In this document: piece after piece, positions 1-64,000 of the stretch
Layout: each line of letters opens with the position of its first letter
Position numbering within the stretch: position 1 is the stretch's first letter
From: a candidate division NC10 bacterium CSP1-5
GTDB taxonomy: Bacteria; Methylomirabilota; Methylomirabilia; Methylomirabilales; CSP1-5
NCBI GenBank assembly: GCA_001443495.1
Contig: LDXR01000003.1
Location: 141,782-205,781, forward strand
Direction: 5' to 3'
DNA length: 64,000 nucleotides
The notes under the pieces: generated by a model
What the model saw: only the letters and a program-made list of their open reading frames with translations
Databases searched by the model: none
Told to the model about the DNA's origin: nothing
Position numbers and translations under genes: made by a program

Positions 1-10
1 AGGCGGCCCC

Positions 11-454
11 TCATTCGACCTTGATCGGGATCGCTTTGCGCTTGGCCTCCTCCGTCTTGGGGAGGGTAATCGTCAGCACCCCGCTCTTGAAGCTGGCCTT
101 GGCCTTGTCGCTGGCCACGGGAGCTGGGAGCCTCACCATCCGCGAAAAGGCCCCGTACGAACGCTCAACCAGGTAACGATGTTCCTCCTTCTCCTCTCTC
201 TCCTGCCTCTTCTCGCCCTTAATGGTCAGCACGTCACCGGACGCGGAGATGTCCAGGTCTTTGGTCTCCACTCCGGGAAGCTCGGCCTTGATGGTGACGC
301 TGTCCTTGGTCTCGGCCACGTCCAGACGCGGCGCCCAACCCGCACCGGCAATGTCCAGGCTCGGCAGCTCGCCCAAGAACCGCTCGAACAGCCGATCAAT
401 CTCTCGGCGGAATGTGCCCAGTTCGCCGAATGGTTTCCATGTCATGAGAGCCAT
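11..454 (-). CDS. Small heat-shock protein, Hsp20/alpha-crystallin family
   Basis: 147-residue ATP-independent holdase chaperone that binds unfolding proteins in the cytoplasm. A short N-terminal arm (about residues 1-40) precedes an alpha-crystallin domain (about 41-140) with the family hallmarks: PRLDVAETKDSVTIKAELPG early and the closing GVLTITLPK strand, then a short tail. Length is normal for bacterial Hsp20. The ATG at 454 is supported by an AAGGAGG ribosome site six bases upstream. It is the last gene of the minus-strand stress-protein series that runs from 4815, but a 94-base gap from the acetyltransferase gene means it could have its own promoter; none was recognised. Confidence 0.95.
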   Translation of the reverse strand: MALMTWKPFGELGTFRREIDRLFERFLGELPSLDIAGAGWAPRLDVAETKDSVTIKAELPGVETKDLDISASGDVLTIKGEKRQEREEKEEHRYLVERSYGAFSRMVRLPAPVASDKAKASFKSGVLTITLPKTEEAKRKAIPIKVE

Positions 455-548
455 CGCCTTCCTCCTTTCTTGCTCAACAGTCGAACAGCCTTGGTCGCCC
501 TCCCCCCGGATTCGATTGCCACCAACTCAGAATGAGAATGAACCGAGA

Positions 549-1133
549 TCAGAAATAGTACCAATCGGGTAGATACGCCGTGGACACATTCAAGACCATC
601 ACGACCAAGTCGTGGTTCGTGCCACCCTGATCCCTCATGATCCCTGGCAGGACCGCCACCTGCTCGAAGTTGAACCGTTGAAACGCCAGCATCGCCGCCC
701 GCTCCTCTGCGACCAATTCGGCGACCAGCTTTTCCAGCCCGAGATCAGCCGCCAGCAGGATCAATTCTTCCAGCAGGTGGCTACCCAGGCCTTTGCGTCG
801 GTAGGCCGGATCAACGACAAGCCGCACTTCCCCCACATGCCTCAGCCATCCGCTGCTCCGCCGATGCAGGGTCGCGTCGGCGACGATTTTCCCATCGACC
901 TCTGCCAATAGCGGAAAGACCCGCGCGTAATTGATGTCCTTGAGCCAGGCATCGATGACCTCTTTCTTCGAGACGTCGTGCTTCAGGAACTTCCGATCCT
1001 CTTCGGGGACCTTGGCGAAGAATTCATAAAGCCCGTCCCGGTCAGTGCGCGTCATCTCCTTCAAGAACACCTTGGTTCCGTCCTTGAGGACAATGGTCTT
1101 CGGATAGCGGCCCACGATTTGCTGCTCGTTCAT
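549..1133 (-). CDS. GNAT-family N-acetyltransferase (distal paralogue)
   Basis: 194-residue GNAT acetyltransferase. The acetyl-CoA loop is visible as VDPAYRRKGLGSHLL (R/Q-x-x-G-x-G/A form), preceded by the conserved beta strands of the fold. Substrate is unknown. ATG at 1133 is preferred over the upstream ATG at 1154 because a GGGGGAGGGAG ribosome site directly precedes it. It is a clear paralogue of the protein at 4249-4815: both share the N-terminal region (RDG/RDK, F-L-K-DV, LHRR) and lie at opposite ends of the USP/CBS series. Related proteins in other bacteria are protein-lysine acetyltransferases, but that role is only an inference here. Confidence 0.88.
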   Translation of the reverse strand: MNEQQIVGRYPKTIVLKDGTKVFLKEMTRTDRDGLYEFFAKVPEEDRKFLKHDVSKKEVIDAWLKDINYARVFPLLAEVDGKIVADATLHRRSSGWLRHVGEVRLVVDPAYRRKGLGSHLLEELILLAADLGLEKLVAELVAEERAAMLAFQRFNFEQVAVLPGIMRDQGGTNHDLVVMVLNVSTAYLPDWYYF

Positions 1134-1222
1134 GCTCCCTCCCCCGTCTTTCATCGTTTTATTGAAACCGCCTACGACGTCGCCGGTTACGCCCGGGCCA
1201 TTGGCGAGCCAGGCTTCTCCGG

Positions 1223-2143
1223 TTAGCTCCGCGGCCTCGCCTGGACCGCCAGGACCGGGCAGGGGGCCTTCCGGATCACCGCTTCCGCCACGCTTCCGAG
1301 GAGCAGGTGGCTCAGCCCGGTGCGCCCATGCGTCCCCATGACGATCAAGTCAGCTCGCGCTTCCTGCGCCTCGGCGACGATAGTCGCGGCCGGGGCCCCC
1401 ACCTTTACCTTGCGGCGGGCGCGAAGACCGAACAACTCGACCTCCTGTTGCCTCGCGGCGAGCTTGCTGTCAGTGGCCGCAACCCGACCTTCCAGCCAGC
1501 CTGTGGGGGGCGGGACGCGCATGTCGCCGAGCCCGGCAAACTCGAGAGGGCTCACCACATGGAGCAGAGACAACTCCGCCGCGAATACGTCGGCGAGCAA
1601 CAGGGCATAGCGCCACGCCTCCTCAGAGGTTGCCGAGAGGTCAGTGGCCCAGAGGATCGTTCTTACCTCCGTCAGGGGACGACCCTCCTGGCCTGTCCTG
1701 AGCGCGAGGACGGGGGCGGGCGCGGTTCGGAGCACTGATTCGGCGACACTTCCCATCACGAGATGGCTGATCCCAGACCGACCGTGGGTCGCCATCACGA
1801 TGAAGTCCGCTCCGCTTTCCTTGGCCGCCCAGGCGATACTCGGGGCCGGCTCTCCCACAGCGACCTGGGCTTCAAGCGTCAGGAAGCGGCGGAGCTCTTC
1901 CGGCACGACCGCATGGAACCAGGCCGACAGGCGCTCGCGGACGCCGCTCACGACCTGGACCTGCGTCTTTTCCGTCGCGGGCCCCACCTGCAAGGCTACG
2001 TCTATACTCTGGACGGCATGGAAGACCACGAGTTTCGCCTCGAAGCGATTCGCGAGCCGCGCTGCCAGGCGACATGCCTCCTCCGCAGAGCCCGACAGAT
2101 CGGTCGGCGCAAGAATCCGTGTAATCTTCGCTGTGAGCTTCAT
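1223..2143 (-). CDS. Tandem universal stress protein (two UspA domains)
   Basis: 306 residues with two UspA folds in tandem (about 5-150 and 158-300). Each half ends in the nucleotide-binding signature, G-x2-G-x9-G-[S/T] form: MATHGRSGISHLVMGSVAE in the first and MGTHGRTGLSHLLLGSVAE in the second, so both look ATP-binding. USPs are induced by starvation, energy or oxidative stress and act in the cytoplasm; the target is unknown. The start at 2143 overlaps the stop of the CBS-ACT gene (2140), implying translational coupling. A second tandem USP lies at 3304-4212. Confidence 0.93.
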   Translation of the reverse strand: MKLTAKITRILAPTDLSGSAEEACRLAARLANRFEAKLVVFHAVQSIDVALQVGPATEKTQVQVVSGVRERLSAWFHAVVPEELRRFLTLEAQVAVGEPAPSIAWAAKESGADFIVMATHGRSGISHLVMGSVAESVLRTAPAPVLALRTGQEGRPLTEVRTILWATDLSATSEEAWRYALLLADVFAAELSLLHVVSPLEFAGLGDMRVPPPTGWLEGRVAATDSKLAARQQEVELFGLRARRKVKVGAPAATIVAEAQEARADLIVMGTHGRTGLSHLLLGSVAEAVIRKAPCPVLAVQARPRS

Positions 2144-2844
2144 CGCCTCTCTCCCGTGGTCGTGCGGTCGGTTTCCGGACCCTTGACGGACAGGACCCGG
2201 ATCCAGGCCCCCTTGAGGATACGCAGGATCTCCTCCGGGTCACCCGCTTGAAACCTCAAGACGAGAACCCGGTCGGTTGGCTTCCCCGGGCTGGCGGGTT
2301 CGGTCCAGCCCACCACGAAGCTGCCGACCTCTTGAGGCACATCGGCAAAGAGGCGGCTGACGTCCCGCAATGTTCCAGGTGCATCGGCGACGCTTACCTC
2401 AAGCCGCGGGAAACCCGACAGGTCACCCAAAAGGGTGGCGAAGGCGCGGAGCATGTCGGTCTCGGTGACGATCCCGACAAGCCGGCCAGCCTCCATGACC
2501 GGGAGGCACCCGATCTTGTGGTCCGTCAGGAGCTGCGCAGCCTCCGCGACCGGGGTTCGGGGTGTCACTGTGATCACCTGTTCCACCATCACGTCCCAGA
2601 CGGCAATGCGATCCATCGCGGTGGCAAACCCTGTCGCCCCCCGGGGGTCGGCTGGAGATGGCAGGGCCTCCTGAACGTCCCGATCACTGACGATCCCAAC
2701 GAGCCCCTCACCCGAGACGACGGGGACGTGGCGAATTCCGTGCTGGGCCATAAGGCGACGCACTTCTCGCAGAGGCGCTTTCGGCTCCACCATCACGGGT
2801 GCTCGCGTCATGATCTTTGCAATCGTCATCATATCCATGGACAT
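2140..2844 (-). CDS. CBS-domain pair with C-terminal ACT-like domain
   Basis: 234 residues. Two CBS motifs form a Bateman module (about 8-66 and 82-140; each has the GI-RHVPVV or GCLPVME core and a LVGIV-x-D ending), followed by an ACT-like domain (about 148-225, RLEVSVADAPGTLRDVSRLF). Bateman modules sense adenine nucleotides and ACT domains often bind amino acids, so this looks like an allosteric sensor without a catalytic part, similar to AcuB-type proteins. The ATG at 2844 has only a weak ribosome site and ATG 2838 is an alternative. It overlaps the downstream USP by four bases and sits 15 bases from the upstream CBS gene. Confidence 0.88.
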   Translation of the reverse strand: MSMDMMTIAKIMTRAPVMVEPKAPLREVRRLMAQHGIRHVPVVSGEGLVGIVSDRDVQEALPSPADPRGATGFATAMDRIAVWDVMVEQVITVTPRTPVAEAAQLLTDHKIGCLPVMEAGRLVGIVTETDMLRAFATLLGDLSGFPRLEVSVADAPGTLRDVSRLFADVPQEVGSFVVGWTEPASPGKPTDRVLVLRFQAGDPEEILRILKGAWIRVLSVKGPETDRTTTGERR

Positions 2845-2859
2845 TCTCGCGGTCGTCGT

Positions 2860-3285
2860 TCAGGGCTTGAGCGCGGCTGCCAGATCGCGCCGCGTAACGA
2901 TTCCCACCACCACGGTCCCTGCCGTGGTGTCGGTCACGACGGGGATCGTCCGGATGCGGTGCTCTACCATGAGCGCCATCGCCCTGATCGCCGGCTCGAC
3001 GGGATACAGGGCAACGACGCCCCGGCTCATAATAGCACCCACCGACGAGACCCAGGTGGCCTCCAACGCAGGAATGAACCGGTGGTAGGGCAACAGGTAG
3101 AGCTTGAAGAGATCCAGCCGAGTCACCAGCCCCTGCAGGACCCCGACATCGTTCACCACGGGAAACGCGTTGTAATCATGCGCTGCCATAATCTCGGTCA
3201 GGGCTTCGATGCTCGTCTCCGTCTTCACCGTCACCACCGGCTTCGACATCAGCTCTCCAACGGGAATATCGAGGATCTCGCGCAC
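2860..3285 (-). CDS. Stand-alone CBS-domain pair protein
   Basis: 141 residues made only of two CBS motifs (about 10-62 and 78-138; cores YNAFPVVNDVG and IRTIPVVTDT), expected to form a nucleotide-sensing Bateman module in the cytoplasm. GTG start at 3285 has an AAGGAG ribosome site seven bases upstream. It lies between USP (3304) and CBS-ACT (2844) genes with gaps under 20 bases, so it belongs to the same operon. No effector domain is attached, so it may act on a partner, possibly the neighbouring USP or acetyltransferase proteins (inference). Confidence 0.88.
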   Translation of the reverse strand: MREILDIPVGELMSKPVVTVKTETSIEALTEIMAAHDYNAFPVVNDVGVLQGLVTRLDLFKLYLLPYHRFIPALEATWVSSVGAIMSRGVVALYPVEPAIRAMALMVEHRIRTIPVVTDTTAGTVVVGIVTRRDLAAALKP

Positions 3286-3303
3286 GGCTGGGCTCCTTAT
3301 CCG

Positions 3304-4212
3304 TCACGGTGCCGCTTCGCCCCACCACCCCTCATCCCTTGCTGCCCCTGGAGGGACGACCAGCACGGGGCAGGGCGCCTGCCGCAGCACCTGGTCAGTT
3401 ACGCTCCCCAGGAGCACCCGCGGCAGGCCGGTCAGCCCCCGCGTTCCCATCACGATGCAGCCCGCATGGATCTTCTGGGCGACGTGCACGATCCCAGCCA
3501 CGTCCACGCCGGTCATGAGCATGGACTCTCCCTGCCCGGAGTCGAGATCAAGCGTCTCGATCACGGCCCGGAGTCGGTTCTCGGCCTCCCGGCGCAGTTT
3601 CAGTTCCGCCCGACGCGTTGCCTTCGGGTCATCCCCTCGCCGGGCGACCACCTCGGGCAGGATGTGGAGCAGCACGAGGCGGATTCCGAGCCTTCGCGCC
3701 AGACGCGCGGCGGTCCGGGCCGCATCAGCAGCCCCCTCGGAAAAGTCGGTCGGCGCAAGGAGCGGGCCGATCCCTGTTGATGCCTGGTGGAACTCCCGGA
3801 CAACCGCCACCGGACATGGGGCGACCTTGGCGAGAGCCTCCGCGACGCTCCCCAGGAACATTCGAGCCACGCCCTTACGGCCCCGCGTGCCAACCACCAG
3901 CATGTCGGCACGGACTTCACGAACGACCCGCAGGATCGCCTCGGCCGGCCGGCCGACGGCCATTCGCACGGCTGCCTGCGCCCCCCACTCCGCCGCGTCA
4001 CCCTGGGCAGAGCGCAGGAGTGCCTCGGCGGCTCGGCGCTCCCTCGGCGGACAGGTTTCGCGCATGAACGGCGCGAGGCGACCCGCCTCCGCGGGCACGA
4101 CGTGGAGGAGAGTCAGACGGCCACCCAACGCCTTCGCCAGGGTCGCACCGAAGCGAACGGCCTCGCTGGATGTGGCTGACCCATCTGTGGCTACGACAAT
4201 CTGAGCCGTCAT
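3304..4212 (-). CDS. Tandem universal stress protein (second copy)
   Basis: 302 residues with two UspA domains. Both ATP-binding loops are present: VGTRGRKGVARMFLGSVAE in the first domain and MGTRGLTGLPRVLLGSVTD in the second. It is a paralogue of the USP at 1223-2143 with the same two-domain layout. The ATG at 4212 follows a GGGG ribosome site. It is the second gene downstream of the -24/-12 promoter at 4890-4905, and the operon reads GNAT, USP, CBS, CBS-ACT, USP, GNAT. Confidence 0.93.
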   Translation of the reverse strand: MTAQIVVATDGSATSSEAVRFGATLAKALGGRLTLLHVVPAEAGRLAPFMRETCPPRERRAAEALLRSAQGDAAEWGAQAAVRMAVGRPAEAILRVVREVRADMLVVGTRGRKGVARMFLGSVAEALAKVAPCPVAVVREFHQASTGIGPLLAPTDFSEGAADAARTAARLARRLGIRLVLLHILPEVVARRGDDPKATRRAELKLRREAENRLRAVIETLDLDSGQGESMLMTGVDVAGIVHVAQKIHAGCIVMGTRGLTGLPRVLLGSVTDQVLRQAPCPVLVVPPGAARDEGWWGEAAP

Positions 4213-4248
4213 TGGACCCCATCCGGTACGGTCATAGGTGCTTTCTGT

Positions 4249-4815
4249 TCACCGCCGCGTGGCCAGCTCAAGATGGTACACCGAGAGGTCGTGGTACTTC
4301 CCCGCGCGATCCAGGATGTTACGCTCGAACCGTGCCACCGGCTTGAAGCCCCGTTTCTGGAAGACCTCGATGGCTGCCCGATCATCGGTCGGAAGCTCAG
4401 TGTAGAGTCGCTCGATCCCTTCCTTCATGGCGATATCCGCCAGCTCATCGATGAGCCGCGACGCAAGCCCCTTGTGCCGGTGCGCGACATCCACGACCAC
4501 CCGCACGCTGGCGAGATGGCGGCGCCAGCCCTCCTTCCGGCGGTGCAGCGACCCATCGGCGATGATGCGATCGTTCACCTCGACCACGAGCGGCAGGACG
4601 CGATCGTAGTTCAGGTCCTGCATCCACCGGTCTATGACCCGTATATCGGTCACATCATCCTTGAGGAACCGCAGTTCCCCTTCGGGGATGCGCTTGAAAA
4701 AGTCCGCCAGCTTGTCCCGGTCCTCCTTCACCATCGGGCGCACCGTGACTTTGGCCCCATAATCGAGAATCCAGGTCTTCGGGAATCCTGTTAAGATTTC
4801 CGCCGTCTTCCCCAT
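4249..4815 (-). CDS. GNAT-family N-acetyltransferase (promoter-proximal paralogue)
   Basis: 188-residue GNAT enzyme with the acetyl-CoA loop VVDVAHRHKGLASRLIDE. It has the same architecture as the protein at 549-1133 and the two probably arose by duplication. An open frame extends upstream to 4992, but the ATG at 4815 is chosen because GAGGAGGGGG precedes it and the longer N-terminus crosses the putative sigma54 promoter. First gene of the stress operon. Substrate unknown; protein acetylation coupled to stress or energy sensing is a reasonable but unproven guess given the USP and CBS neighbours. Confidence 0.87.
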   Translation of the reverse strand: MGKTAEILTGFPKTWILDYGAKVTVRPMVKEDRDKLADFFKRIPEGELRFLKDDVTDIRVIDRWMQDLNYDRVLPLVVEVNDRIIADGSLHRRKEGWRRHLASVRVVVDVAHRHKGLASRLIDELADIAMKEGIERLYTELPTDDRAAIEVFQKRGFKPVARFERNILDRAGKYHDLSVYHLELATRR

Positions 4816-4889
4816 GCCCCCCTCCTCTGCTCCCGCGTCGCCATTGATCGTCGTCCCTTCCCTGCGCGTGCGCACCCATCGACAATATG

Positions 4890-4905
4890 AGCAAGCCGGG
4901 TGCCA
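4890..4905 (-). promoter_or_regulatory. Sigma54 (-24/-12) promoter of the stress operon
   Basis: On the minus strand the sequence TGGCAC-N5-TTGCT matches the RpoN consensus (TGGCACG-N4-TTGCW), with the invariant GG and GC separated by exactly ten bases. Predicted start is near 4880, giving a leader of about 65 bases to the GNAT ATG at 4815. Sigma54 promoters need an AAA+ activator, and an NtrC-family gene begins 350 bases upstream. Confidence 0.8.
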
Positions 4906-5158
4906 CTGCGCAACAGGTGGTATAAGACAAAAGTAAGCTTTGAATTTTAGAGGGCGGAGCCTCAGCCTACGTCGCGAGATGAAACGGAACACGTCCGGCT
5001 CACTGAGACATCACTGTCCCACACCAGCCACGAGTAGGGATGGATCACAACGCGAAGCCATGAAGCCGTGCGCCCCTCCGGTTCCGCCCTGCCTGGGACA
5101 GAATTGCCCCATCGCCGTACGACTGCCCCATCAATCGGCTGACTTCGGCGAGCTCAGT
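4906..5158. other. Gap upstream of sigma54 promoter; possible enhancer region
   Basis: No gene seen. It holds two direct copies of TGCCCCATC (5105-5113 and 5124-5132, 19 bases apart) and an inverted pair TGTCCCA (5015-5021) / TGGGACA (5094-5100). These lie about 135-250 bases upstream of the predicted start, where activator sites of sigma54 promoters normally lie. That they bind the adjacent NtrC-type protein is inference. Confidence 0.35.
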
Positions 5159-5261
5159 CGAGCCGTCAGCAGCCAGCGGTCAGCTATCAGCAAACGAACG
5201 GCGCCGGTCAGGGACTCTCTTGCTGACTGCCGACAGCTGACGGCTGACTGCGGCTGCTAGG
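5159..5261. repeat. Inverted short-period repeat, GTCAGC family
   Basis: Left arm repeats a GTCAGC-like word (AGCCGTCAGCAGCCAGCGG then TCAGCTATCAGCAA). The right arm is its imperfect complement (TTGCTGACTGCC then GACAGCTGACGGCTGACTGC), separated by about 35 bases. It could fold into a long stem-loop and abuts the stop of the NtrC gene, so it may also act as its transcript end. Confidence 0.7.
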
Positions 5262-6636
5262 TGTGTTCGATCCGGTATCGCTTGAGGAGGCGGTGGATGG
5301 TCTTGCGGTCGACGCCGGCGGTCTTGGCGGCCTGGGAGATGTTCCCCTGATGTTTCTGAAGGAGGACGATGAGATAGTCCCGCTCCAAGGCCTCGACCCA
5401 CTGCTGCTTCGCGTCTTTGAGGGTCAGGTGCTCGGCCACGGCGGTGGCAGGCGCCTTCTGGGGGAGGCGGAGGCTGGCGGGGAGGTCTCCGGGAGAAACC
5501 GCCTCTCCTTCAGCCAATACGACGGCCCGCTCCATCACGTTCTGCAGCTCCCGGACGTTTCCGGGCCACGGATACTGCTCCAGAAGCTCGAGGGTCTCGG
5601 GGGCGATTCCCTTCAGGTCTTTCCCACTCTGGGCAGCATATCGTCTGAAGAAGTGATACGCCAAGAGGGGGATGTCGCCGGCTCTGTCCCGCAGGGGTGG
5701 CAGGGGCAAGGAGATCACATTGAGGCGGTAGTAGAGGTCCTCTCGAAAATCCCCTTCCTTGACCATCGCCGTCAGGTTCCGGTGGGTGGCGGAGATGACC
5801 CGGACATCCACCTCGATGAATCGGTTGCCCCCGACGCGTCGGACCTGGCGCTCCTGGAGAACTCTCAGGAGCTTCGCCTGAAGGGAGAGGGGGATGTCCC
5901 CCACCTCATCGAGGAATACGGTCCCCCCGTGGGCTTCCTCGAACAATCCTCGCCGCGTGGTCATGGCACCGGTGAAGGCCCCCTTTTCGTGGCCAAAGAG
6001 TTCGCTCTCCAAGAGATGCTCGGGCAGAGAGGCGCAATCCACCGGGACAAAGGCGCGGGCCGCCCTCACACTGTTGGCATGGATGCTCCTGGCGACGAGC
6101 TCCTTGCCGGTCCCACTCTCGCCGACGATGAGGATGTTCGCCTCGCTGGCCGCCACCTTCTTGATGACGTCAAAGACCTGCAGCATGGTGCGGCTCCGGC
6201 CCACGATATTCTCGAACCGGTAGGTCTCGGTGAGCTGCGCCCGGAGACGGCGGTTTTCTTCCAGCAGCCGTCGTTGGGTCAAGGCCCGCTCGAGCGCAAC
6301 ACGGAGCTGATCGGTGCTGAAGGGCTTCGGGATGTAGTCAAAGGCCCCCTCTTTCACCGCCTCTACCGCCGTCTCTACCGTCGCAAAGGCCGTGAAGAGG
6401 ATGACCAGCGCCTCGGGATCGATGCGTCGAATCTCCCGGAGGACGGCCAGGCCATCCATCCCGGGCATGCGCAGGTCCGTCAGGGTGAGCATCGGGTGCT
6501 CGTGTTCGAACCGCGCGACCCCCTTCTCTGGAACCGATTCCAGGAGAGGCTCGTATCCCAACCGGCTGAGGATCCGGCTGCAGTTCTCTAGCATGTCCTC
6601 CTCGTCATCGATGACGAGGATGCGCTCTTTCGCCAT
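5257..6636 (-). CDS. NtrC-family sigma54-dependent response regulator
   Basis: 459 residues in three parts: receiver (1-120, phospho-acceptor Asp54 in LTDLRMPGMDG), AAA+ sigma54-interaction domain (about 145-375) with Walker A GESGTGKE, the sigma54 contact loop GAFTGA and the arginine-rich DLYYRLNV segment, and a Fis-type helix-turn-helix at the end (GNISQAAKTAGVDRKTIHRLLKRY). It activates RpoN promoters by ATP hydrolysis when phosphorylated. The ATG at 6636 is preferred over an upstream frame to 6702 because MAKERILVIDDEE is the natural receiver start. It overlaps the kinase gene by 32 bases. The sigma54 promoter at 4890 is the obvious candidate target. Confidence 0.95.
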   Translation of the reverse strand: MAKERILVIDDEEDMLENCSRILSRLGYEPLLESVPEKGVARFEHEHPMLTLTDLRMPGMDGLAVLREIRRIDPEALVILFTAFATVETAVEAVKEGAFDYIPKPFSTDQLRVALERALTQRRLLEENRRLRAQLTETYRFENIVGRSRTMLQVFDVIKKVAASEANILIVGESGTGKELVARSIHANSVRAARAFVPVDCASLPEHLLESELFGHEKGAFTGAMTTRRGLFEEAHGGTVFLDEVGDIPLSLQAKLLRVLQERQVRRVGGNRFIEVDVRVISATHRNLTAMVKEGDFREDLYYRLNVISLPLPPLRDRAGDIPLLAYHFFRRYAAQSGKDLKGIAPETLELLEQYPWPGNVRELQNVMERAVVLAEGEAVSPGDLPASLRLPQKAPATAVAEHLTLKDAKQQWVEALERDYLIVLLQKHQGNISQAAKTAGVDRKTIHRLLKRYRIEHT

Positions 6637-8764
6637 GAAGCGTTCCCTCTTCCGTGGAAGTCGCTCGAATCGGAAGCTGAATGATGAAGGTGCTCCCCCC
6701 ACCCGGTCGGCTCTCGATGGTGATGGTACCGCCGTGCTCCCGCACGATTCCGTAGCTGATGCTCAGGCCGAGCCCCGTTCCCTCCTCTTTCGTCGTGAAG
6801 AAGGGGTCGAAGATGCGGGCCATGACCTCGGGCGGGATTCCCGGGCCCGTGTCCATGACCCGAATCTCGATCATCTCGTGCGCCCGACGGCTCTCCACCA
6901 GGACTGTCCCTCCGCCCACCATCGCCTCCCGCGCATTGGTCAGCAGGTTCACCAGGACCTGCTCGAGGTGATTGGGGCTCCCCGCGATTTGGGGAAGACC
7001 GGCTGCCAGATTCTTCTCCAAGACGATCCGCTCTTTGGTGAACTGCTTCTCGACCAAGAGGAGGGCCTCTTCGACGACCTGGTTCACATCCATGTCCGTC
7101 AGCTTCCACGGCGCCTGGCGTGAGAAGGAGAGCAGACCCTGGGTGATCTTGGCCACCCGTCCGGCGTGCTTCTCGATCACCCGCAGGTCCCGCGTCCCCC
7201 CCGGTTGGAGCCCCTTCTCGCGAGCCTCCATGAGGATGAGCTCCACGCGCGAGGTGATAACCCCGATGGGATTGTTGATCTCGTGGGCGATGCCGGCGGC
7301 GAGGCTCCCGACCGCCGCCATCTTTTCCGATTGTCGGGCGATCCGCTCAAGCTTGACGCGCTCGGTGACATCCTCCAGGGCCAGGACCGCCCCGATGACC
7401 TCCCCGGTCAGGGTGCGCAGGGGACTTCCCTTGATGTTCATCGTGCCCCGCCCCCGGTGGCGCGTTTCGTGTTCCCACCTCTCCAGGGTGACCTCCTCAG
7501 TCCCCCCGAGGATCCTGCCGAGCGACTCCTCAAACCCCTCGGCCCTCAGCGACGGGAAGACCTCCAGAATAGACAGACCCCGGACCTCCGCGGCGGGGAT
7601 GCCGTACCTCTCTTCCATTGCCCGGTTCCACTCGGTGATCCGCCCCTGGCGGTCCAAAACGATGATCCCGTCCTGGATGCTCTCGACCACGTTCCGGATG
7701 AAGGCCTCGCGGACCTGGGCCTCCTGCCCGAGCCGGGCGAGCTCTTCCGCCTGACGGGTCAGCGCCTCCTCACCCCGCTTGCGTTTGATGAACTGGCCGA
7801 TCCGGCTGCCGATGTCGGCCATGATCTTGAGGAGGTCCTGGTCGGGCGGATGAACGTGGCGGCTGAAAAAGACCATGATCCCCGTCACGCCGCGCTCGCT
7901 CCAGACCGGGAATGCCAGCGCCCCGTGCAGGCCCATTTTGGCCGCGACAGCCGTGCGGTGGAAATCGGCGTCGGTGAGGATATCGGCTATCCACGCGGGC
8001 TCGCCTGTGGCCCAGACACGGCCGGGCAAGCCGCTCCCGTGTGAAAGGGTGATCTGGCGACTGACGGCCTCGAACTCCGCCACATCAAGGGACGGCGCAT
8101 GCCAGATGCCTCCCCAGCGCAGGACCTTGGTGGCGGGGTCCACGTACCACAGCTCCCCGACCTCCCAACCGAGGCCTTCGCAGATGGCCCGCAGGAGGGG
8201 CGCGATGGCATCTTCCAGTTGTCCGGACTCCGCGAAGACTCGCGTCACGGCGAACTGGGTGTTTTGCCGCCACTCTGCGTGCTTCCGCTGGGCGATATCG
8301 GTAATGAATGCCATGGTCACTAGCCCGTCTTCCGTTTCGTTGTAGCTCAGGCTAATCTCCACGGGAAACTCGGTGCCGTCCTTGCGCCGTCCGGCGAGGT
8401 CAAGGCCGCGACCCATCGGCCGGATGCGCGGCTCCGTAAAGTAGCCAGCACGGTGGGTGGTATGCGCGGCCCGGAGGCGCTCGGGGAGCAAGACCTCCAT
8501 GGGTTGTCCGATTAACTCCTCGCGCGGGGTGCCGAACATCTCCGCGGCCCTGGCGTTGGCCAGCACGATGCGCCCATCGCTGCCCACGATCACGATCCCC
8601 TCGGCGGCCGATTCCAGCAGCGCCTGGGCGGTCGCCTCGCTCTTTCTCAGCGCTTCCTCCGCGCGCTCGCGCCCGGCATGCAATGCTTCCAACTCAGCAA
8701 TCCGCTGGCGGAGTGTCGTCAATTCCTGCGAGAGCCGGTTCCCCACCCGTCCTTGACCTCTCAT
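6605..8764 (-). CDS. PAS-GAF-PAS sensor histidine kinase (cytoplasmic)
   Basis: 719 residues without membrane segments. A coiled coil (about 10-45) leads into a PAS domain with PAC tail (48-165), a GAF domain (170-330), a second PAS domain (352-470), HisKA with the phospho-His at 494 (GSLAAGIAHEINNPIG) and an HATPase domain (N box LLTNAREA, G boxes DTGPGIPPE and GTGLGLS). It should phosphorylate the NtrC-type regulator encoded immediately downstream, with which it overlaps by 32 bases. A soluble kinase with GAF and PAS inputs suggests sensing of an internal signal such as redox state, gas or a small molecule; the ligand cannot be told from sequence. Confidence 0.94.
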   Translation of the reverse strand: MRGQGRVGNRLSQELTTLRQRIAELEALHAGRERAEEALRKSEATAQALLESAAEGIVIVGSDGRIVLANARAAEMFGTPREELIGQPMEVLLPERLRAAHTTHRAGYFTEPRIRPMGRGLDLAGRRKDGTEFPVEISLSYNETEDGLVTMAFITDIAQRKHAEWRQNTQFAVTRVFAESGQLEDAIAPLLRAICEGLGWEVGELWYVDPATKVLRWGGIWHAPSLDVAEFEAVSRQITLSHGSGLPGRVWATGEPAWIADILTDADFHRTAVAAKMGLHGALAFPVWSERGVTGIMVFFSRHVHPPDQDLLKIMADIGSRIGQFIKRKRGEEALTRQAEELARLGQEAQVREAFIRNVVESIQDGIIVLDRQGRITEWNRAMEERYGIPAAEVRGLSILEVFPSLRAEGFEESLGRILGGTEEVTLERWEHETRHRGRGTMNIKGSPLRTLTGEVIGAVLALEDVTERVKLERIARQSEKMAAVGSLAAGIAHEINNPIGVITSRVELILMEAREKGLQPGGTRDLRVIEKHAGRVAKITQGLLSFSRQAPWKLTDMDVNQVVEEALLLVEKQFTKERIVLEKNLAAGLPQIAGSPNHLEQVLVNLLTNAREAMVGGGTVLVESRRAHEMIEIRVMDTGPGIPPEVMARIFDPFFTTKEEGTGLGLSISYGIVREHGGTITIESRPGGGSTFIIQLPIRATSTEEGTLHGERAHPRHR

Positions 8765-8924
8765 ATCAACCTCGAAAGAGATCTATCCCGTCTTGAAGGA
8801 GGCCTCTGCATGGCCCCAGGATAGCTCGAAATGCCTTTGGAGTGGAAGCAAATTGGGAATCGTCCGGTCTTGGTGGCGTGTAACGAGAGCAGGGACCCGG
8901 AAGATCTCGCAAGTCATTGAGGCG

Positions 8925-8999
8925 TGGAGCCGGCGGTCGGGGTTGAACCGACGGCCTGCTGATTACGAATCAGCTGCTCTGCCACTGAGCTACGCCGGC
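8925..8999 (-). tRNA. tRNA-Thr(CGT)
   Basis: Seven-base acceptor stem GCCGGCG/CGCCGGC, D-arm GCTC-AGTGGCA-GAGC, anticodon stem GCTGA/TCAGC with loop TTCGTAA (anticodon CGT, reads ACG), T-arm GGTTCAACC, discriminator T and an encoded CCA. Confidence 0.95.
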
Positions 9000-9032
9000 C
9001 CGATGCTTACGTAGCACAGCCGACCGGACCAG

Positions 9033-10247
9033 TCAAGGAAGGGGCCTTTTCCAGAACAAGGAAGTCCAGAAGCGCGGTCGCAGCAGTCGCTCTGCGGGGA
9101 GGAGATCACCGACCACCCCCAACAGTTCCTCGACCTGAATCGGTCGGTCATTGAGACGCCGGACGAGGAGGTCACACAGGCGAGGACGGCAGACGATCTG
9201 CTGGAGCAGCTGGCAGACCCGATCCTTCGATGCGAACTCGCGGCGGTAACAGACGGCGTAGCGCCCCAGTCCGCCGGCAGTGGGCCCTCCGTTCGAGAGC
9301 GCTTCTGCCACGGTCTTCGCAGCCAGCTCAGCGCCTCGGAGCGCCTGATACACCCCCTCCCCCGTCATCGGATCGTAGTAGCCAGCCGCATCCCCCACGA
9401 GAAGGAATCCGTCCCCGGCGACCCGCGTGGCGCGGCAGGCGAGCGGCCCGAGGACTCGAATCGCGTTCAGAGGGTGGGCCCCTTCAAGCATTCCTCGCAC
9501 GCGCGGATACGCGACGAAAAGATCGCACAAGACCCTTTCCCACGCCTGGTGAAGCGGGAGGTCCTGCTGATCTACCACGACGCCGATATTCAAGACCCCC
9601 CGTCCCTGCGGGTTGAGGATAGAGTACCCGGTCGTTCCCAGATACACCTCTCCCACATCACCCACGTCGACCGGCATTTGAAAGCGCCGGAGCAAGGCGA
9701 CCTTCCGGTGGGTTCGGTGCCAGGCGAAAAGCTTGAGGCGGCGGGCCACGACGGAGTTACGGCCGTCAGCCCCGATCGTCACCGAGGCGGTGAAGGATCG
9801 TGACCGACCCTCGGAATCGGCAACGACCCCTGCAACACCTCCCCCCTCTCGGATGAGATCGAACACCCTCCATCCTTCGTGACACTCGACCCCGGCTTTG
9901 CGGGCCGCATCGAACAGGAGGGCATCGAACCGATATCGGGGAAGGGAGTAGCCGTGTGAGACAGTCCCGTTACCCGGATAGACCCCTGTAAGCACCGTCC
10001 CTCCGGGCGCCACGATTCGCATGCCACGGATCGGCTGGGGGTCCAGAGCCTCCAAAGCTGAAAGCAGGCCGAGCCGATCCAAGATGGAAAGACAGCCGGG
10101 ACTCACGTACTCACCGCAGGGCTTTTCCCTGGGGAAGTGGGACTTCTCAAGGAGACACACCTTGAGCCCCGCCCGAGCCAGCAGGATGGCCACGGCGCTT
10201 CCCGCCGGGCCTCCCCCGACCACCAGGACATCCGTTGGCTGTCTCAC
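9033..10247 (-). CDS. FAD-dependent oxidoreductase, geranylgeranyl-reductase-like
   Basis: 404 residues of the flavin monooxygenase/geranylgeranyl reductase superfamily. An N-terminal Rossmann FAD site (VLVVGGGPAGSAVAILLARAG) is followed by an FPREKPCGEYVSPG segment typical of GGR-like proteins, then a second FAD motif (GDGFLLVGDAAGYYDPMTGEG). It would oxidise, hydroxylate or reduce a lipid-type substrate. GTG start at 10247 overlaps the YceI stop (GTGA), so it is co-translated with the polyketide genes. In srsABC-type clusters a flavoprotein hydroxylates the alkylresorcinol ring, and that is the most likely role here (inference). Confidence 0.85.
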   Translation of the reverse strand: MRQPTDVLVVGGGPAGSAVAILLARAGLKVCLLEKSHFPREKPCGEYVSPGCLSILDRLGLLSALEALDPQPIRGMRIVAPGGTVLTGVYPGNGTVSHGYSLPRYRFDALLFDAARKAGVECHEGWRVFDLIREGGGVAGVVADSEGRSRSFTASVTIGADGRNSVVARRLKLFAWHRTHRKVALLRRFQMPVDVGDVGEVYLGTTGYSILNPQGRGVLNIGVVVDQQDLPLHQAWERVLCDLFVAYPRVRGMLEGAHPLNAIRVLGPLACRATRVAGDGFLLVGDAAGYYDPMTGEGVYQALRGAELAAKTVAEALSNGGPTAGGLGRYAVCYRREFASKDRVCQLLQQIVCRPRLCDLLVRRLNDRPIQVEELLGVVGDLLPAERLLRPRFWTSLFWKRPLP

Positions 10248-10843
10248 TCGGCCCCCCCCACCAGAACCCGGAAGCGAACCTCGACCTCGTCCTTCACGGT
10301 GACAAAGAGGAAGGCGGGGCGCTCAATGCCGTAGTCACTCATCAGCAGGGGTGTCCTTCCCTCGACCTCGAACCGTCCATCCACGGGTGAAACGGTGGCA
10401 GGAATGCGCAGGCGTCGTGTCACGCCATGTAGCGTCAGCTCTCCTTCCAGCGTGAGACCAATCCTGCCTGCCTCCCGACGCAAATCGCTGAGGCCGGCCA
10501 GAAGGAACCGGATCTCGGGAAACTTTGCCACCTCCAGATGATCTTCCCACATGAGGCGGTTCCGAAGTCCAATCCCGGTGTCGAGGGCCTTTGCCTCAAT
10601 CGCCACGCACCCGACGGCCTCGTCAATGCCTCGCGCCCTGACGCGACCCGAGACTACGGTCGCCCGACCCTCGAAGTCGTGCAGGCGCGCATCGGCCACA
10701 AAGACGACCTCTCCTTTGAGAACCTTCCGCGTCTCCGAGAGGGTGCGTCCGGCGAGGAGCTTGGAAGGGACATCGCAGGCAGCGAGAACTCTGGGTGAAA
10801 GGAGCCACAGGAGGAACAAGGTGCGAACACAAACGCATTTCAT
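10244..10843 (-). CDS. Secreted YceI-like lipid-binding protein
   Basis: About 199 residues. The N-terminal signal peptide (VRTLFLLWLLSPRVLAAC) is followed by a YceI beta-barrel (lipocalin-like) with diagnostic pieces VFVADARLHDFEGRA, WEDHLEVAKFPEIRF and LTLHGVTRRLRIPATV. YceI proteins hold isoprenoid quinones or other long-chain amphiphiles in a hydrophobic channel in the periplasm. The ATG at 10843 puts the signal peptide at the N-terminus; a frame to 10879 is also open. Its place inside a polyketide/flavoprotein operon suggests that it carries the cluster product. Confidence 0.88.
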   Translation of the reverse strand: MKCVCVRTLFLLWLLSPRVLAACDVPSKLLAGRTLSETRKVLKGEVVFVADARLHDFEGRATVVSGRVRARGIDEAVGCVAIEAKALDTGIGLRNRLMWEDHLEVAKFPEIRFLLAGLSDLRREAGRIGLTLEGELTLHGVTRRLRIPATVSPVDGRFEVEGRTPLLMSDYGIERPAFLFVTVKDEVEVRFRVLVGGAE

Positions 10844-10850
10844 CTTGTGA

Positions 10851-10939
10851 CAATCGAGCAATAGAACATTAGACCGCAATGGGGCATTTCGCCTCCAAGA
10901 TGAGCTCTATTGTTCCACTGTCCATTGCTCCATTGCTCC
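10851..10939. repeat. Inverted short-period repeat, CAATGGAGC/CAATAGAGC family
   Basis: Left arm (10851-10885) reads CAATCGAGCAATAGAACATT. The right arm (10901-10939) is an imperfect complement ending in CCATTGCTCCATTGCTCC, a nine-base word repeated in tandem. It fills the gap between the methyltransferase and YceI genes. Confidence 0.65.
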
Positions 10940-10968
10940 AAAGTAAACGCACGTTGTGCGTTTACTTT
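10940..10968 (-). terminator. Perfect 13-bp hairpin at methyltransferase stop
   Basis: Arms AAAGTAAACGCAC and GTGCGTTTACTTT are exactly complementary around a GTT loop. The hairpin overlaps the stop codon of the methyltransferase (10967-10969). There is no clean T-run, so it may attenuate, terminate weakly or protect the 3' end. Confidence 0.5.
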
Positions 10969-11701
10969 ACCGATTCGGGGCCCCGTCATCGGCGTGCTCC
11001 TTGACCATGGCAACCCGGAAGAAGGGATACGGATGGATCCGGACGCCACCGACTCCCGCCTCATCCACCATCGCGCGAAGCTCCGATAGGGTGTAGGCCC
11101 GCCGCATGGAGAGCGGCCCATCGTGGCGTACGAGACGGCCCCGGCAGAAGAGGCGCATCGCGAGCCAGGTGAGGAGATAGGCGTGCCAGCTCCGCAGGAG
11201 ATCGTTGATGATGAACCCCCACCGCCCGATCCGGTCCAGGGCGCCGAGCAGCCCGACCCCCTCGGCATGGGAGAGGTGGTGGAGCGCCAGAGAGCAGAGG
11301 ACCACGTCGAAGCTTCCGGCCGGATACGGCAGGGCGAGGGCGTCTGCGATCTCAAGACTGACCTCCGGATACTGCCGCATCCGGTCTCCGGCCAGCAGCA
11401 GCATCTGGGGATTCTTGTCGATCCCCACGATCCGGACCCGCCGTCCCTGCCGGCGGGCCCATCGAACAATGGCCACCGGGATGTCGGCGCCGCCGGTCGC
11501 CACGTCCAGGATCCGGATCTCGCCGTCTTGCGCCCGACGCAGCATCGGGCCGAGGTAGTCCAGGATCAGCCGGGTGCCGCCAAAGAGGCGGTTCAGCCGC
11601 TCCAGATCCCGGAGGTTGGCTGAAAGCTCCTCCGGGGCGATTCCGGGCTCGTCGATGAGCTCCGTCGCCCCTTCCGCCCGCGGCAGCGGAAATCTCACCA
11701 T
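10967..11701 (-). CDS. Class I SAM-dependent methyltransferase (polyketide cluster)
   Basis: 244 residues with a Rossmann methyltransferase core. Motif I is RILDVATGGADIPVAIV, the acidic residue binding the SAM ribose lies in VGIDKNPQML, and motif IV is FDVVLCSLALHHL. The family contains O- and C-methyltransferases of small phenolic or quinone substrates. Its ATG (11701) overlaps the PKS stop (11695) by seven bases, so the two are coupled. By analogy with SrsB and other type III PKS partners it probably methylates the alkyl-resorcinol or pyrone product; regiochemistry cannot be read from the sequence. Confidence 0.88.
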   Translation of the reverse strand: MVRFPLPRAEGATELIDEPGIAPEELSANLRDLERLNRLFGGTRLILDYLGPMLRRAQDGEIRILDVATGGADIPVAIVRWARRQGRRVRIVGIDKNPQMLLLAGDRMRQYPEVSLEIADALALPYPAGSFDVVLCSLALHHLSHAEGVGLLGALDRIGRWGFIINDLLRSWHAYLLTWLAMRLFCRGRLVRHDGPLSMRRAYTLSELRAMVDEAGVGGVRIHPYPFFRVAMVKEHADDGAPNR

Positions 11702-12735
11702 CGGAGGAGGAACCCTTCGGCGGCGAAGCCCGGCCCCAGGGCGGCGAGGATCCCCCAGTCGCCGGGGCGAGGCTCCTTCGAGCGCAGGGCCGCATCCAGC
11801 ACGAAGAGGACGGTCGCCGAGGACATGTTGCCAAAGTGACGGAGGACCCGACGCGAGAAACGGAGATCGCGGTCGGTGAGGTCCAGCAGATCTTGCGCCT
11901 TCTCGATCACGCGCCGCCCCGCGGAATGGAGGACCCAGAACCGGATGTCACGCCGCTTCAGGCCGTTCTCCATCAGCATGGTCTCGCTGAGCTCCTTGAG
12001 CATGCCGGCGGCGATGTGCCGGATCTCCTTCGAAAGGAGGATCCGAGGCCGCCCGCCGGGATAGGTAAACCCCATGAGATCGAGATACTCCGGCCTGAGC
12101 AGCGTCCGGTTGTCGAGGAGGACGACGCCATCCCCCGTGCCGGCGACCAGCGCGGCCGCCGCGCCATCAGCAAAGATCGCATTGGCCACCGCCGTCTCCG
12201 GCGCATCGTCCAAGTAGTAGGTAGCCGAGCAGATCTCGGCAGCCACCACGAGGGCCCGCCCTGTCGGGTGGGCCTTGATGTAATTGAAGGCCTGCTGCAA
12301 GGCCACGATCCCCGAGGCGCAGCCCGTATCACCCACATGCACCCGCTGGATGTTGTGCCGCATCTCGAGCGCCCGGACGAATCGCGTGTCGAGGCTCGGA
12401 CAGAGACGGCCGGTACAGGTCGTGGTCACGAGGAAATCAATCTGTTGAGGAGTGATCCTTCGCTGCTCAAGGCAGGCCTGGATCGCCCGGCATCCCAACT
12501 CGACGCTTCCGCGCTCGAATCGCGCGTTAAGTTGATCAAAGGTCTCGTTGGGGGCAAAGGTCTCCCGGTCAAGAAAGAGGTAACGGTGCTCGATCCCGCT
12601 CCTCAGGAAGAAACCGCGACGCACCGGATCAGTGTATCCGGCCCACTGCAGGACCTCGGCCTGCGTGAACCGCTCTCGTGGTGTCGCGGTCCCCACCGCG
12701 AGGATTCGGGGGGTCGTCCCCTCGTTACCCTTCAT
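11695..12735 (-). CDS. Type III polyketide synthase (chalcone/stilbene synthase-like)
   Basis: 346 residues from the preferred ATG (12735, GGAGG upstream; frame open to a GTG at 12753). The thiolase-fold catalytic triad is complete: Cys in GDTGCASG, His in WVLHSAGRR and Asn in HFGNMSSATVLF (residues 145, 276 and 309 counted from the GTG), plus the C-terminal ALGPGFAAEG loop. Type III PKSs extend an acyl-CoA starter with malonyl-CoA and cyclise it to resorcinols, pyrones or phloroglucinols without a carrier protein. Starter specificity is unknown; long-chain fatty acyl-CoA is likely given the lipid-handling neighbours. First biosynthetic gene of the operon. Confidence 0.93.
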   Translation of the reverse strand: MKGNEGTTPRILAVGTATPRERFTQAEVLQWAGYTDPVRRGFFLRSGIEHRYLFLDRETFAPNETFDQLNARFERGSVELGCRAIQACLEQRRITPQQIDFLVTTTCTGRLCPSLDTRFVRALEMRHNIQRVHVGDTGCASGIVALQQAFNYIKAHPTGRALVVAAEICSATYYLDDAPETAVANAIFADGAAAALVAGTGDGVVLLDNRTLLRPEYLDLMGFTYPGGRPRILLSKEIRHIAAGMLKELSETMLMENGLKRRDIRFWVLHSAGRRVIEKAQDLLDLTDRDLRFSRRVLRHFGNMSSATVLFVLDAALRSKEPRPGDWGILAALGPGFAAEGFLLRW

Positions 12736-12857
12736 CATCCCTCCACCGAGCACAAGGAGGCACTCTTGCTACGGAAGACGCTCCCGATGCTCGCAGTATT
12801 CCGGGAAAAATACGGCAGGTCCCGCTTCCGCGAAGGAAAGATCACGAGAGAAAGGAG

Positions 12858-13133
12858 CTACTGGCGTCGGAGGGTGTGGAAAAATTCCCGGTTGCCGGCG
12901 GAGTCGGGAGAGGCCTGCACGAGGTTTTTTTGGGCCTCGGGGGGCATATCGACGGAGCGGAAGCCACTTCCGGCCGGCTCGAGGCCTTGCGGCCACTGCT
13001 TCACCTGTCTGACCGTCTCTGTTGGAGGGCCGATCGTCTGCCTCTCCTTATCCGTCCCACAACTCGCCAGCAGAGCACCGAGGGCGAGAAGCAGTCCTGG
13101 CCAAACTCCTGCATCCTTCCTCATCGACACCAC
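12858..13133 (-). CDS. Small lipoprotein of unknown function
   Basis: About 88-91 residues. Signal peptide with lipobox (GLLLALGALLASCGT), then a short polar region rich in Gln, Pro and Glu without a recognised domain. GGAAGG lies just upstream of two GTG codons (13133 and 13130); the ATG at 13124 is a further option. A TTGACA promoter lies about 95 bases upstream, and the PKS gene starts 120 bases downstream, so it may be the first gene of the polyketide transcript. Function unknown. Confidence 0.65.
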   Translation of the reverse strand: MVSMRKDAGVWPGLLLALGALLASCGTDKERQTIGPPTETVRQVKQWPQGLEPAGSGFRSVDMPPEAQKNLVQASPDSAGNREFFHTLRRQ

Positions 13134-13229
13134 GCGCCCTTCCTTCCGGCTGTAGCAGCCCTTCCCGATCAAGAGACCCCGGGTTCGACACCGATCAGGA
13201 TTGCCGGTGTCACTGGTGGAATCACCCAA

Positions 13230-13257
13230 AGCATAGCAGAGGCACGAGTCTTGTCAA
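13230..13257 (-). promoter_or_regulatory. Sigma70-type promoter, lipoprotein/PKS operon
   Basis: Minus strand TTGACA (13252-13257), 16-base spacer, TATGCT (13230-13235). It lies between the lpxD end and the small lipoprotein and is the only good promoter seen ahead of the polyketide genes. Confidence 0.65.
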
Positions 13258-13315
13258 GATACGGCCGTCCCCACGATGGTACCACAGAGAGCGATCGAGG
13301 GGTCCCGAGCATCCT

Positions 13316-14353
13316 TCAGCGGACAGTTCGTGTCTCGAGATCAATCAGGCGGCGCCGCAAGGCGGCCACCTCCTCCAGAAGCTCCGGCAACCTGGCCATT
13401 GCCGCAAACTGGTGCTTGCTCTTCTGGATCGGTCGGGCCGGGGAGCCCCAGACGATCTCCCCATCTCTGAGCTGCTTCCCCGGAGCGACGCCAGACTGGG
13501 CGCCGACGATCACTCGATCCCCTAACGTCACGTGGTCGGCGATGCCTACCTGTCCGGCAATGGTGCACCTTTTTCCCACGACTGTGCTGCCCCCGACGCC
13601 CGCCTGAGCGGACAGCGTGGAGCTTTCTCCTACGGCGACATTGTGGCCGATCTGCACGAGGTTGTCGATCTTGACCCCACGCCCGATGATGGTCCGGCCT
13701 AACGTGGCGCGGTCGATGCAGACATTGGCCCCGATCTCGACGTCATCCTCAATGACGAGGATTCCCACCTGCGGAATCTTGATCTGTTCGCCGTCCTCGG
13801 GGACAAACCCGAAGCCGTCAGAGCCGAGGACCGCCCCCGCGTGGACGATCACCCGTTTTCCGACCCGCGTGCCCTCGTAGAGAGTCACGCGGCTGTGAAG
13901 GATGGTGTCTTCTTCAATCACGCACCCATCCCCGATCGCACACCCGGGGCCAATCGACACGCGGTCGCCAATCCTGACCCGATTGCCGATCGTGACGAAG
14001 GGCCCGATGGCCACCTGGGCCCCGAGCCCGACCTCCTCCCCGATCACGGCGGACGGATGGGCTCCGGCGCGACCCTTCTTTGCCGGATGATACAGCCACA
14101 AGACGCGAGCGAAGGCTGCCTTCGGATTTCTCACCAGGATCAGGCTCTTGCGGGACGGTCCGGCCCCCTCCCGGGTGAGGATACACGAGGCAGATGAGGC
14201 CTCGGCGCGCCGGAGGTAGGCCGGGGTCTCGGCAAGAACGAGGCTTTCCTCCTGCGCCTCTTCGATGGAGCTTACCCTCCGGATCGAGACAGCGCCGTCA
14301 CCACTCACCTCACCCTGAACCAGGCGCGCAATCGCATCCACGGTGTAGACCAT
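13316..14353 (-). CDS. lpxD: UDP-3-O-(3-hydroxyacyl)glucosamine N-acyltransferase LpxD
   Basis: 345-residue lipid A enzyme that transfers a 3-hydroxyacyl chain from ACP to UDP-3-acyl-glucosamine in the cytoplasm. An N-terminal uridine-binding domain (about 1-100, containing LILVRNPKAAFARVL) leads to a left-handed beta-helix of hexapeptide repeats (IGDRVSIGPGCAIGDG and many others) and a C-terminal helix ending in the LEEVAALRRRLIDLE coiled coil. The catalytic His lies in VQIGHNVAVGE. ATG at 14353 has AGGAGG upstream. Its presence shows an LPS outer membrane. No other lpx genes are adjacent. Confidence 0.95.
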   Translation of the reverse strand: MVYTVDAIARLVQGEVSGDGAVSIRRVSSIEEAQEESLVLAETPAYLRRAEASSASCILTREGAGPSRKSLILVRNPKAAFARVLWLYHPAKKGRAGAHPSAVIGEEVGLGAQVAIGPFVTIGNRVRIGDRVSIGPGCAIGDGCVIEEDTILHSRVTLYEGTRVGKRVIVHAGAVLGSDGFGFVPEDGEQIKIPQVGILVIEDDVEIGANVCIDRATLGRTIIGRGVKIDNLVQIGHNVAVGESSTLSAQAGVGGSTVVGKRCTIAGQVGIADHVTLGDRVIVGAQSGVAPGKQLRDGEIVWGSPARPIQKSKHQFAAMARLPELLEEVAALRRRLIDLETRTVR

Positions 14354-14444
14354 AGGCCTTCCTCCTGCTGAATCTTCCCCACCACTCACTCGACACGCCA
14401 AGTCTCCCAACCCCCGAAACCCGGCGTCCCGGATCGAAAGTCCC

Positions 14445-15158
14445 CTATCGTTCCCGAAACTGAAAGGCGTGCACCTCGCCTTCGAGGTCGATCACCAGCC
14501 GCAGCGGGTACGGCGGTCGCGTCGATGCCGGCTGATAAAAGTAGACGTACCCGGACACCCCGTCGCCGGGCCCGAGCGTGACCTCTTGCAGCAGTACCCC
14601 GAGTGCCACCTCAGACCCCTTATCGAACACGGTCCCGCGGGCAGCCTTCTGAGGTGCCACAAAGGTCGCCTCCACGAGCTTCGCCATCTCTTTGGCCACC
14701 TCGTCTCGCTGGGTGTTCGTCAGGGGCGGGGCCGCATATGCGACACCACCGAGTGTCACCTTCGCAGTCGGAAAATCAGGAACCGCATCGCGATCGGGGG
14801 CGACGGGCCTCCCGCGAATGCTGGCGTCGTAGTACCCGGGCAGCCATTGCTCGGAGACGCGGGGGATGAGTGTTCCGCCCGCGTCAGCCAGGTACACATG
14901 CTGGGGTCCAAAGGCCAGGGGTGCGCCGGTGCGATTCTTGACCGACACCTGCGTCAGAAAGAACCGGTCCTCTCTGCCCAAGACGCCGGCCTCTCGCAAC
15001 GAGACCTCCCCGGTAAGAGACCCGCCGGATGGTCGGGTCTCGCCTGCGTTCGGCAGGCTCTGCATCATCACCTGAGGCGACGACGCGCAGCCAGCCAGGA
15101 CCAGGATAGCTCCGCTCAGCCATCTCACGCCCGTACCACGATGCTCCTTCATTCGCAT
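14445..15158 (-). CDS. Predicted lipoprotein, function unknown
   Basis: 237 residues. Lipobox in SGAILVLAGCASS at about residue 25, then a beta-rich extracytoplasmic domain containing VKNRTGAPLAFGPQHVYLADA, which resembles proteins that constrain surface-exposed interaction partners, but no family is recognised. ATG at 15158 follows GAGGAGGGAGG; the frame stays open to 15374 without a ribosome site. A sigma70-type promoter (15182-15211) precedes it, divergent from the gene at 15289. Confidence 0.75.
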   Translation of the reverse strand: MRMKEHRGTGVRWLSGAILVLAGCASSPQVMMQSLPNAGETRPSGGSLTGEVSLREAGVLGREDRFFLTQVSVKNRTGAPLAFGPQHVYLADAGGTLIPRVSEQWLPGYYDASIRGRPVAPDRDAVPDFPTAKVTLGGVAYAAPPLTNTQRDEVAKEMAKLVEATFVAPQKAARGTVFDKGSEVALGVLLQEVTLGPGDGVSGYVYFYQPASTRPPYPLRLVIDLEGEVHAFQFRER

Positions 15159-15181
15159 CCCCCTCCCTCCTCTTGCCGAGA

Positions 15182-15211
15182 TTTCTAACACTGCTCCGAC
15201 CGTCCTGCCAA
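15182..15211 (-). promoter_or_regulatory. Promoter of lipoprotein gene (divergent pair)
   Basis: Minus strand TTGGCA (15206-15211), 18-base spacer, TAGAAA (15182-15187). Start expected near 15175, just upstream of the ribosome site. Confidence 0.45.
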
Positions 15212-15238
15212 GGGAAACTTTGGCGGGACCGCCTCCTC

Positions 15239-15265
15239 TTGACCCACGGGACCATTGTCTATACG
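15239..15265 (+). promoter_or_regulatory. Promoter-like site ahead of amidotransferase-like gene
   Basis: TTGACC (15239-15244) followed after 15 bases by TATACG (15260-15265). The spacer is short; TACGCT at a 17-base spacing is an alternative -10. Confidence 0.35.
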
Positions 15266-15288
15266 CTACGCGTTGCGGAGGGAAATCG

Positions 15289-16314
15289 ATGAAGAGAAAA
15301 GAAGGGCGCCTGCTGCTTGGCCTCCTCCTGGGCCTCATGCTCCTCCCGCAGGTCGCAGCGGCAGAACCCGCCAAGCTGATTCTCGCCCTGGGGGATGATT
15401 CCTATACTCCGGCGGATGCGGTGAAGGCCTGGACCGGGGCCGAGGTCAGGAATACACTCGGAAAGCGCGACCTCCTCGAATTCGCGGTCGTGATTCTTTC
15501 CAATATTCCATACGGTGCGCTCCCCCCGGCGGTCCGCGAGGGACTGCCTGAGTTCGTGAGGCGGGGGGGCTCGCTCTTGATCACCGGCGGACCGAATGCC
15601 TACGGGAGCGGGGGGTATCAGTCGGTGGCGTCCCTCATCCCCTTCGAGATCCGGGCGGAATCAGACTGGATCGCCGTCCCCTTCAAGGCGGTGATCCTCC
15701 TTCAGCCGGATCATCCGATCCTCGCGGGAGTGACATTCCAGACCGTCGGGATTCTTAATGATCTCAACCCCAAGAAGTCGGGTGCGGTGGAGATCGCGCG
15801 GTACGCCGGTGGGGCCACCTTTGATCCTTCCGGCAGGGTGATCGGGTCACGCTTCCCTTCTCCGTTAATCGCAGAGCAACGCGGTGATCAGGGGACCGTC
15901 TTGGGCATCGCCCTTGATGTCGGCCGGGAGGTGAGGGCCGGCTGGACGAACGGGCCTCGCTTTCTGCAAAACGTCCTCACGTATCTGGTCGGACGTTCTC
16001 CGCTCAAGCCGAGGACAGGAGAGGAACTCCTCCGGACCTTTCTGCGCTGGCAGGAGACGTGTGACCGAGAGCTCCGCCGGGGCACGACCGGCGGGGCGCA
16101 TTGGAAGCGAACGGCCGCCGACTGCCGCCGCGAGCTGGCGGATAGCCGCTATCCCTACCTGGACCTGGCGGACCTATGGCTCGTGGAGCGCTTGGCCATC
16201 GCCGAGCGAGTCGAGAGGGGGGAGCTGTCCGAAGGGGACGGCGGTCGCCAGATGATGGAGTTGAACGTGCGCATCCGGAAAGACATCGAACGACGGCAGG
16301 AGGGACTGAAGTAG
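15289..16314 (+). CDS. Secreted protein with class I glutamine-amidotransferase-like fold
   Basis: 341 residues. Signal peptide (LLLGLLLGLMLLPQVAAAEP), then a flavodoxin-like GATase1 domain (about 25-235): VVILSNIPYGALPPAVREGLPEFVRRGG, GGSLLITGGPNAYGSGGY, then a late strand with GPRFLQNVLTYLVG. This is the putative-glutaminase/ThuA-like arrangement seen in cell-surface proteins; the catalytic Cys of true amidotransferases is not evident, so it is likely a binding domain. A helical tail (about 245-341) has no recognised match. ATG 15289 has GGAGGG upstream. Function unknown. Confidence 0.75.
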   Translation: MKRKEGRLLLGLLLGLMLLPQVAAAEPAKLILALGDDSYTPADAVKAWTGAEVRNTLGKRDLLEFAVVILSNIPYGALPPAVREGLPEFVRRGGSLLITGGPNAYGSGGYQSVASLIPFEIRAESDWIAVPFKAVILLQPDHPILAGVTFQTVGILNDLNPKKSGAVEIARYAGGATFDPSGRVIGSRFPSPLIAEQRGDQGTVLGIALDVGREVRAGWTNGPRFLQNVLTYLVGRSPLKPRTGEELLRTFLRWQETCDRELRRGTTGGAHWKRTAADCRRELADSRYPYLDLADLWLVERLAIAERVERGELSEGDGGRQMMELNVRIRKDIERRQEGLK

Positions 16315-16379
16315 GGAGAGCGTTGCGGTCAAGGGACCCTTATGCCTCTCCCGGCCTGCACGGAGCGAGTCAAAAAAAT

Positions 16380-16557
16380 CTACGCGTGTCCCGGGGGACT
16401 CGTACAGACGCCCTCAAGCTTCAGGATGTGGATTCCGGGACGCCATGCAGCGAGTGTCTGTACCGCCTTCACAAAATCTGGGGCGGAAACCTCTACGAGT
16501 TCCGTCTCAGAGCCTGAGTCTCCCCGCACGCTGAAGAAGAACACTGGCATTGGCATC
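16380..16557 (-). pseudogene. Small broken gene with single-base frameshift
   Basis: From ATG 16557 (GAGGGA ribosome site eight bases upstream) the reading gives MPMPVFFFSVRGDSGSETE and then runs into a poor frame. If one A of the AAA at about 16499-16502 is dropped, it continues as LVEVSAPDFVKAVQTLAAW and on through RPGIHILKLEGVC to a TAG at 16380-16382, followed at once by seven T. The joined protein of about 58 residues looks real in composition. Either a decayed gene or an assembly error. No family recognised. Confidence 0.4.
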
Positions 16558-16829
16558 GTTTTCTTCCCTCACACACCCACAATCTGGGTCCAGTCTCTTA
16601 CTCGAGCATACTGCAGCATAAACCGTGCCAATGCGGCAGGCGGAAGGCCGGGTAGCATTATTCTCCTGTATGTAAGTATTTGTTTTCTCTGATGCGATAT
16701 GGAGCCTTTTCTTCGCAAAGCTCCAGTTGTAGAGGAAGGTCCTGTGTGAGCAAGGTGCACGATTTATCCACAGGCGTTGGGGAAGATCTGCCTCTTTCGT
16801 GGTCCGGTCTCATCCACTGAGCAGAGATT
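16558..16829. other. Gap with one consensus DnaA box
   Basis: No gene seen. It holds an exact TTATCCACA at 16764-16772 and a small hairpin-capable GGAGC...GCTCC near 16700. A lone box is within chance expectation and far from the probable origin. Confidence 0.3.
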
Positions 16830-18491
16830 TCAAGGGACGCGGCTATGGCCGAGATGTCGTGGAGAGATGAAGCGCCGGAGATCGGCGAGGACGGCGAGGG
16901 CAGCATTACGACCTGCTGCCCCGATGATACCGCCCCCTGGATGGGCGCCGGCGCCGCAGAGATACAGGTTCTCTATCGGCGTGCGGTAGCGTGACCACCC
17001 CGGTGCAGGACGGAGCCAGAAGAGCTGATCGAACCTCATGGCCCCGTGAAAGATATTGCCGCCGGTCAGGCCAAAGATCCTCTCGAGATCGAGGGGGCTG
17101 AGAATGTCACGCGCGAGTACCGAGGTCGTGAACCCCGGGGCGAATTCTTCAATGACCCGAAAGACCCGGTCTGCAAAAGCATCCTTGATCCCCGGCTCAT
17201 CCCACGTCCCCTGGGCGAGGGTGTACGGGGTGTACTGGACGAAGAGGGACATCACGTGCTTGCCTGGCGGGGCCAGCGTCGGGTCGAGAGACGAGGGCAG
17301 CGTCATTTCGATGACCGGTCGAGTTGAAGGACGCCCCACAAGCGCATCCCGATAGGCACCCTCGATCTCCTCCATCGCTGAGACCAGGTGGATGGTCCCG
17401 TAATGCTGCGGGCCTGGCGCGTGGCCCGGGTGCGCCGTGAAACTGGGAAGGCGATCCAGTGCGACGTTGATCTTGGTGACCCCGGATGAAAAGTCCATGG
17501 AACTGATGCGATCGCGGAACTCCCCGGGGAGGCTCTCTGCCGGAAGCAGGTTCAGGAATGTGACCTTGGGATCGGCGCTCGAGAGGACCACGCGGGCTCG
17601 GATCGTCGTTCCGTCTTCGAGGATGACACCCATGGCCCTCTCGGCTTCTGTCAAGATTTTCGCCACAGGATGGCCGGTGAGGATTGTCGCCCCGTGAGCT
17701 CGTGCGGCGCCGGCAATCGCCTGAGCAAGTGATCCCATCCCGCCACGGACGTATCCCCACACCCCGCGGACGCCATCGGTCTGCCCCATGACATGGTGAA
17801 GGAGGACATATCCGCTCCCCGGGGTCGACGGGCTGGCCATCGCGCCGATGATGGCGTCGGTCGCAAGCGTGGACTTGAGCGGCTCGGACTCGAACCATCG
17901 GTCGAGGATCCGTGAGGCCGGGATAACACACATCTCGAGCAACGGAAGGAGGTCCCTGCCGAGCTTCACCGCCCGCCACACCAACCTTGCCAAATCACCG
18001 ATGGTCTCCGCCCGCTCCTTCCATCCGGTCGCCGCGAGGTCGGGCGGGGCCATATCGAGCACGGGTTCGACAAAGCGCGTGATCCGGTCAAGCGTCGCCT
18101 CATACTGGGGGAATGCCTCCGCATCACGGGCCGAGAACTTCTTGATCTCCCGATGATTCAGCCCCGGGTCTGGCCCGAGCAGCAGAAAGCGGCCGTCGAG
18201 GAGCGGAGTGAAGGACGAGGGATTGCGTGGTATCACGGAAAAGCCGTGATCGGCCAGGCGCAACTCGCGGATGATCTCGGCCCGGAAAAGGCTCAGGACA
18301 TACGCGGCGCGGGAGCATTTGAACCCGGGGAGGATCTCCTCGGTAACGGCCGCGCCTCCCACCATCTCGCGACGCTCGAGCACCAGGACCGTGAGCCCCG
18401 CCCTCGCCAGGTAGGCGGCGGCCACAAGTCCATTGTGACCCGCGCCGATGATGACGGCGTCGAAGGACCGTGGTCCTGCTGCAGTGAGCAT
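16830..18491 (-). CDS. NAD(P)/FAD-dependent oxidoreductase, PYROXD2/phytoene-desaturase-like
   Basis: 553 residues of the CrtI/PYROXD2 amine-oxidase-like superfamily. FAD site near the N-terminus (FDAVIIGAGHNGLVAAAYLARAG) with the following GG-doublet (REMVGGAAVTEEILPGFKCSRAAYVLS), and a C-terminal FAD-closing motif (LYLCGAGAHPGGGIIGAAGRNAA). PYROXD2 members are uncharacterised in bacteria; relatives desaturate carotenoids. ATG 18491 is chosen because the upstream extension to 18584 has no homology-like sequence. No carotenoid genes are adjacent, so a carotenoid role is not supported by context. The perfect palindrome AATAGC-AAC-GCTATT (18510-18524) lies just upstream and could be an operator. 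Confidence 0.88.
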   Translation of the reverse strand: MLTAAGPRSFDAVIIGAGHNGLVAAAYLARAGLTVLVLERREMVGGAAVTEEILPGFKCSRAAYVLSLFRAEIIRELRLADHGFSVIPRNPSSFTPLLDGRFLLLGPDPGLNHREIKKFSARDAEAFPQYEATLDRITRFVEPVLDMAPPDLAATGWKERAETIGDLARLVWRAVKLGRDLLPLLEMCVIPASRILDRWFESEPLKSTLATDAIIGAMASPSTPGSGYVLLHHVMGQTDGVRGVWGYVRGGMGSLAQAIAGAARAHGATILTGHPVAKILTEAERAMGVILEDGTTIRARVVLSSADPKVTFLNLLPAESLPGEFRDRISSMDFSSGVTKINVALDRLPSFTAHPGHAPGPQHYGTIHLVSAMEEIEGAYRDALVGRPSTRPVIEMTLPSSLDPTLAPPGKHVMSLFVQYTPYTLAQGTWDEPGIKDAFADRVFRVIEEFAPGFTTSVLARDILSPLDLERIFGLTGGNIFHGAMRFDQLFWLRPAPGWSRYRTPIENLYLCGAGAHPGGGIIGAAGRNAALAVLADLRRFISPRHLGHSRVP

Positions 18492-18569
18492 GGTCGGCCA
18501 CACATCGCAAATAGCAACGCTATTCGTGATCGCAGCATAACACGACTCATGGGCGTCACCGCATCGAAA

Positions 18570-18599
18570 TGGACATGAAAGCAAGGGATACCGTATTAT
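18570..18599 (+). promoter_or_regulatory. Sigma70-type promoter of permease gene
   Basis: TGGACA (18570-18575), 18-base spacer, TATTAT (18594-18599); each hexamer has five of six consensus bases. Start near 18606, about 60 bases before the permease ATG. Confidence 0.65.
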
Positions 18600-18665
18600 A
18601 GACAGCCAGTTCTCGCTGAGGCCACGATAGGCAGATCAACGACGCGGAGAACTGAGAAAGGTTCC

Positions 18666-20033
18666 ATGCGATCTCGAGACGTTGCAGGAACTGCCGAAGA
18701 GGAATTGACCAAGGCGGGTCGGCCAGGCAGGCAGCTGGGATTCTTCGATGCGGTCTGCATGATGGTCGGGATCGTCATCGGGGTTGGGATCTACGAGTCC
18801 CCACCGCGAGTCGCGGCGAACGTTTCGGATCCCACGGCCTTGTTGCTGGCTTGGGCCCTCGGCGGTGTGCTCGCCTTCATCGGCGCGCTGTGTTATGCGG
18901 AGCTCGCCACCGCGTACCCCCGATCCGGCGGGGACTACGTCTACCTGACCCGAGCGTACGGCTCGTGGGTCGGCTTCCTCTACGGGTGGGCCGAGCTCCT
19001 GGTGATTCGGACGGGGTCCATCGCCGCGATGTCTTTCGTATTTTCCGACTATATGACCCGCATCTTTCCGCTTGGGCCGCGGTCATCAGTCGTGTACGCC
19101 GTGTGCATCGTCGGGCTACTGTCGCTGGTGAACGTGCGCGGCGTCCGGGAAGGCACGTGGACGCAAAATGTCTTGACGGTGAGCAAGGTCCTCGGCATAT
19201 CGATGATCGTGCTGATCGGTGTGTTCTCCGCGCTGACACCTGGCTCGTCGCCGTCCCCTTCTGCGATCTCTTCCGGCTCGTTTCCGCTCGCGATGATCTT
19301 TGTCCTCTGGACCTACGGCGGGTGGCACGAAAACGCGTATATCGCCGCGGAGGTGAAAGAGCCTCAGCGCAACATCCCCCGGTCCCTGCTCTTTGGCACC
19401 GGCCTCGTCACCCTCATGTACCTCGCCATCAACTGGGCGTTTCTCCGGGGTCTCGGGTTTCAGAAGGTGAGAGCCTCGCAGGCAGTTGCGGCCGATGTCC
19501 TCTCCCTGTCGTTCGGGAGCGCCGGCGCACATCTCATGGTGATCTTTGTGGCGGTGTCGGCGCTCGGCGCGGTCAACGGCCAGATCTTCACGGGGGCACG
19601 GATCAGTTACGCACTGGGGCAGGACCACTGGTCCCTGTCTCGGCTCGGGACGTGGAGCGACCGGTTCGGGACACCGACGTGGGCCCTCATCACTCAAGCG
19701 TTGATCACCATGACGCTGATCGTGACGATTGGCTCCAGGAACGGGTTCGAGGCGCTCGTCAAGTATACGGCGGCCGTGTTCTGGTTCTTCTTCCTCCTGA
19801 CCGGCGTCTCGCTTTTCGTTCTACGCTGGAAGGACCGGGAGCAGGCCCGCCCGTACCTGGTCATCGGGTATCCGCTGACACCGCTGGTCTTCTGCATGTC
19901 CTCGGCATACATGCTCTACGGATCGTTGTCTTACGCGCCCCAGGAGTCGTTGTTGGGCGCGGCGATCGTGCTCGTTGGACTCCCGCTCTACTGGCTTTCA
20001 TCACGCAAAAGCAGGGAAAGGAGAACCGCATGA
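18666..20033 (+). CDS. APC-superfamily amino acid permease
   Basis: 455 residues with about twelve hydrophobic segments in the LeuT-type layout. The first helix carries the substrate/ion-binding break GIVIGVGIYESP, followed by LGGVLAFIGALCYAELATAYPRSGGDYVYL, the typical APC signature. Probably a proton-coupled amino acid importer or exchanger in the inner membrane; substrate unknown. It overlaps the methyltransferase start by four bases (ATGA), so the two are one transcript from the promoter at 18570. Confidence 0.93.
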   Translation: MRSRDVAGTAEEELTKAGRPGRQLGFFDAVCMMVGIVIGVGIYESPPRVAANVSDPTALLLAWALGGVLAFIGALCYAELATAYPRSGGDYVYLTRAYGSWVGFLYGWAELLVIRTGSIAAMSFVFSDYMTRIFPLGPRSSVVYAVCIVGLLSLVNVRGVREGTWTQNVLTVSKVLGISMIVLIGVFSALTPGSSPSPSAISSGSFPLAMIFVLWTYGGWHENAYIAAEVKEPQRNIPRSLLFGTGLVTLMYLAINWAFLRGLGFQKVRASQAVAADVLSLSFGSAGAHLMVIFVAVSALGAVNGQIFTGARISYALGQDHWSLSRLGTWSDRFGTPTWALITQALITMTLIVTIGSRNGFEALVKYTAAVFWFFFLLTGVSLFVLRWKDREQARPYLVIGYPLTPLVFCMSSAYMLYGSLSYAPQESLLGAAIVLVGLPLYWLSSRKSRERRTA

Positions 20034-20641
20034 ACGGAGCCCTGAGATGTCGACAGGTCGTCGTCCTGGTCGCGACCTTGGGATCGATTATCTCGGTCGC
20101 AGCCTGGTCCGGGGCCGTCCACGGTCCGTTCGCCCAAGTCGCGACCGATCCCAAGCTCGCGCCCTTCGTCCCCACACCTCAAAGCGTGGTGGAGATGATG
20201 CTGACGATGGCCGAGTTGAAGAAGGACGACATCGTATACGACCTGGGCTCGGGCGACGGGAGAATCGTGATCACCGCCGCGAAGACGTACGGGGCGAAAG
20301 GGATCGGGTTTGAGATCGATGAGGGCCTCATAAAGGAGGCTCGGGAGAAGGCCCGCAAGGAAGGCGTCTCGCACTTGGTCGAGTTTCGTAAACAGGACGT
20401 GATGACCGTCGATCTCTCGCCAGCCACCGTCGTGACACTCTATCTGTTGCCCGAAGCGAACCTCAGACTTCGTCCGCGCATCCTCTCCCAGCTTCGCGTC
20501 GGCGCGCGCGTCGTCTCGCATGACTATGATATGGGTGATTGGGCGCCGCTTCGGGCTGCAGAGGTTCAAGACGCAGAGTCGAGCCACTCAGTCCATTGGG
20601 TCTATCTGTGGCGCATCGACGCCCAGCGCCCCAAGCCGTAG
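20030..20641 (+). CDS. Membrane-anchored SAM-dependent methyltransferase
   Basis: 203 residues. An N-terminal hydrophobic segment (VVVLVATLGSIISVAAW) is followed by a class I methyltransferase domain: motif I DIVYDLGSGDGRIVITAA, ribose-binding GIGFEIDE, then VVTLYLLPEANLRLRPRI and VVSHDYDMGDW. The pattern resembles the ATP-synthase c-subunit lysine methyltransferase/FAM173 group rather than small-molecule enzymes, so protein methylation is possible. ATG 20030 overlaps the permease stop. A signal anchor on a SAM enzyme is unusual because SAM is cytosolic; the anchor may keep the domain on the inner face. Confidence 0.85.
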   Translation: MNGALRCRQVVVLVATLGSIISVAAWSGAVHGPFAQVATDPKLAPFVPTPQSVVEMMLTMAELKKDDIVYDLGSGDGRIVITAAKTYGAKGIGFEIDEGLIKEAREKARKEGVSHLVEFRKQDVMTVDLSPATVVTLYLLPEANLRLRPRILSQLRVGARVVSHDYDMGDWAPLRAAEVQDAESSHSVHWVYLWRIDAQRPKP

Positions 20642-20689
20642 ATTCTAGGTGTCGTATAGCCAGTGGGAAGGGAGTGCTGCGGCGATTAC

Positions 20690-20765
20690 TGGTGGGCAGG
20701 GGCGGAATTGAACCGCCGACACCGGGATTTTCAGTCCCGTGCTCTACCGACTGAGCTACCTGCCC
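20690..20765 (-). tRNA. tRNA-Phe(GAA)
   Basis: Acceptor stem GGGCAGG/CCTGCCC, D-arm GCTCAGTCGGTAGAGC, anticodon stem CGGGA/TCCCG with loop CTGAAAA (anticodon GAA), T-arm GGTTCAATTCC, discriminator A and encoded CCA. Confidence 0.96.
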
Positions 20766-20911
20766 GATTGGTGTTTGACCGAGAGGGGCGAGTGCTTCGC
20801 AGGATACCAGATTGGCGCGTCGGTGTCGAGGGGTATCCAGACGGCGAAGGCTTGTCTCGCAAGGAGATTTAGGCTATCGTGAGCCGAACTGAGCATCCCC
20901 GAGGGGATCCG

Positions 20912-22063
20912 ATGGGTCGGTCAAAGCAGGCACCGTACGCCAGGGCCGGTGTGGATGCGGACAGAGCGGGCTCTGCCCTCAAGGATCTCACCGCCCTGCT
21001 CCGAGAGACCTTCGCCTTTCGCAAGGCTATCGGCCGCGTGATGCTCCCCTTCGGGTACTTTGCCAATGTCATCGCCCTAGGCGAGAACCTCGGCCTCGCG
21101 CTCTCGACGGACGGCGTGGGGACGAAGATCCTCGTGGCCCAGATGCTGGGCAGGTTCGATACCATCGGCATCGACTGCGTCGCCATGAACGTGAATGACC
21201 TCCTCTGCGTCGGAGCAGAGCCGCTCGCGCTCGTCGACTACGTGGCGGTGCAATCGCCCAACCGTCGGATGTTCCGGGAGATCGGCAAGGGCCTATACGA
21301 GGGGGCGCGTCGCGCCCGGATCACGATTCCCGGCGGCGAGGTCGCGCAGCTCCGCGAGATGATCCGAGGGGTCCACGGGGACGATGGGTGTGATCTGGTC
21401 GGGACCTGCGTGGGCATCGTCCCGCTGGACCGCATCATCATCGGTCAGCGCATCAAACCGAAAGATGTGGTCCTGGGGCTTCGCTCGAGCGGCATTCACA
21501 GCAACGGCCTGACGTTAGCCCGCGATGTGTTCTTCCGACGCCGGAAACTTCGTCCGGATCGGCACATGCCCGAACTGGGTCGGACCATCGGGGACGAACT
21601 GCTCGAGCCGACCCGCATCTACGTCCCCGAGGTCGTCGAAATGCTGAGGGGCGAGTTGGATCTGAAGGCCCTCATCCATATGACCGGTGATGGCCTCCTC
21701 AACCTAAGCCGGGTCGCTGCGCCAGTCGGCTTTGTCATCGACTTCTGGCCGGAACCGCACCCCGTTTTTGGCCTGATCCAGGCCATGGGCCGGATAGGCC
21801 CCGAGGAAATGTTTCGAATCTTCAACATGGGAATCGGCTTCTGTCTCGTGCTACCGGATGACTCTCGCCAGATCGACCGAGTTATGGCCATCGCCAAGAG
21901 GCATGGGGTCGAGTGCTATCGGCTGGGATACGCCATCCGGGACGCCGAACAGCGAATTTCCCTGAAACCGTATGACCTCGTGGCGCACGGGGGGAGATTC
22001 CGTCGAGGTTCACGGTTCAGGATTCAGGGTTCAGGGAGGGTTCTGCGAAGGCGATCTCTTTGA
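20912..22063 (+). CDS. purM: Phosphoribosylformylglycinamidine cyclo-ligase (AIR synthetase)
   Basis: 383 residues; closes the imidazole ring of FGAM using ATP to give AIR in purine synthesis. PurM marks: YARAGVDADRAG at the start, LSTDGVGTKI, the nucleotide region DCVAMNVNDLLCVGAEPLALVDY and late GLRSSGIHSNGL and MTGDGLLNLSR. ATG 20912 has GAGGGG five bases upstream; a GTG at 20879 lacks one. The last 19 residues are encoded by a GTTCAGGG-type repeat (22008-22040) and are not PurM-like; the enzyme is about 35 residues longer than usual partly for that reason. No other pur gene is adjacent. Confidence 0.94.
   Translation: MGRSKQAPYARAGVDADRAGSALKDLTALLRETFAFRKAIGRVMLPFGYFANVIALGENLGLALSTDGVGTKILVAQMLGRFDTIGIDCVAMNVNDLLCVGAEPLALVDYVAVQSPNRRMFREIGKGLYEGARRARITIPGGEVAQLREMIRGVHGDDGCDLVGTCVGIVPLDRIIIGQRIKPKDVVLGLRSSGIHSNGLTLARDVFFRRRKLRPDRHMPELGRTIGDELLEPTRIYVPEVVEMLRGELDLKALIHMTGDGLLNLSRVAAPVGFVIDFWPEPHPVFGLIQAMGRIGPEEMFRIFNMGIGFCLVLPDDSRQIDRVMAIAKRHGVECYRLGYAIRDAEQRISLKPYDLVAHGGRFRRGSRFRIQGSGRVLRRRSL
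22008..22040 (+). repeat. GGTTCAGGGTTCA-family repeat arm inside purM end
   Basis: Tandem words GGTTCACGGTTCAGG and ATTCAGGGTTCAGGG overlap the last codons of purM. It is the same family as the inverted pairs at 56258-56353 and 61119-61193, but only one arm is present here. Confidence 0.7.
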
Positions 22064-22072
22064 TCGGGCGAT

Positions 22073-22303
22073 CTATCGTTGTTTGTCCTGAGAGCCCCGG
22101 ACGAGCTTCTCCAGCTGGCCCAGGGCATTGGCCGTCTCCTGGCGGGCGTCCTCGAGCGCCTGCTGCAGACTTTCCACACGCTCCCGAAGCCTCAAATCGG
22201 CTCCTGTCCGCTGATAGGCCATCGTCGCCAGCACAAGCGCGGTAATGCTGATGAGGAGCGCCAGCAAGGCCAATCCCCGGCCCCCCTTCGCCTTCTCAGC
22301 CAT
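22073..22303 (-). CDS. Small membrane-anchored coiled-coil protein
   Basis: 76 residues: one transmembrane helix (LALLALLISITALVLATMAY) followed by a charged coiled coil (RERVESLQQALEDARQETANALGQLEKL). No known family. Gene lies 18 bases downstream of the RDD protein gene on the same strand, so they probably form an operon. Function unknown. Confidence 0.65.
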   Translation of the reverse strand: MAEKAKGGRGLALLALLISITALVLATMAYQRTGADLRLRERVESLQQALEDARQETANALGQLEKLVRGSQDKQR

Positions 22304-22321
22304 ATCGCTTTCCTCCCAGCG

Positions 22322-23068
22322 TCACTGCCCGCCTCCGGCATCGACCAGAACAACACAGGTCCCGGCCAAGAGATCATGAAGTCCCCGCCTGCGCGGATGA
22401 AGGAGGACCATGATCAGCCCCAGACCGAAAGGGAGCAGCGCGATGAAATACCCCACCCGTCGCAGGAAGGCGCGTCCGTATCCGATGTCCCCACCATCCC
22501 GCCTCACCACCCGCACCCCCATCAGCATCATTCCGGGGGTCTGACCCCCCTGCCCCCAGCACAAGACGCGGTAGGCGAAGCTCACCGCAACGCCCGCCAC
22601 GAGCGCCGCACCTACCCCCAGAAGCTGGACCTCGAATGTCGGCTCCCTGGCGACCGTCCCCCCCAATAACGCAGTGACGTAGGCGAGAATCATGGCCGGA
22701 ACCGTCCAGACAAGGGAGAGGGGCGCGTCGACCAGAGCAGCAACCGCCCTCCGTAAACAACCGGCGTAGACCATTGCGGAACCCGCAGAGGCCCTGGCCG
22801 CTTCCGTCTCATCAGGCGTCCTGAGCTCCGCCGGCAAGGTGAGACGACTCCAGTCCAGTTCCTCTTCCACAGTCCCCCCATCGACCACGAACCGGTCCGG
22901 AAGCCCCACCCGCGTTTCTTGAACCGCGACCGGGGAAGCGACGGGTAGCAGTACGATCGAGGGTGCCGGCGCACGATGCCGAGGGATGGGAAGGAGGGGG
23001 TTGGCGCACCGCCGACACACGGTGAGGCTATCGAAACTCACATGGCCGCAATGATGGCACCGCATCAT
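22322..23068 (-). CDS. RDD-family membrane protein with N-terminal zinc ribbon
   Basis: 248 residues. Residues 4-22 form a zinc ribbon (CHHCGHVSFDSLTVCRRC, two CxxC). After a polar linker comes an RDD domain (about 100-245) with the eponymous positions: R-R-AVAALVDAPLS in the first helix and QTPGMMLMGVRVVRRDGG after the second. RDD proteins are poorly understood integral membrane proteins, some acting in ion exchange. An AAGGAGGAG site precedes the ATG pair at 23068. A TTGACC box at 23097-23102 (minus strand) may be its -35. Confidence 0.88.
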   Translation of the reverse strand: MMRCHHCGHVSFDSLTVCRRCANPLLPIPRHRAPAPSIVLLPVASPVAVQETRVGLPDRFVVDGGTVEEELDWSRLTLPAELRTPDETEAARASAGSAMVYAGCLRRAVAALVDAPLSLVWTVPAMILAYVTALLGGTVAREPTFEVQLLGVGAALVAGVAVSFAYRVLCWGQGGQTPGMMLMGVRVVRRDGGDIGYGRAFLRRVGYFIALLPFGLGLIMVLLHPRRRGLHDLLAGTCVVLVDAGGGQ

Positions 23069-23096
23069 CTCCTCCTTAACACATCCTGGAGCGCAC

Positions 23097-23134
23097 GGTC
23101 AAGACTTGACCCTTGCCCCGGCGGTCTTTAGAAT
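23097..23134 (+). promoter_or_regulatory. fmdB promoter with palindromic shared -35 region
   Basis: TTGACC (23106-23111), 17-base spacer, TAGAAT (23129-23134), start near 23141. The -35 is half of the palindrome GGTCAAG-A-CTTGACC (23097-23111), whose other half is a -35 pointing the opposite way toward the RDD gene. Confidence 0.65.
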
Positions 23135-23151
23135 CGCACCGAGGGAACGCC

Positions 23152-23475
23152 ATGCCCATCTACGAGTACGCCTGCGGCGACTGCCGCCGCACCCTGAGCC
23201 TGCTCATCCTGAATATCCACAATCCGCCGCCGCTCCGCTGCCCCCACTGTGGAGGCGAGCAGCTCGACCGCCTCCTCTCCCGCTTCGCCCGGCTCCGGAC
23301 CGAGGAGCACCCCGACGGGCTCGGTGATCCGCGCCACCCGAGTGACTTCGATCAGGAGGATCCCCGGAGTGTCCATCGGTGGGTTACGAAAATGGGGAAA
23401 GAGCTGGGAGAAGACTTCGAGCCGATGATGGAGGAGGCCCTCCACGAAGAAGAGGACCTCGAGGCTGCTCCGTAA
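23152..23475 (+). CDS. FmdB-type zinc-ribbon regulatory protein
   Basis: 107 residues. N-terminal FmdB/CxxC zinc ribbon: MPIYEYACGDCRRTLSLLI followed by PPPLRCPHCGGEQLDRLLSRF, giving two CxxC pairs. The rest is acidic (EDFEPMMEEALHEEEDLEA) and of unknown role. Named after a protein encoded with formamidase genes; its biochemical function is not established. ATG 23152 follows GAGGGA. It converges on the atpC end; the 189-base gap between them holds nothing recognised. Confidence 0.9.
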   Translation: MPIYEYACGDCRRTLSLLILNIHNPPPLRCPHCGGEQLDRLLSRFARLRTEEHPDGLGDPRHPSDFDQEDPRSVHRWVTKMGKELGEDFEPMMEEALHEEEDLEAAP

Positions 23476-23664
23476 ATTCCCGCCAGGCATTCCCCCCGGT
23501 AAACCAGCCCCCCATTGCCGTCAACGCCGCCTTTGCCACGGCCGCCCAACCGGAACTGGAGCTACGATACGCTCTTTAGTACCAATCCTCCACCCGGGAC
23601 GCCGATGGGGATCATCTACACGCGGGGCCACTGGTCTGAGGGATAGAAGGCGAGCAGGGCGTGA

Positions 23665-24066
23665 TTATTGGGTCTTCTCGGCCACTTCCAGGCGGGTGAG
23701 GGCCCGGGCGAGGGACGTCTGGGCGCGCAGGACATCGATCGATTCATCTCCCCATCGGGCCAGGCGTTCAAAGGCCCGATCCCTCGCCCGCTGTGACCGG
23801 GCGGCATCGATCTCCTCGGCCTTCTCCGCCGCCTCGGTGAGGATGATCACAGTCTCGGGACGGACCTCGGCGTACCCCCAACTCATCGCGAGATAGCGCC
23901 ATGTGCCATTCTTTCGGTAGGCGAGCTCCCCGGTCTTCAGCGTGGACATGAAGGGGAGATGGCCGCCCATGACGCCAAAGTACCCCTCGGCCCCCGGAGC
24001 GACGACCTCTTCGACCTCCTCCCTCGCGACCATCCGGGTCGGAGTCACCACCTCCAGAGTCACCAT
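23665..24066 (-). CDS. atpC: ATP synthase F1 epsilon subunit
   Basis: 133 residues: N-terminal beta-sandwich (VTLEVVTPTRMVAREEVEEV, GYFGVMGGHLPFMSTLKTGE) and C-terminal two-helix hairpin (AEEIDAARSQRARDRAFERL), the regulatory part that can inhibit ATP hydrolysis. ATG 24066 is favoured over an open upstream frame, which overlaps atpD. Last gene of the minus-strand F1 operon, separated from atpD by a short repeat-bearing gap. Confidence 0.95.
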   Translation of the reverse strand: MVTLEVVTPTRMVAREEVEEVVAPGAEGYFGVMGGHLPFMSTLKTGELAYRKNGTWRYLAMSWGYAEVRPETVIILTEAAEKAEEIDAARSQRARDRAFERLARWGDESIDVLRAQTSLARALTRLEVAEKTQ

Positions 24067-24121
24067 CTTCGGAATCCCTTCGACTCTCGCCACGATTGCC
24101 CCCTGGGCGCGCCCAAGTGCG

Positions 24122-24158
24122 GTTAGAAAGCTAGAAGGCGAGGACGCGCATTCTAGCG
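24122..24158. repeat. CTAGAAGG-family repeat, short copy
   Basis: TTAGAAAGCTAGAAGGCGAGG followed by CGCGCATTCTAGC: degenerate inverted arms of the family seen fully at 25633-25727 and 56614-56714. Lies between atpD and atpC. Confidence 0.55.
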
Positions 24159-24173
24159 GACGGCAGTCGCCGG

Positions 24174-25607
<1,434 letters not shown>

Positions 25608-25632
25608 TCAACAAAGCTGCGAGTAAGCTGGT

Positions 25633-25727
25633 ATGCTAGAAGGCTAGTACGCTCGAAAGCAAGAAATAGAACCGCTCGCGTCGACCTCTGGGCATCCTAG
25701 CGTCCCATCCTTCCAGCATTCTAGCCA
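25633..25727. repeat. Inverted CTAGAAGG-family repeat between atpG and atpD
   Basis: Left arm TGCTAGAAGGCTAGTACGCT; right arm GCATCCTAGCGTCCCATCC continuing CTTCCAGCATTCTAGCC. The reverse complement of the right arm closely matches the left arm of the copy at 56614-56714. Confidence 0.75.
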
Positions 25728-25731
25728 CTCG

Positions 25732-26613
25732 TCACGCGGTGCCCGCCTCCCGCAGGGCCTCGGCCCCGCCCACGATATCCATCAGCTCTTTCGTGATCCG
25801 CTCCTGCCGCGCTTTGTTGAAGACCAGCGTCAGGCGCTCGATCATCTCTGCCGCATTCTTCGTGGCTGCCTCCATGGCCGTCATGCGCGCCCCCTGCTCC
25901 GCCGCCGCCGATTCCATCAGCGCCCGATAGACCTGCACCTCCACGTGGCGGGGCAACAGCTCACTCAGGATGACCTCAGGGGACGGTTCAAAGATGAACT
26001 CGACCGGCTCGAGTTCGCCCGATTCGACCGAGAGCGGCTCGATCGGGAGAAGCCGTTCCATGACGGGGCGCTGGATCCCGGCCGATCTGAACTCGTTGTA
26101 CAGGAGATCTACCTCATCCAGTTCCCCGCCGATGTACGCACCAGCCAGCTGGCTTCCGATCTCCGCCGCGTGCGTGTACGCCAGCTGATCAAAGACGTTG
26201 ATCCACTCCCCCTGTCGCTCGATCTGCCGCCGGCGGAAGAAGTCCCGAGCCTTGCGGCCGACGACCAGGAGGATGATCTGTACCTCGGTGTCCCCCGCCT
26301 GCCTGAGATAGTCAAACGCCTTCCTGAGGATATTGGCATTGAAGGCCCCGCACAACCCCTTGTCGGCAGCGACGACCACCAGGCCCTTCCGCCCCGTCTC
26401 TCGCCGCGCGAGCAAGGGGTGCCGCTCCGGTTCGGTCCTGAGCGCCAACGAGGCGATAACCTCCCGAAGCTTGAGGGCGTATGGCCGGGCCTCCACGATC
26501 CGCTGCTGGGCGCGACGGAGCTTGGCCGCAGCCACCATCTTCATGGCCTTGGTGATCTGCTGGGTGCTCTTGACGCTGTTGATGCGTCGTCGAATATCCC
26601 GGAGTGTCGCCAT
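25732..26613 (-). CDS. atpG: ATP synthase F1 gamma subunit
   Basis: 293 residues, the central rotor shaft. N-terminal helix MATLRDIRRRINSVKSTQQITKAMKMVAA (split across the coiled coil), central ADKGLCGAFNANILRKA, C-terminal RQERITKELMDIVGGAEAL. Normal length. Unusually for this operon it is separated from atpA by 78 bases and from atpD by 139 bases, both gaps holding repeats. Confidence 0.97.
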   Translation of the reverse strand: MATLRDIRRRINSVKSTQQITKAMKMVAAAKLRRAQQRIVEARPYALKLREVIASLALRTEPERHPLLARRETGRKGLVVVAADKGLCGAFNANILRKAFDYLRQAGDTEVQIILLVVGRKARDFFRRRQIERQGEWINVFDQLAYTHAAEIGSQLAGAYIGGELDEVDLLYNEFRSAGIQRPVMERLLPIEPLSVESGELEPVEFIFEPSPEVILSELLPRHVEVQVYRALMESAAAEQGARMTAMEAATKNAAEMIERLTLVFNKARQERITKELMDIVGGAEALREAGTA

Positions 26614-26635
26614 CTGTCAACCAATGGAGACAGGT

Positions 26636-26683
26636 GGCTAGTGTCTGGTGTTTTTCACTAATCACCAACCACCCATCACCAAT
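26636..26683. repeat. Short-period repeat between atpA and atpG
   Basis: CTAGTGTCTGGTGTTTTTCA followed by tandem CAC-CAA words (AATCACCAACCACCCATCACC). Read on the minus strand it is a GGTGATGGGTGGTTGGTGATT array; the opposite arm is weak. Confidence 0.45.
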
Positions 26684-26691
26684 ACGCCGCC

Positions 26692-28218
26692 TTAGGCGGC
26701 CGCCTTCTGCGTCTTGAATTCCTCCTTGTACTCCCGGATGGCCTGCTCTATCTTTCGGCGGAGATCCTCGCCGATCTCCCGCTTTGCATCCAGCTCCCTG
26801 TAGATTTCGGGATAGCGTGTCTCGACGAACCGGGTGAGCCCCTGTTCGAACGCCCGAATCGCCTCCGCCGGAAGATCATCCACAAGTCCGTTGACCCCGG
26901 CGAAAACGATCAGGATCTGCCGCTCCACGGGCAGGGGAACGAACTGGTCCTGTTTCAGGATCTCGACCATCCGCTGGCCCCGGTTGAGCTGCGCCTGCGT
27001 CGCCTTGTCCAGCTCGGAGCCGAATTGGGCAAAGGCGGCCAGCTCCCGATACTGGGCCAGATCCAGGCGGAGGCGCCCCGCCACCTGCCGCATCGCCTTG
27101 ATCTGGGCGCTCCCCCCGACCCGCGAGACCGACAGCCCCACGTTCACCGCGGGCCGAATCCCCGCGTAGAAAAGGTCCGCCTCGAGATAAATCTGCCCGT
27201 CGGTGATGGAGATCACATTGGTCGGGATGTAGGCCGAGACATCGCCGAGCTGCGTCTCGATGATCGGCAGCGCGGTGAGCGAGCCGCCACCCAGCTCATC
27301 GTTGAGCTTGGCGGCCCGCTCCAGGAGTCTCGAGTGCAGGTAAAAGACGTCCCCCGGGTACGCCTCGCGCCCGGGCGGCCGCCGGAGCAGGAGCGAGAGC
27401 TGGCGGTAGGCCTGGGCGTGCTTGGAGAGGTCATCGTAGATGACCAGGGCGTGCTTCCCGTTGTCCCGGAAGTACTCCCCCATGGCGCATCCGGCGTACG
27501 GCGCGATGTACTGGAGCGGCGCCGGCTCCGAGGCCGTGGCCGCGACCACGGTGGAGTACGCCATGGCACCGCCGTCCTCGAGGATCTTCACGACCTGTGC
27601 CACGGTGGACCGCTTCTGTCCCACGGCGACGTAGATGCAGAAGACATCCTGCCCCTTCTGATTCAGGATGGTGTCCACCACCAGGGCGGTCTTCCCCGTC
27701 TGGCGATCGCCGATGATGAGCTCCCGCTGGCCCCGCCCGATGGGGATCATGGAGTCGATGGCCTTGATGCCGGTCTGGAGCGGCTCCTTGACCGGCCGGC
27801 GGTCCACCACCCCGGGCGCCAGCCGCTCGATGGGCCGATGCTCCCGGGCCTCGATGGGCCCCTTGCCGTCGATGGGCTGGCCAAGCGCACTGACGACGCG
27901 GCCGATCATCCCCTCGCCCACCGGCACCTCTGCGATCCGACCGGTCCGCTTGACCAGGTCCCCCTCTTTGATCGCCATAACTTCACCCAGGAGAATGGCC
28001 CCGACGTTATCCTCCTCCAGATTGAGGACCATGCCGATGACATCGTGGGGGAGCTCCAGCAGTTCACCCGCCATCACCTTCTCCAAGCCGTAGATCCGGG
28101 CGATCCCATCACCGACCTCGATCACGGTCCCGACCTCGGCGACATCCACGGCCGCCTCGTACCCCTTGAGCTGCTCCTTGATGAGCTCACTGATCTCGTC
28201 CGCGCGAATCTGTGCCAT
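26692..28218 (-). CDS. atpA: ATP synthase F1 alpha subunit
   Basis: 508 residues, non-catalytic nucleotide-binding subunit. Walker [11 protein letters not shown], arginine finger region within [20 protein letters not shown]-terminal [16 protein letters not shown]. Starts six bases after the atpH stop. Normal length. Confidence 0.98.
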
Positions 28219-28224
28219 CGCTCG

Positions 28225-28767
28225 TTACTCCCTGAGGAGACGTTCCCGAAGCTGCCTGAGCTGCGTGCGGAGGCTGCCGTCATAGACGGTGCTCTCCACC
28301 TGGACCACGATCCCCCCGAGAATCGCCGGATCGACCCGCGGCTCCAAGAAGATGGTGCCCCCCAGGACCTGGGCCAACCGGCGGCGAAGGCCCTCCTGGA
28401 GATCGGGTGCGAGAGGGACCGCCGTCGTCACCGCCGCCTGGATTCGTCCCAAACGCTTATTCATCAGGTCGCGGTAGAGGAGAGCCATGGCCGGCAGGGC
28501 CTGCATCCGGTGCCGCGAGAGGAGGAGATCCAGAAACCGAGCGACGAGGGGAGCCAGGCCCATCCGCTGTGAGAGGCTCTTGAGGGTCTCTGCCTTGTTT
28601 CTGAGGAGGATGCCCGGATTGCCGAAGAAGGCAGCCATCGCTGGGTCCTGATGCCAGAGCGTCGCCACACGCTCGAGCTCCGTGCCGACCGCTTCCAGGG
28701 CATCCGCCTCGGCGGCCGCCTCCCCGAGGGCCTTGGCATAGCGCTTGGCCAACCCAGCCGCAATCAC
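28225..28767 (-). CDS. atpH: ATP synthase F1 delta subunit
   Basis: 180 residues; stator subunit joining F1 alpha to the b subunits. N-terminal helical bundle (AKRYAKALGEAAAEADALEAV) and the conserved C-terminal segment DPAILGGIVVQVESTVYDGSLRTQLRQLRERL (both halves under the family pattern). It overlaps atpF by four bases. Confidence 0.96.
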   Translation of the reverse strand: MIAAGLAKRYAKALGEAAAEADALEAVGTELERVATLWHQDPAMAAFFGNPGILLRNKAETLKSLSQRMGLAPLVARFLDLLLSRHRMQALPAMALLYRDLMNKRLGRIQAAVTTAVPLAPDLQEGLRRRLAQVLGGTIFLEPRVDPAILGGIVVQVESTVYDGSLRTQLRQLRERLLRE

Positions 28768-29360
28768 GAGGTCCCCCCCAGCTCCTGAATCGTCTGCTCC
28801 GCAAGGCGTCGGTGATCCGCTTCCGTCAGGCTCCGCCGCAGGAGCCGCTCCGCCGCCGTGAGAGACAGATGGACCGCTTCACCGCGCAGCTCGGCCTTGG
28901 CGCGGCGCACCTCCTGTTCGATCTCGGACCGGGCCTGAGTGAGCAGGCGGTGGGCCTCGTCGCGTGACTGCTGGATCAAGCGCTCGCGCTCCTCGGCCAT
29001 CTCCCGATCCATCTGCTGCCGAAGGGCGGCCGCCTCCTGGCGGGCCGCCCGCAGCGATTCCTCGTGCTCGGCGCGCGCGCGGACCACTTCGTCCCGGGCC
29101 CGCTTGGCCTCTTCCAGGGAATGGCGGATCCCCTCGGCTCGCTTCTCCATGAAGGCAGAGAGGGGCTTGAAGAGGAACTTGTAGAGGATACCTGCAAGGA
29201 TGAGGAAATTGATCGCCTGCAGCAGCAGCGTGATGTCCAGGTTCACGATCCCGGGGGCGTGTTCCTTCTCGGCCGCAGCGGCCCAACTCACCTGCGGAAC
29301 GACTCCCAGGAGCAGGCTCACGATGCCGCTCCCGAGCCCAGAGGTTCTGACCCGCTCCAT
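28764..29360 (-). CDS. atpF: ATP synthase F0 b subunit
   Basis: 198 residues from the ATG at 29360 (GGAGAG upstream; frame open to 29414). A leading hydrophobic stretch (SLLLGVVPQVSWAAAA) looks like a cleavable signal, followed by the membrane helix (LDITLLLQAINFLILAGILY) and a long charged coiled coil that reaches up to delta. The signal-like extension before the anchor helix is also seen in b subunits of some Desulfobacterota. Only one b gene is present here, and atpB/atpE are missing between it and atpI. Confidence 0.93.
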   Translation of the reverse strand: MERVRTSGLGSGIVSLLLGVVPQVSWAAAAEKEHAPGIVNLDITLLLQAINFLILAGILYKFLFKPLSAFMEKRAEGIRHSLEEAKRARDEVVRARAEHEESLRAARQEAAALRQQMDREMAEERERLIQQSRDEAHRLLTQARSEIEQEVRRAKAELRGEAVHLSLTAAERLLRRSLTEADHRRLAEQTIQELGGTS

Positions 29361-29410
29361 CGTCTCTCCACCATGGATCGACAAAGACCCGGCAGCGATG
29401 CGGTCATCCT

Positions 29411-29854
29411 TCACGCCGATTCCCCCGTGTCATCGTCACCAGCAGACCCTGCCGCCAGGAGCGCGACCGGCCCCACCAAGAGCCCGATGGCCAGACCGAA
29501 CACCTGAACAGGAAGAAACTTCAGAACGAGGAAAAGCACGATCCCGATCCCGAGGAAGCGAAGGAGCGAACCGCTTACGAGGCGGGGGAGAACCCTTGTC
29601 GTCTCCGAGGTGATAGTGCGGGTAACCGCCTGGCGCAACAGCTCCAGGTTCGCGACCGCGATCCCACCGCCGATCGCATAGCCCACCGCCCAACGCCACC
29701 CGCCCAAGACCAGAGAAAAAAGGAAACCGCCCCCGATAAGGATAAGGGCGGTTCGGTGCGTCCTCCGGCCGAGCGCCTCGGGATCGCCCTGCCCACCCGT
29801 CCCTTCAGGGGCTCCCCTCGCCCAAAGGCGCCATAAGCTAGCACGGCCCTTCAT
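29411..29854 (-). CDS. atpI: AtpI/ATP synthase subunit I-like membrane protein
   Basis: 147 residues with four hydrophobic segments (ALILIGGGFLFSLVL, AVGYAIGGGIAVANLEL, FLGIGIVLFLVLKFLPV, VFGLAIGLLVGPVALLAAG), the arrangement of ATP synthase protein I, which assists c-ring assembly or magnesium uptake. It precedes atpF where atpI-atpB-atpE usually stand, so subunits a and c must be encoded elsewhere. The only in-frame start is ATG 29854, which conflicts with a good promoter match inside its first codons. Confidence 0.75.
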   Translation of the reverse strand: MKGRASLWRLWARGAPEGTGGQGDPEALGRRTHRTALILIGGGFLFSLVLGGWRWAVGYAIGGGIAVANLELLRQAVTRTITSETTRVLPRLVSGSLLRFLGIGIVLFLVLKFLPVQVFGLAIGLLVGPVALLAAGSAGDDDTGESA

Positions 29855-29864
29855 TGGGTGTCAA
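29835..29864 (-). promoter_or_regulatory. Promoter-like TTGACA-18-TAGCTT at the start of atpI
   Basis: Minus strand TTGACA (29859-29864), 18-base spacer, TAGCTT (29835-29840). If used, transcription would begin near 29828, inside the atpI frame, and would serve atpF onward. May be coincidental. Confidence 0.35.
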
Positions 29865-29914
29865 GCCTTCTCCGACGCCTCCAGGAGGCAGTCGCGGGGT
29901 GGGGAATTGGGTGA

Positions 29915-31039
29915 TCAGGCCAGGGAGTCGGGCTGGGCCCGGCGGCGGACCTCGCGGATCGTCCCTCCGCCCAGCACCAGATCGGGGTCTTCCCGATCGT
30001 AAAAGACCACCGCCTGGCCAGGGGTGATGGCGCGGACCGGGCGGGCAAATCGCGCGAGAACCTGCCCATCTGCGAGAGGTGCTATTGTGGCCTCCTCCAG
30101 CGGGTGGCGGTACCGAATGGTCGCAAACACTGAGCGTGCTTCGGTGAGCTCCTCGCCGGCGACAAAATTCACCCGGTGCGCAACCAGGGTGTCGGCAAAG
30201 AGATCCGCCTCCCGGCCCACCACCACCTCGTTCCGCTCCGGGTCCACGGCGACCACGTAATACGGGCCTCGACCCCCGATCTTCAGACCCCGCCGCTGCC
30301 CGATTGTGAAGAGGGGGACCCCCGCGTGCGTCCCCAGCATGTCGCCGCTCTGATCGCGGATGGGCCCGGGGCGCATCGCTTCAGGAGCCCGTTCCCGGAG
30401 CAGTCCACGGTAATCGCCGTTGGGGAGGAAACAGAGCTCTTGGCTCTCGGGCTTGTGCGCCACGCGAATCCCCAGGCGCGCGGCCAACGCCCGGACCTCA
30501 CTCTTGCGCATCGTCCCCAAGGGGAAGCGAATCCGTCGAAGCTGGGATTGGGTGAGTCCGTAGAGGAAGTAGCTCTGATCCTTGCCGCGATCAATCCCCC
30601 GCTTGAGCAGGACCTGACCGGTGGCCGGGTCCAGCGCTGTTCGCGCATAGTGGCCCGTGGCGACAAACGCCGCCTCCCAGGCGAGGGCCCGCCGGAGGAG
30701 AGAGCCGAACTTGACCTCCGTGTTACAGGTGGCGCAGGGGAGGGGGGTCCGTCCCGCCGCATATTCCCGACAGAACGGGGTAATCACGTGCTCATCAAAT
30801 TCGCGCTCGACGTTCAGCAGATAGTGTGGAAACCCGAGGTGGGCCGCCATCAGGCGGGCATCGTCATAGGTCTCCGGGGTGCAGCAACTCTGGTGGGAAG
30901 ATGCGACAGGGGTCTGGGTCGAAAGATTCCAGACCTTCAGCGTGACACCGACAACTTCATACCCTTGTTCCTGAAGCAGGGCAGCCGTGACGGCGCTGTC
31001 CACGCCGCCACTCATCGCCACAACCACCCGCATGCCCAT
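29915..31039 (-). CDS. mnmA: tRNA-specific 2-thiouridylase MnmA
   Basis: 374 residues. Thiolates U34 of tRNA Lys, Glu and Gln using ATP and persulfide sulfur. PP-loop ATPase motif VAMSGGVDSAVTAALL at the N-terminus, catalytic Cys in RTPLPCATCNTEVKFG, second Cys in SQELCFLPNGDY, and the C-terminal barrel (GQAVVFYDREDPDLVLGGG). ATG 31039 or 31033 fits the family start; the frame runs open to 31183 over the bactofilin gene end. Confidence 0.95.
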   Translation of the reverse strand: MGMRVVVAMSGGVDSAVTAALLQEQGYEVVGVTLKVWNLSTQTPVASSHQSCCTPETYDDARLMAAHLGFPHYLLNVEREFDEHVITPFCREYAAGRTPLPCATCNTEVKFGSLLRRALAWEAAFVATGHYARTALDPATGQVLLKRGIDRGKDQSYFLYGLTQSQLRRIRFPLGTMRKSEVRALAARLGIRVAHKPESQELCFLPNGDYRGLLRERAPEAMRPGPIRDQSGDMLGTHAGVPLFTIGQRRGLKIGGRGPYYVVAVDPERNEVVVGREADLFADTLVAHRVNFVAGEELTEARSVFATIRYRHPLEEATIAPLADGQVLARFARPVRAITPGQAVVFYDREDPDLVLGGGTIREVRRRAQPDSLA

Positions 31040-31074
31040 TGTGAGATCTTTCGCGTCCCCTCTGCGGTGGGTTT

Positions 31075-31473
31075 CTATCTCTCCGCCGCAGAATCCCCGC
31101 CGGGAGGAGGAGCCGATACCTCGTCCATGGCCCCCATGTCGCAGGTGCCATTCAGCGCGGCCCCCTCCATCACCACGAGACACGGGGTGCTGATCTTTCC
31201 GATGACCCTGCTCGAGGCGAGGAGCTCGATTCGCTTCTTGGCGCGGATGGTCCCTTCGATCTTCCCGTTGGAGATCAGGCTTCCCACGTCCACGTTCGCC
31301 CGGAGGATCCCTCCTTCCCCCACGATGAGCAGTTCATCCCCCACTACCTCGCCCTCGAGCCGACCGTCGATGCGCACCGTCCCCTGAAACGAGAGAACCC
31401 CCTTGAACTCGGTCCCCTCGCCGAGGAAAGCCTTGATCTCGCCAATCTGTTGTGCGTCCCTTTCCCGCGCCAT
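31075..31473 (-). CDS. Bactofilin (polymer-forming cytoskeletal protein)
   Basis: 132 residues. Central bactofilin domain (about 15-112), a right-handed beta-helix recognisable from its repeating G-x-I/V pattern: FKGVLSFQGTVRIDGRLEGE, LLIVGEGGILRANVDVG, LISNGKIEGTIRA. Polar tails on both sides. Bactofilins assemble into non-polar filaments affecting cell shape, polarity or ParABS position. ATG 31473 has a GGGGA site; the longer frame to 31500 lacks one. A sigma70-type promoter lies about 50 bases upstream. Confidence 0.93.
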   Translation of the reverse strand: MARERDAQQIGEIKAFLGEGTEFKGVLSFQGTVRIDGRLEGEVVGDELLIVGEGGILRANVDVGSLISNGKIEGTIRAKKRIELLASSRVIGKISTPCLVVMEGAALNGTCDMGAMDEVSAPPPGGDSAAER

Positions 31474-31526
31474 GAGCCGCGATCCCCACCCATTGTTCAC
31501 CTGCGCTCAAGCGACGATGGGCGTTG

Positions 31527-31555
31527 ACGCTACCATGAAAGCCCATCCCTGTCAA
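31527..31555 (-). promoter_or_regulatory. Bactofilin promoter
   Basis: Minus strand TTGACA (31550-31555), 17-base spacer, TAGCGT (31527-31532); start near 31520. The -35 is perfect, the -10 weak. Confidence 0.45.
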
Positions 31556-31611
31556 ACCCTTCCTCGGGTTGATGTCCCGACTCACCTCTGATATTCTGGA
31601 GATTACGGAGC

Positions 31612-32373
31612 GTGAGCGTGCGGACTACAGTCACCCTCGTCCTTGCTCTATTCTCGTTCGCGGCGGCAACCCCGCAGGCGACGAGCATCCCTTTTCCTGA
31701 AGAACTCTTGAAGGGTGAGCAACGGAGGCCCGTGAAGGAGGTCGTGGAAGACTTCACCCTCCATCGACAGGTGGGCGGCCTCCGCCTGTTGGGGAGACAG
31801 TCGGTTTTTGAGTACCTGGTGGCACGCCCCGACTTCGCCGCGAGCCTGGCGCATGCGGCAGGGGTACTCAAGTACACCGTAACGCGCCAAGGGCCTGCGG
31901 AGTATTGGGCGGATGACCACAAGGGGCTCACCGGCCGCCTCGAGATTCTTCAGGCCGCCGAGGGGCAAAAGGTCTTCTATGCCCAGGGGAGGTACAAGAA
32001 AGGGATCATTCGCATCCCAGGCCGCGTTGCACTGGTCGTGCACTCTGCCGAGGGGAGAGAGGGGGACTCCTTCTATGTGGAGAACACCATTTCGGCCTTC
32101 GTCAGGGTGGACGCCGCGCTGCTCGATCCCCTCGCCCGCCTCTTCCGACCGATCGTGGAGCGCATCATGAACAATAAGGTCGCGTTTTTCTTCCGGAAGG
32201 CCAACGAACTTTCCACCAAGCTCGCCCAGGACCCCGAGGCGGTCCTGCAAAAGCTTCCCCCCGACACCTGGCAGAAAGAGGTCGCAGAGCTCCGGATCCT
32301 CCTCAAGGCCGATCAAGCCGACATCGGCCATCGCCGCCAGGCTCAAACTCGTCTGAGCCGAACATCCCCCTAA
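31612..32373 (+). CDS. Secreted protein of unknown function
   Basis: 253 residues. A signal peptide (TTVTLVLALFSFAAATPQA) precedes a mixed alpha/beta domain with no recognised family; notable pieces are HRQVGGLRLLGRQSVFEYLV and ALVVHSAEGREGDSFYVEN. It resembles periplasmic lipid- or cofactor-binding proteins only in general character. GTG at 31612 or, better spaced from GGAG, GTG at 31618. Convergent with the AsmA-like gene across a shared terminator. Confidence 0.75.
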   Translation: MSVRTTVTLVLALFSFAAATPQATSIPFPEELLKGEQRRPVKEVVEDFTLHRQVGGLRLLGRQSVFEYLVARPDFAASLAHAAGVLKYTVTRQGPAEYWADDHKGLTGRLEILQAAEGQKVFYAQGRYKKGIIRIPGRVALVVHSAEGREGDSFYVENTISAFVRVDAALLDPLARLFRPIVERIMNNKVAFFFRKANELSTKLAQDPEAVLQKLPPDTWQKEVAELRILLKADQADIGHRRQAQTRLSRTSP

Positions 32374-32411
32374 CGTGCTGACCGGGCACTGAGCACGGCG
32401 TAAAAGCAAGA

Positions 32412-32438
32412 CGCCCGAGGGCACATGCCCGTCGGGCG
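32412..32438. terminator. Bidirectional hairpin terminator
   Basis: CGCCCGA-GGGC-ACAT-GCCC-G-TCGGGCG: an eleven-pair stem with one bulge between two convergent genes. No long T-run, but AAAA/TTTT tracts nearby. Confidence 0.65.
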
Positions 32439-32483
32439 ACACGAATCCCGTCACGTCCTCTTGGGAGACTTCGACCCAGGCAT

Positions 32484-33245
32484 TTACTTGCCGAAGAGGC
32501 CCTTGAGCTTTTCGCCGAGGCCCTTTCCGCCTCCCGCGGCGCCCTCGGCCTCCTTCCGGGCCTTCTCGGCGAGCCCCTTGATATCGACGTTCGCCACGGC
32601 CTTCGCCGCATTGCGATTCACTTCTTCCAGGATCTTTTCGACCACATCGGCCATCGAGACCCCCTGGCCCTTCTTGCCGATGTCCCTCATCTCTATGTCG
32701 GGCAGCACCACGGTGGTCGACTGAGCCTGGAGCGGCACGCCAACGCTCACGTTGAGCTTCGATTTCTCCACGCGGAGTCTGTCGATGATGACCTTCTTCC
32801 CACCCCCCTGGGCCTGCGGCGTTCCTGATCCATCCTTGGCCCCAGCACCAGCGTAGGCCTCGACATTCTTCTGGAGAGCCGCCAGATTGCTGCCCCTCGG
32901 ACCCAGCTCATAGGTGATCTCCGGTGCGCTGATGACGATCTCCCGGATGGCGACCGTATCCGAGAGCAGCGAGCGAACATCGAGGGACACACTCATCGCG
33001 CCCAGCGTAAACGCGCTGGGCGTCTTGAAGCCCTGCGGGTTTCCCACGATCAAGTTGGACAGCGACGCGTTTCCCGAGAAGGGAGAGACGTTCACACTGC
33101 CAAGCTTGACCTCGCTCTTGGTGGCCTGGGGGCCGTACGTCTCCACCGCCGACCGGATCACCCGATTGAGCGAGAGATACAGAAATACGAGCCCGCCCAC
33201 AATCAGCACAACGACAATGACACCGATCAGCATGAGCCTTTTCAC
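32484..33245 (-). CDS. AsmA/DUF748-like inner-membrane anchored protein
   Basis: 253 residues. One N-terminal transmembrane helix (LMLIGVIVVVLIVGGLVFLYLSL), then a beta-rich periplasmic domain starting VKLGSVNVSPFSGNASLSNL and continuing IREIVISAPEITYELG, the repeated strand pattern of AsmA/TamB-type bridge proteins. A gly/lys-rich helical tail ends it. Larger family members move phospholipids to the outer membrane; this short form may be a regulator or partial version. A strong promoter (33319-33348) lies upstream. Confidence 0.75.
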   Translation of the reverse strand: MKRLMLIGVIVVVLIVGGLVFLYLSLNRVIRSAVETYGPQATKSEVKLGSVNVSPFSGNASLSNLIVGNPQGFKTPSAFTLGAMSVSLDVRSLLSDTVAIREIVISAPEITYELGPRGSNLAALQKNVEAYAGAGAKDGSGTPQAQGGGKKVIIDRLRVEKSKLNVSVGVPLQAQSTTVVLPDIEMRDIGKKGQGVSMADVVEKILEEVNRNAAKAVANVDIKGLAEKARKEAEGAAGGGKGLGEKLKGLFGK

Positions 33246-33318
33246 CGTCTTTCCCCTCCATCGATGCGGATTGTTTGGCCAGATGCGAACAGCGTTGAGG
33301 CGTGAAGAGGTGTGCGCG

Positions 33319-33348
33319 AATATACCGGGAAGCGCTTCTGTTTGTCAA
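33319..33348 (-). promoter_or_regulatory. Sigma70-type promoter of AsmA-like gene
   Basis: Minus strand TTGACA (33343-33348), 18-base spacer, TATATT (33319-33324); start near 33312, leader about 67 bases. Confidence 0.7.
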
Positions 33349-33516
33349 ACCCGTACGAAGGTCGGGGTTGAATCCCGGATTCTCGCTCGGCCTGCCGGTC
33401 AGGGGTCGGGTCTCAGCGCCCGCGCGCGGAGGAAGTGCACCAGGTTGGTCATCAGGGGCATCGGCGTTCGGAGAATCCCCCGGGGAGGCTTCGTTGAAGG
33501 GGCTCGCCCGCAGACC

Positions 33517-35673
33517 TCACGGTGCGCGATGCCCCTCGAACCCGCAGCTCTTTCCGCCAACGGCGGGCAGGTACAGTTCGAGCAGGTAGTCCTTCACCAT
33601 GCGGTCGCTGTTGAACCGCCAGCCCAGTGTTTTGATCGCATGCTTCATCCGCCGTACCCACCGGACGGGGACGCCGTGCTCGTTGCGGTCGTAGAACTCC
33701 GGGACCACTTGCTCCTCGAGCACCCGGTAGAGTGCCTCCGCGTCGCGGGCCCGCTGAACCGCGGGGTCGGCGTGCTCACGGCCGCCGCTGATGGTGAAGC
33801 CGTTCAGTCCATCGGCAGCCTCCGCCCACCAGCCGTCGAGGACAGAACAGTTCAGCCCGCCGTTCAGCAGCACCTTTTGCCCGCTCGTGCCGCAGGCCTC
33901 CTTGGGATGCTCGGGCGTATTGAGCCAGAGGTCCACACCCTGCACCAGGTGGCGCGCCACCCACATATCATAGTCCTCGATGAAGGCAATTCTCGTCCGG
34001 AACCGCGGGTCCCTCATCAGCTCGCAGATCTGCTGGATGAGCCGCTTGCCTTCATGGTCCTGTGGATGGGCCTTGCCCGCGAAGACGATCTGGGCAGGTC
34101 GGTCCGGGTGATTGAGGATAGCGTCGAGGCGCCCCAGATCTGACAGGATCAAGGTTGCGCGCTTGTAGGCGGCGAACCGGCGGCTGAAGCCGATGGTCAG
34201 GATCCCGTCATCGAGGGCGGCCACAGTAACGTGGGCGGGATCGGTCCCGCGCAGGCGGGCGAGGCGGAGGGCGAGCCGGCGGCGGACGAACCGGATCAGG
34301 CCATGCCGCAAGACCTGGTGCTCCTCCCAGAGCTCGGTATCGCTGACCCTGTCGATATCCTGCCAGAACTCATAGAAGCTCATCCGGGTCTCCCACAGCT
34401 TGCCCAGGTGTCTGACGTAGAGGCGAGACATGCTGGGCGCCAGCCACGATTTCGCATGGACGCCATTCGTGATATGCCCGATCGGCACCTCGCTCTCCTC
34501 CCGGCCTGGCCAAACGGCCTTCCACATCCTGCGGGAGGTCTCGGCGTGCAGGGCGCTGACCGCGTTCCGCCGCCGCGAGAGCCTGAGACCCAGCACCGTC
34601 ATGCAAAAGGGCCCGGAATGATCATCGGGCCGGATGCGGCCCAGGGCCATGAACTCCTCAAGGCCTATGCCGCACTCCACGATAAGCCAGCCGAGGTTCG
34701 CCTTGATCAGGTCGGGAGCGAATCGGTCATGCCCGGCGTCAACAGGGGTGTGCGTGGTGAAGACGGTTCGCCGCTTGACGTTCTCGAGTGCCGTGTCGTA
34801 GTCCTCTCCCTGCTCCTTCATCCGCAGCCGAAGCGCCTCGAGTGGGGCAAAGGTACAGTGGCCCTCGTTGAGATGCAGGACCGCGGGTTCGATCCCTATC
34901 GCCCGCAGCGCGCGATAGCCTCCGATGCCGAGGACGATCTCTTGGCGGATGCGCATTGTCTCGCCCCCGCCGTAGAGGACGCGGGTCATCTCGCGGTCGG
35001 CTTGACCGTTGTCCTCGATATCCGAATCCAGTAGGAACAAGCGCACGCGGCCCACATTGAGCTGCCAGATCTGCAGCCTGACATCGTGGTCCCCCGTCCG
35101 CACCGCCACAATCACGGGGTGCCCCTTGCCGTCGAGCACCTGGCTGATGGGCATCGTCTCGATGCGAGAGCTGGGGTAGCTTTCCTGCTGCCACCCATTC
35201 TCGTCGATCCGCTGGCTGAAGTAGCTGTGCCTGTAAAAGAGGCCAACGCCTACCATCGGAATGTTCAGGTCCGAAGCGCTCTTGAGGTGGTCCCCCGCCA
35301 GGATCCCCAGGCCGCCGCAATAGACCGGCAGCGATTCGTGCAGGCCGAACTCCGCACAGAAGTAGGCCACCGGTTGCCGCCACAAAGGGCCGGCGTGCTT
35401 CTGGCCGAAACTCTGCGAGGGATTGAGGTATTCCCCGAGGCGCCGAAACTGGAAGTTGATGCGGCTCTCGATGGCCTTTCCTTCGACACGAGTGGCGAGT
35501 TCTTCATCATTCAGGTTCCCGAGAAAAACGACGGGATTGTGGCTGGAGTGGCGCCACAGATCCGGGTCGATGTCGCGAAAGATCTCTACGACCTCTGGCT
35601 CCCAGGTCCACCAGAGATTCTGCGCCATCTCGGCGAGGCGCCGCCGCAGCACGGCTGCTTTGTTCTCACCCAT
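33517..35673 (-). CDS. glgP: Alpha-glucan phosphorylase (GT35, DUF3417-type)
   Basis: 718 residues. Releases glucose-1-phosphate from glycogen or maltodextrin in the cytoplasm. The N-terminal DUF3417 region (AEMAQNLWWTWEPEVVEIFR) marks the short bacterial/archaeal phosphorylase subfamily; the catalytic part has YFCAEFGLHESLPVYCGGLG, and the pyridoxal-phosphate lysine lies in ACGTSGQKVLLNGGLN. ATG 35673 has a GGAGAG site. No other glycogen gene is adjacent. A near-consensus sigma54 promoter 54 bases upstream suggests control by nitrogen, carbon or stress signals through an NtrC-type activator. Confidence 0.95.
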   Translation of the reverse strand: MGENKAAVLRRRLAEMAQNLWWTWEPEVVEIFRDIDPDLWRHSSHNPVVFLGNLNDEELATRVEGKAIESRINFQFRRLGEYLNPSQSFGQKHAGPLWRQPVAYFCAEFGLHESLPVYCGGLGILAGDHLKSASDLNIPMVGVGLFYRHSYFSQRIDENGWQQESYPSSRIETMPISQVLDGKGHPVIVAVRTGDHDVRLQIWQLNVGRVRLFLLDSDIEDNGQADREMTRVLYGGGETMRIRQEIVLGIGGYRALRAIGIEPAVLHLNEGHCTFAPLEALRLRMKEQGEDYDTALENVKRRTVFTTHTPVDAGHDRFAPDLIKANLGWLIVECGIGLEEFMALGRIRPDDHSGPFCMTVLGLRLSRRRNAVSALHAETSRRMWKAVWPGREESEVPIGHITNGVHAKSWLAPSMSRLYVRHLGKLWETRMSFYEFWQDIDRVSDTELWEEHQVLRHGLIRFVRRRLALRLARLRGTDPAHVTVAALDDGILTIGFSRRFAAYKRATLILSDLGRLDAILNHPDRPAQIVFAGKAHPQDHEGKRLIQQICELMRDPRFRTRIAFIEDYDMWVARHLVQGVDLWLNTPEHPKEACGTSGQKVLLNGGLNCSVLDGWWAEAADGLNGFTISGGREHADPAVQRARDAEALYRVLEEQVVPEFYDRNEHGVPVRWVRRMKHAIKTLGWRFNSDRMVKDYLLELYLPAVGGKSCGFEGHRAP

Positions 35674-35726
35674 TCGAGCTCTCCATCATCAGGGACAGGT
35701 GAACAGGGTCACCCGGTATGCGATAA

Positions 35727-35742
35727 AGCATACTTCGTGCCA
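35727..35742 (-). promoter_or_regulatory. Sigma54 (-24/-12) promoter of glgP
   Basis: Minus strand TGGCACG-AAGT-ATGCT: seven of seven bases in the -24 box and the invariant GC at correct ten-base spacing. Predicted start near 35716, about 43 bases ahead of the ATG. Confidence 0.7.
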
Positions 35743-35808
35743 CCCAGGAAGCATCAAGGGTAGCGAAGGCTATCCCGGTAGGGTTTCAGCTGACGTGTCA
35801 CACCGGGG

Positions 35809-36477
35809 CTAGAAGCCGATGCTGCCCTGGTAGCCGAATTCGAATCCGATGTTGGGCCCTCCGGGGAACAGGGGCGGCGGCCACACGTGCAGATACCTGG
35901 CCACCAGGAGTGGTTCGGTGTCGCTCACCACGGGCGGTTCGACGCCGCTCACCCCGGGCGGGGACTGATCGGGAATTGTCCCAGAAGGCCCGGCACGACC
36001 TTGCACTTCTCCGACGACTGTGATGAGTCGGCCGGGGTCGAGCTGATCCACGCCCTCGTCAAGGCGGACCACCACCGCAAATCTTCCCCGAGGGGCCCGA
36101 TCCAGTCGCGGCCGGTCGCGAAACCCCAGCGGTCGCTCCAAGACCGCAACCTCAATCCACTCGCCCCAAGGCCTCAAGGCGAGGACCTCGCCGCCCAATA
36201 TGAGCAGGGTGCCGGCGTAACGCTCCGGCGCCCGCTGAAGCAGAGCAAAGGGAACCGATCGCGCCTGATCCCTCAGCCCGTCCGGAATCACGGAGGCACA
36301 GGCAACCAGGGTGACCGCACACAGGAAGAGCCCGAGGCTTAGCCCACCTCTCGTGGTGAGCGACGTCGAACCACTTCTGGTGAGCTCTATCGCACCACCC
36401 GTGGTGAGCACGGTCGAACCATCCGTCTCTACCGACCCGTGTCTTGCGCCGCAGCGGCAGTGTAACTTCGTTACCAT
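35809..36477 (-). CDS. Slp-family outer-membrane lipoprotein, repeat-invaded
   Basis: 222 residues in the open frame. Lipobox in LGLFLCAVTLVACASVIPDG is about 60 residues from the only ATG (36477), far too deep for a normal signal peptide. The core fits the Slp family (VPFALLQRAPERYAGTLLIL, GEWIEVAVLERPLG, ITVVGEVQGR, YLHVWPPP). Both the leader and the segment before YLHVW are encoded by copies of a GTGAGC-GTCGAACC element, in opposite orientations. The true start is unclear: a GTG inside the repeat at about 36410 is possible. Slp is a starvation-induced lipoprotein in enterobacteria. Confidence 0.75.
   Translation of the reverse strand: MVTKLHCRCGARHGSVETDGSTVLTTGGAIELTRSGSTSLTTRGGLSLGLFLCAVTLVACASVIPDGLRDQARSVPFALLQRAPERYAGTLLILGGEVLALRPWGEWIEVAVLERPLGFRDRPRLDRAPRGRFAVVVRLDEGVDQLDPGRLITVVGEVQGRAGPSGTIPDQSPPGVSGVEPPVVSDTEPLLVARYLHVWPPPLFPGGPNIGFEFGYQGSIGF
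35905..35960. repeat. GGTTCGAC-GCTCACCACG element, copies in Slp gene 3' part
   Basis: Plus strand shows GGTTCGGTGTCGCTCACCAC then GGTTCGACGCCGCTCACCCC, two degenerate head-to-tail copies, translated in the opposite sense as part of the lipoprotein. Confidence 0.7.
36343..36424. repeat. CGTGGTGAGC-GTCGAACC element, inverted copies in Slp leader
   Basis: Plus strand shows TCGTGGTGAGCGACGTCGAA, a degenerate middle copy TCTGGTGAGCTCTATCGCAC, and CGTGGTGAGCACGGTCGAAC: three units of about 29 bases, inverted relative to those at 35905-35960. Confidence 0.75.
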
Positions 36478-36562
36478 CGAGAATCAACTCCGAACCGCGA
36501 TTGATGCATCCGCCGATCTCTGGGGTGGCCGACCGGATTCGGTTGAAGGGAGCGATTGAGGG

Positions 36563-38188
36563 TCAAGCCAAATCTGGGGGGACCCGTAAGGACATTGGAA
36601 CCTCGACGACGGTCACGGTGCTTCGCCTGAGGGCTCGTTCGAGGGCCACGCCTATCTCATCGAGGGAATGGAGCCTCTCTGCTTCGGCTCCAAACGATGT
36701 CGCCAGGCGAACGAAATCCGGGTTGGCTAACTTCTCATCCCCGTCAAGCTGACCTTCTTTTCGCTGCCCGTAGTCCACGACCCCGAAGGCATTGTCGTTA
36801 AAGAGGAGGACCGGGATCGCCACATGGTATCTGGCCGCTGTGGCCAACTCGTGACAGGAAAAGAGAAACCCCCCATCGCCGCACAGCGCAACCACCGGAC
36901 GCTCGGGTTTCGCGATCTTCGCGCCGATCGCGGCTGGGAGGCCGAAACCGATCGTTCCGCTCCCCATAGGCCAGAGGAAGGTCCTGGGCTCGCGGACTTC
37001 GAAGTACCTCCGCGTCCAATAGGTCGCGACCGTCGAATCATTGGCAACGATGGCGTCGCCTGGCAGCGCTGCTCGCAGATCATCGAGCAGCTTCATTTCT
37101 TGCGGGAAACCCCTTCGGAGCGCCTCCAGCACCTGCCGCTTGACCCTAGTCACCTCTGATCGCGCAAACCCTTGCGGGCGGAACGGGCGTTTTCTCACCT
37201 GCTCCAGCATGGCCGCGAGCGTCGTCTTGGCATCCCCGACCACCTCAACGCCGCTGCGCGCTCTCATAGCCGGATGCGTCTTCGAAAATTGCTGCTCGTC
37301 GATATCAATTCTCACCCAGCAGGGAGGCAATCGTAACGACCACTTGCCTGTTGATCGATTGCTGAATCTCGTCCCGATGACCACCGCAAGGTCCGCTTGC
37401 TCGAGTAATGGGCGGACGGCAGCCTCTGTCCCGAGGTTTGCCAGAGAGAGCTCGTGGACCTCCGGTATCACTCCCTTCCCTTTGATGCTGGTCAACACAG
37501 GGGCGTTCAGCAGTTCGGCCATTTGCGCCACGACCTGGCCTGCCCCAGAAGCGATCGCCCCACCTCCGGCATAAATCAGAGGCCGCTTGGCGGCCACAAT
37601 GACATCGACCGCTTCGCTCAGCCTTTGGGCATCGGGGACCGGCGGTTGGCCCGCGGCCGGCTGATACGCCAGCCGGACATCGACCTCGCCCTTCAGGATG
37701 TCGTCCGGAACCTCCAGGCCGTACGGCCTCGGCCTTCCGCTGGCCATCCCGTTAAAGATCTCCCTGATCGTGGCAGGAATGTCGCGTGCGGAGGTTATAT
37801 CGTAGCAGGCCTCAGTTACATTCGCGATCAGACCGTGCTGGTTCTTTACCTCGTGGAGATCCCCCCAGCCTTTCTGCAGATGCTTCCGCTCGATCTGGCT
37901 GGCGATCAGCAAGACAGGGGACGAGCTGGCGTACGCCTCCTGGATTCCGACCATCGTGCATGCCGCGCCGGCACCTGTGGCCGCCATCACCACCCCGACT
38001 CCTCCGGTCACCCGCGCGTAGGCATCAGCCATGAAGGCCGCAGATTGCTCATGGCGCACCTCAATGAATCGAATGCCCCGTCCTTTGACGGCGTGGGCAA
38101 GCGACGTAATGTGGAGGCCGCGTATGCCAAACGCGACCTCGACCCCTTGTGCCTTCAGGCATTCGGCAATTGCCTCTGCGCCAGTCAT
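36563..38188 (-). CDS. ThDP-dependent enzyme, acetolactate-synthase/decarboxylase family
   Basis: 541 residues with all three POX/ALS domains. The catalytic Glu lies in IRFIEVRHEQSAAFMADAYA; the ThDP/metal motif is GDGGF...FNDN (GDG-X25-NDN). No FAD-specific signature is obvious. Members include acetolactate synthase, sulfoacetaldehyde acetyltransferase and 2-oxo-acid decarboxylases such as 5-guanidino-2-oxopentanoate decarboxylase. It is followed upstream on the strand by an aminotransferase and an aldehyde dehydrogenase, which together fit an amino acid to 2-oxo acid to aldehyde to acid route rather than branched-chain biosynthesis (no ilvN or ilvC nearby). Confidence 0.85.
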   Translation of the reverse strand: MTGAEAIAECLKAQGVEVAFGIRGLHITSLAHAVKGRGIRFIEVRHEQSAAFMADAYARVTGGVGVVMAATGAGAACTMVGIQEAYASSSPVLLIASQIERKHLQKGWGDLHEVKNQHGLIANVTEACYDITSARDIPATIREIFNGMASGRPRPYGLEVPDDILKGEVDVRLAYQPAAGQPPVPDAQRLSEAVDVIVAAKRPLIYAGGGAIASGAGQVVAQMAELLNAPVLTSIKGKGVIPEVHELSLANLGTEAAVRPLLEQADLAVVIGTRFSNRSTGKWSLRLPPCWVRIDIDEQQFSKTHPAMRARSGVEVVGDAKTTLAAMLEQVRKRPFRPQGFARSEVTRVKRQVLEALRRGFPQEMKLLDDLRAALPGDAIVANDSTVATYWTRRYFEVREPRTFLWPMGSGTIGFGLPAAIGAKIAKPERPVVALCGDGGFLFSCHELATAARYHVAIPVLLFNDNAFGVVDYGQRKEGQLDGDEKLANPDFVRLATSFGAEAERLHSLDEIGVALERALRRSTVTVVEVPMSLRVPPDLA

Positions 38189-38225
38189 CCTGTCACTCCG
38201 CGGCGTGCAGCGGTTTGGAACGGTA

Positions 38226-39428
38226 CTAGGAGAGGCTCACGACCTGTTCGAGGGCGGCGTCCAGAATCGCCACGGCCTGGTCCACATCTTCGCGTCCGAT
38301 GATCAGGGGCGGCATGAATCGGATCGTTTGGGGTGGAAGGGGGTTTATCAAGAGGCCTAGTGCGCGGCAGGCCTTGACCACCTGCAGCGCTATCGGTCCG
38401 CTCAACTCCACCGCCAGGAGCAGGCCCCGGCCGCGAACCGCCTTCACGATCGTCCACTTCTCTTGCAGGGCCAGGAGTCGCTCGTTGAAGTAGCTCCCCA
38501 CGGCCGCGGCGTTGCCGGATAGATCCTTCTCGAGGATGTGTCGGAAGACCGCGGTGGCCACAGCACAGCAGAGGGCATTGCCCCCAAAGGTGGACCCGTG
38601 ATCCCCCGGTCCGAAGCAGGCGGCCCGGTCCCTGACTAGGATCGAGGCGATGGGGACGCCGCCCCCCAGGCCTTTGCCTAGCGTCATGATGTCTGGTTTG
38701 ATCCCAGACTGCTCATAGCCCCACAGGGTCCCTGTTCGGCCGCATCCGGTTTGGACTTCATCAAGGATCAGGAGAAGTCCGCGCTCGTCGCAGAGCTGTC
38801 GGACATCCTTCAGGTAGCGGTCTCCCGGGACATGGACCCCGCCCTCCCCCTGAATCGGCTCAAGAAGAACGGCGCAGGTCTTGTCGCTCACGGCGGCTCG
38901 AAGCGCCTCGGCATCGTCGTACGGAACGTGGCTGAATCCTTCAGGGAGAGGGGTGAAGGGGGCTTGGTGCTCCGGCTTTCCCGTTGCCGCCACCATGGCC
39001 AACGTGCGACCGTGGAAGGCGCGAAACGTCGAGATCACCCCATACGCCCCGTTGAGATGTCGCTTGCCGTACTTCCGGGCCAGCTTCACTGCACCCTCGT
39101 TGGCCTCGGCCCCGCTGTTACACAAGAAGACCTTGTCGAGACCGCTCACCGAGGCCAGGAGCTCTGCCAACTCAATCTGGGGGATGGTGTAGACGTCGTT
39201 GCTCGCCAGGATCAGGCGTTCTGCCTGTTCCTTCAGCGCGTTGAGGATAACCGGGTGGCTATGCCCGAGGCTGCACGCAGCCCAGCCGGCGATGAAGTCG
39301 AGATACTCCCTCCCCATCTCGTCCCAGACCTTCGCGCCCGCCCCCCGCACAATGGTGACCCCCAGACGCCGATGGCCGGTGTCCATGAAATACTGTTGTT
39401 CGAGCTTGACCCAGTCCCTCATCTTCAT
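38226..39428 (-). CDS. Class III aminotransferase, acetylornithine aminotransferase-like
   Basis: 400 residues, PLP fold type I. Typical motifs: FLCNSGAEANEGAVKLARKYG, AFHGRTLAMVAATG, the PLP-contacting LILDEVQTGCGRTG and Schiff-base Lys in DIMTLGKGLGGGVPI, then HGSTFGGNALCCA. ArgD-like by length and motifs, but ArgD, GabT and OAT are hard to separate by eye. No arginine genes lie beside it; it is four bases from the aldehyde dehydrogenase stop and 37 from the ThDP gene, so a catabolic role is at least as likely. Confidence 0.87.
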   Translation of the reverse strand: MKMRDWVKLEQQYFMDTGHRRLGVTIVRGAGAKVWDEMGREYLDFIAGWAACSLGHSHPVILNALKEQAERLILASNDVYTIPQIELAELLASVSGLDKVFLCNSGAEANEGAVKLARKYGKRHLNGAYGVISTFRAFHGRTLAMVAATGKPEHQAPFTPLPEGFSHVPYDDAEALRAAVSDKTCAVLLEPIQGEGGVHVPGDRYLKDVRQLCDERGLLLILDEVQTGCGRTGTLWGYEQSGIKPDIMTLGKGLGGGVPIASILVRDRAACFGPGDHGSTFGGNALCCAVATAVFRHILEKDLSGNAAAVGSYFNERLLALQEKWTIVKAVRGRGLLLAVELSGPIALQVVKACRALGLLINPLPPQTIRFMPPLIIGREDVDQAVAILDAALEQVVSLS

Positions 39429-39432
39429 GTGA

Positions 39433-40923
39433 TTACACCTCGGCGCTCATCCCCTGCGCCATCTTGATCTCTCGGCCGTGATTGACGGTCCAGGCCACCT
39501 TGTGCGTCACCACATCCAGCAGAGGCCAAGAGGCGGGCATCCCGGTCCCGCTCTTTTTCACCCCGCCGAACGGGAGATGCACCTCGGCCCCGATGGTGGG
39601 CAGGTTCCAGTAGCCGACCCCGAACTCGCAGGCTTCCTGGAGGAGGCGTGCGGTCCGGTAATCTTCGGTGATGGCCGAAAAGGCCAACCCGTACTCCACG
39701 TCGTTATGGATCGCACCCGCCTCTTCCAGGCTCCGGAAGGGGATCAGGGCCACGTGCGGGCCAAAGACCTCTTCATGGAGGACGCGGGCGTCGCGGCGAT
39801 GGGCCATGCGGTAGATGAAGGGGCTGCAGAAGTATCCGTTTCGATACTCCCCCTCCTCCAGGCGCCCCCCATCGAGCAGGATCTCCGCCCCCTCGTCCTT
39901 GGCGAGCTGATTGTAGAAACCGACCTTCTTCACCGCCGCCTCATTGATTACGGGCCCCATGAAGACCTGCTGATCCATCGGATCGCCAATGATGATTCGT
40001 TTCGCCATGGCCACGAAGGCCTTCGCAAACTCTTTCATCCGACTCTCATGGATGATGAGGCGCGAAGCAGAGGTGCACCGCTGGCCGGTCGTCTTGAACG
40101 CGCTCAGGATCGCCGCCCGGACCGCCAGCTCGAGATCGGCGTCCGCGCAGATGATCATGGCGTTCTTCCCCCCCATCTCGCAGGCGCACATCTTGCGGTA
40201 ATCTTTGGCACAGGCCTCTTTGATCCTCGCCCCCACCTCGTAGGAGCCTGTAAACAGCACCACCTCGACGTCCGGGTGCACCACCAGGGGCCATCCGACC
40301 TCCTCTCCCATCCCCTGGACCAGGTTGAGCACCCCGGGGGGAAGTCCGGCACGCTCGAAGCATTCGACAATCTTTTCCCCCACAAGGGGGGTCTCTTCGG
40401 AGGGCTTGAAGACCACCGTATTGCCTTCGAGGAGGGACGGGGTGATGAGCCAGATGGGAATGGCAAAGGGGAAGTTCCAGGGGGTGATGACCGACACCAC
40501 GCCCTTCGGTTTGCGAAGCATGTAGGCGTCCTTTTCCGCGATCTCCGAGGGGAGGGCCTGCCCATAGGGCATCCGCGCGTGTCCGAACATGTACTGGGCC
40601 ATGTGGATCCCTTCGACGACATCGGCCCGTGCCTCGTTGATGGCCTTGCCTGCCTCGCGCGCCACCAGCCGGGCCATCTCGTCGGCCCCGGCCTTCACGA
40701 TATCGACGAACCGCTCAATCGCCTCCCCCCGCTTTATGCGGGACAAGGCGCGCCAGGCGGGGAAGGCCTCCTTGGCCGAGGCGACCGCCTGCTCTGCATC
40801 TTCCCGATGGGACAGGGGGACTCGACCCAAGACCTCTCCGGTCTGCGCTGGATTTCGACTCTCATACTCGCTTCCACCTTTGGCACTGACCCATTTTCCG
40901 GCGATGTAGTTCTTTCCCTGCAC
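39433..40923 (-). CDS. NAD(P)-dependent aldehyde dehydrogenase
   Basis: 496 residues from GTG 40923, chosen for the GGAGGGGGG ribosome site. Catalytic Glu in CACEMGGKNAMI, catalytic Cys in TTGQRCTSASRLI, cofactor segment VITPWNFPFAIPIW. The LPFGGVKKSGTGMP end is typical of semialdehyde dehydrogenases (aminoadipate, glutarate, 2-oxoglutarate semialdehyde types). First gene of a three-gene set with the aminotransferase and ThDP enzyme. Substrate unknown. Confidence 0.92.
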   Translation of the reverse strand: MQGKNYIAGKWVSAKGGSEYESRNPAQTGEVLGRVPLSHREDAEQAVASAKEAFPAWRALSRIKRGEAIERFVDIVKAGADEMARLVAREAGKAINEARADVVEGIHMAQYMFGHARMPYGQALPSEIAEKDAYMLRKPKGVVSVITPWNFPFAIPIWLITPSLLEGNTVVFKPSEETPLVGEKIVECFERAGLPPGVLNLVQGMGEEVGWPLVVHPDVEVVLFTGSYEVGARIKEACAKDYRKMCACEMGGKNAMIICADADLELAVRAAILSAFKTTGQRCTSASRLIIHESRMKEFAKAFVAMAKRIIIGDPMDQQVFMGPVINEAAVKKVGFYNQLAKDEGAEILLDGGRLEEGEYRNGYFCSPFIYRMAHRRDARVLHEEVFGPHVALIPFRSLEEAGAIHNDVEYGLAFSAITEDYRTARLLQEACEFGVGYWNLPTIGAEVHLPFGGVKKSGTGMPASWPLLDVVTHKVAWTVNHGREIKMAQGMSAEV

Positions 40924-41119
40924 GGCTCTCCCCCCTCCCGACCCCAAAGATCACGGGGTGGTGTGTCCAGCTCTCAAAGAGCAAAGTTTGTGCCTAACCG
41001 GCCCCCTCGGCAAGCCTAGCACCATTCCAACTCCTTCTCTCGAATGCCTGCGAAGAAGGAGCAGCACGGTGGTGTCGTGCGCCGGTTTCTCCCGGTCGGC
41101 GCGAATAGTTGGAGCGGCA

Positions 41120-41611
41120 CTACCCCTGACCTTCTCTGAAGACCTCAAGAGAGAGGATGCAGAGGACCGCGGCGGCGGCGGCGATATTGCAGAACATCAG
41201 GAGGACAGAGAATTGGTGCCACTGCTGAAACTGAAGCCGCAGCGGATCCTCAGGCGGGATGCTCTGGATCGCGGCCCCCATGGCGCGACGTAGACTGAAT
41301 AGCCTTGTCCCAACGACCTCCCGAGAGATGAGGGTGGAGCCGGTCATCAGGATAAGGAGGATCGTCCTGAGCCCCCACAAGCGCCGTCGCCCGAGCGGCC
41401 GAATCGCGATGCTCACCAGCACAAGGAGAGGTCCGAGGATGTAGGCGGCGAGGTACAAAGCGTTCAGGGTGGTGGCGACCAGATCGCCTGCCTGATGGCG
41501 ACTTTCGAGGATGGCAAAAGCGGCGGGGGCTACCACGAAGCTGAGAAAGACCATCGCCCCAAGCCAGGCTCCTACCCCCGCAGCCAGTAAGATCAGGAGG
41601 GTGTGGCGCAT
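41120..41611 (-). CDS. DUF4149 (TMEM205-like) membrane protein
   Basis: 163 residues with four membrane helices; the first begins LLILLAAGVGAWLGAMVFLS and the second LYLAAYILGPLLVLVSIAI. The FVVAPAAFAIL segment after helix one is the family mark. Function unknown in bacteria. The 196-base gap to the aldehyde dehydrogenase and 96-base gap to parB show no clear element. Confidence 0.85.
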   Translation of the reverse strand: MRHTLLILLAAGVGAWLGAMVFLSFVVAPAAFAILESRHQAGDLVATTLNALYLAAYILGPLLVLVSIAIRPLGRRRLWGLRTILLILMTGSTLISREVVGTRLFSLRRAMGAAIQSIPPEDPLRLQFQQWHQFSVLLMFCNIAAAAAVLCILSLEVFREGQG

Positions 41612-41707
41612 GTAGATCCCTTCATCGTCCGCTTGGATCCTAGAGGAGAAGGCCCTGGGGCTGGTGCCGAGGCGACAGGTCGAAGTGTGTGAGACCGAGT
41701 GGCCCGT

Positions 41708-42547
41708 CTAACGGGAACAGATTTTGCGGACGAGCCGGTCGAGATCGTCTTCGGAGTAAAACTCCACCTCGATCCGCCCGCGCTGACCGCGCCGAATAAT
41801 CCGGACCTTTGTGGCCAGGGTCCGGCGCAGCTGCTCTTCCGCCTGGGCCAGTCCCGGGCCCTTTCGCCGCAGCGTCCGATCCTGCGCCGCCGCTCCGCTC
41901 TTGAGTCGCTTGACCAACAGCTCCGTCGCCCGCACGGAGAGGCCGCGCCGGATCACCGCCTCTCGTGCTTTGAGTTGAAGATCCCGACCCTCGAGACCGA
42001 GCAGAGCCCGGCCGTGCCCTGCAGACATGGCCCCTTCGATCAGATCCTCTCGAAGCGGGTGGGGAAGTTTGAGCAGGCGGAGCGTATTGGCGATAGAGGC
42101 CCGATCCTTTCCAACCCGTCCGGCCATCTCCTCCTGGGTCAGTCCAAACTCCTCGATCAGGCGGCGGTAGACCTCGGCCTCCTCGACAGGATTCAGATCC
42201 TCCCGCTGGACATTCTCGATCAGGGCCACCTCGAGCGTCTCCGCGTTGGACATCTCCCGCACCACGGCCGGAATCCGCTCGAGGCCCGCGCGCTCCGCCG
42301 CACGAAGTCGGCGCTCTCCCGCCACAAGTTCGTAGCCCCCCAGGATCTGCCGGACTATGACAGGGGAGAGGATCCCCTGGGCGCGGACTGAGGCGGCCAG
42401 CTCGTCCAGTTTTTTATCATCGAAGCGCTTCCTCGGCTGGAAGGGGCTTGGGCGGATCTCTATCAGAGGAATTTCCACGATCCCCGACTCCCCCTTTGCG
42501 AGGGGAATGAGGGCCTCAAGGCCCCGACCGAGCGCCTGCCGTCCCAT
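41708..42547 (-). CDS. parB: Chromosome partition protein ParB (Spo0J)
   Basis: 279 residues. N-terminal CTP-binding ParB/Srx domain (PFQPRKRFDDKKLDELAASV, LVAGERRLRAAERAGL), central helix-turn-helix (LTQEEMAGRVGKDRASIANTLRLL) and C-terminal dimer domain with a basic RRGQRGRIEVEFYS end. Binds parS, loads as a sliding clamp and works with ParA near the origin. GGAGG precedes ATG 42547; it overlaps parA by 32 bases. Confidence 0.97.
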   Translation of the reverse strand: MGRQALGRGLEALIPLAKGESGIVEIPLIEIRPSPFQPRKRFDDKKLDELAASVRAQGILSPVIVRQILGGYELVAGERRLRAAERAGLERIPAVVREMSNAETLEVALIENVQREDLNPVEEAEVYRRLIEEFGLTQEEMAGRVGKDRASIANTLRLLKLPHPLREDLIEGAMSAGHGRALLGLEGRDLQLKAREAVIRRGLSVRATELLVKRLKSGAAAQDRTLRRKGPGLAQAEEQLRRTLATKVRIIRRGQRGRIEVEFYSEDDLDRLVRKICSR

Positions 42548-43298
42548 CGATCACCTCCTTGGCAAGATGTAGGTACGCCTCCGCCCCTGCCGAACGGATA
42601 TCGTATAGGATGATCGGTTTCCCGAAACTCGGTGCCTCACTCAGGCGGGTACTCCGAGGAATCACGGTGTCAAAGACTCGCCCGGAAAAGTTCCGGCGCA
42701 CGTCCTCTACGACCTGGCGGTTGAGGTTCAACCGGCTGTCATACATAGTAAAGACAACCCCCTCGATCTCAAGACCCGGGTTGAACGAGCGTCGAATGAG
42801 GCGCAGTGTGGTCAGGAGATTGGTGAGTCCCTCCAGGGCGTAATATTCGCACTGAATGGGAATGAGGACGGAATGAGCGGCTACAAGTGCGTTTAAAGTT
42901 AAGAGACCCAAAGAAGGGGGACAATCAACAAGAATATAGGCAAAATCACCTGAAATCTCGTCTAGGGCGCTCTTCAGCCTTTGCTCTCGCCCGTCCGCCG
43001 GGACCAGCTCGATCTCTGCACCGAGCAGGGCTACGCTCGAAGGGAGGATGTGGAGTGCGGGGATCGGACCGGGACAGAGCGCCTCAGAGGCTTTGGCCTC
43101 GCCCAGGAGAACCTCATAGATGTAGGGACCAGGCCCCTTCCGGGAGAGGCCGAGCCCGGACGTCGCGTTCCCCTGCGGATCGATGTCCACCAGGAGTGTG
43201 CGTTTGTCAGCCGCGGCGAGACAGGCAGCGAGGTTTATTGCGGTGGTGGTCTTGCCCACCCCTCCCTTCTGGTTGGTGACCGCGATCACCCGCGCCAC
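42516..43298 (-). CDS. parA: Chromosome partition ATPase ParA (Soj)
   Basis: 260 residues, deviant-Walker ATPase: KGGVGKTTTAINLAACLAA at the N-terminus, LLVDIDPQGNATSGLG, and YILVDCPPSLGLLTLNAL. Small chromosomal form without an N-terminal DNA-binding domain. ATP-dependent DNA binding drives segregation of ParB-parS complexes. The GTG/ATG start region lies 170 bases downstream of the parS sites. Confidence 0.97.
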   Translation of the reverse strand: MARVIAVTNQKGGVGKTTTAINLAACLAAADKRTLLVDIDPQGNATSGLGLSRKGPGPYIYEVLLGEAKASEALCPGPIPALHILPSSVALLGAEIELVPADGREQRLKSALDEISGDFAYILVDCPPSLGLLTLNALVAAHSVLIPIQCEYYALEGLTNLLTTLRLIRRSFNPGLEIEGVVFTMYDSRLNLNRQVVEDVRRNFSGRVFDTVIPRSTRLSEAPSFGKPIILYDIRSAGAEAYLHLAKEVIDGTAGARSGP

Positions 43299-43465
43299 CC
43301 GAATCCCCCAAGTTAGTGTCGTTCTAACCAGCTGAGCCGAACTTGATCAGCCCGTCTTGTTCTACCAGTGGTGGACGTGTGCGGCAAGGAGAATGGCGCA
43401 AATAATTTGGGCGGCATTGGCATCGATTCGAGGATAGCACGCCGCCTCGCCCAGGGAAAGGAGAA

Positions 43466-43481
43466 TGTTTCACGTGACACG
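43466..43481. promoter_or_regulatory. Degenerate parS-like site
   Basis: TGTTTCACGTGACACG matches parS at 13-14 of 16 positions and lies 21 bases from the perfect copy, partly outside rsmG. Confidence 0.55.
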
Positions 43482-44159
43482 CTCCGGGCGAGCCTCGACC
43501 CCTGTTTCACGTGGAACAGTGCCGGCCCTGACAATGATAATGATGTCCCGGTCCGAACTCAGGTGGAGGACCCGCTCAATCTTGATGTCGGGGCGCCGAA
43601 TGGTCTCGGCCTCCCTCAGCCATCTCAGCCCTACGGGCAGGACGAGACGCCCCTCCCTGTTCATAAACGGTGTGCAGAGAGCGACGGTCTCTGGGAGCCT
43701 CGTCACCGCCCTTGCGGTGACGAGATCGTAGGCCTCCCGGTGCGCCGGATCACGATGCAGAGACTCCGCCCTCGCCTGCAGGACTGAAATCCCGCGCAAC
43801 TGGAGGAGGCGACAGACCTGTCTCAAGAAGGAGACCTTCTTTCTCATCGCCTCAACAAGGGTGACCGCGAGATCTGGGGCGGCAATCTTGAGGGGAATGC
43901 CGGGGAGACCTGCGCCGGTGCCGACGTCAATCAGCCGCAGGTTAGGCTTGACCTCAAACGCCTTGAGGAGGGTCAAAGATTCCAGGATCCCATGCCGAAC
44001 CACCGCCTCGTCGGTCCGGAACCCAACCAGGTTCGCCTTTCGATTCCACCGCTTGAGCTCGGTGAGGTACGTGATGAAGTGCTCGATCTGCGCCTCAGTA
44101 AGGGCAAGGCCCAGCTTTGCTCCGCCGCGAGTCAGGAGTTTCTTTATCGCCTCGTCCAT
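43470..44159 (-). CDS. rsmG: 16S rRNA m7G527 methyltransferase RsmG (GidB)
   Basis: 229 residues. Methylates G527 of 16S rRNA with SAM. Motif I LIDVGTGAGLPGIPLKIA, then LVEAMRKKVSFLRQVC and TARAVTRLPETVALC. The C-terminal coding region contains the parS palindrome, translated as TVPRETG. Placed between mnmE and parA as in many bacteria, but mnmG is absent from this run. Confidence 0.95.
   Translation of the reverse strand: MDEAIKKLLTRGGAKLGLALTEAQIEHFITYLTELKRWNRKANLVGFRTDEAVVRHGILESLTLLKAFEVKPNLRLIDVGTGAGLPGIPLKIAAPDLAVTLVEAMRKKVSFLRQVCRLLQLRGISVLQARAESLHRDPAHREAYDLVTARAVTRLPETVALCTPFMNREGRLVLPVGLRWLREAETIRRPDIKIERVLHLSSDRDIIIIVRAGTVPRETGVEARPERVT
43503..43518. promoter_or_regulatory. parS centromere site, consensus palindrome
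   Basis: TGTTTCACGTGGAACA; its reverse complement TGTTCCACGTGAAACA is the Bacillus parS consensus. It lies inside the last codons of rsmG, immediately upstream of parAB. Confidence 0.95.
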
Positions 44160-44193
44160 AGAGCGCGCCCCCCGCTCCGTAGGCCGTCCATAG

Positions 44194-45591
44194 CTACTTC
44201 CCGATACAAAAGTCCCGAAAGATCTGGTCGAGAATCGCCTCTGTCACGGTCTCCCCTGCGATCTCGCCCAGCGCGCTGAGCGCCCCACGGATATCCATGG
44301 CGACAAGCTCAACCGAGAGGCCCTCCCCCAGGGCACCTCGCGCCCGCTCAAGTTGTCTCTCGGCCCGCTCCAAAGCCTCCCGATGTCTCGGGCCCACCAT
44401 CAGGATCGCCTCGCCCGCCGCGTCCCCGCCGAGGAGCCGCCCTATCTCACACCGGAGGCCCTCCACGCCTTGTCGGGTGAGCGCCGACGTGGAGAGGGGC
44501 TCCACCCCGAACTGGTTCTGGTAGACGGCCGACACGACGGCGGGCTTAAGATCGCTCTTGTTGACCACGAGGATTCGCGGCTGCGGCGACTCTGACCAGG
44601 CCTTGAGATCGAGGGGCGCAATTGGCTCGCTGCCGTCCACGACGACGATGGTGAGATCGGCCCGCCCTACGGCCTCCCGGGTCCGGCGTAGGCCCTCCAT
44701 CTCAATCGGGTCCCGCGGCTCCTCTCGAAGCCCCGCGGTATCGATCAGGCGGATAGGGAACCCACGGATCTCGAGCTCCTCTTCCACGGTGTCCCGAGTC
44801 GTTCCCGGAACCACCGAGACGATCGCCCGCTCCCTCCCGAGCAGGGTATTCAAGAGACTCGATTTGCCCACATTGGGTCGGCCGGCGATCACCACGGTCG
44901 CCCCCTCCCGGAGGAGCCGCCCGTCTCTCGCCTTCTGAATAAGGGCCCCGACCCCCTCCTCGATGCGATAGATTCGTTTTTCAAGGTCACCGACCGCCGG
45001 CACATCAAGCCCCTCCTCGGGAAAATCGATCGAGGCCTCAAGGCTCGCGAGCACCGAGAGGAGCTCTGTCCGAAGCCCATCGACCTGCTCCGAGAGCCCC
45101 CCTCGAAGCTGTCGCACGGCCGCCCTGAGGCCGGCCTCGGTCTTTGCCCGAACGACCTCTAAGACCGCCTCGGCTTGGGCCAAGTCGAGTCGGCTGTTCA
45201 AGAAGGCGCGCCGGGTAAACTCCCCAGCCAGGGCAGGCCGTGACCCGTGCCGGAGGACTGCGTTGAGGATCGCCTGCACGGGGACGCGCCCGCCGTGGCC
45301 GTGTAGCTCCACCACGTCCTCTCCGGTGTAAGATCTCGGTCCCTTCATGAACACAAGGACAACCTCGTCAATCACCGCCCCGGTGCCCGAGTCGACCACA
45401 TGGCCATGGTGGATCGTATGACTTGCAAATTGGCGGGGGTCTCTACCGAACGAGGACACGAAGACGTGGGAAGCCACCTCCAAGGCGTGAGGTCCACTCA
45501 GGCGGACAACCCCGATGCTCCCCTCCCCCGGAGGGGTGGCAATCGCGGCAATGGTGTCCTGGAAGGGATCGCCCGGTTCGACTCCGCTCAC
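44194..45591 (-). CDS. mnmE: tRNA modification GTPase MnmE (TrmE)
   Basis: 465 residues. With MnmG installs the 5-carboxymethylaminomethyl group on U34. N-terminal folate-binding domain (DTIAAIATPPGEGSIGVVRL), G domain with AGRPNVGKSSLLN, PGTTRDTVEE, DTAG and NKSD, and the C-terminal catalytic FCIGK. The open frame continues upstream to 46521 as a shadow of yidC; the GTG at 45591, overlapping the yidC stop as GTGA with AAGGA upstream, is the real start. Its first seven codons match the GTGAGC-GTCGAACC repeat element. mnmG is not in the window. Confidence 0.96.
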   Translation of the reverse strand: MSGVEPGDPFQDTIAAIATPPGEGSIGVVRLSGPHALEVASHVFVSSFGRDPRQFASHTIHHGHVVDSGTGAVIDEVVLVFMKGPRSYTGEDVVELHGHGGRVPVQAILNAVLRHGSRPALAGEFTRRAFLNSRLDLAQAEAVLEVVRAKTEAGLRAAVRQLRGGLSEQVDGLRTELLSVLASLEASIDFPEEGLDVPAVGDLEKRIYRIEEGVGALIQKARDGRLLREGATVVIAGRPNVGKSSLLNTLLGRERAIVSVVPGTTRDTVEEELEIRGFPIRLIDTAGLREEPRDPIEMEGLRRTREAVGRADLTIVVVDGSEPIAPLDLKAWSESPQPRILVVNKSDLKPAVVSAVYQNQFGVEPLSTSALTRQGVEGLRCEIGRLLGGDAAGEAILMVGPRHREALERAERQLERARGALGEGLSVELVAMDIRGALSALGEIAGETVTEAILDQIFRDFCIGK

Positions 45592-47285
45592 CGCTCTTCC
45601 TTTCCCGCACCCACCGAGAGCCCGAGTCCCCGGTTCATCCGGTATTGGTGTCCGATCTGGAGGACATTGTTCACCAGCCAGTACAGGACGAGTCCTGACG
45701 GCATCCCCCAAAAGATGAAAGTGAACATCACCGGCATGAGATAGAGCATCATCTGGGCCTGGCGGGGGTCCCCGCCCATTGGGCTCATCTTCTGCTGGAT
45801 GAACATGCTGATTCCCATGATCACAGGGAGGCCGCGAACCGCGAACGCCTCGCCCATATACGGGATGGGGAAGGGCACGACAAAGAGGGTATCCGCGACC
45901 GAGAGGTTGTTGATCCAGAGCGCAAACGGGGCACGCCACAACTCGACCGAACTGGCCAGCGCGTTGTAGAGGGCGATGAAGATCGGGATCTGGATCACCA
46001 TGGGGAGGCAGCCGCCCAGCGGGTTGACGCCGTGGCGCTTGTACAGCTCCATCGTCTCCTGATTCACCTTTTGCGGATCTTTCTTGTACCGCTCCTTGAT
46101 CGCCTGAATCTTCGGTTGCAGCGCCTGCATCGCATGCATCGACTTGTGGCTCTTCTGCGCGAGGGGGTAGAAGCCGACCTTCTGCAGGATGGTGATAATG
46201 ATGATGGCGACGCCGTAGTTGCCGGTGAAGCTGTGGAGAAACCGGAGGAAATAGAGGGCCGGTCGGGCCAGAAAATCGAACCAGCCCAGATCCACGAGCT
46301 TCTGCAGATCGTGCCCCGCCTCCCGGAGCCTCGCGATCTCCTTGGGCCCGGCAAAGAGCTGGAGCGTCACTCCTGTCTCTCCACCGGGAGGGATCTTCAT
46401 CGTCGGGTACAGAAGACCTACAACCGGTCTCCCTTCGCCGTCCTTTCTGGCGACACTTGACGGGCCCGGCTCTGCGGGGATGAAGGCTGCGGTGAAATAG
46501 CGGTCCTGAATGGCCGTCCACGAGACGGCCCCGGATTTGGCGGTCTCCTGGTCACTCTTTTCCAGGGGTGGAGTGATGATCTTCCCGTCAATTCGGGCGA
46601 CGATAGAGACCGAACCGACTTGCTGATCCGGGGCTCCAAGGCGTAGACCGGGTCCCCACTCGAGGCGAAGAGTCCCCTGGTGGGGCACGCTCCGCGGATT
46701 CTGGAGCCGTATCTCGACATCGGCCAGGTACCGCCCCGGATAGAGCACCAGCGTCTTCTCCAGCACGATCCCCGAGGCCTCCTGAAACTCCAGTACAACC
46801 CGCTGGGGTTTGGTGGGGTCGGGCGCGGGTCGCTCCACGATCCGATAGAGCCCCTGCCCTCCCTCTCCCCCTTCGACCCAGACGGCAAATGGGGTGGGCG
46901 TGCTGCGGTCGGGGAGCATCCCCACGAGATCGACGAACCCGCTCTCCTCCTGGTACTGTTTGAGCTGCCAGCTCCGAATCCCGCCTCCCCGATTGGTCAG
47001 GACTACCTTCACCAGGTCGGTTTCAAGCGTGATCGCCTCTTCCCGCTCGCCTCGCCTGGGCGCCCCGACGGGCCGCGGGCTCCTGGCTTGGGGCTGAGGT
47101 GCTGCCCCCTTTGCCGCAGGTTTCTCCTCGGCCGCCTCCTTCTTTGGCTCGGTTTTTGGCTCGGTCGGCGGAGGGGCCGGCGTGAAAAAGGCCTGGTACG
47201 CTAGGAGAACGATGACGGCCAGGGCGGCCGCCACAATGGCCCTCCGCTCCGTGTCTCCTCGATCGGGGTCCGGCAATTGAGTCAC
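45588..47285 (-). CDS. yidC: Membrane protein insertase YidC
   Basis: 565 residues, Gram-negative long form: N-terminal anchor (AIVAAALAVIVLLAYQAFF), Pro/Lys-rich linker, large periplasmic beta-domain (about 90-345) and the conserved insertase core with GVAIIIITILQKVGFYPL, PLGGCLPMVIQIPIFIALY and the final hairpin. Inserts proteins alone or with Sec. GTG 47285 has GGGAGG upstream. Sits between yidD and mnmE in the classic order, but jag/khpB is missing. Confidence 0.97.
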   Translation of the reverse strand: MTQLPDPDRGDTERRAIVAAALAVIVLLAYQAFFTPAPPPTEPKTEPKKEAAEEKPAAKGAAPQPQARSPRPVGAPRRGEREEAITLETDLVKVVLTNRGGGIRSWQLKQYQEESGFVDLVGMLPDRSTPTPFAVWVEGGEGGQGLYRIVERPAPDPTKPQRVVLEFQEASGIVLEKTLVLYPGRYLADVEIRLQNPRSVPHQGTLRLEWGPGLRLGAPDQQVGSVSIVARIDGKIITPPLEKSDQETAKSGAVSWTAIQDRYFTAAFIPAEPGPSSVARKDGEGRPVVGLLYPTMKIPPGGETGVTLQLFAGPKEIARLREAGHDLQKLVDLGWFDFLARPALYFLRFLHSFTGNYGVAIIIITILQKVGFYPLAQKSHKSMHAMQALQPKIQAIKERYKKDPQKVNQETMELYKRHGVNPLGGCLPMVIQIPIFIALYNALASSVELWRAPFALWINNLSVADTLFVVPFPIPYMGEAFAVRGLPVIMGISMFIQQKMSPMGGDPRQAQMMLYLMPVMFTFIFWGMPSGLVLYWLVNNVLQIGHQYRMNRGLGLSVGAGKEER

Positions 47286-47312
47286 GGCTACCTCCCGCGT
47301 ACCCGCCTTCCC

Positions 47313-47552
47313 TCAGCGCACCGGATCAATTCCCCCGGGGTGAAGGGGATGACATCTGAGCAACCGCCCAACGGACAGGATGATTCCTTGAACGAGCCCG
47401 TACCTGCGAATTGCTTCCTCGGCGTAGGCCGAGCACGTGGGGACAAACCGGCAGGCGGGGGGGAAGAGTGGGGAGAGAAACCGCCGATAAAGCGCGATCG
47501 CCTTTAGGCTAAGGCTAGCGAGGCCTAGATGGGCGTGCCGATTCTTCCGCAT
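47313..47552 (-). CDS. yidD: Membrane protein insertion efficiency factor YidD
   Basis: 79 residues. Conserved core [32 protein letters not shown] and the tail [17 protein letters not shown], typical of the short hemolysin-domain protein that aids YidC. ATG 47552 overlaps rnpA by 38 bases; there is no good ribosome site, so translation is probably coupled to rnpA. Confidence 0.92.
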
Positions 47553-47913
47553 AGTGAGGAGGGAGGTCACGAAGGAGCCCGGCCCGTCTGAAGAGGTCCG
47601 CAACAATCTCCCGGAAGGTCTCGGCGTCGCCGCCAGAGAGATCTCGGTGCACCACCACGACCAGGTCGAGTCCGTCCGCCATCTTGGCCCGGTTCAGGCG
47701 AACGTACTCCCGCAGCCGCCGCTTGATGCGATTCCGAGCAACCGCGCCACCGAGGCGCGAAGCGACGGCGAGCCCCAGCCTCTGTCCAGGGCGGCCGCGA
47801 CGGTACGCGAAGACGCTGACGCCTCGGCCAGAGACCTTTTCGCCGCCGCGGATGACTTCCCGAAACTCTTTCGTGGCGCGAATACGGTCCGCCCTCGAAA
47901 ACCGATGCCTCAC
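47515..47913 (-). CDS. rnpA: Ribonuclease P protein component
   Basis: 132 residues. RNase P protein cofactor for tRNA 5' maturation. Contains [24 protein letters not shown], with the RNR motif within [14 protein letters not shown] 47913 abuts the rpmH stop (TAG then GTG). A C-terminal tail of about 15 residues extends past the core and overlaps yidD. Confidence 0.96.
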
Positions 47914-48051
47914 CTACGTCACCGCCAGCCGCTTTCTCCCCTTGGCCCGCCGCCGGGCCAAGACTCGCTGGCCCCCCGCGCTCCTCATCCGCCGGCGAAA
48001 TCCGTGGGTGCGCTTTCGCTTAATGCGACTGGGCTGATAGGTGCGCTTCAC
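47914..48051 (-). CDS. rpmH: 50S ribosomal protein L34
   Basis: 45 residues beginning [20 protein letters not shown] and ending KGRKRLAVT, an unambiguous L34. GTG start with GAGAGGG eight bases upstream. First gene of the leftward operon and the left boundary of the probable origin. Confidence 0.97.
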
Positions 48052-48095
48052 TCCTCACGCCCTCTCCGAGTAACGTCACTCCGCCGAAGCGTTTC

Positions 48096-48124
48096 ATCGT
48101 AGTCCTCTGCGATTCACTTGTCAA
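48096..48124 (-). promoter_or_regulatory. rpmH operon promoter
   Basis: Minus strand TTGACA (48119-48124), 17-base spacer, TACGAT (48096-48101). Start near 48089, leader about 38 bases. Confidence 0.75.
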
Positions 48125-48162
48125 TTTCAATCCACGCAGGCCCGGTAGAGGGCAAAAAGTAG

Positions 48163-48191
48163 TTGTAATTGTGGGGCCGGCATGCTATAAA
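48163..48191 (+). promoter_or_regulatory. Rightward promoter at the start of the empty dnaA slot
   Basis: TTGTAA (48163-48168), 17-base spacer, TATAAA (48186-48191). Start near 48198, about 560 bases before dnaN, with no gene in between. Confidence 0.5.
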
Positions 48192-48701
48192 AACCGTGCC
48201 AAGTTCTACCCCGGGCTTCTACCAGAAAACCCGGAGTCTGGCGGTGTATCCGTTCCTGAGATAGACCATAACTATTTGAATCAAAAGGATGTTACGGGTT
48301 TTCCACACATGTGGACAATCTTGTGAGTAACTCAAAGCCTTGTCCTAAGAGCTCTGGGGGGGCGTCGAGAGAATAAACGCGCGCCTGCTGCGGCTTGGCC
48401 CGTGTGGAAACGAATCAGGCCAGAGGTGGAGCGGCTTCAGGAGGTGTTGCCCTCGTGAAGCGAGGAAGGTCGGGCGCCCGCCGCGGAGAGTGGATAAGTC
48501 AGGGAATACGAATGGAAAAGGTGTGGGGAGGTGGGGAGAGGAGAGGAGCTCGACATGTTTTCCCGTCTAATCCCCATAGTATTCCATCCTCTGTCCCAAG
48601 GTAGATCCATTTACTCTCGGTGCTTTCCGCATTTCCACAGGCCCTCCTATCTCCTACGACTTAAGATATTATCTCTATAGGTCATAGAGAGGTCACTCTT
48701 G

Positions 48702-48707
48702 TATAAT
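48702..48707 (+). promoter_or_regulatory. Perfect -10 box upstream of dnaN
   Basis: TATAAT 50 bases before the dnaN ATG, in the A+T-rich stretch. No convincing -35 hexamer at 16-18 bases. Confidence 0.4.
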
Positions 48708-48756
48708 ACGTAAGGGACCTATGAACTCATAATGGAGTGGAATAGGGAGGAAGGTG

Positions 48757-49860
48757 ATGCGTGCCCAAGTAGGTCGGAATGCATTCCTGAGCACCTTGGC
48801 GCAGGTCCAGGGCGTTATCGAGGCAAAGAGAACTCTTCCAGTCCTCTCCCATCTCCTTCTCGAGGGAAAAGGAAACACCATTAGCCTCTCAGGCACCGAC
48901 CTCGACGTTAGTATTCAGACCTCCCTTGAGGGTGAGGTCATGCACGATGGCGCTGTCGCGGTCTCGGGAAAAAAACTGTACGAGATCGTGCGCGAGCTGC
49001 CTGATGCCCCAATCGACCTTCGGTGGGAAGAGGGAAAAAATGTAGAGATCGTCTGCGCGAAATCGACCTTCCGTCTGAAAGGGATCGGACCAGAAGACTT
49101 CCCCGCCCTTCCCAAGGTCCCTGAAGGGGTCGGGATCACTATCACCCCCGAGACGCTTCGAACGATGATCCCAAAGACCCTCATTGCTGTCTCCACGGAT
49201 CAGACGCGACCGACCCTGACGGGAGCTTTTTTGCAGGTGACAGAAGCGGATCTCTGTATGGTGGCTACAGACGGTCATCGCCTCTCACTCGTCAAGGCCC
49301 CTATTGAAAAGGGAAAGAAGGAACGGAGCCTCGAGGCCATCATCCCACGGAAGGCCCTGTCAGAGCTCGGGAAGATGCTCAAGGAGGAGACGGGGGATGT
49401 TCGACTGGTTCCCTTGGACCATCAGCTTGCCTTCCTCCTGAGCCACAGCCGCTTGATCACTCGGCTGATTGAAGGACAGTTCCCCAACTACCAGCAGGTC
49501 CTCCCGTCTCCGAGCGGCCCGAAAGCAGTGCTCCGCCGGGACGATCTCCTCGGCGCTCTTCGCCGCACCTCGACGATTGCGGGGGATCGGGCGACGCCAA
49601 CCGTTCTCGAGTTGAAGGCGGGGCGCCTCATGATCTCCTGTACGAATATCGATCTCGGCGAGGCGAAGGAGGAGCTTTCTATGGAGTATCGAGGGGCGGA
49701 GACCACCGTCGGGTTCAACGCCAGGTACCTCCTGGACTTCTTGGGTGTGGTGGAGGAGTCGGAGGTCTCGATGCACGTCCAGGATCCGTTGTCCCCCGCC
49801 CTGTTCGAACCACACAAAGGGGAGGGCTTCAGCTGCGTCATTATGCCCATGCGGATATGA
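48757..49860 (+). CDS. dnaN: DNA polymerase III beta sliding clamp
   Basis: 367 residues, three repeated clamp domains. Marks: RTLPVLSHLLLEGKGNTISL, VATDGHRLSLVKAPIEKG, and the C-terminal IMPMRI (equivalent of the MPMR/L end). ATG 48757 has GGAGG six bases upstream; a GTG one codon earlier is too close. Followed by a strong terminator, so it is not co-transcribed with gyrB from its own promoter without read-through. recF, usually next, is absent. Confidence 0.98.
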   Translation: MRAQVGRNAFLSTLAQVQGVIEAKRTLPVLSHLLLEGKGNTISLSGTDLDVSIQTSLEGEVMHDGAVAVSGKKLYEIVRELPDAPIDLRWEEGKNVEIVCAKSTFRLKGIGPEDFPALPKVPEGVGITITPETLRTMIPKTLIAVSTDQTRPTLTGAFLQVTEADLCMVATDGHRLSLVKAPIEKGKKERSLEAIIPRKALSELGKMLKEETGDVRLVPLDHQLAFLLSHSRLITRLIEGQFPNYQQVLPSPSGPKAVLRRDDLLGALRRTSTIAGDRATPTVLELKAGRLMISCTNIDLGEAKEELSMEYRGAETTVGFNARYLLDFLGVVEESEVSMHVQDPLSPALFEPHKGEGFSCVIMPMRI

Positions 49861-52398
<2,538 letters not shown>

Positions 52399-52410
52399 GG
52401 AGGCGAAGGC

Positions 52411-54954
52411 GTGCCAGAGGATCGGACTGAAGAGCCGCGGATCGGCGAGGTAAGACCCACCGACATCCACGAGGAGATGCGGCGGTCGTACCTGGACTAC
52501 GCCATGAGCGTCATCATCGGGCGGGCCCTGCCCGATGTCCGGGACGGGCTGAAACCGGTGCACCGCCGGGTGCTCTACGCCATGCAAGAGCTGGGACTCG
52601 CCTTCAATCGCCCCTACAAGAAGGCGGCCCGGGTGGTGGGAGAGGTCCTGGGGAAGTATCATCCGCACGGCGATGCGGCCGTCTACGACACCCTTGTCCG
52701 TCTCGTCCAGGATTTCTCAATGCGCTACCCCCTGATCGACGGGCAGGGGAACTTCGGGTCTGTCGATGGCGATGCGCCCGCCGCGATGCGCTACACCGAG
52801 GTCAGGTTAGCCCGGATCGCCCAGGAGCTGCTTCGGGACATCGACAAGGAGACGGTCGACTTCGTCCCCAATTTTGATGACACCCTTCAGGAGCCGGCGC
52901 TCTTGCCGGCCGCCCTCCCCAACCTTCTCGTGAACGGCTCGTCAGGGATCGCCGTCGGCATGGCCACCAATATCCCACCCCATAACCTGGGAGAGGTGGT
53001 GAGTGCGGTGATCCTGCAGCTGGAGAACGCGGACGTCTCCCTCGAAGAGCTGATGGTGGTCCTCCCCGGCCCCGACTTCCCCACGGCCGCCTTCATCCAC
53101 GGCCGCGCCGGAATCGAGGAGGCCTACCGGACGGGACGGGGGTTGATCCAGATGCGGGCGAAGGCCTTCGTGGAGAAGGGACGAGGGGGTCGCGAGAGCA
53201 TCATCATCTCGGAACTCCCCTACCAGGTCAACAAGGCGAAGCTCATCGAGCGGATCGCCGAGCTGATTCGGGACGGGAGGGTGCAGGGCATCGCCGATCT
53301 CCGCGATGAGTCTGATCGGGAAGGGATGCGGATCGTCCTGGAACTGAAGAGGGACGAGACGCCCCGGCCGATCCTGAATCAGCTCTACAAGCACACCCCC
53401 ATGCAGTCCACCTTCGGCGTCATCATGCTGGGTCTGGTCGAAAACCAGCCGAAGGTCTGCACGCTGAAGCAGCAGCTGCAATACTTCATCGCTCATCGGC
53501 GCACGGTGGTGGTGCGCCGGACCCGCTTCGACCTGCGAAAAGCGGAGGAACGGGCCCACATCCTGGAGGGCTATCGGATCGCCCTGGACCACCTGGACGA
53601 GGTCATCGCCCTCATCCGGCGCTCGCGAACGGTGGAGGACGCCAGGACGGGTTTGGTGCAGCGCTTCACCATGACGCCGACCCAGGCCCAGGCCATCCTG
53701 GACCTCCGACTCCAGCGGCTGACGGCGCTCGAGCGGCAGAAGATTCAGGACGAGTATCAGGAGACACTGCAGACCATCGCGCGGCTGCAGGCGATTCTGC
53801 AGAGCGAGGGGCTGGTGCGCCAGATCATCAAGGAGGAACTGCTGGCCCTCACGGAGGCCTATGGGGATCCCCGCCGGACCCAGATCGGGGAAGTGACGAC
53901 CGAGATCAGCCTCGAAGACATGGTCGCCGACGAGGAGATGGTGATCACCATCACCCATGGCGGGTATATCAAGCGAAGCCCCCTCAGCGTTTACCGTGCC
54001 CAGCGGCGGGGGGGCAAGGGGATGACCGGCATGGCCCCCAAGGAGGAGGATTACGTCGAGCATCTCTTTGTGGCCACGACCCACAGCTACATCCTCCTCT
54101 TTACCAATCTGGGCCGGGTGCACTGGCTGAAGGTCCACGAGGTTCCCCAGCTCGGTCGGGCGGCGCGCGGGAAGTCAATTGCCAACCTCGTTGAGGTGCA
54201 GGCCGGGGAGCACGTGACCACCATGATCCCCATCCGTCAATTCGAGGTCGATCGGTATCTGGTGATGGCGACCAGACGGGGGGTGGTCAAGAAGACAGAG
54301 CTGAGCGCCTATGCCAACCCGCGGGCGGGGGGGATCATTGCGCTGTCGCTCGATGAGGGGGACGAGCTGATCGGGGTTGCCATGACGCGCGGTACGGAGG
54401 ACATCTTCCTGGGGACCCGAAATGGGATGGCGATCCGGTTCAAAGAGGACGATGTCCGGCCCATGGGTCGGGCGGCGCGCGGGGTCACCGGAATCCGCCT
54501 GACATCCCGTGATCAGGTGGTCGGGATGGAGATCGTCTCTGAGGGGGCGCAGATGCTGACGGTCACCGAGCGCGGATTCGGGAAGCGGACCGATGTCTCC
54601 GAGTACCGAGTCCAGGGGCGTGGTGGCCAGGGGATCATCAATATTCGGGTGACCGACAAGAACGGCCCGGTCGTGGGGATCAAACAGGTCCGGGAGGAGG
54701 ACGGGGTGATGATGATCTCCCAGGAGGGGAAGGTGACCCGCCTTCGGGTCCGGGAGATCCGCGATACGGGTCGGGCTGCACAGGGAGTGCGGCTTCAGGG
54801 CCTGGGGGAGGGGGACCGCGTGGCTGCGGTGACCGCCGTCGTGATGGAGGAGGACGAGGTCGCGGAGGCCGGGCCTGAACCTGTCGGGGGCACCCCTGAG
54901 CCGGCCGAAGGCCCCCCTGAGCTTGTCGAAGGGGACGAGCCCGAAGAGGAGTAA
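52411..54954 (+). CDS. gyrA: DNA gyrase subunit A
   Basis: 847 residues. Catalytic Tyr128 in APAAMRYTEVRLARI, quinolone-pocket region KYHPHGDAAVYDTLV, coiled coil, and six-bladed C-terminal DNA-wrapping domain with the GyrA-box-like RRGGKGMTGM. GTG 52411 with GGGAGG upstream, twelve bases after gyrB. The last 30 residues are a tandem seven-residue repeat (PEPVGG-T, PEPAEG-P, PELVEG) plus acidic end, encoded by three copies of a CCTGAGC-TGTCGAAGG element; acidic GyrA tails regulate activity in other bacteria, so the insertion may be functional. Confidence 0.97.
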   Translation: MPEDRTEEPRIGEVRPTDIHEEMRRSYLDYAMSVIIGRALPDVRDGLKPVHRRVLYAMQELGLAFNRPYKKAARVVGEVLGKYHPHGDAAVYDTLVRLVQDFSMRYPLIDGQGNFGSVDGDAPAAMRYTEVRLARIAQELLRDIDKETVDFVPNFDDTLQEPALLPAALPNLLVNGSSGIAVGMATNIPPHNLGEVVSAVILQLENADVSLEELMVVLPGPDFPTAAFIHGRAGIEEAYRTGRGLIQMRAKAFVEKGRGGRESIIISELPYQVNKAKLIERIAELIRDGRVQGIADLRDESDREGMRIVLELKRDETPRPILNQLYKHTPMQSTFGVIMLGLVENQPKVCTLKQQLQYFIAHRRTVVVRRTRFDLRKAEERAHILEGYRIALDHLDEVIALIRRSRTVEDARTGLVQRFTMTPTQAQAILDLRLQRLTALERQKIQDEYQETLQTIARLQAILQSEGLVRQIIKEELLALTEAYGDPRRTQIGEVTTEISLEDMVADEEMVITITHGGYIKRSPLSVYRAQRRGGKGMTGMAPKEEDYVEHLFVATTHSYILLFTNLGRVHWLKVHEVPQLGRAARGKSIANLVEVQAGEHVTTMIPIRQFEVDRYLVMATRRGVVKKTELSAYANPRAGGIIALSLDEGDELIGVAMTRGTEDIFLGTRNGMAIRFKEDDVRPMGRAARGVTGIRLTSRDQVVGMEIVSEGAQMLTVTERGFGKRTDVSEYRVQGRGGQGIINIRVTDKNGPVVGIKQVREEDGVMMISQEGKVTRLRVREIRDTGRAAQGVRLQGLGEGDRVAAVTAVVMEEDEVAEAGPEPVGGTPEPAEGPPELVEGDEPEEE
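54871..54934 (+). repeat. Three 21-bp CCTGAGCTTGTCGAAGG-type units in gyrA end
   Basis: CCTGAACCTGTCGGGGG, CCTGAGCCGGCCGAAGG and CCTGAGCTTGTCGAAGG start at 54873, 54894 and 54915, exactly 21 bases apart, so the frame is kept. The last copy equals a short element dispersed in many G+C-rich genomes. Confidence 0.8.
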
Positions 54955-54965
54955 GGGCCCGGGCG

Positions 54966-56249
54966 ATGCTGGACCTCAAGTTCATTCGGGAAAATGCTGG
55001 TCTCATCCGGGAGAAGCTTGGGCAGCGGGGAGCGGAATTTGACTTAGAGAAGCTGCTGAAACTCGACGCCGAACGGCGGCGGTTGGTGGTTGACATTGAG
55101 CAGTGGCGGCGAGAAAAGAAGGCGCTCTCTCGACAGGTGCAGGAGACCAGGGCGGGCGAGAAGCCCGCGGATGCGGCGACAGACCTGGTGAAGAGAAGCC
55201 GGGAAATTTCCAGCGCGCTGAAGGAGAGCGAGGACCGCCTGCAGGCCATCGAACAGGAACTGGGTAGCCTGTTGCTCCTGATTCCGAACCTCCCTCACGC
55301 TTCCGTCCCCGTTGGACACAGCCCGGAGGAGAATGTCGAGGTCCGCCGCTGGGGCACACCGCGGGCCTTTGATGGCGAGCCGAGACCCCACTGGGAGATC
55401 GGAGAGGACCTGGGGATCTTGGATCTCGCGCGGGCCGCGCGAGTAGCCGGGGCCCGCTTTCCGCTCTTGAAAGGGAAGGGGGCGCTCCTCGAGCGGGCCC
55501 TGATCAATTTCATGCTCGATCTGCACGTGCGGGAGCACGGCTACACCGAGGTGTTCCCACCGCTTTTGGTCAGCGAAGACAGTATGACGGGCACCGGGCA
55601 GCTCCCCAAGTTCGCCCACGAGCTCTTCAAGACGGCGGACGATCCCTATTTTCTCATTCCCACGGCGGAGGTCCCCGTCACCAACATGCACCGGGAGGAG
55701 ATCCTGGAGCCCGGGACGTTACCGCTGAGTTACGTGGCGTACACGCCCTGCTTCCGGCGGGAGGCGGGCTCGTACGGGAAGGATACGCGGGGGATCATCC
55801 GCCAGCACCAGTTCAACAAGGTCGAGCTGGTGAAGTTCGCGGAGCCGGCGAAGTCATACCAAGCCTTGGAACAGCTCACCGCGGATGCCGAAGAGGTCTT
55901 GAAGCGGCTTCATCTTCCCTACCGAGCGGTGGTCCTTTGCACGGGCGACCTGGGCTTTGCCGCCGCCAAGACCTACGATCTTGAGGTGTGGTTTGCGAGC
56001 CAGCAGGTCTACCGGGAGGTCTCTTCCTGCAGTAACTTCGAGGATTTTCAGGCACGGCGGGCCGCCATTCGCTACCGCGCTCACCCGGGGGCGAAGGCAG
56101 AATTCGTGCACACCTTGAATGGCTCCGGCGTCGCCATCGGTCGGACCTGGGCCGCCATCCTCGAGAACTACCAGGAGGCCGACGGTACCATCACCATCCC
56201 CGAAGTTCTCCGACCGTACATGGGCGGCCTCACGAAAATCGAACCCTAG
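54966..56249 (+). CDS. serS: Seryl-tRNA synthetase
   Basis: 427 residues. N-terminal coiled-coil tRNA-binding arm (about 30-105) and class II catalytic core: motif 2 region FRREAGSYGKDTRGIIRQHQ, NKVELVKF, and motif 3 SGVAIGRTWAAILENYQ. Charges tRNA-Ser. It starts twelve bases after gyrA and is followed within 4.5 kb by all four tRNA-Ser genes. Confidence 0.98.
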   Translation: MLDLKFIRENAGLIREKLGQRGAEFDLEKLLKLDAERRRLVVDIEQWRREKKALSRQVQETRAGEKPADAATDLVKRSREISSALKESEDRLQAIEQELGSLLLLIPNLPHASVPVGHSPEENVEVRRWGTPRAFDGEPRPHWEIGEDLGILDLARAARVAGARFPLLKGKGALLERALINFMLDLHVREHGYTEVFPPLLVSEDSMTGTGQLPKFAHELFKTADDPYFLIPTAEVPVTNMHREEILEPGTLPLSYVAYTPCFRREAGSYGKDTRGIIRQHQFNKVELVKFAEPAKSYQALEQLTADAEEVLKRLHLPYRAVVLCTGDLGFAAAKTYDLEVWFASQQVYREVSSCSNFEDFQARRAAIRYRAHPGAKAEFVHTLNGSGVAIGRTWAAILENYQEADGTITIPEVLRPYMGGLTKIEP

Positions 56250-56257
56250 GGGTAAAC

Positions 56258-56353
56258 GGTTCAGGGTTCATAGTTCATGGTAATTTGGGCAGGGACGTCG
56301 TATACTTACATGTGCGCTCCGGACCCTGAACCTTCAACCCCGAACCCTGAACC
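56258..56353. repeat. Inverted GTTCAGGG-family repeat after serS
   Basis: Left arm (56258-56280) GGTTCAGGGTTCATAGTTCA; right arm (56322-56353) ACCCTGAACCTTCAACCCC then GAACCCTGAACC. The loop is about 40 bases and contains TATACT. It separates serS from tRNA-Ser(TGA). Confidence 0.8.
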
Positions 56354-56358
56354 AACGT

Positions 56359-56445
56359 GGAGGGGTGGCCGAGTGGCTGAAGGCGGCGGTCTTGAAAACC
56401 GTTAGGCGAAGAGCCTCGTGGGTTCGAATCCTACCCCCTCCGCCA
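56359..56445 (+). tRNA. tRNA-Ser(TGA)
   Basis: Acceptor GGAGGGG/CCCCTCC, anticodon stem GCGGT/ACCGT with loop CTTGAAA (anticodon TGA), long variable arm, T-arm GGGTTCGAATCC, encoded GCCA end. Confidence 0.97.
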
Positions 56446-56447
56446 TA

Positions 56448-56472
56448 GACCATCCTGCAACGCAGGATGGTC
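56448..56472 (+). terminator. Perfect 11-bp hairpin between two tRNA-Ser genes
   Basis: GACCATCCTGC-AAC-GCAGGATGGTC, three bases after the CCA of tRNA-Ser(TGA). No T-run; may be a terminator or processing signal. Confidence 0.55.
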
Positions 56473-56513
56473 GTTCAGTGTAGTGCAGAGTGCAGAATTG
56501 TGCAGGAACCAAT

Positions 56514-56608
56514 GGAGAGGTGGCCGAGCCAGGCTGAAGGCAGCCGCCTGCTAAGCGGTTGTGGGGTGTTGAGCCCTACCCCGGGTTCGAATCCCGGCCT
56601 CTCCGCCA
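56514..56608 (+). tRNA. tRNA-Ser(GCT)
   Basis: Acceptor GGAGAGG/CCTCTCC, anticodon stem GCCGC/GCGGT with loop CTGCTAA (anticodon GCT), long variable arm, encoded GCCA end. Confidence 0.97.
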
Positions 56609-56613
56609 TGTCT

Positions 56614-56714
56614 TATTGCTAGAAGGCTGGAAGGCTGGGACGCTGGAATGCCCAGGGAGAGAAGCTTTAGGTTTAAGCTTTCTAGCCTCCTAGCGTTCTA
56701 GCATTCTAGCATTG
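56614..56714. repeat. Inverted CTAGAAGG-family repeat between tRNAs
   Basis: Left arm TGCTAGAAGGCTGGAAGG continuing CTGGGACGCTGGAATGCC; right arm TTCTAGCCTCCTAGCG then TTCTAGCATTCTAGCATT. Same family as 25633-25727. Confidence 0.75.
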
Positions 56715-56718
56715 AGCC

Positions 56719-56795
56719 GCGCCCATAGCTCAGCTGGATAGAGCGACGGACTACGAATCCGTAGGTCAGAGGTTCAAATCCTCTTGGGCGCGCCA
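56719..56795 (+). tRNA. tRNA-Arg(ACG)
   Basis: Acceptor GCGCCCA/TGGGCGC, D-arm GCTCAGCTGGATAGAGC, anticodon stem ACGGA/TCCGT with loop CTACGAA (anticodon ACG), T-arm GGTTCAAATCC, encoded GCCA end. Lies at the left edge of the low-G+C desaturase segment. Confidence 0.97.
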
Positions 56796-56925
56796 CCCAT
56801 CAATGACTCAGCCCACGCATCAGGAAAAGAACACCAAGAGCTTCAACTGTACGGGCAGGCGACGCAAGCTACAAAGCTTGCGGGATTCCCTTATGGGCGC
56901 GGGCGAGGGCTCCTCTGCCCATCGT

Positions 56926-57969
56926 TCATTGTTGAGACATGGCGTGCTTATTCTGCAGGTCTTTGAGGTAGCCAAAACCCACCAGCTTGCGTCCTTCCTC
57001 ATCCCACAGGCGAAACGTGAGCGATTTTGAGCTAGCGAATAATGTAATGGGTTTCACTTCCTGGAACATAGGGTTCTCTTCGTGGCACCTTTCCAGGTTG
57101 TAATTGGGAATGCGGGGGCTCAGGTGATGAATGTGGTGGAACCCTATGTTGCCAGTGAACCACTGCAGAATCTTGGGCAGTTTATAGAATGAACTGCCCC
57201 GTAGGGCCAGGGTCACGTAATCCCAATGTTCGTGACGCTCCCAGTAGACCCCTTCATACTGATGCTGCACGTAAAACAACCACACCCCAGCCGCGCTGGC
57301 AATCATTACAATGGGCAAGTGCACCGATACGAATGCCTTGATACCAATAGTGACACCCATCAGGGCCACAATGCCCAAGATCGCCAGATTTGTCCAACAC
57401 ACGCTGTGGCGCTCTCGCTTGCTTGCGGTTGGCCCTGCAAAACGATGCCTAATCAGGAAGATGAAAAGGGGCCCAATAACAAACATTACCAGTGGATTGC
57501 GGTACAGCCGATACTCAAGCCGCCTGCGCGGCGACAACTCCAGGTATTCCTTCACCGTTAACGTCCAGATATCCCCCACCCCCCGTCGGTCCAAATCGCC
57601 AGCGGTGGCATGATGCATCGCATGTTCGCGTCGCCAGCCAAAATAGGGCGTAAGCGTGAACACACCCGCAATAAACCCCCCAAGGTCATTGGCTTTCTGG
57701 GATTTGAAAAACGCAGCGTGCCCGCAGTCGTGAAAAATGATAAAGATGCGCACCAAAAAGCCTGCTGCGAGAGCCGACAATGCCAGCGTAATCCAATAGG
57801 AAACTTCCAGGCTGCGATACATCAGGTACCACAGAATGCAATAGGGGATGACTGTGTTGACAACCTGCCACACACTGCGCTGCAGATCCGGATTCTCATA
57901 CTTGGCCACAGCCTGCCGCCAGGACACTTTGTTCGTTGCGAGGTTATCTGCTGTTGGAACTGAATTCAT
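56926..57969 (-). CDS. Membrane fatty acid desaturase (delta-12/omega-6 type)
   Basis: 347 residues. Di-iron integral membrane desaturase with three histidine boxes: HDCGH (in IFHDCGHAAFFKS), HAMHH (in REHAMHHATAGDLDRRG) and HHIHH (in GFHHIHHLSPRIPNYNL), between about four membrane helices. Introduces a double bond into acyl chains using oxygen and electrons, so an aerobic or microaerobic life is implied. Base composition and codon use are visibly less G+C-rich than the flanking genes, and the gene lies directly after tRNA-Arg, both signs of transfer. Convergent with the tRNAs. Confidence 0.93.
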   Translation of the reverse strand: MNSVPTADNLATNKVSWRQAVAKYENPDLQRSVWQVVNTVIPYCILWYLMYRSLEVSYWITLALSALAAGFLVRIFIIFHDCGHAAFFKSQKANDLGGFIAGVFTLTPYFGWRREHAMHHATAGDLDRRGVGDIWTLTVKEYLELSPRRRLEYRLYRNPLVMFVIGPLFIFLIRHRFAGPTASKRERHSVCWTNLAILGIVALMGVTIGIKAFVSVHLPIVMIASAAGVWLFYVQHQYEGVYWERHEHWDYVTLALRGSSFYKLPKILQWFTGNIGFHHIHHLSPRIPNYNLERCHEENPMFQEVKPITLFASSKSLTFRLWDEEGRKLVGFGYLKDLQNKHAMSQQ

Positions 57970-58020
57970 GTCCTGTCTCCATGAAAAAAGTAGACGGGGA
58001 GGCCCATTAAGTATGTCGCC

Positions 58021-58209
58021 CTACTTGATGAGCTGCGCACCGCAATCCATGCAATAAGTGTTCCTACGCCGCCGGCTCTCCACATGTTCTTCTTCGCTGC
58101 ATTTCTTGACGATAATGTTCGCGCTTACCACCTCACCACAGTTCGGGCAGTACCGGACTGGGGCGTCGGCGCGCCTGTGATTCAGGTTCGGACACCATTT
58201 TCGCTGCAT
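58021..58209 (-). CDS. Small double zinc-ribbon protein
   Basis: 62 residues with Cys pairs at both ends: CPNLNHRRADAPVRYCPNCG and CSEEEHVESRRRRNTYCMDCG. Probable zinc-binding protein of unknown function. Same strand as and 51 bases upstream of the desaturase, sharing its lower G+C, so it likely arrived with it. Confidence 0.7.
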   Translation of the reverse strand: MQRKWCPNLNHRRADAPVRYCPNCGEVVSANIIVKKCSEEEHVESRRRRNTYCMDCGAQLIK

Positions 58210-58249
58210 TGTGCTGATCCCCTGTCGATTTCACACACGCACTGCGCTA

Positions 58250-58411
58250 CTACCATCGCTCATCCTTGCGCCTCAGAGCCCGGCTGAGTTGTCGGCGGCG
58301 TCGACGGGTAGCCTCTCGAATCTTGCGGCGCTTCCGCTCCCCCGGTTTCTCATAGTTCTGCTTCCGCTTCAGCTCCCGGAGGATCCCGTCACGAAGTACC
58401 AGGCGCTTCAA
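58250..58411 (-). CDS. rpsU: 30S ribosomal protein S21, start uncertain
   Basis: 53 residues from a TTG at 58411; S21-like sequence begins earlier as VESALRTLKRLVLRDGILRE (from 58432) and continues KRKQNYEKPGERKRRKIREA to a strongly basic C-terminus. No in-frame ATG, GTG or TTG exists between an in-frame stop (about 58466) and 58411. A GTG at 58434 with a purine-rich ribosome site is one frame off and stops after eight codons. Either the TTG is used and the first ten residues are lost, or a one-base indel is present. S21 takes part in initiation on the 30S head. Confidence 0.75.
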   Translation of the reverse strand: MKRLVLRDGILRELKRKQNYEKPGERKRRKIREATRRRRRQLSRALRRKDERW

Positions 58412-58536
58412 GGTCCGGAGTGCCGATTCGACACCCCCCTTTTCTCCCTTCCTCCCTCCCCCTCAGCGGCTCCAAGGGGAGCGTTTCCAACGTCCCGCGT
58501 GCCCGATACCGAGGTTCTTCCACGCCATGGGGTCGT

Positions 58537-58577
58537 AAAAAAAGAGCCCTCAAAAGCTCGCGAAGCCTTTGGGGGCT
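58537..58577 (-). terminator. Rho-independent terminator upstream of rpsU
   Basis: Minus strand arms AGCCCCCAAAGGCT and AGCTTTTGAGGGCT pair with one mismatch and one G-U around a five-base loop, followed by CTTTTTTT. Confidence 0.8.
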
Positions 58578-58622
58578 GTGAAAGCAACAAGAGTTGCGTT
58601 CGGTCGGAACCGTTGCCCACGC
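58537..58622 (-). ncRNA. Candidate leader/attenuator or small RNA ahead of rpsU
   Basis: A promoter (58629-58657) would start a transcript near 58622 that meets a strong terminator at 58537-58577 after about 86 bases, before reaching rpsU. The RNA also contains the small hairpin GCAAC-TCTT-GTTGC. No peptide is evident. It could be an independent small RNA or a conditional attenuator for rpsU. Confidence 0.5.
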
Positions 58623-58628
58623 TTAATG

Positions 58629-58657
58629 ACCGTACAAGCGATCCCACGCGGTGTCAA
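58629..58657 (-). promoter_or_regulatory. Promoter of rpsU leader RNA
   Basis: Minus strand TTGACA (58652-58657), 17-base spacer, TACGGT (58629-58634). Confidence 0.6.
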
Positions 58658-58786
58658 GAAAAATAACTGAGCGCCCCTCCTGATTGGCCCGAACCGCCCC
58701 TCGTTGCATTCCTTGAAGCGGCACCTCTGTCGTGTGCCCACAGGTCCTTGGGCTAAGCTGAATCGGCATGAGAAGAGGATACAGCA

Positions 58787-58803
58787 TTGGCATAGAAAGT
58801 GCA
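58787..58803 (+). promoter_or_regulatory. Sigma54-like promoter of the dual-receiver gene
   Basis: TTGGCAT-N6-TGCA: the invariant GG (58789-58790) and GC (58801-58802) are ten bases apart as in RpoN sites; two consensus positions differ. Start near 58814, 17 bases before the ATG at 58831. Confidence 0.45.
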
Positions 58804-58830
58804 AAAAAGGGGCGCGGGAGCGGCGTCTCG

Positions 58831-59808
58831 ATGAAAGCTGACAGACAGGGCCAAAGGCCGATGACGAGCGATGGAACGGGGGAGCTACCGCCGGGGACGA
58901 TCCTGGCGGTGGATGATGACCCCAAAGCCCTCGGGACCTTTGAAACCTATTTGAAGGGGGCGGGGCTTGACGTCCTGACCGCCATGAGCGGAGAGCAGGC
59001 GCTCGGTGCCGTCAGGAGAGCGAGCCCTGACATCGTCCTCCTCGACCTCAGCATGCCCGGCATGAGCGGCCGCGAGGTGCTGCGGGAGCTCAAGGCGCGA
59101 AAGGAGACCAGCGACATCCCCGTCATCATCGTTACGAGCGTGGGCCAGATGGCCGAGAGGGAAAAAGCAATTCACGAGGGCGCCGATGACTTTCTGACAA
59201 AACCCATCGGCCGGCGCGAACTCCTCATGCGGGTACGGACGCTCCTCAGACTCAGGCGCTTGCACCGGGATCTCGAGCGGACGCTCAGCTCCCTGCATGA
59301 GCTGGAGGCGGCCCGGTATGCTGGGGGGGCGGCTCACGATCTCCTCAAGGGCCCACCCTCGCGCTCCCCCTTGGCGACGATCCTCATCGTTGAGGACGAG
59401 CTGCTCGAACGGGCGATCTACGCTGACCTGCTCCGAGACCACGGCTACACGGTCCTGACGGTGCCCACGGCCCATCAGGCCCTCGAGCTCTTACGGTTCC
59501 AGAAGGTCGACGTCATTTTGGTGGACCTGGTGCTCCCGGGTATGTCTGGCCCCGAGCTCATCGAACGATTGAAGATCGTCACGCCAGACACGCCGGTGAT
59601 CGTGGTCACCGGCCATCCCTCATCCCACAACGCGGTCACCGCCCTGAGGCTTGGCGCCTTTGACTTCATCATCAAGGGGTTCAAGAGCGAGGTCATGCTC
59701 CATGCCGTGAAGCGGGCGCTGGAAAAGCGGCGGCTCGAGCTCCAGACCCGGACCCTGCTCTACGAACTCAAGGCCAAGGTGGCTCAGCTTTCCGAACGGC
59801 AGCCGTAA
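58831..59808 (+). CDS. Dual-receiver response regulator without output domain
   Basis: 325 residues: receiver 1 (about 23-145, acidic pair DDD at 28-30, phospho-Asp72 in VLLDLSMPGMSG, Lys in FLTKPIG), a coiled-coil linker (146-165), receiver 2 (about 182-305, EDE, phospho-Asp232 in ILVDLVLPGMSG, Lys in FIIKGFK) and a C-terminal helix. No DNA-binding or enzymatic domain, so it may relay phosphate between a kinase and another regulator. ATG 58831 is chosen over 58768, which would place the start ahead of the sigma54-like site. No kinase gene is adjacent. Confidence 0.88.
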   Translation: MKADRQGQRPMTSDGTGELPPGTILAVDDDPKALGTFETYLKGAGLDVLTAMSGEQALGAVRRASPDIVLLDLSMPGMSGREVLRELKARKETSDIPVIIVTSVGQMAEREKAIHEGADDFLTKPIGRRELLMRVRTLLRLRRLHRDLERTLSSLHELEAARYAGGAAHDLLKGPPSRSPLATILIVEDELLERAIYADLLRDHGYTVLTVPTAHQALELLRFQKVDVILVDLVLPGMSGPELIERLKIVTPDTPVIVVTGHPSSHNAVTALRLGAFDFIIKGFKSEVMLHAVKRALEKRRLELQTRTLLYELKAKVAQLSERQP

Positions 59809-59821
59809 CACTCCGACCTGG

Positions 59822-59850
59822 TTGCCCTCGCCGTATCAGTCTGTTATACT
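59822..59850 (+). promoter_or_regulatory. tadA promoter
   Basis: TTGCCC (59822-59827), 17-base spacer, TATACT (59845-59850); start near 59857, 20 bases before the GTG. Confidence 0.65.
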
Positions 59851-59876
59851 CTCCGCATTCTGACAGGAAGGAATCT

Positions 59877-60416
59877 GTGGGGTCGCCGAGAGAGACAACC
59901 CACGAGGGGCATCTCTTGTGGATGGATGTGGCGCTCCAGGAGGCCCGCCGGGGGGGCGAGACGGGAGAGGTGCCGGTGGGGGCTGTCCTGATCCAGGATG
60001 GGGTCGTCTTGGCTGCCGCGCATAATCAACCCATCGCGCTTCAGGATCCGACGGCGCATGCCGAGATCCTGGTGCTCCGGGCGGCGGGGCGGCAGGTCGG
60101 CAACTATCGGTTTCCCGAGGCCACGCTATATGTCACCCTAGAACCGTGTGTGATGTGCGCCGGGGCTTTGCTCCATGCGCGGGTGGCACGGCTCGTGTAC
60201 GGCGCCGCCGATCCCCGGGGAGGCGGCGTCGAGAGTGTCTACCGTCTCCTTGATGATCCGCGGCTCAATCATCGGGTCAAGGTGGTGAGCGGTGTGCGGG
60301 CGGAGGAGTCTCAGGCCCTCCTGCAGGAATTCTTTCTGGCCCGGCGGCAGGCACCCGAGTCCTGCGGCTTGGGATGGGCGAGTGCCGTTCCAACGTATCG
60401 CCCCGAACAAGCCTAG
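59877..60416 (+). CDS. tadA: tRNA-specific adenosine deaminase TadA
   Basis: 179 residues. Converts A34 to inosine in tRNA-Arg(ACG), whose gene lies 3 kb away. Zinc/proton-shuttle residues His61 and Glu63 (TAHAEILVL) and Cys91, Cys94 (EPCVMCAGALLHARV) are present; FLARRQA end typical. GTG 59877 has AGGAAGG upstream. Position before the SRP RNA and dnaX matches Bacillus. Confidence 0.96.
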   Translation: MGSPRETTHEGHLLWMDVALQEARRGGETGEVPVGAVLIQDGVVLAAAHNQPIALQDPTAHAEILVLRAAGRQVGNYRFPEATLYVTLEPCVMCAGALLHARVARLVYGAADPRGGGVESVYRLLDDPRLNHRVKVVSGVRAEESQALLQEFFLARRQAPESCGLGWASAVPTYRPEQA

Positions 60417-60470
60417 TCTTGGCAGTGCACGCTTCCGTATCGGGTAAGAAGAGTTGGAACGGCACGAGCA

Positions 60471-60566
60471 GGAGGGGTACCGAAGTGGATGTAACGGGCC
60501 CGACTCGAAATCGGGTTGTCCCGCGATGAGCGGGGCACGTGGGTTCGAATCCCACCCCCTCCGCCA
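60471..60566 (+). tRNA. tRNA-Ser(CGA)
   Basis: Acceptor GGAGGGG/CCCCTCC, anticodon stem CCCGA/TCGGG with loop CTCGAAA (anticodon CGA), long variable arm CCCGCGATGAGCGGG, encoded GCCA end. Confidence 0.97.
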
Positions 60567-60573
60567 TGAACAA

Positions 60574-60660
60574 GGTCCAACGTCCAACGTCAGTGCCCGA
60601 GGCAGACCGCTTCTCATTTCATTCTGTTGACTTTGGACATTGGACGTCGGACATTGGACG
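60574..60660. repeat. Inverted GTCCAACG-family repeat between tRNA-Ser genes
   Basis: Left arm GGTCCAACGTCCAACGT (60574-60590); right arm TGGACATTGGACGTCGGAC then ATTGGACG (60634-60660). Confidence 0.75.
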
Positions 60661-60670
60661 GGTTACACGC

Positions 60671-60760
60671 GGAGAGGTGGCCGAGCGGTTTAAGGTGCGC
60701 GCCTGGAGAGCGTGTGTGGGGTGACACCCACCCCGGGTTCGAATCCCGGCCTCTCCGCCA
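60671..60760 (+). tRNA. tRNA-Ser(GGA)
   Basis: Acceptor GGAGAGG/CCTCTCC, anticodon stem CGCGC/GCGTG with loop CTGGAGA (anticodon GGA), long variable arm, encoded GCCA end. Confidence 0.96.
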
Positions 60761-60778
60761 TTATGAGCGTCGAGCGCT

Positions 60779-60812
60779 GAGTGATGAGGACGGCCCTCAG
60801 TCCTCATTGCTC
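60779..60812 (+). terminator. Hairpin after tRNA-Ser(GGA)
   Basis: GAGTGATGAGGAC pairs with GTCCTCATTGCTC (11 of 13) around an eight-base loop, 19 bases past the tRNA. Confidence 0.45.
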
Positions 60813-60830
60813 TTAGCTGTTCTGAAGAAT

Positions 60831-61109
60831 CCTTGGCCGTGCTAGATGGGGAGCTAGCGGTGCCCTGAACCCGCAATCCGCTATAGCGGGATTGAACTCC
60901 TGCCCGAGGTCCTGGATCTCCGGGTGATCTGCCCGGGGTTGGGGCGTCGAGGGTCGGGTCCTGCGCAAGGGGGATCCGTGAACCCCGTCAGGTCCGGAAG
61001 GAAGCAGCGGTAAGCGGTCTGCCTCCTGTGCCGCGGGGGCGCCCGGCCGGAGCCTTCGGTCCTGGGTAAGTGCCGGCGGTTGGGATCGACGGCAGGTGCA
61101 CGGCCAAGG
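60831..61109 (+). ncRNA. ffs: Signal recognition particle RNA, bacterial large type
   Basis: About 279 bases. Ends pair as CCTTGGCCGTGC (60831-60842) with GCACGGCCAAGG (61098-61109). The Alu-domain start GGTGCCCTGAACCCGCAATC and the universal helix-8 core GTCAGGTCCGGAAGGAAGCA are both clear. This is the long, Bacillus-like form with an Alu domain, not 4.5S RNA. It precedes dnaX as in Bacillus (scr-dnaX). Confidence 0.95.
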
Positions 61110-61118
61110 ATCTTCTTT

Positions 61119-61193
61119 GGTTCAGAGTTCATGGTTCAGGGCAGGTGACCGTCCTGCGGCTCCTCTATGAACTCTGAACCATCAACCATGAAC
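61119..61193. repeat. Inverted GTTCAGAG-family repeat before dnaX
   Basis: Left arm GGTTCAGAGTTCATGGTTC (61119-61141 overall); right arm ATGAACTCTGAACC then ATCAACCATGAAC (61167-61193). It runs to within ten bases of the dnaX start. Confidence 0.8.
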
Positions 61194-61202
61194 GAGGGAT
61201 CT

Positions 61203-62819
61203 ATGTCCTACCAGGTACTAGCGAGGCGGTGGCGCCCCCAGACCTTCGACGAAGTCGTGGGACAGGAGGCGGTCACCCGGACCCTCAAAAATGCGCTCCA
61301 GCAGGGCCGCGTGGCTCACGCCATTCTCTTTGCGGGTCCTCGGGGGGTCGGTAAGACCACCACTGCGCGGATTCTCGCCAAGGCCTTGAACTGCGACAGT
61401 GGTCCAACGCCTGAGCCTTGCAACCAGTGCCTCAACTGCCGAGAGATCACGGCAGGCGCTGCCGTGGACTGCGTAGAGATCGATGGCGCTTCGCACACCG
61501 GTGTCGAGCATGTGCGGGATCTGCAGGAACAGTTGATCTACCAGCCGGTCAGGGGCCGCACCAAGGTCTACATCATCGATGAAGTTCATATGCTCTCCCT
61601 CTCGGCTTTCAATGCCCTCCTGAAGACCCTGGAGGAGCCGCCGCCCAAGGTGGTCTTTATCCTCGCCACGACCGAACCGCACAAGGTCCCCCCCACGATC
61701 CACTCCCGCTGCCAGCGCTACGACTTTCGTCGGATTGGCCAGGGCCTGCTTACGGAACGTCTTCGGGCGATTGCGGAGGCTGAAGGGGTAGACGTGGCTC
61801 CGGAGGCCCTGACCGCTCTCGCCCGGGCGGCCGATGGGAGCCTGCGTGATGCCCAAAGCATCCTCGATCAGGTGATCACCTATGGAGGCGAGCGGGTGAC
61901 TACCGAGATGGTGGCGGCCGTCCTGGGATGGACGGCGCCCGAGGTGGTCCGGGCAGTGATGGGGGCCTGCTTGGCGGGGGACCCGGGGAAGGTCGTGGAA
62001 CTTGTCGGCGAGCTCGCCGCCACTGGGGGAGATCTTCGCATCTTTGTCCTCGACTTGTTGGAGCAGCTCCGCTCGCTCCTGCTTGTGAAGCTCAGCCCCA
62101 AGGCAGGAGAGATCCTAGGGCTTGCTCCGGAGGTCATGCGGGATCTCGAGCAGCGGGCGGCGCACGTGGAGATTCCCCACCTGGAATTGGCGCTGCGATT
62201 TCTCTTGGATGCCGAGGGGGAGATGCGGCGGGCGTCCCAACCGCGCTATGTCCTCGAGATGGCGCTGGTCCGGATGGCCGAGGCTCGGGGGCTGGAGTCC
62301 CTGGGAAGCCTGATCAAACGCCTGGAGTCCCTGGAGGGGCGCCTGGGGGTCGTCCCCCAGCATTCCGCTGCCCAGCCTGGACTTTTCACGCCTCAGGAGA
62401 AAGCCGACCCCCCTAGTCCGCCGCCGGCCGCCATCGGGCATGAAGACCGATGGCATGAGGTGCGGCGGCGGATCGGTTCGGAGCGGCGCTCCCTGGGTGT
62501 TCTCTTAGCCGAGGCCGAGGTCACGTTGGAGGGGGAGACCTTGACGCTGACCTTTGCCAATGGAAATCATTTCGCTCGCTCCACCCTGGAGGACCCCGAG
62601 GTCCGTAGCCTCCTCGCCTCGACCATCTCCGCGGTCTACGGCAGACGCCTGCAGGTGGCCTACCGCTTTCTCCCTTCGGCGGTGGGAAAACGGGAGGAGC
62701 CGGCCCGGATGCCTGCTCGGAACCACCCCCTGGTTCGAGAGGCGCTCGAGGTGTTTGGGGGTCGGGTCGTCGAGGTTGAGGAGGGAGGAGAGATCGTCTC
62801 TCACCGAGGTGAGCCATGA
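61203..62819 (+). CDS. dnaX: DNA polymerase III gamma/tau subunit
   Basis: 538 residues, clamp-loader ATPase. RPQTFDEVVGQ start, Walker A GPRGVGKTTTAR (45-56), zinc module Cys64, 73, 76, 79 (CDSGPTPEPCNQCLNC), DEVHMLS box, sensor TTEPHKVPPTI, SRC motif (IHSRCQRY). A C-terminal third (about 370-538) is tau-like and weakly conserved. ATG 61203 with GAGGG; the ATG at 61167 lies inside the repeat. No slippery A-run typical of frameshifted gamma was seen. Confidence 0.97.
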   Translation: MSYQVLARRWRPQTFDEVVGQEAVTRTLKNALQQGRVAHAILFAGPRGVGKTTTARILAKALNCDSGPTPEPCNQCLNCREITAGAAVDCVEIDGASHTGVEHVRDLQEQLIYQPVRGRTKVYIIDEVHMLSLSAFNALLKTLEEPPPKVVFILATTEPHKVPPTIHSRCQRYDFRRIGQGLLTERLRAIAEAEGVDVAPEALTALARAADGSLRDAQSILDQVITYGGERVTTEMVAAVLGWTAPEVVRAVMGACLAGDPGKVVELVGELAATGGDLRIFVLDLLEQLRSLLLVKLSPKAGEILGLAPEVMRDLEQRAAHVEIPHLELALRFLLDAEGEMRRASQPRYVLEMALVRMAEARGLESLGSLIKRLESLEGRLGVVPQHSAAQPGLFTPQEKADPPSPPPAAIGHEDRWHEVRRRIGSERRSLGVLLAEAEVTLEGETLTLTFANGNHFARSTLEDPEVRSLLASTISAVYGRRLQVAYRFLPSAVGKREEPARMPARNHPLVREALEVFGGRVVEVEEGGEIVSHRGEP

Positions 62820-63127
62820 AGGGATTTGGCGATCTCATGAAGCAAGCCCAGAGGATGAAGGCGGAGCTGGAGCGGATTCAGGAAGCGGCCGCCACACAGC
62901 GGGTGGAGGGCTCGGCCGGCGGGGGGATGGTGACGGTGACGGCTGACGGCCGAGGGGAGATCGTGGCGGTCCGGATCGACCCCGAGGTGATTCAGGGCGG
63001 GGATCTGGAGATGCTGCAGGATCTCATCGTGGCCGCCACTAACGAGGCCTTGCGCCGGTCCCGGGACCTGCTCACGAGTGAGATGGGACGGCTGACCGGC
63101 GGCCTCAACCTACCGGGACTCTTCTAG
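62816..63127 (+). CDS. YbaB/EbfC nucleoid-associated protein
   Basis: 103 residues: FGDLMKQAQRMKAELERIQ start, VEGSAGGGMVTVTADGRGE and IDPEVIQGGDLEMLQDLIVA, all hallmarks. Small dimeric DNA-binding protein. Overlaps dnaX by four bases (ATGA) and precedes recR, the universal dnaX-ybaB-recR operon. Confidence 0.96.
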   Translation: MKGFGDLMKQAQRMKAELERIQEAAATQRVEGSAGGGMVTVTADGRGEIVAVRIDPEVIQGGDLEMLQDLIVAATNEALRRSRDLLTSEMGRLTGGLNLPGLF

Positions 63128-63132
63128 AGACC

Positions 63133-63738
63133 ATGGTGATCCGGTACGCTTCCCCCCTCAACCGGCTCGTCGATGTCCTGATGCGTCTTCCGGGTGTGGG
63201 CGCGAAGACTGCCCAGCGCCTTGCCTTTTACCTTCTGAAGGCTTCCCGGGAGGAGGCCATGACCCTGGCCGAAGCCATCGTGGAGCTGAAGGAGAAAATC
63301 CGCATCTGCGAGCGCTGCGGGAATATCGCTGAGGCGGAGCAGTGCCTGATCTGCCAGGACCCGACCCGCGACGGCAGCAGCCTCTGTGTGGTGGAAGAAG
63401 CGAACGACCTCTTGGCCATCGAGCGGACCGGGACGTTCAAAGGGCTGTATCATGTCCTCCAGGGGTCCCTCTCGCCGATTGAAGGGCGAGGCCCGGACCA
63501 GATTACGGGGAAACAGTTGATAAATCGTTTGCGGTCCGGAGAGGTGAAGGAGGTCATCCTGGCCACCAACCCGAATGTGGAGGGGGAGGCCACAGCCCTG
63601 TACCTCGCCCGCCTGATAGCCCCCCTCGGGGTGCGGGTCACCCGGATTGCCCATGGCCTCCCCGTGGGGGGGGATCTGGAGTACGCCGACGAGGTCACGT
63701 TGGGCCGGGCTCTCGAGGGGCGGCGGGAGCTGGGGTAG
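63133..63738 (+). CDS. recR: Recombination protein RecR
   Basis: 201 residues. Helix-hairpin-helix (RLPGVGAKTAQRLAFYLL), C4 zinc finger (CERCGNIAEAEQCLICQD), TOPRIM domain (LCVVEEANDLLAIERTG, ATNPNVEGEATALYL) and Walker-like end GVRVTRIAHGLPVGGDLEYAD. With RecF/RecO loads RecA at gaps. recF is not in its usual place after dnaN in this window. Confidence 0.97.
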   Translation: MVIRYASPLNRLVDVLMRLPGVGAKTAQRLAFYLLKASREEAMTLAEAIVELKEKIRICERCGNIAEAEQCLICQDPTRDGSSLCVVEEANDLLAIERTGTFKGLYHVLQGSLSPIEGRGPDQITGKQLINRLRSGEVKEVILATNPNVEGEATALYLARLIAPLGVRVTRIAHGLPVGGDLEYADEVTLGRALEGRRELG

Positions 63739-63792
63739 GACACATGGCACGAAAGTTGAAAGCAGACTCTCTTGGAACTTTACGGAGGGTCT

Positions 63793-64000
63793 GTGCGTTC
63801 CATAACCGATCTGGTCATCTACGAAGAGGACCTCAGCCGGATCAACGCCTGCCTGTCTTCCCTGCAGCGCAAGGCCCGGAGTGCGGCGGTTCTCCTCATC
63901 GACACGAGCGGGCAGCTCATCGCCAGCGTGGGAGAGACGGACGCGCTTGATGCAACGCCGCTCGCGAGTCTCGCTGCGGGGAGTATCGCCGCCGCGGGGG
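63793..64000 (+). CDS. Roadblock/LC7-domain protein, MglB-like (partial)
   Basis: First 69 codons; continues beyond the window. GTG 63793 with GGAGGG upstream gives MRSITDLVIYEEDLSRINAC then LSSLQRKARSAAVLLIDTSG and QLIASVGETDALDATPLASL, the start of a roadblock/LC7 fold (dimeric GTPase regulators). MglB is the GAP for the polarity GTPase MglA and often follows recR in bacteria with such systems; mglA would be expected just outside the window. Confidence 0.85.
   Translation, partial: MRSITDLVIYEEDLSRINACLSSLQRKARSAAVLLIDTSGQLIASVGETDALDATPLASLAAGSIAAAG

Follow-up and report, generated by a model that had tools for sequence, protein, structure and literature searches.

The 702-bp non-coding region between rpmH and dnaN of the candidate division NC10 bacterium CSP1-5 is in all likelihood the chromosomal replication origin (oriC), which would have stayed at its ancestral locus while dnaA moved away intact. 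The genome does have an intact dnaA, located on a different contig. The first-pass annotation had offered two alternatives for this region, that dnaA had moved and oriC stayed or that initiation does not use a standard DnaA. The former is supported by the remote dnaA, by a skew switch within the region and by an origin element shared with relatives that have dnaA in place. The latter finds no support, as the remote gene is intact and encodes all the DnaA domains. What happened was very probably a rearrangement in the course of evolution, with replication still started in a known way. The same annotation had proposed a genome-wide search for DnaA, a cumulative GC-skew analysis and a comparison of the region in relatives, and the results of all three are given below.

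Results

The sequence analyzed (the window, 64,000 nt) is part of contig C3, 227,086 bp in length, from a 2.77-Mb, 40-contig genome that is 99.7% complete. The nearest named relatives of the host are Candidatus Methylomirabilota (NC10) MAGs. The slot lacking dnaA (48052-48753, no strand assigned) lies between the divergent genes rpmH (47917-48051, minus strand, start at 48051) and dnaN (48754-49860, plus strand, three beta-clamp domains). The start of dnaN is GTG at 48754, alternatively at 48757. The longest ORF wholly within the slot encodes 69 amino acids, the remaining ORFs are short or antisense, and an Rfam search of the slot for a hidden RNA gave no match. The gap described earlier as non-coding contains no credible gene, and the gene order and the divergent switch of orientation at the slot are both as had been described. 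The A+T-rich stretch that had been pointed out is present but weak, with at most 68% A+T, whether in 40 bp or over 40-50 bp, in the host genome. The most A+T-rich stretch between the dnaN-side box and dnaN, a possible unwinding element, is located at 48661-48700 (plus strand, 68% A+T in 50 bp). Outside the window, the first 25 kb of contig C3 (1-25000) have about 50% G+C vs 63% in the remainder and may be an island or a misassembly. On the far side of dnaN, a large bacterial SRP RNA (RF01854, 200 bits) was found at 60837-61103 (plus strand) near tRNA-Ser genes, four of which lie at 56.4-60.8 kb of the window.

The proposed genome-wide search, run with Pfam domains, found a single genuine dnaA, located on contig C20 (13500-14861, minus strand). 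It encodes a full-length protein of 453 amino acid residues with all three domains of a standard DnaA (DnaA_N, E 1e-15; AAA+, 1.4e-70; DnaA_C, 1.2e-28). Because this gene is intact and belongs to the same genome, the empty slot indicates relocation and not DnaA-free initiation. The C20 protein is 97% identical to DnaA of another species of the genus, and the neighboring genes match. A Bac_DnaA match on contig C39 was rejected as a second dnaA; it encodes an IstB-like helper of transposition and lies next to an IS21-type transposase.

Contig C3 has both its cumulative GC-skew minimum and its best change point at 189,924, that is position 48143 of the window, inside the slot (log-likelihood gain 64.6). 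A strand-composition switch of the kind found at an oriC is thus present at the slot. When plus-strand and minus-strand genes were taken separately, third-position skew shifted in the same direction across the slot in both classes, and the switch is therefore more than an effect of gene orientation. A sign flip at the slot was also found in six relatives from four families (f1, f2, f3 and f6). Within about 10 kb of dnaA a flip was seen in 0 of 6 genomes of these families, and the profile of contig C20 showed no switch at dnaA. In the f6 genomes G024 and G025 a second cumulative-skew minimum lies 10-25 kb from dnaA (near 24.7 kb in G024, near 269.8 kb on contig C8 in G025) and is as deep as or slightly deeper than the minimum at dnaN. 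The cumulative skew of G024 has an additional dip near 2.38 Mb, and its terminus-side switch (1.15-1.19 Mb) lies across the chromosome from the dnaN slot. Rearrangement could explain the untidy skew of these two genomes beyond the dnaN slot.

The slot contains three sites with at most one mismatch from TTATCCACA, where about 0.1 is expected; the whole 227-kb contig has 33. The DnaA-box-like sites noticed earlier are therefore real and enriched, and they form a cluster of the oriC type around a conserved element. Box 1 of this element (48299-48307, plus strand, TTTTCCACA) is head-to-head with box 2 (48310-48318, minus strand, TTGTCCACA), and box 3 (48322-48330, minus strand, TTACTCACA) carries the oriC-type tail TGTGnGTAA. 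The resulting 32-bp triple-DnaA-box element (48299-48330, plus strand), with its boxes oriented plus, minus, minus, is an exact match to a phylum-wide pattern and appears to be the half of the ancestral origin on the rpmH side (oriC1-like). The pattern matched once in the window and in 0 of 100 shuffles. A further DnaA-box-like site (48489-48497, minus strand, TTATCCACT) lacks conservation among the other species of its genus.

The triple-box element lies about 250 bp from rpmH both in slots where dnaA is missing and in the sister families, where it occupies the spacer between rpmH and dnaA. All matches at 0-2 mismatches in the 1.96 Mb searched were located at the slot or rpmH-dnaA spacer or upstream of dnaA. 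Those upstream of dnaA precede the relocated gene in f2, f5 and f6 and dnaA at two loci of the KSB3 outgroup. The tail of the element is TGTGnGTAA in 11/11 slots and 12/12 sisters, and TGTGnATAA in 12/12 relocated dnaA promoters. Strong perfect DnaA boxes occur in the relocated promoters of f2, f5 and f6, while f1 and one f3 genome have, where visible, reduced two-box or weaker versions before dnaA. On the simplest reading, the element in the slot would descend directly from the ancestral one, and a diverged copy would accompany the remote dnaA.

On the dnaN side, alignment placed a ATTTCCACA box followed by a CTA-rich tract at 48631-48660 (plus strand), a putative second origin half that is degenerate DnaA-trio-like (oriC2/BUS-like). 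Most slots, and the dnaA-dnaN spacers of the sisters, have in common a CTA-rich tract preceded by a box or a CCACA core. The basal unwinding system (BUS) consists of a DnaA box and DnaA-trio, and we applied the published rule of a box with at least three DnaA-trios after it, within 16 bp (PMC8287927). A search of the host slot by this strict pattern gave zero qualifying sites; among relatives the pattern was present before dnaN in G007, G010 and G013 and in each of the five f6 genomes looked at. CTA trinucleotides before dnaN are enriched in the sisters (Fisher p 0.002). Their count in the slots was not significant (p 0.2), so the reading of the dnaN-side box and CTA tract as a BUS is only suggestive.

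We surveyed 95 Methylomirabilota genomes for dnaA and dnaN, among them those of the order comprising families f1-f6 (the Methylomirabilis group) and those of its sisters f7, f8 and f10. In 52 of the 53 sister genomes having both genes, dnaA lies directly before dnaN; the exception (G037) has its dnaA and dnaN matches near the ends of different contigs. Among the 28 members of the order with both genes, dnaA adjoins dnaN in none. The distance between the two is about 207 kb in G024, a single-contig genome of 2,752,854 bp from f6, the oxyfera-type family. As for the proposed comparison with relatives, direct inspection of 16 genomes from f1, f2, f3 and f6 showed rpmH and dnaN flanking a slot without dnaA, 462-929 bp in length. 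G010 was rejected as a dnaA-less genome because an 80% identical dnaA fragment lies at a contig end.

All dnaA genes of the order form one clade (SH-aLRT 99), and the groups within it match the families. A single relocation, basal to the order and followed by vertical descent, is sufficient to account for this tree. The neighbors of dnaA agree inside f1 and inside f6 and differ between families, which indicates that dnaA or its surroundings moved again after the relocation. A single conserved new home for dnaA was rejected, as the neighborhoods are not common to different families.

Other dnaA-like genes were encountered in the survey. A second dnaA, separate from dnaN, is present in several f7 genomes (G047:C104, G050:C77, G051:C8, G054:C200, G041:C168 and C198, G066:C267, G068:C164), and those of G047, G050, G051 and G054 form one clade. 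These genes were rejected as the source of the dnaA of the order. Two dnaA genes were also present in 4/4 KSB3-group genomes searched (G095:C13, G096:C32, G101:C128, G102:C51). Many frames of about 320-350 amino acids with a weak match to DnaA domain IV were found in f1 and f2, several per genome (G009, G013, G002, G003 and others). They are possibly mobile-element proteins with a DnaA-like helix-turn-helix.

Among the other genes of the origin region, parA (42516-43298) and parB (41708-42547) are both on the minus strand. Beside them are a parS site with one mismatch (43503-43518, plus strand) and a second with two mismatches (43466-43481), both about 5 kb from the slot. The window has three matches to the parS pattern, a count reached in 0 of 100 shuffles. 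recF, jag and mnmG had been noted as gone from their usual places. mnmG is intact on contig C21. The host genome has no recF above the family cut-off and zero matches to R3H/jag. recF is absent in all f1, f2, f5 and f6 genomes searched, while f3 retains it next to dnaN. The DnaA tree groups f3 with f1, so recF was probably lost more than once.

Discussion

We propose the following history for the slot. The ancestor of Methylomirabilota would have had a bipartite origin, with the triple DnaA-box element between rpmH and dnaA, a box and CTA-rich tract between dnaA and dnaN, and dnaA itself as the spacer. In the founding lineage of the order a copy of dnaA, together with its upstream DnaA boxes, would have settled at another chromosomal site, and the frame in the slot would afterwards have been lost. 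Both origin halves would have been kept and joined into a single uninterrupted origin, roughly 460-930 bp long. The product of the remote dnaA is predicted to bind the triple-box element and, at the dnaN-side box, to open the A+T-rich stretch before dnaN. The copy of the boxes before the remote dnaA probably serves autoregulation.

The remote dnaA might have come from outside the order. A foreign gene, for example from a KSB3-like donor, could have been inserted elsewhere as a replacement and the native dnaA then deleted from the origin. This concerns only the source of the remote dnaA and leaves the slot as oriC, so it is compatible with most of the explanation given above. DnaA of the order is 55% identical to some KSB3 DnaA, slightly more than the 50% to sister DnaA, the free tree joins the order and KSB3 weakly (support 44), and the relocated box element has a tail similar to that in KSB3. 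However, placing the order with the sisters is not rejected (p-AU 0.61) and has a likelihood 3.9 better than that of the unconstrained search, and the promoter element is common to the dnaA of the sisters. The tree by itself does not discriminate between vertical descent and a KSB3-like donor. We regard a foreign source as unlikely, though it is the most credible departure from the history proposed.

The position of the working origin could also be questioned. The old slot might be a relic, the origin having moved with dnaA to a promoter rich in DnaA boxes, or both places might fire. The strong perfect boxes of the relocated promoters in f2, f5 and f6 would fit this, as would the second skew minimum about 10-25 kb from dnaA in two f6 genomes. 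Against it, the skew switch in the slot of the host genome is sharp, neither contig C20 nor any of the six genomes from f1, f2, f3 and f6 switches at or near dnaA, the terminus switch of G024 is opposite the dnaN slot, and the slot elements are conserved across families and not decaying; a relic slot is accordingly improbable. It is only marginally less improbable that f6, including G024, has come to use two initiation sites, at dnaN and near dnaA, or is shifting between them. The duplicated box element would then have diverged into one version for the origin (TGTGnGTAA) and another for the promoter (TGTGnATAA). DnaA-independent initiation occurs in some cyanobacteria and endosymbionts, and a slot without dnaA might suggest the same here. 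The intact dnaA with all domains, which belongs to one clade across the order, the regular skew switch and the conserved DnaA boxes make this very improbable. An artefact of assembly or binning, with dnaA dropped from the slot or the C20 gene a contaminant, could be suspected in a fragmented genome with 2.9% contamination, but 16 genomes have the slot without dnaA, including one assembled as a single contig of 2.75 Mb, and the close counterpart of the C20 gene in another species of the genus has matching neighbors. We give an artefact hardly any credence. That the slot is oriC and that dnaA was the mover is the reading we retain.

Throughout the order, the use of dnaA as an origin marker or as the genome start point misplaces oriC. 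The sequence of G024, for instance, starts at dnaA although the dnaN slot is about 207 kb away. The Methylomirabilis group is known for nitrite-dependent methane oxidation, and our literature search found no paper on the replication origin of Methylomirabilota. The slot offers a natural example of a bipartite origin that would have lost its dnaA spacer and kept both halves, and it bears on why some origins are split around dnaA.

Among known origins, the BUS resembles the dnaN-side half in having a box and then CTA repeats before dnaN, with the strict pattern in the five f6 genomes; the version of the host genome differs in being degenerate. Bipartite oriC1-dnaA-oriC2 origins are found in B. 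subtilis and Epsilonproteobacteria (PMC5043019, PMC4285127). The Methylomirabilota sisters are like them, with boxes on both sides of dnaA and the dnaN-side element before dnaN. In the order, by contrast, the dnaA spacer is gone, so the slot has no two box subregions split by dnaA and the halves form one intergenic region. In E. coli, too, oriC is separate from dnaA (PMC8287927, PMC4285127), but it lies in another gene context, whereas here oriC would be at the ancestral locus and dnaA the mover. The cyanobacterium Synechococcus elongatus has oriC beside dnaN at the skew shift and dnaA encoded separately (PMC7198777). It is like the present case in that dnaA is present and apart from dnaN, with oriC at a skew shift near dnaN. 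Unlike in S. elongatus, the origin here is still flanked by rpmH-rnpA-yidC-mnmE-rsmG-parAB and gyrB-gyrA, the ancestral triple-box element can be traced in the sisters, and there is no sign of DnaA independence. Since an oriC apart from dnaA is known in both E. coli and cyanobacteria, the finding adds a new lineage to a known situation, and it is one in which the history of the event is unusually legible.
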